Shown: positions 1 to 13,021 of the stretch, piece by piece
Layout: each line of letters begins with the position of its first letter
Numbering within the stretch: the stretch's first letter is position 1
NCBI GenBank assembly: GCA_021827245.1
Contig: JAKAWN010000175.1
Coordinates: 1 to 13,021 of the forward strand
Source: Acidobacteriota bacterium
GTDB taxonomy: Bacteria; Acidobacteriota; Terriglobia; UBA7540
Length of the DNA stretch: 13,021 nt
Direction: 5' to 3'
The notes under the pieces: model-generated
Database searches by the model: none
The model's input: only the letters and a program-made list of their open reading frames with translations
Told to the model about the DNA's origin: nothing
Program-made: the position numbers and the translations under genes

Positions 1-121
1 CAGCCGGCCATACCATTTCGCCGAAGTTCGTCACCTGAACGGGTCGGCCCGTTAAAGGCGCCATTCGACCGTCCAAAGTCACCGTTGGCCAGGAGAATCA
101 AGTGCGATTATGAAATAATGG

Positions 122-151
122 TTGACAAGGAGGGGGCTGTTTTGGCATAAT
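122..151 (+). promoter_or_regulatory. sigma70-type promoter of the Fur-family gene
   Basis: A perfect -35 hexamer TTGACA (122-127) and a -10 hexamer CATAAT (146-151) are separated by 18 bp. Transcription would begin near 157-159, inside the palindrome at 153-175, leaving a leader of only about 20 bases before the ATG at 178. Operator and start site overlap, which is the classical layout for repression by the gene's own product. Confidence 0.75.
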
Positions 152-152
152 T

Positions 153-175
153 TAGTTGCGAATTATTCGCAACTA
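153..175. promoter_or_regulatory. perfect 11-1-11 palindrome, probable Fur-family operator
   Basis: The left arm TAGTTGCGAAT (153-163), a single central T (164) and the exact reverse complement (165-175) form a 23-bp perfect palindrome. Its core, TTGCGAAT-N-ATTCGCAA, has the odd-centred inverted-repeat form of Fur-superfamily boxes. It sits over the predicted transcription start and ends two bases before the ATG at 178. Negative autoregulation by the adjacent Fur-family protein is the natural inference; no second copy was found elsewhere in the window. Confidence 0.8.
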
Positions 176-177
176 GA

Positions 178-657
178 ATGCTTCTTGCAAAGCACCTCAA
201 AGAGCGACGCCGGGTCACGAACGAGCTGCGAGATCACGGTCTCCGCATGACTCGCCAGCGGCGGGTTATTGCGGAAGTCTTTCAAAAGGCCGGAGAGCAC
301 CTCGACGCTTCGGAGGTCCTGCGGCGGGCTCGCCAGCAGATGCCCGGCTTGCACCTCGCAACGGTCTATCGCGCCTTGGAGTCTCTCAAGAAGCTCGGCA
401 TCATTGACGAGCTCGACCTCATGCACTTCAAGGGAACCGGCCACTACTACGAAGCTCGCACCAACAAGGATCACATGCACTTCACCTGCCAGCGGTGCGG
501 CGGCGTGGTGGAGATCCAAACTCCGTTGTTTGAAAGGTTGAAAGGCCAGATTGAAGGCCGCCATGGCCTCGCCATCCGCGTGGCTCGGCTTGAACTGGGC
601 GGGATCTGTGGGACCTGTGCGTCCAGGAGAGAGCAAGCAGAAACTGTTTCGGCCTGA
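178..657 (+). CDS. Fur-family metalloregulator
   Basis: This is a 159-residue Fur-superfamily repressor (Fur, PerR, Zur and Mur are relatives) that controls metal homeostasis genes by metal-dependent DNA binding. The winged-helix half (about 15-90) carries the family recognition helix HLATVYRALESL (59-70). The dimerisation half has CQRC (104-107) and CGTC (144-147), the two CxxC pairs of the structural zinc site. Expected regulatory-site ligands are present: H41, E92, H99, H101 and E112. The second Fur site is degenerate (D98 and M100 replace His and Asp), so sensing may rest on one site. E112 rather than Asp argues against a peroxide-sensing PerR. The start at 178 has no Shine-Dalgarno sequence and a leader of about 20 bases; the next in-frame ATG (247) would cut the first helix, so 178 is preferred. 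Iron, manganese or zinc specificity cannot be settled from the sequence; the downstream Nramp favours iron or manganese. Confidence 0.95.
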   Translation: MLLAKHLKERRRVTNELRDHGLRMTRQRRVIAEVFQKAGEHLDASEVLRRARQQMPGLHLATVYRALESLKKLGIIDELDLMHFKGTGHYYEARTNKDHMHFTCQRCGGVVEIQTPLFERLKGQIEGRHGLAIRVARLELGGICGTCASRREQAETVSA

Positions 658-678
658 TTTTTGAATCAGAAAATAGTT

Positions 679-706
679 GACCCCGGTTGCGTGAACAACC
701 GGGGTC
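679..706 (+). terminator. strong hairpin after the Fur gene (terminator or attenuator without U-tract)
   Basis: GACCCCGGTTG (679-689) and its exact complement (696-706) form an 11-bp stem with a six-base loop, 21 bases after the Fur stop codon. No run of T follows, so it is not a textbook intrinsic terminator. It may reduce read-through into the genes at 842 onward, or stabilise the fur message 3' end. Confidence 0.5.
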
Positions 707-841
707 GTGAACGACGGCTGGCGATGTGGCACACCGGCAAACCGTGTCCTTTATTCTTTCTATCACCAACCTGCCGCTGCCGCAAGTCGTCATCCCGTGA
801 TCTCTCACAAACAAGAAACCAACAGAAACCAGGAGAATGAC

Positions 842-1759
842 ATGTTAGAGGCGGGACGGTTGGGACCGGAGAAACGGCGCGCGGCGGGCGGGGTCATTGC
901 GGCTTCCCTTTTGCTTTTAGCCTTAGGGGCTTTGCCAGCACGCGCGCAGGAGAGCCCTTACATCGTGACCTACGACCATTATCTCGAGGAGCCGGGAAAC
1001 CTCGAGGTGGAGTATTTCTCGACGTTTGGGACGCAGCGCGGCGGCAATGACTTCATCGCTCCCTGGGTGGAATTCGAATACGGTGCGACCGCGTGGTGGA
1101 CCACCGAGTTCTATCTCGACAGCCAGAGCACGTTCAACGACAGCTCCCTTTTCACCGGCTTTCGCTGGGAAAATCGCTTCCGGCCGTTCCAGCTCGAACA
1201 CTTCATCAATCCGGTGATCTATATCGAGTACGAGCAAACCAGCGGGGCGGACAAAATTATAAAGGAAGTTGAAGGGCATGACGTTGAGTCCGATCATGCC
1301 GACCCCAGCTCCGCCCTGCGCCAGGAGCGCGACCACGAATTGGAATGCAAGCTGCTGCTCTCGAAGTCGTTCAAGGGCTGGAATGTCGCCGTGAACCCTA
1401 TTGCCACTAAGAACCTCTCTCCGAGCGAGCCGTGGGAATTCGGCTATGCCGTGGGGGCCAGCCGCCCGCTGGCGCTCAAGACATCTCCCAACCGATGCAC
1501 CTTCTGCCGCGAGAATTTTATCGCTGGAGTTGAGATCTACGGGGGTCTGGGCGACGCCGACAGTTTCGGGCTGCACGACACTTCCCATTATCTTGCGCCC
1601 GCCGTGGCCTGGAATCTTCCGTCGGGCTGGACGTTGCGCATTTCGCCCGGGTTCGGCTTGAACGGCAATAGCCATCGCCTGCTATTGCGCTGGGGAGTAT
1701 CGCGAGAGTTCGCCGGCTTCGGAGAGATCGTACGCCAGTGGTTCGGAGGCCGCCGATGA
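842..1759 (+). CDS. exported outer-membrane beta-barrel-like protein, function unknown
   Basis: This is a 305-residue protein with a signal peptide: basic start, hydrophobic core around 18-31, and a likely cleavage after LPARAQ (31-36). The mature part alternates aromatic and polar residues in short strands (VTYDHYL, LEVEYFSTF, WVEFEYGATAWWTTEFYL) and ends with strand-like segments, the pattern of small outer-membrane barrels. A charged, His/Asp/Glu-rich loop spans about 141-166, and a CTFC motif lies at 219-222. I do not recognise a named family. The ATG at 842 is preferred over upstream in-frame starts because AGGAG (831-835) lies six bases before it and the signal peptide follows directly. 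The stop overlaps the next start (ATGA), tying it to the cytochrome and the receptor. A metal- or substrate-related surface role is only an inference. Confidence 0.75.
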   Translation: MLEAGRLGPEKRRAAGGVIAASLLLLALGALPARAQESPYIVTYDHYLEEPGNLEVEYFSTFGTQRGGNDFIAPWVEFEYGATAWWTTEFYLDSQSTFNDSSLFTGFRWENRFRPFQLEHFINPVIYIEYEQTSGADKIIKEVEGHDVESDHADPSSALRQERDHELECKLLLSKSFKGWNVAVNPIATKNLSPSEPWEFGYAVGASRPLALKTSPNRCTFCRENFIAGVEIYGGLGDADSFGLHDTSHYLAPAVAWNLPSGWTLRISPGFGLNGNSHRLLLRWGVSREFAGFGEIVRQWFGGRR

Positions 1760-2286
1760 CGAAACGAGCCCAGTCGCTTCCTTCCCACATGCTCACTACC
1801 GCAGCCATCGCAGGCCTCCTTTCTCTTGGCGTCCAAGGAGCCCTCGGAGAGAAGAAAAGCACAACTGCGGCGGAGAATAACAAGTTAGTGTACGCCGCGC
1901 TCGCGAAAGCTCCAGAGAAAGCACGCGCCAAACGCAACCCATTTGAAAGTGACCCCGATGCAGTGGCGGCGGGCCGAAAGCTCTTTGAACAGCATTGCGC
2001 GGAGTGTCACGGACAAACAGCCGAGGGTGCAAAGAGAGGTCCAAGCCTGCGCCCTGCGGAGGTGCAGCAGGCACCGGCCGGCGCCATTTTTTGGATTTTA
2101 ACTAACGGAGTGGTGCGCCGCGGGATGCCCGACTGGTCCAACCTGCCGGAGCCGGAACGGTGGCAACTCGTCACCTTCCTGAAATCGCTGGGTCCCGCGC
2201 CCAAGTCGGCTGAAGGGCATGAGGTTAATCCCCAAAAACATCCTACCGGCGGAACTTCCAGCGAGAAGGGAGGACTCTCACGGTGA
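1756..2286 (+). CDS. exported mono-haem cytochrome c
   Basis: This is a 176-residue secreted class I-like cytochrome c. A signal peptide covers about 1-31 (hydrophobic core LTTAAIAGLLSLGVQGALG). The haem attachment site CAECH is at 81-85, within a region starting AAGRKLFEQH that is typical of the cytochrome c/cbb3-subunit fold; Met124 in RRGMPDW is the probable sixth iron ligand. The C-terminal 30 residues are low-complexity and likely disordered. The start at 1756 has GGAGG (1745-1749) six bases upstream and overlaps the previous stop; a GTG at 1738 lacks this spacing. It would act in the periplasm as an electron carrier. Placed between a barrel protein and a TonB receptor, it could change the redox state of a metal or donate electrons in respiration; the sequence cannot decide. 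Confidence 0.9.
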   Translation: MTKRAQSLPSHMLTTAAIAGLLSLGVQGALGEKKSTTAAENNKLVYAALAKAPEKARAKRNPFESDPDAVAAGRKLFEQHCAECHGQTAEGAKRGPSLRPAEVQQAPAGAIFWILTNGVVRRGMPDWSNLPEPERWQLVTFLKSLGPAPKSAEGHEVNPQKHPTGGTSSEKGGLSR

Positions 2287-5200
2287 AGCACAGTGTCAGC
2301 ATAGCGCGGATCTTGGTCCTAATTCTCCTTTTCTCATTTGTCCGGGTCTGGGCCGGTGCGGGAGCGACGATTTCAGGCACTGTGGCGGACCCGAGCGGAG
2401 CGGTAATCCCCGGCGCTACGATCATCACCGAGAACGCCGAGACAGGAATCCAGCACAAGGTCGCCACCAACGCGGAGGGTTTCTACACCTTCCCGACACT
2501 GCCCCCAGGCCATTACGAAATCGAAATCTATCATCCCGGATTCAAACCGTTTCAACGACTCGGGCTAAGCGTTCACGCCAATGCCTCATTGCGAGTTGAC
2601 GCTCGATTGGAACTGGCCGCCCACACAGAGACCGTTATCGTATCGGAGGCGGCCGTTCACATCGAAACTGCAAATACCCAGATGGGCGAAGCCGTCGCCG
2701 GAAGCAAGATGACCGGGATCCCATTGAACGGCCGGGCTTACACCGATCTCTTGGCTCTTCAGGCGGGCATTATTCCGATCAGCTCGCAACAACCCAACGC
2801 CGTGGTAATGGCCGGAGTCAGCAGCACGCCGCCCTCCGGTGACCTCGATCCCGGAAACATATCAGTGAGCGGCCAGCGAGAAACCGCCAACGGTTTTATG
2901 GTGAACGGCAGCAATGTTGAGGAAAACGTCAACATGAGCACGGCGATCGTCCCGAATCTCGATTCCATCCAAGAATTCCGGGTACTGACCAGCAACTTTG
3001 ACGCCGAATACGGCAATTACAGTGGCGGGCAGATCGTCGTGGTCACCAAATCAGGCGGCAATCAATTCCACGGTGACGGGTTCGAATTCCTGCGCAATAC
3101 GAGTCTGGACGCGCGAAACTTCTTCTCCTCCGATCGGGCGGAGTTCCGTCAGAACCAGTTTGGAGGCACCTTGGGTGGCCCCGTAGAACGCGACAAGATA
3201 TTCTTTTTTGGCGATTACCAAGGCACCGGCATGACCGAGGGCATGGATACCGGGCTCATTGCGGTTCCATCCGTGGAGGACCGCGGCGGCGATCTCGCCG
3301 ATCTCGAAAATTCGTTGACTCGAACCGTCAAGGGTCAAAACTGGGCGAATCTGCTATCGCAAAAGCTGGGCTACACAGTTTATCCGGGCGAGCCTTACTA
3401 CGCACCGGGTTGCACGAGTTTTGGGGGGTGCGTTTTTCCCAACGCCATGATTCCTCAGAGCGCCTGGTCGGCGCCTGCCAAAGCGTTGCTGCAATACATC
3501 CCTCAACCCAACCAGGGCGTCAGTTACCTTTCCACCTCGGCCTACAATCAGACCCTTCGCGATGACAAAGGAGCGGTGAGGCTTGATTCGAACACACGCT
3601 TGGGGACCCTCTCCGCCTACTACTCGCGGGACGATTACTTTCAGAACAACCCTTACCCCACAGCGCAGGGTGGAGCCAATGTCCCCGGTTTCAACGCCAT
3701 CTCCCGGGGCCGCGCGCAACTGCTGAGCCTCAGTGAGACAAAGACGCTGGACGCGAACATGGTCAATGAGTTTCACCTCAGCTATTTGAGATTTTCGAAC
3801 CAGGTCGGCCAGCCCGTAGGCGGTGTAGGCCCCAGGCTGAGCGAGCAAGGATTCGTGGAAGGCCCCGGAACGCTCGGCATTGTTCCTCTCGATCCTAAGA
3901 TCGAAGGCATCGAAAACGTTTCGTTCAACTCGTTCACCTTCGGAGTGGACACCACCGGGCTCGCGCAGGTGAACAATCTGTACCAAGTGACTGAAGACTT
4001 CTCCAAGGTGGTTGGGAAGCACCTGTTGAAGATGGGAGGTGGATTCCACTTTGACCAAATCAACGTCAACCCGGATGCTGTCTTCAATGGCTCGTTCCAA
4101 TTCTCGGGAAGCGAGACTGGGTCGGACTTTGCCGACTTTCTCCTGGGCGTGGCCAGCTTCTACCGCCAGGGAGATTCCGCAAGTTTTTATCTTCGCAACA
4201 AATATATTGGATTGTATGGGCAGGACAGTTGGCGTGTGAAGCCCACTCTAACCTTGAATTATGGCCTGCGCTGGGATGTGCTTCCTCCCTGGCGCGAAAA
4301 ATACAACCAGCTTCAAACCCTTTTCCCCGGCCAGCAGTCCTTGGTTTACCCGGGTGCGCCTGAGGGGCTGATTTTCCCAGGCGACCCCGCAATCCCGCGA
4401 ACGCTGGCTCCGACAAAATACACCAACTTCGCTCCGCGCGTCGGCCTGGCTTGGTCGCCAAACTTCCAGAGCGGTCTGCTGCGAAGGATTTTTGGTGGCT
4501 CCGGAAAAACCAGTGTGCGCGCTGGATATGGAATGTTTTATACAGCCTTCGAGGGGCTTTCGGCCAGCATCATGAGCGCCAACCCGCCGTACGGTTACGA
4601 CTACGACAGCAGCACCATCGGGCCGCCATTGTTCGCTACACCCTTCGTGGCGGCTGCAACTGGCAAGAGTTTCGGGCAGCCGTTTCCGTCACCGATTGCC
4701 GCCTATGGAGCTTCCGCGAGGAACCCCGACACGGCGGTTGATTGGTCCAAATATGAGCCAGTCACCGGCGTGCCATCCTTTTTCCGCCGCAATGTGCCGC
4801 CCTATTCTGAGGCCTACATACTGTCTCTCGAGCGCGAAGTTGCCCCGAATACGGTTTTCAGTCTTAGCTACATCGGTTCCGAGGCTCATCATCTTCTCGT
4901 TCTTAACTCAGCGAATCCTGGCAACGCCGCCTTGTGTTTGAGCGTCAGCCGGCCTGATGAGGTCATGCCGGGCACGCCGACCTGTGGTCCTTTCAGCGAA
5001 GGTGGTATTTTCACGCGCGCGAATGGTCAGACTGTGCAGGTCCGCGGGCCTTTCAGTTCGCAATTCGACGCTGTCACCTATCAGAAAACCATTGGCAGCT
5101 CGAATTACAATGCGCTGGAGGTCAGCCTCCGCCACAACAGCAAGTCTCTGGAGGTCATGGCGGGGTACACTTACAGCAAATCCCTCGACGACTCTTCCAG

Positions 5201-5816
5201 TCTCGCGGAGCCGCTCAATCCGATTGATCCCGGTCTGAGCAAAGCCCTCTCCGCTTTCGATATGCGCCACAACTTCGTGGCGAGTTTCAAGTACGTGCTG
5301 CCGATCAGTTATCTCCTGTGCCGAAAGAACCGCTGGACCCAAGGATGGGCCCTCTCGGGCATAACGCGGTTCGCAACTGGACTGCCTGTCACCCTGTACA
5401 ACAACAACGACACCTCCCTGCTTGGCAGCATTCCCAACGGCATCAATAACAACGGGGTGGATACGCCGAATTTTACTCCCGGCAATCTCGAAATCAATAC
5501 CGACCCCCGGAATGGCAAGCCCGCCTTCAACAACTCGCTCTTCAGTCTTCCGGCGCTCGGCCAAATCGGTACGGCGGCGCGGCGGTTCTTTTACGGTCCG
5601 GGAATCGAGAATTTCGACATGGCGTTGCTCAAAAACCTCCGCTTGACCGAATCTAAATCGCTGCAGTTCCGCCTTGAGGCGTTCAATGGTTTCAATCATG
5701 CACAGTTTTACGGGCCCGCGGCGGTTGACGGGAACATCAGCAGCGCGGCTTTCGGGCGCGTGGTGAGCGCGGCCGCTCCCCGGCTGGTTCAACTAGGAAT
5801 CAAGTTCTTGTACTGA
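2283..5816 (+). CDS. Oar-like TonB-dependent outer-membrane receptor
   Basis: This is a 1177-residue TonB-dependent receptor of the Oar/carboxypeptidase-regulatory-domain type abundant in Acidobacteriota. A signal peptide (about 1-26, hydrophobic core ILVLILLFSFV) is followed by the regulatory-like beta-sandwich (about 28-110; ISGTVADPSGAVIPGATI and TNAEGFYTFPTLPPGHYEI), a plug (about 120-260, with IPLNGRAYTDLLALQAGI and SGGQIVVVTKSGGN) and a long barrel. It ends LVQLGIKFLY, the aromatic C-terminus expected of an outer-membrane barrel. Such receptors use TonB energy to import metal chelates, glycans or other large ligands. The GTG start overlaps the cytochrome stop, and GGGAGGA (2268-2274) lies eight bases upstream. 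Its ligand is unknown; operon linkage to an Nramp transporter and a Fur-type regulator suggests a metal complex. Confidence 0.95.
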   Translation: MKHSVSIARILVLILLFSFVRVWAGAGATISGTVADPSGAVIPGATIITENAETGIQHKVATNAEGFYTFPTLPPGHYEIEIYHPGFKPFQRLGLSVHANASLRVDARLELAAHTETVIVSEAAVHIETANTQMGEAVAGSKMTGIPLNGRAYTDLLALQAGIIPISSQQPNAVVMAGVSSTPPSGDLDPGNISVSGQRETANGFMVNGSNVEENVNMSTAIVPNLDSIQEFRVLTSNFDAEYGNYSGGQIVVVTKSGGNQFHGDGFEFLRNTSLDARNFFSSDRAEFRQNQFGGTLGGPVERDKIFFFGDYQGTGMTEGMDTGLIAVPSVEDRGGDLADLENSLTRTVKGQNWANLLSQKLGYTVYPGEPYYAPGCTSFGGCVFPNAMIPQSAWSAPAKALLQYIPQPNQGVSYLSTSAYNQTLRDDKGAVRLDSNTRLGTLSAYYSRDDYFQNNPYPTAQGGANVPGFNAISRGRAQLLSLSETKTLDANMVNEFHLSYLRFSNQVGQPVGGVGPRLSEQGFVEGPGTLGIVPLDPKIEGIENVSFNSFTFGVDTTGLAQVNNLYQVTEDFSKVVGKHLLKMGGGFHFDQINVNPDAVFNGSFQFSGSETGSDFADFLLGVASFYRQGDSASFYLRNKYIGLYGQDSWRVKPTLTLNYGLRWDVLPPWREKYNQLQTLFPGQQSLVYPGAPEGLIFPGDPAIPRTLAPTKYTNFAPRVGLAWSPNFQSGLLRRIFGGSGKTSVRAGYGMFYTAFEGLSASIMSANPPYGYDYDSSTIGPPLFATPFVAAATGKSFGQPFPSPIAAYGASARNPDTAVDWSKYEPVTGVPSFFRRNVPPYSEAYILSLEREVAPNTVFSLSYIGSEAHHLLVLNSANPGNAALCLSVSRPDEVMPGTPTCGPFSEGGIFTRANGQTVQVRGPFSSQFDAVTYQKTIGSSNYNALEVSLRHNSKSLEVMAGYTYSKSLDDSSSLAEPLNPIDPGLSKALSAFDMRHNFVASFKYVLPISYLLCRKNRWTQGWALSGITRFATGLPVTLYNNNDTSLLGSIPNGINNNGVDTPNFTPGNLEINTDPRNGKPAFNNSLFSLPALGQIGTAARRFFYGPGIENFDMALLKNLRLTESKSLQFRLEAFNGFNHAQFYGPAAVDGNISSAAFGRVVSAAAPRLVQLGIKFLY

Positions 5817-5818
5817 TC

Positions 5819-7177
5819 ATGAACCAAGGACAAGGAACTACTAACTCAGGTCTTGGCTTGAAGCTGCGCCCGAACGTCGGAGCGGCCGAGCGGCGCGATC
5901 GGGAAGAGCGCGGCACATTGCGCATCGAGAGGCGGCTTGATATCGGTCTGCGCGGTGCGTTGAGACGCTTAGTCGCATATTTTGCCGTACTCGGTCCAGG
6001 ACAGATAGTGATGATGGCCGACACGGACGTTGGCAGTGTCATCACCGCCGCCCAAAGCGGGGCGCGTTGGGGCTATGCGCTCCTGCCTCTGCAATTTCTG
6101 CTGATTCCCGTCTTGTTCGTCGTGCAGGAACTGACGGTGCGCCTGGGAATTTTCACCGGCAAGGGACATGGGGAGCTGATCCGCGAGCGGTACGGCGCGG
6201 GCTGGGGATGGGTGTCGGTCGGGGGATTGGTAGCGTCAATCGTAGGAGCGATGGTGTCGGAATTCTCCGGCATTGCGGGCGTCGGAGAACTTCTGGGCGT
6301 GCCGCGGGCCACCAGCCTGTCGCTGGCGGTGGGCTTTCTGTTAATGGTGGTGTGGGCAGGGTCGTACCGGAGGGTGGAGCGGATTGCGCTTGGCCTCGGT
6401 TTTTTCGAGATGGCCTTCCTATGGGTGGCGCTCGAAGCTCATCCGCAAGCAGGATCGTTGGCGCAAGCATTAGTAGGATCACCGTGGCGCGACGCCGGTT
6501 TCCGGTACCTGGTGGCGGCGAACATCGGCGCGGTGATCATGCCGTGGATGATCTTTTTCCAGCAGTCGGCGGTAGTGGATAAACGGCTCCAGTCCCAACA
6601 TCTGTGTGCGGCGCGGTGGGACACGGCTTTGGGATCCGTGGTCACACAGCTCGTCATGGCGGCCATTCTGGTCACAACTGCGGCGACCATCGGCTCGCAG
6701 CACGGCGCCCGGTCGCTCGGCACGGTGGGGCAGATCGCGCAAGCCCTGATTCCCTATCTAGGCCCGGAAACCGGACGGCTCGTTTTCGGCCTGGGGACCC
6801 TCGGCGCGGCGTTTGTTGCGATTATCGTGACCTCCCTCGCGGCGGCGTGGGGCATTGGGGAGATGACCGGCTACAGACACTCCCTGGAGAGCCGTCCTGG
6901 AGAAGCCCCATGGTTTTACGGAGTCTATGCGATGGCCGTAGTGGGTTCGGCCGTGCTGGTGGCCCGCGCGCCAAACCTCATTGCGCTGAATTTGGGCATC
7001 GAGATCATGAACGCGCTGCTCCTGCCGTTGGTGCTTGGCTTCCTGGTGTTGCTGGCGGCCCGCGTGCTGCCGGAGAAGCATCGCCTGCGTGGAGCTCACT
7101 TGTGGGCGGTGGTTGCGACCTGCGCGATCACGACTGGCGTGGGGCTTTGGTGCGCACTGAGCGGGATGAGTTGGTGA
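5819..7177 (+). CDS. Nramp (SLC11)-family divalent metal transporter with variant metal-site motifs
   Basis: This is a 452-residue inner-membrane protein with about 11 hydrophobic segments after a 50-residue charged N-terminal extension. The Nramp signature is clear in TM1 (VLGPGQIV, 58-64; QSGARWGYALL, 79-89) and TM6 (GAVIMPWMIFF). The family's DPGN motif is D70-V71-G72-S73 here, and the TM6 MPH is M241-P242-W243. The Asp and Met ligands and Ala238 are kept, but the Asn and His are replaced. Nramp proteins import Mn2+ or Fe2+ with protons, and some divergent clades move Mg2+, so substrate is uncertain. The start lies two bases after the receptor stop with no good Shine-Dalgarno sequence, implying translational coupling. 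In this operon it would be the inner-membrane step for whatever metal the TonB receptor brings in. Confidence 0.92.
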   Translation: MNQGQGTTNSGLGLKLRPNVGAAERRDREERGTLRIERRLDIGLRGALRRLVAYFAVLGPGQIVMMADTDVGSVITAAQSGARWGYALLPLQFLLIPVLFVVQELTVRLGIFTGKGHGELIRERYGAGWGWVSVGGLVASIVGAMVSEFSGIAGVGELLGVPRATSLSLAVGFLLMVVWAGSYRRVERIALGLGFFEMAFLWVALEAHPQAGSLAQALVGSPWRDAGFRYLVAANIGAVIMPWMIFFQQSAVVDKRLQSQHLCAARWDTALGSVVTQLVMAAILVTTAATIGSQHGARSLGTVGQIAQALIPYLGPETGRLVFGLGTLGAAFVAIIVTSLAAAWGIGEMTGYRHSLESRPGEAPWFYGVYAMAVVGSAVLVARAPNLIALNLGIEIMNALLLPLVLGFLVLLAARVLPEKHRLRGAHLWAVVATCAITTGVGLWCALSGMSW

Positions 7178-7256
7178 AGTTCAATCCTCCCGTGCTGCAA
7201 CCAGCCGTCCTCAATGGAGGGCGATAGCTCGCCATTTTCGGGCGAACCTCTGTGCA

Positions 7257-7340
7257 ATGAACATCACGTTCAAGTGCAACATCAGCGGCGTCGCATTCGG
7301 CCGCATCGTCGGTGCGGCATCCGCGCCGCTGTCATCATTC
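7257..7340 (+). pseudogene. relic of a TonB-receptor C-terminus
   Basis: A short open frame from ATG 7257 reads NISGVAFGRIVGAASAPL at 7278-7331. This closely resembles NISSAAFGRVVSAAAPRL near the end of the receptor at 5734-5787, and 38 of 54 aligned nucleotides match by my count. The terminal strand (QLGIKFLY) is missing and the frame runs on into unrelated sequence. It is probably the decayed end of a second Oar-type receptor gene, or debris from a duplication, immediately downstream of the Nramp gene. It may include more decayed sequence than can be recognised. Confidence 0.5.
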
Positions 7341-7436
7341 GCGGCTCATTCTCTGGAGCGTAGGCCATGGCAAGGGACTAGGAAAAAACGGTCCTGCCAA
7401 ACCACCCCACACTAATCGGGGATTTCCGCGTGCTGA
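7341..7436. other. non-coding stretch
   Basis: Together with 7178-7256 this makes up the gap between the Nramp gene and the 59-residue minus-strand gene. No frame has a credible start, ribosome binding site or recognisable protein, and no strong hairpin or repeat was found. The two convergent transcription units meet somewhere here. Confidence 0.5.
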
Positions 7437-7477
7437 ATCTCCGTATCAGAGATCCAGAAGCCCGTCAAAGCGGGCTT
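7437..7477 (-). terminator. two small hairpins downstream of the 59-residue gene
   Basis: AAGCCCG (7458-7464) pairs with CGGGCTT (7471-7477) around a six-base loop, starting 23 bases past the stop of the minus-strand gene. A second 5-bp repeat, ATCTC/GAGAT (7437-7441 and 7449-7453), follows. Neither is followed by a T-run on the minus strand, so termination is plausible but unproven. Confidence 0.4.
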
Positions 7478-7500
7478 GTGCCAGACCTGTCAAAACCGGA

Positions 7501-7680
7501 TTACCCAATCGCAGCAAGCATACCGGCGCGAATTGCTTCCACTAACTGGTTCCACTCATCCTTCCCCAAGGTTACCGTATTCCTATCTTCGCCGATCCGG
7601 ACGTGGTCTGCGAAGACCTCAACCGCAGGGCACTCACTGCAGGAAGGACAAAGGCTCATGACTTGAATTGGTTTCTGCAT
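7501..7680 (-). CDS. 59-residue Cys-rich protein of the metal cluster
   Basis: This small gene encodes 59 residues and is easy to miss because of its length. The start is well supported: AGGAGA (7694-7689) lies eight bases before ATG 7680. The N-terminus has a CPSCSECP motif (11-18; Cys 11, 14 and 17), then VEVFADHVRIGEDRNTVTL and an acidic amphipathic helix DEWNQLVEAIRAG (41-53). The pattern of Cys-x2-Cys-x2-Cys-Pro, VRIGED and an EWN helix resembles small uncharacterised proteins I recall from other bacterial genomes; this is memory, not a search. The three thiols suggest binding of a soft metal. It follows the glutaredoxin by 104 bases on the same strand and is probably the last gene of the MerR-controlled operon. 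No function is established. Confidence 0.8.
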   Translation of the reverse strand: MQKPIQVMSLCPSCSECPAVEVFADHVRIGEDRNTVTLGKDEWNQLVEAIRAGMLAAIG

Positions 7681-7692
7681 CGCATTTATCTC

Positions 7693-7711
7693 CTATCGGT
7701 CGGCTTGAAGC
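7693..7711 (-). promoter_or_regulatory. intergenic hairpin upstream of the 59-residue gene
   Basis: On the + strand GGTCGGC (about 7697-7703) and GCCGGCC pair over 7 bp, including one G-T pair, around a five-base TTGAA loop. It lies between the glutaredoxin stop and the ribosome binding site at 7689-7694. It could be an RNA-processing or partial-termination hairpin that sets different levels for the last gene. There is no T-run, and coordinates are accurate to a few bases. Confidence 0.3.
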
Positions 7712-7784
7712 CGGCCATGATTTGATGAACATCGGCGCGCATTCCCCAGTGCGGTACCAGGCATGACGTCGAAACCCGGTCCCG

Positions 7785-8021
7785 CTAAACGATCCCGAGC
7801 AGCTTCGCGAGCTTGGCTTGGTCAAAGCCCACGACCACTTCGCCATCGATGAACGTTACCGGTGTGGTCAACAGGCTCCTCCTCTGAAGTTCGTCCAGAG
7901 CCGCCGCGTCGCTACTCACGTCGCGCTCCTCAAATGCGATTCCGTGTTGCGAAAGAAACTCTTTCGTGCGGTTGCAGAACATTCAGCCAGGCTGGCTGAA
8001 AACAACGACTTTCTTCGTCAT
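7785..8021 (-). CDS. probable selenocysteine-containing glutaredoxin (UxxC), with in-frame TGA
   Basis: Starting at ATG 8021, preceded by GAGGAG (8034-8029) at seven bases, the frame reads MTKKVVVFSQPG, then TGA (7985-7983), then MFCNRTKEFLSQHGIAFEERDV and onward to a stop at 7785. If the TGA is read as selenocysteine the product has 78 residues, normal for NrdH/glutaredoxin-type proteins. The TGA falls at the first Cys of the CxxC redox site (U13-M-F-C16). The rest of the fold is intact: first beta strand KKVVVFSQPG, cis-proline loop TTPV (52-55) and C-terminal GFDQAKLAKLLGI. A SECIS-like hairpin follows at 7950-7966. Taking the stop at face value leaves 65 residues starting at ATG 7982, with no ribosome binding site, no first strand and half an active site. 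It would be a cytoplasmic thiol/selenol oxidoreductase; in a MerR/MerT operon, metal binding by the selenol is possible. The alternatives are a nonsense mutation or a sequencing error. Confidence 0.8.
7950..7966 (-). promoter_or_regulatory. candidate bacterial SECIS hairpin
   Basis: Read on the minus strand, CGAAAGA (7966-7960) and TCTTTCG (7956-7950) form a perfect 7-bp stem around a GTT loop. The loop begins 24 bases after the TGA at 7985-7983. The published bacterial SECIS consensus asks for a loop 16-37 bases from the UGA, a short stem and a G in the first two loop positions; all are met. The loop starts GU, the bases important in E. coli fdhF. A further CCG/CGG pairing may extend the base of the stem across an internal loop. 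Confidence 0.7.
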
Positions 8022-8036
8022 CGGTGATCTCCTCGG

Positions 8037-8570
8037 TCAGTAAACCAAGTAAATATCAGCTCGCGCACGATGCTGGAGGATCTCGTCGAGCGACAGGGGC
8101 TTGGCGATTGGATCAAGTTGGCCGACGTCGTGCACGCCATTGGAGAGGCTTGTAAGCTGCGCCATGACGCCGTTGAATGTCACTTCCACGCCGTGGTCAT
8201 GCAGCCAATGGAGAAAGTCCTGGTAGGTTCTGGGGAAATCTTTTTCCGTGGGCGTTTTGTATTCGGCTGCCAGGATGCTTTTGAGCTTTTCGGGGATTTC
8301 ATAAGCAAGACTCGTCGGCTTGCCCTGCCAGATCTTGAGATCCACCACGGCCCCCGCATCAAAAAGCATTTCCACTTTCGCACCCTGTTTGAGCGCTGCA
8401 AATGCCGCGTCAAAGGCCACGCAAGGCTGGTTATCATCCTGCTTGAAGCCAGTCTTCAGGTGAATAAGAACACGCTTGCCAGCCAGCGGACCCGGAGCGG
8501 CCCAAGCCCCGCTCACCGTCAAAATAAACGCCAGCACGAGGGCCAGCGGCACAAAAGATTTTCGCTTCAT
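8037..8570 (-). CDS. exported DsrE-like protein
   Basis: This is a 177-residue protein with a clear signal peptide (MKRKSF, hydrophobic PLALVLAFILTVSGAWA, cleavage near AWA-AP at 24-26). The mature part has the DsrE/YchN-like alternation of strands and helices: KRVLIHLKTG (32-41), FDAAFAALKQGAKVEMLFDAGAV (53-75), and HDHGVEVTFNGVMAQL (124-139). DsrE relatives usually handle sulfur through a Cys in the loop after the HGVEV strand; here that position is Asn-Gly-Val and the only Cys is C50. Sulfur-transfer chemistry of the usual kind is therefore unlikely. GGAG (8582-8579) lies eight bases upstream, and the start overlaps the metallochaperone stop (ATGA). The glutaredoxin starts 15 bases after its stop. 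A periplasmic role linked to metal or thiol stress is inferred from the operon only. Confidence 0.8.
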   Translation of the reverse strand: MKRKSFVPLALVLAFILTVSGAWAAPGPLAGKRVLIHLKTGFKQDDNQPCVAFDAAFAALKQGAKVEMLFDAGAVVDLKIWQGKPTSLAYEIPEKLKSILAAEYKTPTEKDFPRTYQDFLHWLHDHGVEVTFNGVMAQLTSLSNGVHDVGQLDPIAKPLSLDEILQHRARADIYLVY

Positions 8571-9103
8571 ATTTTTATCTCCAAGCTCGCAGAAAGCGAA
8601 TCGAAAATTTGTGATCGGGATCCCGCGCCACGCAAGGCGCTTCCATCGGTTTCCTTAATGGTCTGAATGACATTGCCAAGGCAGCACCGGCCCGAGGGAT
8701 TCTTGACCTCGCAGGCGCAGTTGCCGGCTTTCACCTCGGCTTTGATTCGTTCAGCCATTGTAGATTTTCCGGTCCGCTGGACTTCTTCGGCAATATCCTG
8801 GCGCGTCACACCGAAGCAATAACAGACGGAAATAGGGTCATGCTTCTCTTTCAGCCCCACCCGCACCAACAGGTCGCCCGAGTGGAAGCTCGGGGCTTCG
8901 GGATTGGAAGGAAAATAGACCACGTCGCAGCCGGGAGCGGTACAAAAGTAATATTGGGTCTCCGGCATTGCGAATTCGAGGCGACGTATCAGGCTCTTCA
9001 CCGTGAGCAGGTCCACCAATTTCGAGCGAGTGCCGCTGGCCGGGCAATTCATCACAGGGGCTGCCGCAGGCAGCGCGCCATTTACTGAGCAGCAGTCGGA
9101 CAC
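8567..9103 (-). CDS. CopZ-type iron-sulfur cluster-binding metallochaperone
   Basis: This is a 178-residue cytoplasmic protein related to the N-terminal region of Archaeoglobus CopZ, which holds a zinc and a [2Fe-2S] cluster. The zinc-type part is seen as CP (20-21) and YYFCTAPGCDVVYF (51-64). The BFD-like [2Fe-2S] part follows with VCYCFGVTRQDI (93-104), GNCACEV (128-134) and GRCCLGNV (138-145), keeping the paired Cys ligands. The Atx1-like heavy-metal domain of CopZ is absent; the MerP-like domain of the upstream protein could supply it. A CC pair at 4-5 may bind metal. The GTG start is supported by AGGAGGA (9114-9108) and lies 10 bases after the merTP stop. Such proteins occur in mercury and copper operons as metal carriers or redox partners; the exact reaction is not known. 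Confidence 0.88.
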   Translation of the reverse strand: MSDCCSVNGALPAAAPVMNCPASGTRSKLVDLLTVKSLIRRLEFAMPETQYYFCTAPGCDVVYFPSNPEAPSFHSGDLLVRVGLKEKHDPISVCYCFGVTRQDIAEEVQRTGKSTMAERIKAEVKAGNCACEVKNPSGRCCLGNVIQTIKETDGSALRGAGSRSQIFDSLSASLEIKI

Positions 9104-9113
9104 CCGCTCCTCC

Positions 9114-9743
9114 TCACTCCTTACCCTGGCTGTGGGTGGGAGTCACTTTGTAGCCAGCCTCTTCGATAGCTTTGACGAACCTCTCGGCCGAGACCACGCG
9201 TGGGTCGTAATCTACGGTCGCTAGCTTCGTCTCAAAGCTCACCTTGGCACTGCGCACGCCCTGGATTCGGGTTAGGTTTTTTTCAATCAGTGCGGCACAC
9301 GCAGTGCAGTCCATGCCTTGAATGCTCAGCACGGCGTGAGCGGCTGCGATATTCGTTGTCTGCTGGGGAGCTTTTGGCTCGCGGCCAAACCCACGCACAA
9401 GTGATCCCGAATAGTACGGAAACGCCGCAAGGACCATGACCAGACCCGTCACGACCCAAAGGGCTATACGGCTAGAACTGACGAACCGAGGCCGTTCGCA
9501 CAGGCTGCCGGGCTCGCACCCTGGGGAACGAGGCCGGTACGCGAAATAAAATGCGACGCCGAGCAATGCGAACGTCAGCCCGAGGAAATACGGCCGCCAC
9601 GCCGCGAAAAACGCCGAAGCCGCGAATCCGGCCACTCCCAGCGCTGCCGCCCCCACCGGAAGAATGCAGCAGAGCGACGCTGCTACCGCTGCGCCGATGG
9701 CGCCAACGATTGCCCATCGAGGTGAATTCGTTATCCGATTCAT
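9114..9743 (-). CDS. merTP: MerT-MerP fusion, mercuric ion transport protein
   Basis: This is a 209-residue fusion. The N-terminal half is MerT-like: three membrane segments (about 11-38, 51-70, 92-112), a vicinal Cys pair at the first helix (SLCCILP, C25-C26) and a second Cys pair in the cytoplasmic loop (C76, C82). The C-terminal half (about 136-202) is a MerP-like heavy-metal-associated domain with the motif GMDCTAC (143-149). In mer systems Hg2+ passes from MerP cysteines to the MerT pairs and then to cytoplasmic thiol proteins. The start has AAGGAGG (9758-9752) eight bases upstream and a MerR-type promoter at 9773-9804. It heads the operon containing the metallochaperone, DsrE-like protein and glutaredoxin. 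Uptake of Hg2+ without a visible merA implies that either merA lies elsewhere or another intracellular sink is used. Another soft metal is possible. Confidence 0.92.
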   Translation of the reverse strand: MNRITNSPRWAIVGAIGAAVAASLCCILPVGAAALGVAGFAASAFFAAWRPYFLGLTFALLGVAFYFAYRPRSPGCEPGSLCERPRFVSSSRIALWVVTGLVMVLAAFPYYSGSLVRGFGREPKAPQQTTNIAAAHAVLSIQGMDCTACAALIEKNLTRIQGVRSAKVSFETKLATVDYDPRVVSAERFVKAIEEAGYKVTPTHSQGKE

Positions 9744-9772
9744 TACGACTTCCTCCTTACTCTCAGAAACCC

Positions 9773-9804
9773 ATCCTAAGCCTTTGAGTATTCTCTAGAG
9801 TCAA
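9773..9804 (-). promoter_or_regulatory. MerR-type promoter/operator of the merTP operon
   Basis: On the minus strand a -35 TTGACT (9804-9799) and a -10 TAGGAT (9778-9773) are separated by 20 bp, the overlong spacer that MerR-family activators correct. The + strand spacer CCTTTGAGTATTCTCTAGAG matches the element before merR (CCTTGAGT...CTCGAGGGTCAAG) over most positions, so both are probably bound by the same regulator. Confidence 0.75.
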
Positions 9805-9961
9805 GCGCAATTTTCCATCCCTGCCCGGGCACCTCCGCATCTCAGTCCATCTCCCTCTTGAGCGGTCTCACTTGGCTATTCATGCCGAACACGCGGGGAT
9901 TTATCGTCGCTCGTTTCGACATTTGAATTCGTTCCCCCGAGCATTCCACGGGGACTATGCT
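9805..9961. other. spacer between merR and the merTP promoter
   Basis: No open frame or known element is seen here. GAGCAT (9939-9944) and ATGCTC (9957-9962) form a 6-bp inverted repeat overlapping the merR stop, with a 5-bp CCCC/GGGG-type pairing inside; it could weakly terminate merR transcription. Confidence 0.35.
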
Positions 9962-10381
9962 CTAACGGCCCAATTTCACGAGCACAGGACATCTACCTTC
10001 ACCGCCGGGATGGTGGCGTTTTAACTGCCGTCTGCATTCGGCGAGAACGCCCTTTAAGTCCTTCTCCATGGCTAGCAGTTCCCGGAGCTTCATCCGCACG
10101 CTCGCCAGTTTTTCTTCCACGAGCGATTTCACATGAGAGCAAGCACTTGTGCTGCGATCCTTCAACACCAGCAATTCACGGATCTCATCGAGTGAGAAGC
10201 CGAGTTCTTGGGCCTTCCGAATGAACTTGAGCTCCTCCACTGTTTGAGGTGAGAAGATCCGGTAGCCCGAGTTGGTGCGAGTCGCCTCTCGCAGCAGCCC
10301 TTCAGCTTCATAAAACCGGATGGTGTGGACGCTCAGGCCAGTCTGCCGCGAAACGTCGCCAATAAAAGTCCTTTCAACCAT
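9962..10381 (-). CDS. merR: MerR-family metal-responsive activator, mercury type
   Basis: This is a 139-residue MerR-family regulator. The N-terminal winged helix (FIGDVSRQTGLSVHTIRFYE, about 6-25; GYRIFSPQTVEELKFI, about 39-54) is followed by the dimerisation coiled coil (about 78-115). Cys81, Cys116 and Cys131 match the order of the three Hg ligands of Tn501 MerR; the 35-residue gap between the first two is identical, while the last loop (ECRRQ to GRCPVL) is six residues longer. This favours Hg2+ sensing, but Pb, Cd or Zn sensors share parts of this pattern. ATG 10381 is chosen because GGAG (10393-10390) is eight bases upstream; a TTG six bases earlier is too close. Unlike classical mer loci, merR is not divergent from merT but upstream in the same direction. 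Confidence 0.92.
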   Translation of the reverse strand: MVERTFIGDVSRQTGLSVHTIRFYEAEGLLREATRTNSGYRIFSPQTVEELKFIRKAQELGFSLDEIRELLVLKDRSTSACSHVKSLVEEKLASVRMKLRELLAMEKDLKGVLAECRRQLKRHHPGGEGRCPVLVKLGR

Positions 10382-10404
10382 AGTCAATTCTCCGTCCCTC
10401 CAGA

Positions 10405-10436
10405 AGGATAAACCCTTGAGTTAACTCGAGGGTCAA
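10405..10436 (-). promoter_or_regulatory. MerR-type promoter/operator of merR
   Basis: On the minus strand -35 TTGACC (10436-10431) and -10 TATCCT (10410-10405) are 20 bp apart. The spacer holds a near-perfect dyad: ACCCTTGAGTT (10412-10422) against the complement of AACTCGAGGGT (10423-10433), 10 of 11 positions. This is the standard architecture of CueR/ZntR/MerR promoters and indicates autoregulation. Confidence 0.85.
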
Positions 10437-10440
10437 GGAA

Positions 10441-11192
10441 TACTTTTTACGATGGAGCACCGAACGGGTAGATGGCAAGCTGCCTGTATTGCGGTTACGC
10501 TCCGATCTCAATGGACCCCAAACTCATAAAGCATTATTCCTCGGTCCTGCCCAATGTTTCCGACCGGATACGCAGGTTCCATTCAGGTTAAACGGGGCAA
10601 TTCGGGCACGGTTGGCGCGAAAGTGTGCAACGACTCAGAGGGATTTCTTCACGGCGGCTACACCTCGTTAGGTCCAGCGCGGAATGGAGCGGTGTTCTGT
10701 CCAGTATCCATTACCCCGGGGGGAATGAGGATTGTGCTGTCGATTTCAGGGTGGCTAAAAGTATCGCATTCTTCCCTTGTGAGGCGAGAGCGAAGCCAGG
10801 CTGCGTCTTCTAAGTTCGTGTGTTTCTTGCGGGAGCTTTAAAGATTTTTCATGGTACGCCTCGGGGTGATTCTAACATCCGGCCCCTTGCTTCGTAGTCC
10901 AGTAGAATTGGGGTATCTCGTTGATTTTGCATCACGGCTGGCAACGTAAAAGGACGCTCAGACACGCTCAGAACACTCAAGTGGTACCTAAATGGTACTC
11001 GATCTTCGACCACTTGCGCGAAGTACTGAGTATATGCGTTTACCCGGGAGTTAATCTCGCAGTTCGGTCGCGGTAGGAACTCTCCGCGCGACCGGCCCGC
11101 GCTGGACGTGTGTCCGCAGGTACGACATCAGGGCACGGGGCTCTTATTCCCGATGCGAGCGGCGAGCTGAAAGACCTCCTTTCACGGTCCAT
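10441..11192. other. long gap without a convincing gene
   Basis: No recognisable protein or RNA gene was found. It holds a short frame of 39 codons at 10472-10591, a tandem ACGCTCAG at 10954-10961 and 10964-10971, a duplicated TGGTAC near 10982-10998, and an 8-bp inverted repeat, CGGTCGCG (11065-11072) with CGCGACCG (11087-11094). Overlapping frames on both strands lack ribosome binding sites. The stretch may be a decayed junction between the metal cluster and the defence cassette. Confidence 0.5.
10472..10591 (+). CDS. possible 39-residue CxxC mini-protein
   Basis: ATG 10472 opens a 39-residue frame beginning MASCLYCGYAPISMDPKL, with a CLYCG knuckle like half a zinc ribbon followed by an amphipathic, basic stretch ending RIRRFHSG. 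No good ribosome binding site precedes it (only a weak ACGGG), and no homologue is recognised. It could be a fragment of a larger degraded zinc-ribbon protein or a chance frame. Confidence 0.22.
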   Translation: MASCLYCGYAPISMDPKLIKHYSSVLPNVSDRIRRFHSG

Positions 11193-11222
11193 GTTTTGTG
11201 TTCAAAAGATCGCCCTATAGGC

Positions 11223-11228
11223 TATAAT
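11223..11228 (+). promoter_or_regulatory. -10 box of the abiE promoter
   Basis: A perfect TATAAT lies 51 bases before the ATG at 11279. The best -35 candidate is weak (TTCAAA, 11201-11206, 16-bp spacer). A TTGACA at 11230-11235 lacks a good -10 at the right distance. Transcription would start near 11235, inside the inverted repeat described at 11233-11263. Confidence 0.5.
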
Positions 11229-11232
11229 CTTG

Positions 11233-11263
11233 ACACAGAATATAACTATGATGTAGTCTGTGT
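11233..11263. promoter_or_regulatory. inverted repeat, candidate AbiEi operator
   Basis: ACACAGA (11233-11239) and its exact complement TCTGTGT (11257-11263) are separated by 17 bp, placing the half-sites about two helical turns apart. They cover the predicted start of the abiE transcript. AbiEi antitoxins are known to repress their own operon by binding inverted repeats in the promoter, so this is the likely target. Confidence 0.55.
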
Positions 11264-11278
11264 TTTAATAATTGCCTC

Positions 11279-12127
11279 ATGGGCGAACTAATGAGCACAA
11301 ACCACAACCCGGGCCTGAAAACGGTTGGTCCAAGGATGGCCCAGCTTTTGACAGCGCTTCACGATCGATCGCAAACGACGTTCACGCTGCGAGACGTCCA
11401 AAGCATCACCGGCTTGCGCTCCAGCCTGGCCAGCAGTCTGATTCACAAAGCGGCCAAGCGAGGTTTGGTGTCCCGATTGAAACGGGGTGTCTTTGTTATT
11501 GTTCCCGCAGAACTCGGCAGCACCACGGAGTATTCAGGAAATCCCTATTTAGTCGCGCGCCAACTGGCCGGTGACGCTCCATATTTCATCTCGCACGCTT
11601 CCGCGATGGAACTTCACCGCATGGTGACCCAGCCTCAACTGGTCGTCTTCGTCTCCAGCACCAAACGGATACCTAATCGCACGCTCCAAGGAACCGAATT
11701 CCGCTTCGTCTTGGTCAAGGCGACCCACTTCTTTGGCGCTACAAAGCATTGGGTAACGAAGCAGGAATTTGTACACGTGAGCGATCTTGAGCGGACGATA
11801 ATTGACGGTTTGCGGCAGCCCGAGTACTGTGGCGGCGTAGCCGATGTCGCCAAGGCCCTCTGGATGCGTCACCAGGACATCGAGACGGCGAAGCTGGTGG
11901 ACTACGCTCTTCGCCTTCGAGTGGGCGCCGTTACTCGCCGCCTTGGCTACTTACTCGATCTCTATGCAATCGCGCCGGAAGCCCAACTGAGAATGCTGCG
12001 CGACGTTCTTACGGATACCTACGTTCGGCTCGATCCCACCTTGCCGATGGAGGGCCTCCACGTAGCACGCTGGCGTCTTCAACTGAATATCACGCCTCAA
12101 GAACTCCAAGCAATCCGAGCGACGTAG
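11279..12127 (+). CDS. abiEi: AbiEi-type antitoxin and autorepressor
   Basis: This 282-residue protein is the antitoxin of an AbiE type IV toxin-antitoxin pair. The N-terminal winged helix (about 19-75: LRDVQSITGLRSSLASSLIHKAAKRG, ending LKRGVFVIVP) is the AbiEi DNA-binding domain. The middle part (YFISHASAMELHRM, VFVSSTKRIP, VSDLERTIIDGLRQPEYCGG) matches the conserved core of the AbiEi/transcriptional-regulator family, and the C-terminal part is helical. In studied cases it represses the operon and neutralises AbiEii indirectly, without forming a stable complex. ATG 11279 and ATG 11291 are both possible; neither has a strong ribosome binding site. The stop is followed directly by the toxin start, so the two genes are co-translated. 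Confidence 0.9.
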   Translation: MGELMSTNHNPGLKTVGPRMAQLLTALHDRSQTTFTLRDVQSITGLRSSLASSLIHKAAKRGLVSRLKRGVFVIVPAELGSTTEYSGNPYLVARQLAGDAPYFISHASAMELHRMVTQPQLVVFVSSTKRIPNRTLQGTEFRFVLVKATHFFGATKHWVTKQEFVHVSDLERTIIDGLRQPEYCGGVADVAKALWMRHQDIETAKLVDYALRLRVGAVTRRLGYLLDLYAIAPEAQLRMLRDVLTDTYVRLDPTLPMEGLHVARWRLQLNITPQELQAIRAT

Positions 12128-12958
12128 GTGATTCCACAGCGGAACATTTCGATGTTGTCCAACCGCTTGGCGAAACAGGGCGGCCGTCGGATCCGCGAGG
12201 ACGTGCTCGAACGCGACTACTGCCTGGCTTGGTTCCTTGCCGCCTTAGGGGAATCGGATTTGCGAACGAGTCTAGCTCTTAAAGGGGGAACAGCTTTGAA
12301 GCGGTGCTACTTCGGCGACTACCGCTTCTCAGAAGACCTCGACTTCACTCTTCTCGAAGCAAACCCTTTTGACGACATATTGCGTCGCATGGAGCGCGTT
12401 TATGAGTCAGTCCGCGAAAGCTCTGGGATCGTTTTCGCCTTCGACAGAGAAGATCGGCAAACGCACGCAAACAGCTACACGTGCTATCTTTCGTACACCG
12501 GCCCGTTGCCTGTAGGTAATGACGTCAAAGTGGACATCACGGTTCGCGAGCGTCTCCTTTTTCCAGTTGAGCAGCGCCTGCTCTTACAAGGCTACGACGA
12601 GTTCACTGACCTTCCCGAAGATCGCCGGATTCAGGCTTATTCACTCCAGGAAATCGTCGCCGAGAAGGTCATTGCCTTGGCTGATCCGGCGCGCAATGAA
12701 CCGCGCGACCTCTACGATTTGTGGTACCTCACGACGAACGAGGCCATCGAGCTCGATCACTTGGCCGATCCGATTCGCCAGAAACTTGAATTCCGCGAAA
12801 GACCCTTTGCGGATCTCCAAGATGCTATCCTTGGCAAGGAGGCGAGGCTCAAGGTACTTTGGTCCAAGCGCTTGGCCTACCAGATGAGCACGTTGCCGCC
12901 ATTCGATGAGGTTTTCCGCAGTCTGCGCCGAACGCTTCGCCGATCCACGCTGCCGTAG
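12128..12958 (+). CDS. abiEii: AbiEii nucleotidyltransferase toxin
   Basis: This is a 276-residue toxin of the AbiE system, belonging to the DUF1814/nucleotidyltransferase superfamily. The catalytic motifs are all seen: LKGGTALKR (51-59, the glycine-rich GGxxLK loop), SEDLDFT (68-74, two metal-binding Asp), the third Asp in VKVDITV (D136) and the C-terminal EIVAEK (175-180) with RDLYDLWYL (193-201). AbiEii relatives transfer nucleotides to target RNA, and activation during phage infection stops growth. The likely start is the GTG at 12128, directly after the AbiEi stop, with translation coupled; ATG 12152 is the alternative. The full length and intact motifs suggest an active system. Confidence 0.93.
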   Translation: MIPQRNISMLSNRLAKQGGRRIREDVLERDYCLAWFLAALGESDLRTSLALKGGTALKRCYFGDYRFSEDLDFTLLEANPFDDILRRMERVYESVRESSGIVFAFDREDRQTHANSYTCYLSYTGPLPVGNDVKVDITVRERLLFPVEQRLLLQGYDEFTDLPEDRRIQAYSLQEIVAEKVIALADPARNEPRDLYDLWYLTTNEAIELDHLADPIRQKLEFRERPFADLQDAILGKEARLKVLWSKRLAYQMSTLPPFDEVFRSLRRTLRRSTLP

Positions 12959-13021
12959 ACAGTTCGGGCAAATTCATGCGCCAATCGGCAACGTTTGAGC
13001 GAACATTAGGTTAAGCAGGTA

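What the first reader, a model, noticed from the sequence alone, without database searches (positions are those of the whole stretch)
7785..8021. In-frame TGA at the redox Cys position: candidate selenocysteine glutaredoxin
The frame from ATG 8021 has a strong ribosome binding site (GAGGAG) and reads through the first beta strand of a glutaredoxin directly into a TGA, then MFC and the rest of the fold. TGA sits exactly where the first Cys of CxxC is expected, giving UxxC. Total length, cis-Pro TTPV and C-terminus are all normal. An ORF caller would report a truncated 65-residue protein with no ribosome binding site. Selenocysteine-containing glutaredoxins are known in some bacteria; one inside a MerR/MerT operon is not one I recall.
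Basis: partly seen in the sequence, partly recalled or inferred. Interest (0 to 1): 0.93.

Follow-up and report, generated by a model that had tools for sequence, protein, structure and literature searches.

The report
Selenium-containing redoxin in metal-response operon
This bacterial gene carries a UGA codon at the redox-active position of a small glutaredoxin-like protein, where the 67 related genes read here have either UGA or a cysteine codon, so it likely makes a selenocysteine protein that gene callers cut short; it sits beside metal-sensor and metal-transport-like genes and would help handle toxic metals.

Summary
Frame 8021-7785 (-) reads MTKKVVVFSQPG-U-MFCNRTKEF... with one TGA at 7985-7983. 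In 68 distinct rows (67 loci plus the window) that codon is TGA (44) or Cys (24). Codons before the TGA are under purifying selection. A hairpin with GU in its loop, 22 nt after the TGA, is kept beyond chance in TGA genes, not in Cys genes. All 43 TGA genomes hold selB or tRNA-Sec, against 9 of 22 Cys-only genomes. The closest solved structure is cGrx1 of Clostridium oremlandii, a native selenoprotein with Sec at the same residue number. So it is a new member of a known kind (UxxC selenoglutaredoxin). New are an acidobacterial clade stored in databases as about 65-residue fragments and its place beside MerR, MerT-HMA and CopZ-like genes (11 of 19 close loci). The window's own genome is not held, so its Sec machinery is inferred from relatives; the soft-metal role is inference. 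Contrary: two protein records with Arg at the site, one relative with an extra stop, seven TGA genomes without a tRNA-Sec hit, and no excess stability of the single-sequence fold.

The parts
7785..8021 (-). selenoglutaredoxin CDS, 78 aa, MTKKVVVFSQPG-U-MFC...
   Evidence: PF00462 E 3.5e-18; AlphaFold2 mean pLDDT 93.2, pTM 0.81; best fold match cGrx1 7c10
7983..7985 (-). in-frame TGA, codon 13, predicted selenocysteine codon (U of UxxC)
   Evidence: TGA or Cys codon in 68 of 68 rows
7950..7966 (-). candidate bacterial SECIS hairpin CGAAAG-AGUUU-CUUUCG; loop begins 22 nt after the TGA
   Evidence: comparative pairing test; loop size, G position and spacing fit the published model (PMC13188914 Fig. 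2 legend, passages seen)
8029..8034 (-). ribosome binding site GAGGAG, 7 nt before ATG 8021
   Evidence: read from the sequence
8037..8570 (-). 177-aa protein with a signal-like N-terminus (own reading); two relatives match DsrE only below threshold
   Evidence: relatives 71-80% identical directly upstream of the TGA redoxin in L097, L106, L108
8567..9103 (-). CopZ-type Fe-S metallochaperone (NF047645)
   Evidence: 133 bits against cut-off 100; zf_CopZ PF18423 over cut-off
9114..9743 (-). MerT-HMA (MerTP-like) fusion
   Evidence: PF02411 52.8 and PF00403 67.7 bits, both over cut-off; below the cut-off of NF033556 (140.2 against 180)
9962..10387 (-). MerR-family regulator (probable ATG start at 10381)
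   Evidence: PF13411, PF09278, PF00376 over cut-off; no metal-specific NCBIfam model reaches its cut-off
10405..10436 (-). MerR-type promoter TTGAC-N21-TATCCT with palindrome (8 of 9 pairs) before merR
   Evidence: found in 3 of 20 contexts scanned (window, L001 with 9 of 9, L092 with 7 of 9); 0 in 50 shuffled windows; the pattern was written after seeing the site
9773..9804 (-). possible second, weaker MerR-type promoter before the MerT-HMA gene
   Evidence: read by eye; not reported by the palindrome filter

Best explanation
The gene at 8021-7785 (-) is a glutaredoxin-family reading frame interrupted by one UGA at the position of the catalytic cysteine, and that UGA is likely read as selenocysteine through a predicted hairpin just behind it, which would give a UxxC selenoredoxin. 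Inferred decoding: SelB with Sec-tRNA would bind the hairpin CGAAAG-AGUUU-CUUUCG, whose loop starts 22 nt after the UGA. Inferred chemistry: Sec13 attacks a disulfide or a metal-bound thiol and Cys16 resolves it, as described for the native selenoprotein cGrx1, in which the two residues have the same numbers. Inferred role: made together with a MerR-type regulator, a MerT-HMA membrane carrier and a CopZ-type chaperone, it would keep the Cys pairs of these carriers reduced, or take soft metal off them, when a metal such as Hg(II) is present. Shown here: the UGA and its conservation, selection on both sides of it, the conserved hairpin, Sec machinery in relatives, and the neighbouring genes. Not shown: Sec in the protein, co-transcription, the metal, the substrate, and the machinery in the window's own host.
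For: Codon 13 is TGA in 44 and TGC/TGT in 24 of 68 distinct rows; the second Cys is kept in 68 of 68. Codons 2-12, before the TGA, have pN/pS 0.34 over 19 sequences against 1.77 and 1.51 in the shifted frames; the 36 nt before the ATG show no codon periodicity. Hairpin: 123 of 140 pairs in the 20 close TGA rows against 85.2 (sd 4.8) for synonymous recoding, 132 of 168 in 24 other TGA rows against 89.1 (sd 5.2), 81 of 168 in 24 Cys rows against 76.4 (sd 4.0); GT at loop positions 23-24 in 20/20, 13/24 and 2/24. selB over cut-off in 41 of 43 TGA genomes and 9 of 22 Cys-only genomes; tRNA-Sec over cut-off in 36 of 43 and 6 of 22; either in 43 of 43 and 9 of 22 (Fisher p 3e-8). selA and selD in 17 of 17 close TGA genomes tested and 2 of 13 Cys genomes tested; the selD match itself holds one TGA in 16 of those 17. 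Nearest solved relative by sequence and fold: cGrx1, ungapped, positions 13 and 16 aligned, a native selenoprotein (PMC7642778, passages seen). Metal-type neighbours in 11 of 19 close loci.
Against: No genome is held for the window, so its own Sec machinery is untested. Two of 120 listed protein relatives have Arg at the site (P0008, P0009). Seven of 43 TGA genomes have no tRNA-Sec over the cut-off (G006 at 42.5 bits, G019, G636, G352, G296, G704, G686) and two no selB over it (G001, G301). L038 (G019) has a further in-frame TAG; L084 (G686) has a diverged N-terminus without ATG at codon 1. The single-sequence fold is no more stable than shuffles (z -0.25); the best isolated hairpin is -7.0 kcal/mol against the published limit of -7.5, the 53-nt stretch -9.6. 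With shared ancestry allowed for, only 2 independent pairs stand on supported branches, too few for a test. The metal role rests on neighbours alone: 8 of 19 close loci show none, and no mercuric reductase was found among the 13 window proteins given to Pfam.
Confidence: 0.92

Rival explanations
1. The TGA is a true stop: a 12-codon leader peptide ends there and the protein is a 65-aa redoxin that starts at the ATG directly behind it.
For: In the window and 13 other TGA rows an ATG follows the TGA directly (14 of 44); database gene callers use it.
Against: 30 of 44 TGA rows have no ATG, GTG or TTG there. The 12 codons before the TGA are under purifying selection as codons and encode the first strand (5-9) of the predicted fold. 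The hairpin is kept in TGA rows only.
Confidence: 0.03
2. The gene is a recent pseudogene or carries a sequencing error at one base of a Cys codon.
For: One base separates TGA from TGC or TGT; the window is a single assembly; one relative (L038) does carry a second stop.
Against: The same codon is TGA in 43 other loci from as many genomes, and the rest of the frame is open and conserved.
Confidence: 0.02
3. The UGA is read as another amino acid (Trp, Gly or Arg) by a changed code or a suppressor.
For: Two protein records show Arg at the position (P0008, P0009), one transition away from TGA.
Against: In every non-TGA DNA row the codon is Cys (24 of 24); tRNA-Sec or selB is present in 43 of 43 TGA genomes.
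Confidence: 0.02
4. It is a selenoredoxin, but a general one (for example for peroxiredoxin or MsrA); the metal genes beside it are incidental.
For: 8 of 19 close loci show none of the metal partners in the fetched stretch; cGrx1 is proposed as reductant of the selenoprotein MsrA (PMC7642778, passages).
Against: 11 of 19 close loci do. A MerR-type promoter stands before merR in L001 and L092, where merR is the gene before the redoxin gene. Five contig lengths above 2500 besides the window's own occur in both the redoxin and the MerT-HMA hit lists, which suggests shared contigs but compares lengths, not names.
Confidence: 0.4

Closest known systems
cGrx1, selenoprotein glutaredoxin-1 of Clostridium oremlandii (PDB 7c10, 7c12, 7c13; Sec replaced by Cys in the structures)
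   Same: Ungapped alignment over residues 1-77, E 1.1e-17; TM 0.91, rmsd 0.8; Sec/Cys13 and Cys16 at the same residue numbers; native selenoprotein (PMC7642778, passages).
   Different: Motif UMFC against U/C-P-H-C; 44% identity in the fold alignment; different phylum; here in a MerR/MerT-HMA setting. Use of GSH unknown here.
UXX-star selenoproteins (NF041212, NF041114, NF041211)
   Same: Small glutaredoxin-like proteins with Sec near the N-terminus; Sec proposed as metal ligand (PMC13188914, passages).
   Different: NF041212 score 53.5 against a cut-off of 66; family 1 is listed as UxxT, this protein keeps UxxC.
YruB-family and NrdH redoxins (TIGR02196, TIGR02194)
   Same: Best NCBIfam match (68.8 bits); similar length; fold matches to NrdH structures.
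   Different: Below both cut-offs (88.55 and 85.75).
Selenoproteins of metal-handling genes: Sec-containing MerT (PF02411), CopZ family form 2 (CU), MerT/CopZ fusion-like NF045683
   Same: Same kinds of neighbour genes; Sec already predicted in mercury-related transport proteins (PMC13188914, passages; model listed).
   Different: Here the MerT-HMA and CopZ-type partners have no in-frame TGA and the Sec sits in the redoxin.
Synechocystis MerA-like enzyme under control of glutaredoxin 1 (Marteyn 2013, seen only as cited in passages of PMC8261052)
   Same: A glutaredoxin tied to mercury reduction.
   Different: No selenocysteine is mentioned there; no MerA was found in this window.

Membership tests
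bacterial selenoprotein | in-frame UGA at a position where homologues have Cys | tested here: met
   44 TGA, 24 Cys, 0 other among 68 DNA rows; 2 Arg among 120 listed protein records
bacterial selenoprotein | coding selection on both sides of the UGA | tested here: met
   pN/pS 0.34 for codons 2-12, 0.445 for codons 14-52, 19 sequences
bacterial selenoprotein | bSECIS: loop 3-9 nt, G in first two loop positions, 16-37 nt from UGA, MFE <= -7.5 (PMC13188914) | tested here: inconclusive
   loop, G and spacing met (5 nt, 2nd position, 22 nt); energy -7.0 for the isolated hairpin, -9.6 for 53 nt; comparative pairing strong
bacterial selenoprotein | selA, selB, selC, selD in the host | tested here: inconclusive
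   window genome not held; found in relatives; tRNA-Sec in 31 of 40 genomes of the order of the nearest relative
bacterial selenoprotein | Sec detected in the protein | not testable with these tools
   needs 75Se labelling or mass spectrometry
glutaredoxin family (PF00462) | profile over the curated cut-off and thioredoxin-type fold | tested here: met
   66 bits against 22.9; AlphaFold2 pLDDT 93.2, cGrx1 top hit
glutaredoxin family (PF00462) | reduction by glutathione | not testable with these tools
   biochemical question
UXX-star family NF041212 | profile score over cut-off | tested here: not met
   53.5 against 66
YruB redoxin TIGR02196 / NrdH TIGR02194 | profile score over cut-off | tested here: not met
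   68.8 against 88.55 and 56.6 against 85.75
mer (mercury resistance) operon | MerR- and MerT/MerP-type genes | tested here: met
   PF13411, PF02411, PF00403 over cut-offs; but the Hg-specific models TIGR02051 (108.2 against 150.85) and NF033556 (140.2 against 180) are not reached
mer (mercury resistance) operon | mercuric reductase MerA | tested here: not met
   none among the 13 window proteins given to Pfam; a pyridine-nucleotide disulfide oxidoreductase piece lies upstream in L108

The most novel reading that the evidence does not exclude
A dedicated selenoredoxin of soft-metal resistance: an acidobacterial clade of UMFC/UIFC/ULFC redoxins, stored in databases as about 65-residue fragments, in which selenium at the catalytic site was selected to take Hg(II) or a similar soft metal off the Cys pairs of MerT-HMA and CopZ-type carriers, or to re-reduce them, under MerR control.
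Probability: 0.35. Interest if true: 0.65.

Novelty: new member of a known kind. Interest (0 to 1): 0.48.

Why it matters
A clade of redoxins appears to be cut short in databases: 118 of 120 listed relatives start just behind the position of the UGA, so the catalytic residue and first strand are missing from their records. If the metal link holds, it ties selenocysteine, whose selenol binds mercury very strongly (recalled), to metal handling in Acidobacteriota, and makes the question of why a metal operon uses Sec rather than Cys testable with a 78-residue protein.

Tried and rejected
Own genome: not held, so selABCD could not be sought in the host. Plasmid collection: no match to the operon DNA. 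Rfam on the window: no match at gathering scores; no tRNA in the window. Energy of the hairpin alone: uninformative. Start at the ATG behind the TGA: rejected, as 30 of 44 TGA rows have no ATG, GTG or TTG there. A different meaning of UGA: rejected, as only Cys codons alternate with TGA in the DNA rows. UXX-star, YruB and NrdH membership of the window protein: below cut-offs; of six relatives scanned, one (L003, Dehalococcoidia) passes NF041212 at 69.2 against 66. The label DsrE-like for the 177-aa protein came from my own reading; Pfam gave nothing for the window copy and only E 0.018 and 0.055, below the gathering score, for two relatives, so it stays a guess. Phylogeny-corrected association: only 2 independent pairs on supported branches, no power. 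The TAG reported for L081 is not at codon 13, which is TGC. A class search around G019 covered only 2 genomes and added nothing.

What the counts leave out. Rows not read at codon level: 18 match rows for which no locus was fetched. Dropped as duplicates: L037 (same as L001) and L089 (same as L010). L108, a second TGA copy in G576, was used for context only. G301 holds both a TGA copy (L039) and a Cys copy (L066) and is counted among the 43 TGA genomes, not among the 22 Cys-only ones. selA and selD were sought in 17 of the 43 TGA genomes and 13 of the 22 Cys-only ones. One search used stricter filters. The hairpin pairs tested and the promoter pattern were chosen after seeing these sequences; the controls are Cys rows and synonymous recoding, and shuffled windows. 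L002, L011 and L013 count low because their hairpin is shifted in register.

Full report
What is in the window. On the minus strand, ATG 8021 opens a frame MTKKVVVFSQPG-TGA-MFCNRTKEFLSQHGIAFEERDVSSDAAALDELQRRSLLTTPVTFIDGEVVVGFDQAKLAKLLGIV-stop. GAGGAG lies 7 nt before the ATG, and the upstream gene ends 15 nt before it. The only in-frame interruption is TGA at 7985-7983. Standard ORF calling gives a 65-aa protein from ATG 7982. Read through with Cys in place of Sec, the product matches PF00462 at 66 bits against a cut-off of 22.9. AlphaFold2 gives a confident model (31 sequences, pLDDT 93.2, pTM 0.81) with strand 5-9 and then helix 14-25, so residue 13 sits at the start of the active-site helix.

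Conservation of the TGA. Of 385 database relatives 120 were listed; 118 of them begin at the residue right behind the TGA position and 105 are exactly 65 aa. A scan of the genome collection gave 14 loci; searches of 396 (phylum), 40 (order) and 399 (class) genomes around the nearest relative gave more (the sets overlap). The gene is not common there: 3 of 40 genomes of the order and 46 of 399 of the class have a match at the limits used, Cys forms included. After removing two duplicates, 67 loci plus the window were read at codon 13: TGA 44, TGC 16, TGT 8, nothing else; the second Cys of the motif is kept in 68 of 68. Eighteen further match rows were not fetched and are not counted.

Selection before the TGA. 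In 19 close sequences codons 2-12 show pN/pS 0.34 and codons 14-52 0.445, while the same nucleotides in the two shifted frames give 1.77 and 1.51. Differences by codon position are 0.31, 0.26, 0.59 for codons 1-12 and 0.72, 0.70, 0.67 for the 36 nt before the start. Synonymous sites are near saturation, so these are relative figures. The stretch before the TGA evolves as coding sequence in frame with what follows.

Hairpin. Sixteen nt behind the TGA stands CGAAAG-AGUUU-CUUUCG. The published model asks for a loop of 3-9 nt, G in one of its first two positions, 16-37 nt spacing and MFE at or below -7.5 kcal/mol (PMC13188914, Fig. 2 legend, passages seen). Loop, G and spacing (22 nt) fit; the isolated hairpin is -7.0 and the 53-nt stretch -9.6 with a z-score of -0.25, so energy alone says nothing. 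Comparison does: against synonymous recoding the same seven pairs form in 123 of 140 cells in the 20 close TGA rows (expected 85.2, sd 4.8), 132 of 168 in 24 other TGA rows (expected 89.1, sd 5.2) and 81 of 168 in 24 Cys rows (expected 76.4, sd 4.0). GT at the loop position is found in 20/20, 13/24 and 2/24. Several of the other TGA rows have a UPPC motif and their best hairpin elsewhere.

Sec machinery. The window's genome is not held. In the genomes of the loci, selB over cut-off is found in 41 of 43 TGA genomes and 9 of 22 Cys-only genomes, tRNA-Sec over cut-off in 36 of 43 and 6 of 22, and at least one of the two in 43 of 43 and 9 of 22 (Fisher p 3e-8). selA and selD are present in 17 of 17 close TGA genomes tested, and in 2 of 13 Cys-only genomes tested; the selD match holds one TGA in 16 of the 17. 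Misses: G001 and G301 for selB; G006 (42.5 bits, below the cut-off of 47), G019, G636, G352, G296, G704 and G686 for tRNA-Sec. Shared ancestry weakens the Fisher figure: the best tree needs 6 changes between TGA and Cys, supported branches force 2, and only 2 independent pairs stand on supported branches. The host is probably of the same order as G001 (L001, titled Acidobacteria bacterium isolate gp13): the four genomes that match the window's Nramp protein best (76-82% identity) are G433, G434, G443 and G439, all of that order, and 31 of its 40 genomes, these four included, carry tRNA-Sec. G001 itself has no Nramp match at that threshold, and those four have no redoxin match.

Neighbourhood. 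Upstream on the same strand lie a MerR-family gene, a MerT-HMA fusion, a CopZ-type Fe-S metallochaperone (NF047645, 133 against 100 bits) and a 177-aa protein. Among 19 close loci (unequal flanks, one with only 200 bases upstream), 11 hold at least one of these near the redoxin gene; L097 and L108 repeat the order CopZ type, 177-aa protein, redoxin, and L001, L092 and L093 have merR as the gene before it. In 20 contexts scanned, a MerR-type promoter with palindrome was found in 3: before merR in the window (10436-10405), L001 and L092; 0 in 50 shuffled windows. The metal is unknown: no metal-specific MerR model passes its cut-off, and no mercuric reductase was found among the 13 window proteins given to Pfam.

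How it likely works. The nearest solved structures by sequence and by fold are those of cGrx1 of Clostridium oremlandii, aligned without gaps with Cys13 and Cys16 at the same numbers. cGrx1 is a native selenoprotein; the first residue of its motif attacks the target and the second Cys resolves it (PMC7642778, passages seen). By analogy Sec13 attacks and Cys16 resolves. In this setting the likely targets are the Cys pairs of the MerT-HMA and CopZ-type proteins; this step is inference.

Known or new. Selenoglutaredoxins with UxxC were predicted in Sargasso Sea data (PMC1088965, passages) and listed for Geobacter and Alkaliphilus (PMC1794560, passages); Sec is predicted in MerT, CopZ-family and UXX-star proteins (PMC13188914, passages). 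In ten library searches the listings and the passages I opened show no selenoglutaredoxin in a MerR/MerT operon; the library holds open-licence papers only, and I read no paper whole. I class it as a new member of a known kind in a setting I did not find described.

Noticed in passing
window 7501-7680 (-): 59-aa ORF behind the redoxin gene with a CPSCSECP motif; a 40%-identical stretch lies in L003 at 8111-7992, a contig that also holds a TGA redoxin. No Pfam family over its cut-off.
   Followed up: partly
window 11279-12958 (+): AbiEi/AbiEii type IV toxin-antitoxin-like pair (PF09407/PF13338 and PF08843).
   Followed up: no
L038:1573-1575: A TGA redoxin with an additional in-frame TAG at the place of residue 25, in a genome (G019) with selA, selB and selD but no tRNA-Sec hit.
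   Followed up: no
P0008, P0009: Two relatives read QPGRMFC, with Arg at the Sec position, one transition from TGA; no DNA seen.
   Followed up: no
P0176, P0198, P0229: MerT-HMA proteins with an extra N-terminal stretch; the precomputed extra domain is PF13192 (Thioredoxin_3) in P0176 and PF10865 in P0229, none in P0198: a hint that a redoxin-like module is tied to this carrier elsewhere.
   Followed up: partly
L002 3152-4507: The L002 redoxin gene lies near ORFs that look like ArsM and ArsR by my own reading (no family search), so its metal partner may be arsenic there.
   Followed up: no
L040, L081, L082, L088: CPPC-type redoxins with Cys codons in genomes without selB and tRNA-Sec hits, in the same part of the tree as TGA forms: likely Sec-to-Cys replacement; L087, a Cys form beside them, is in a genome that does have both.
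   Followed up: partly
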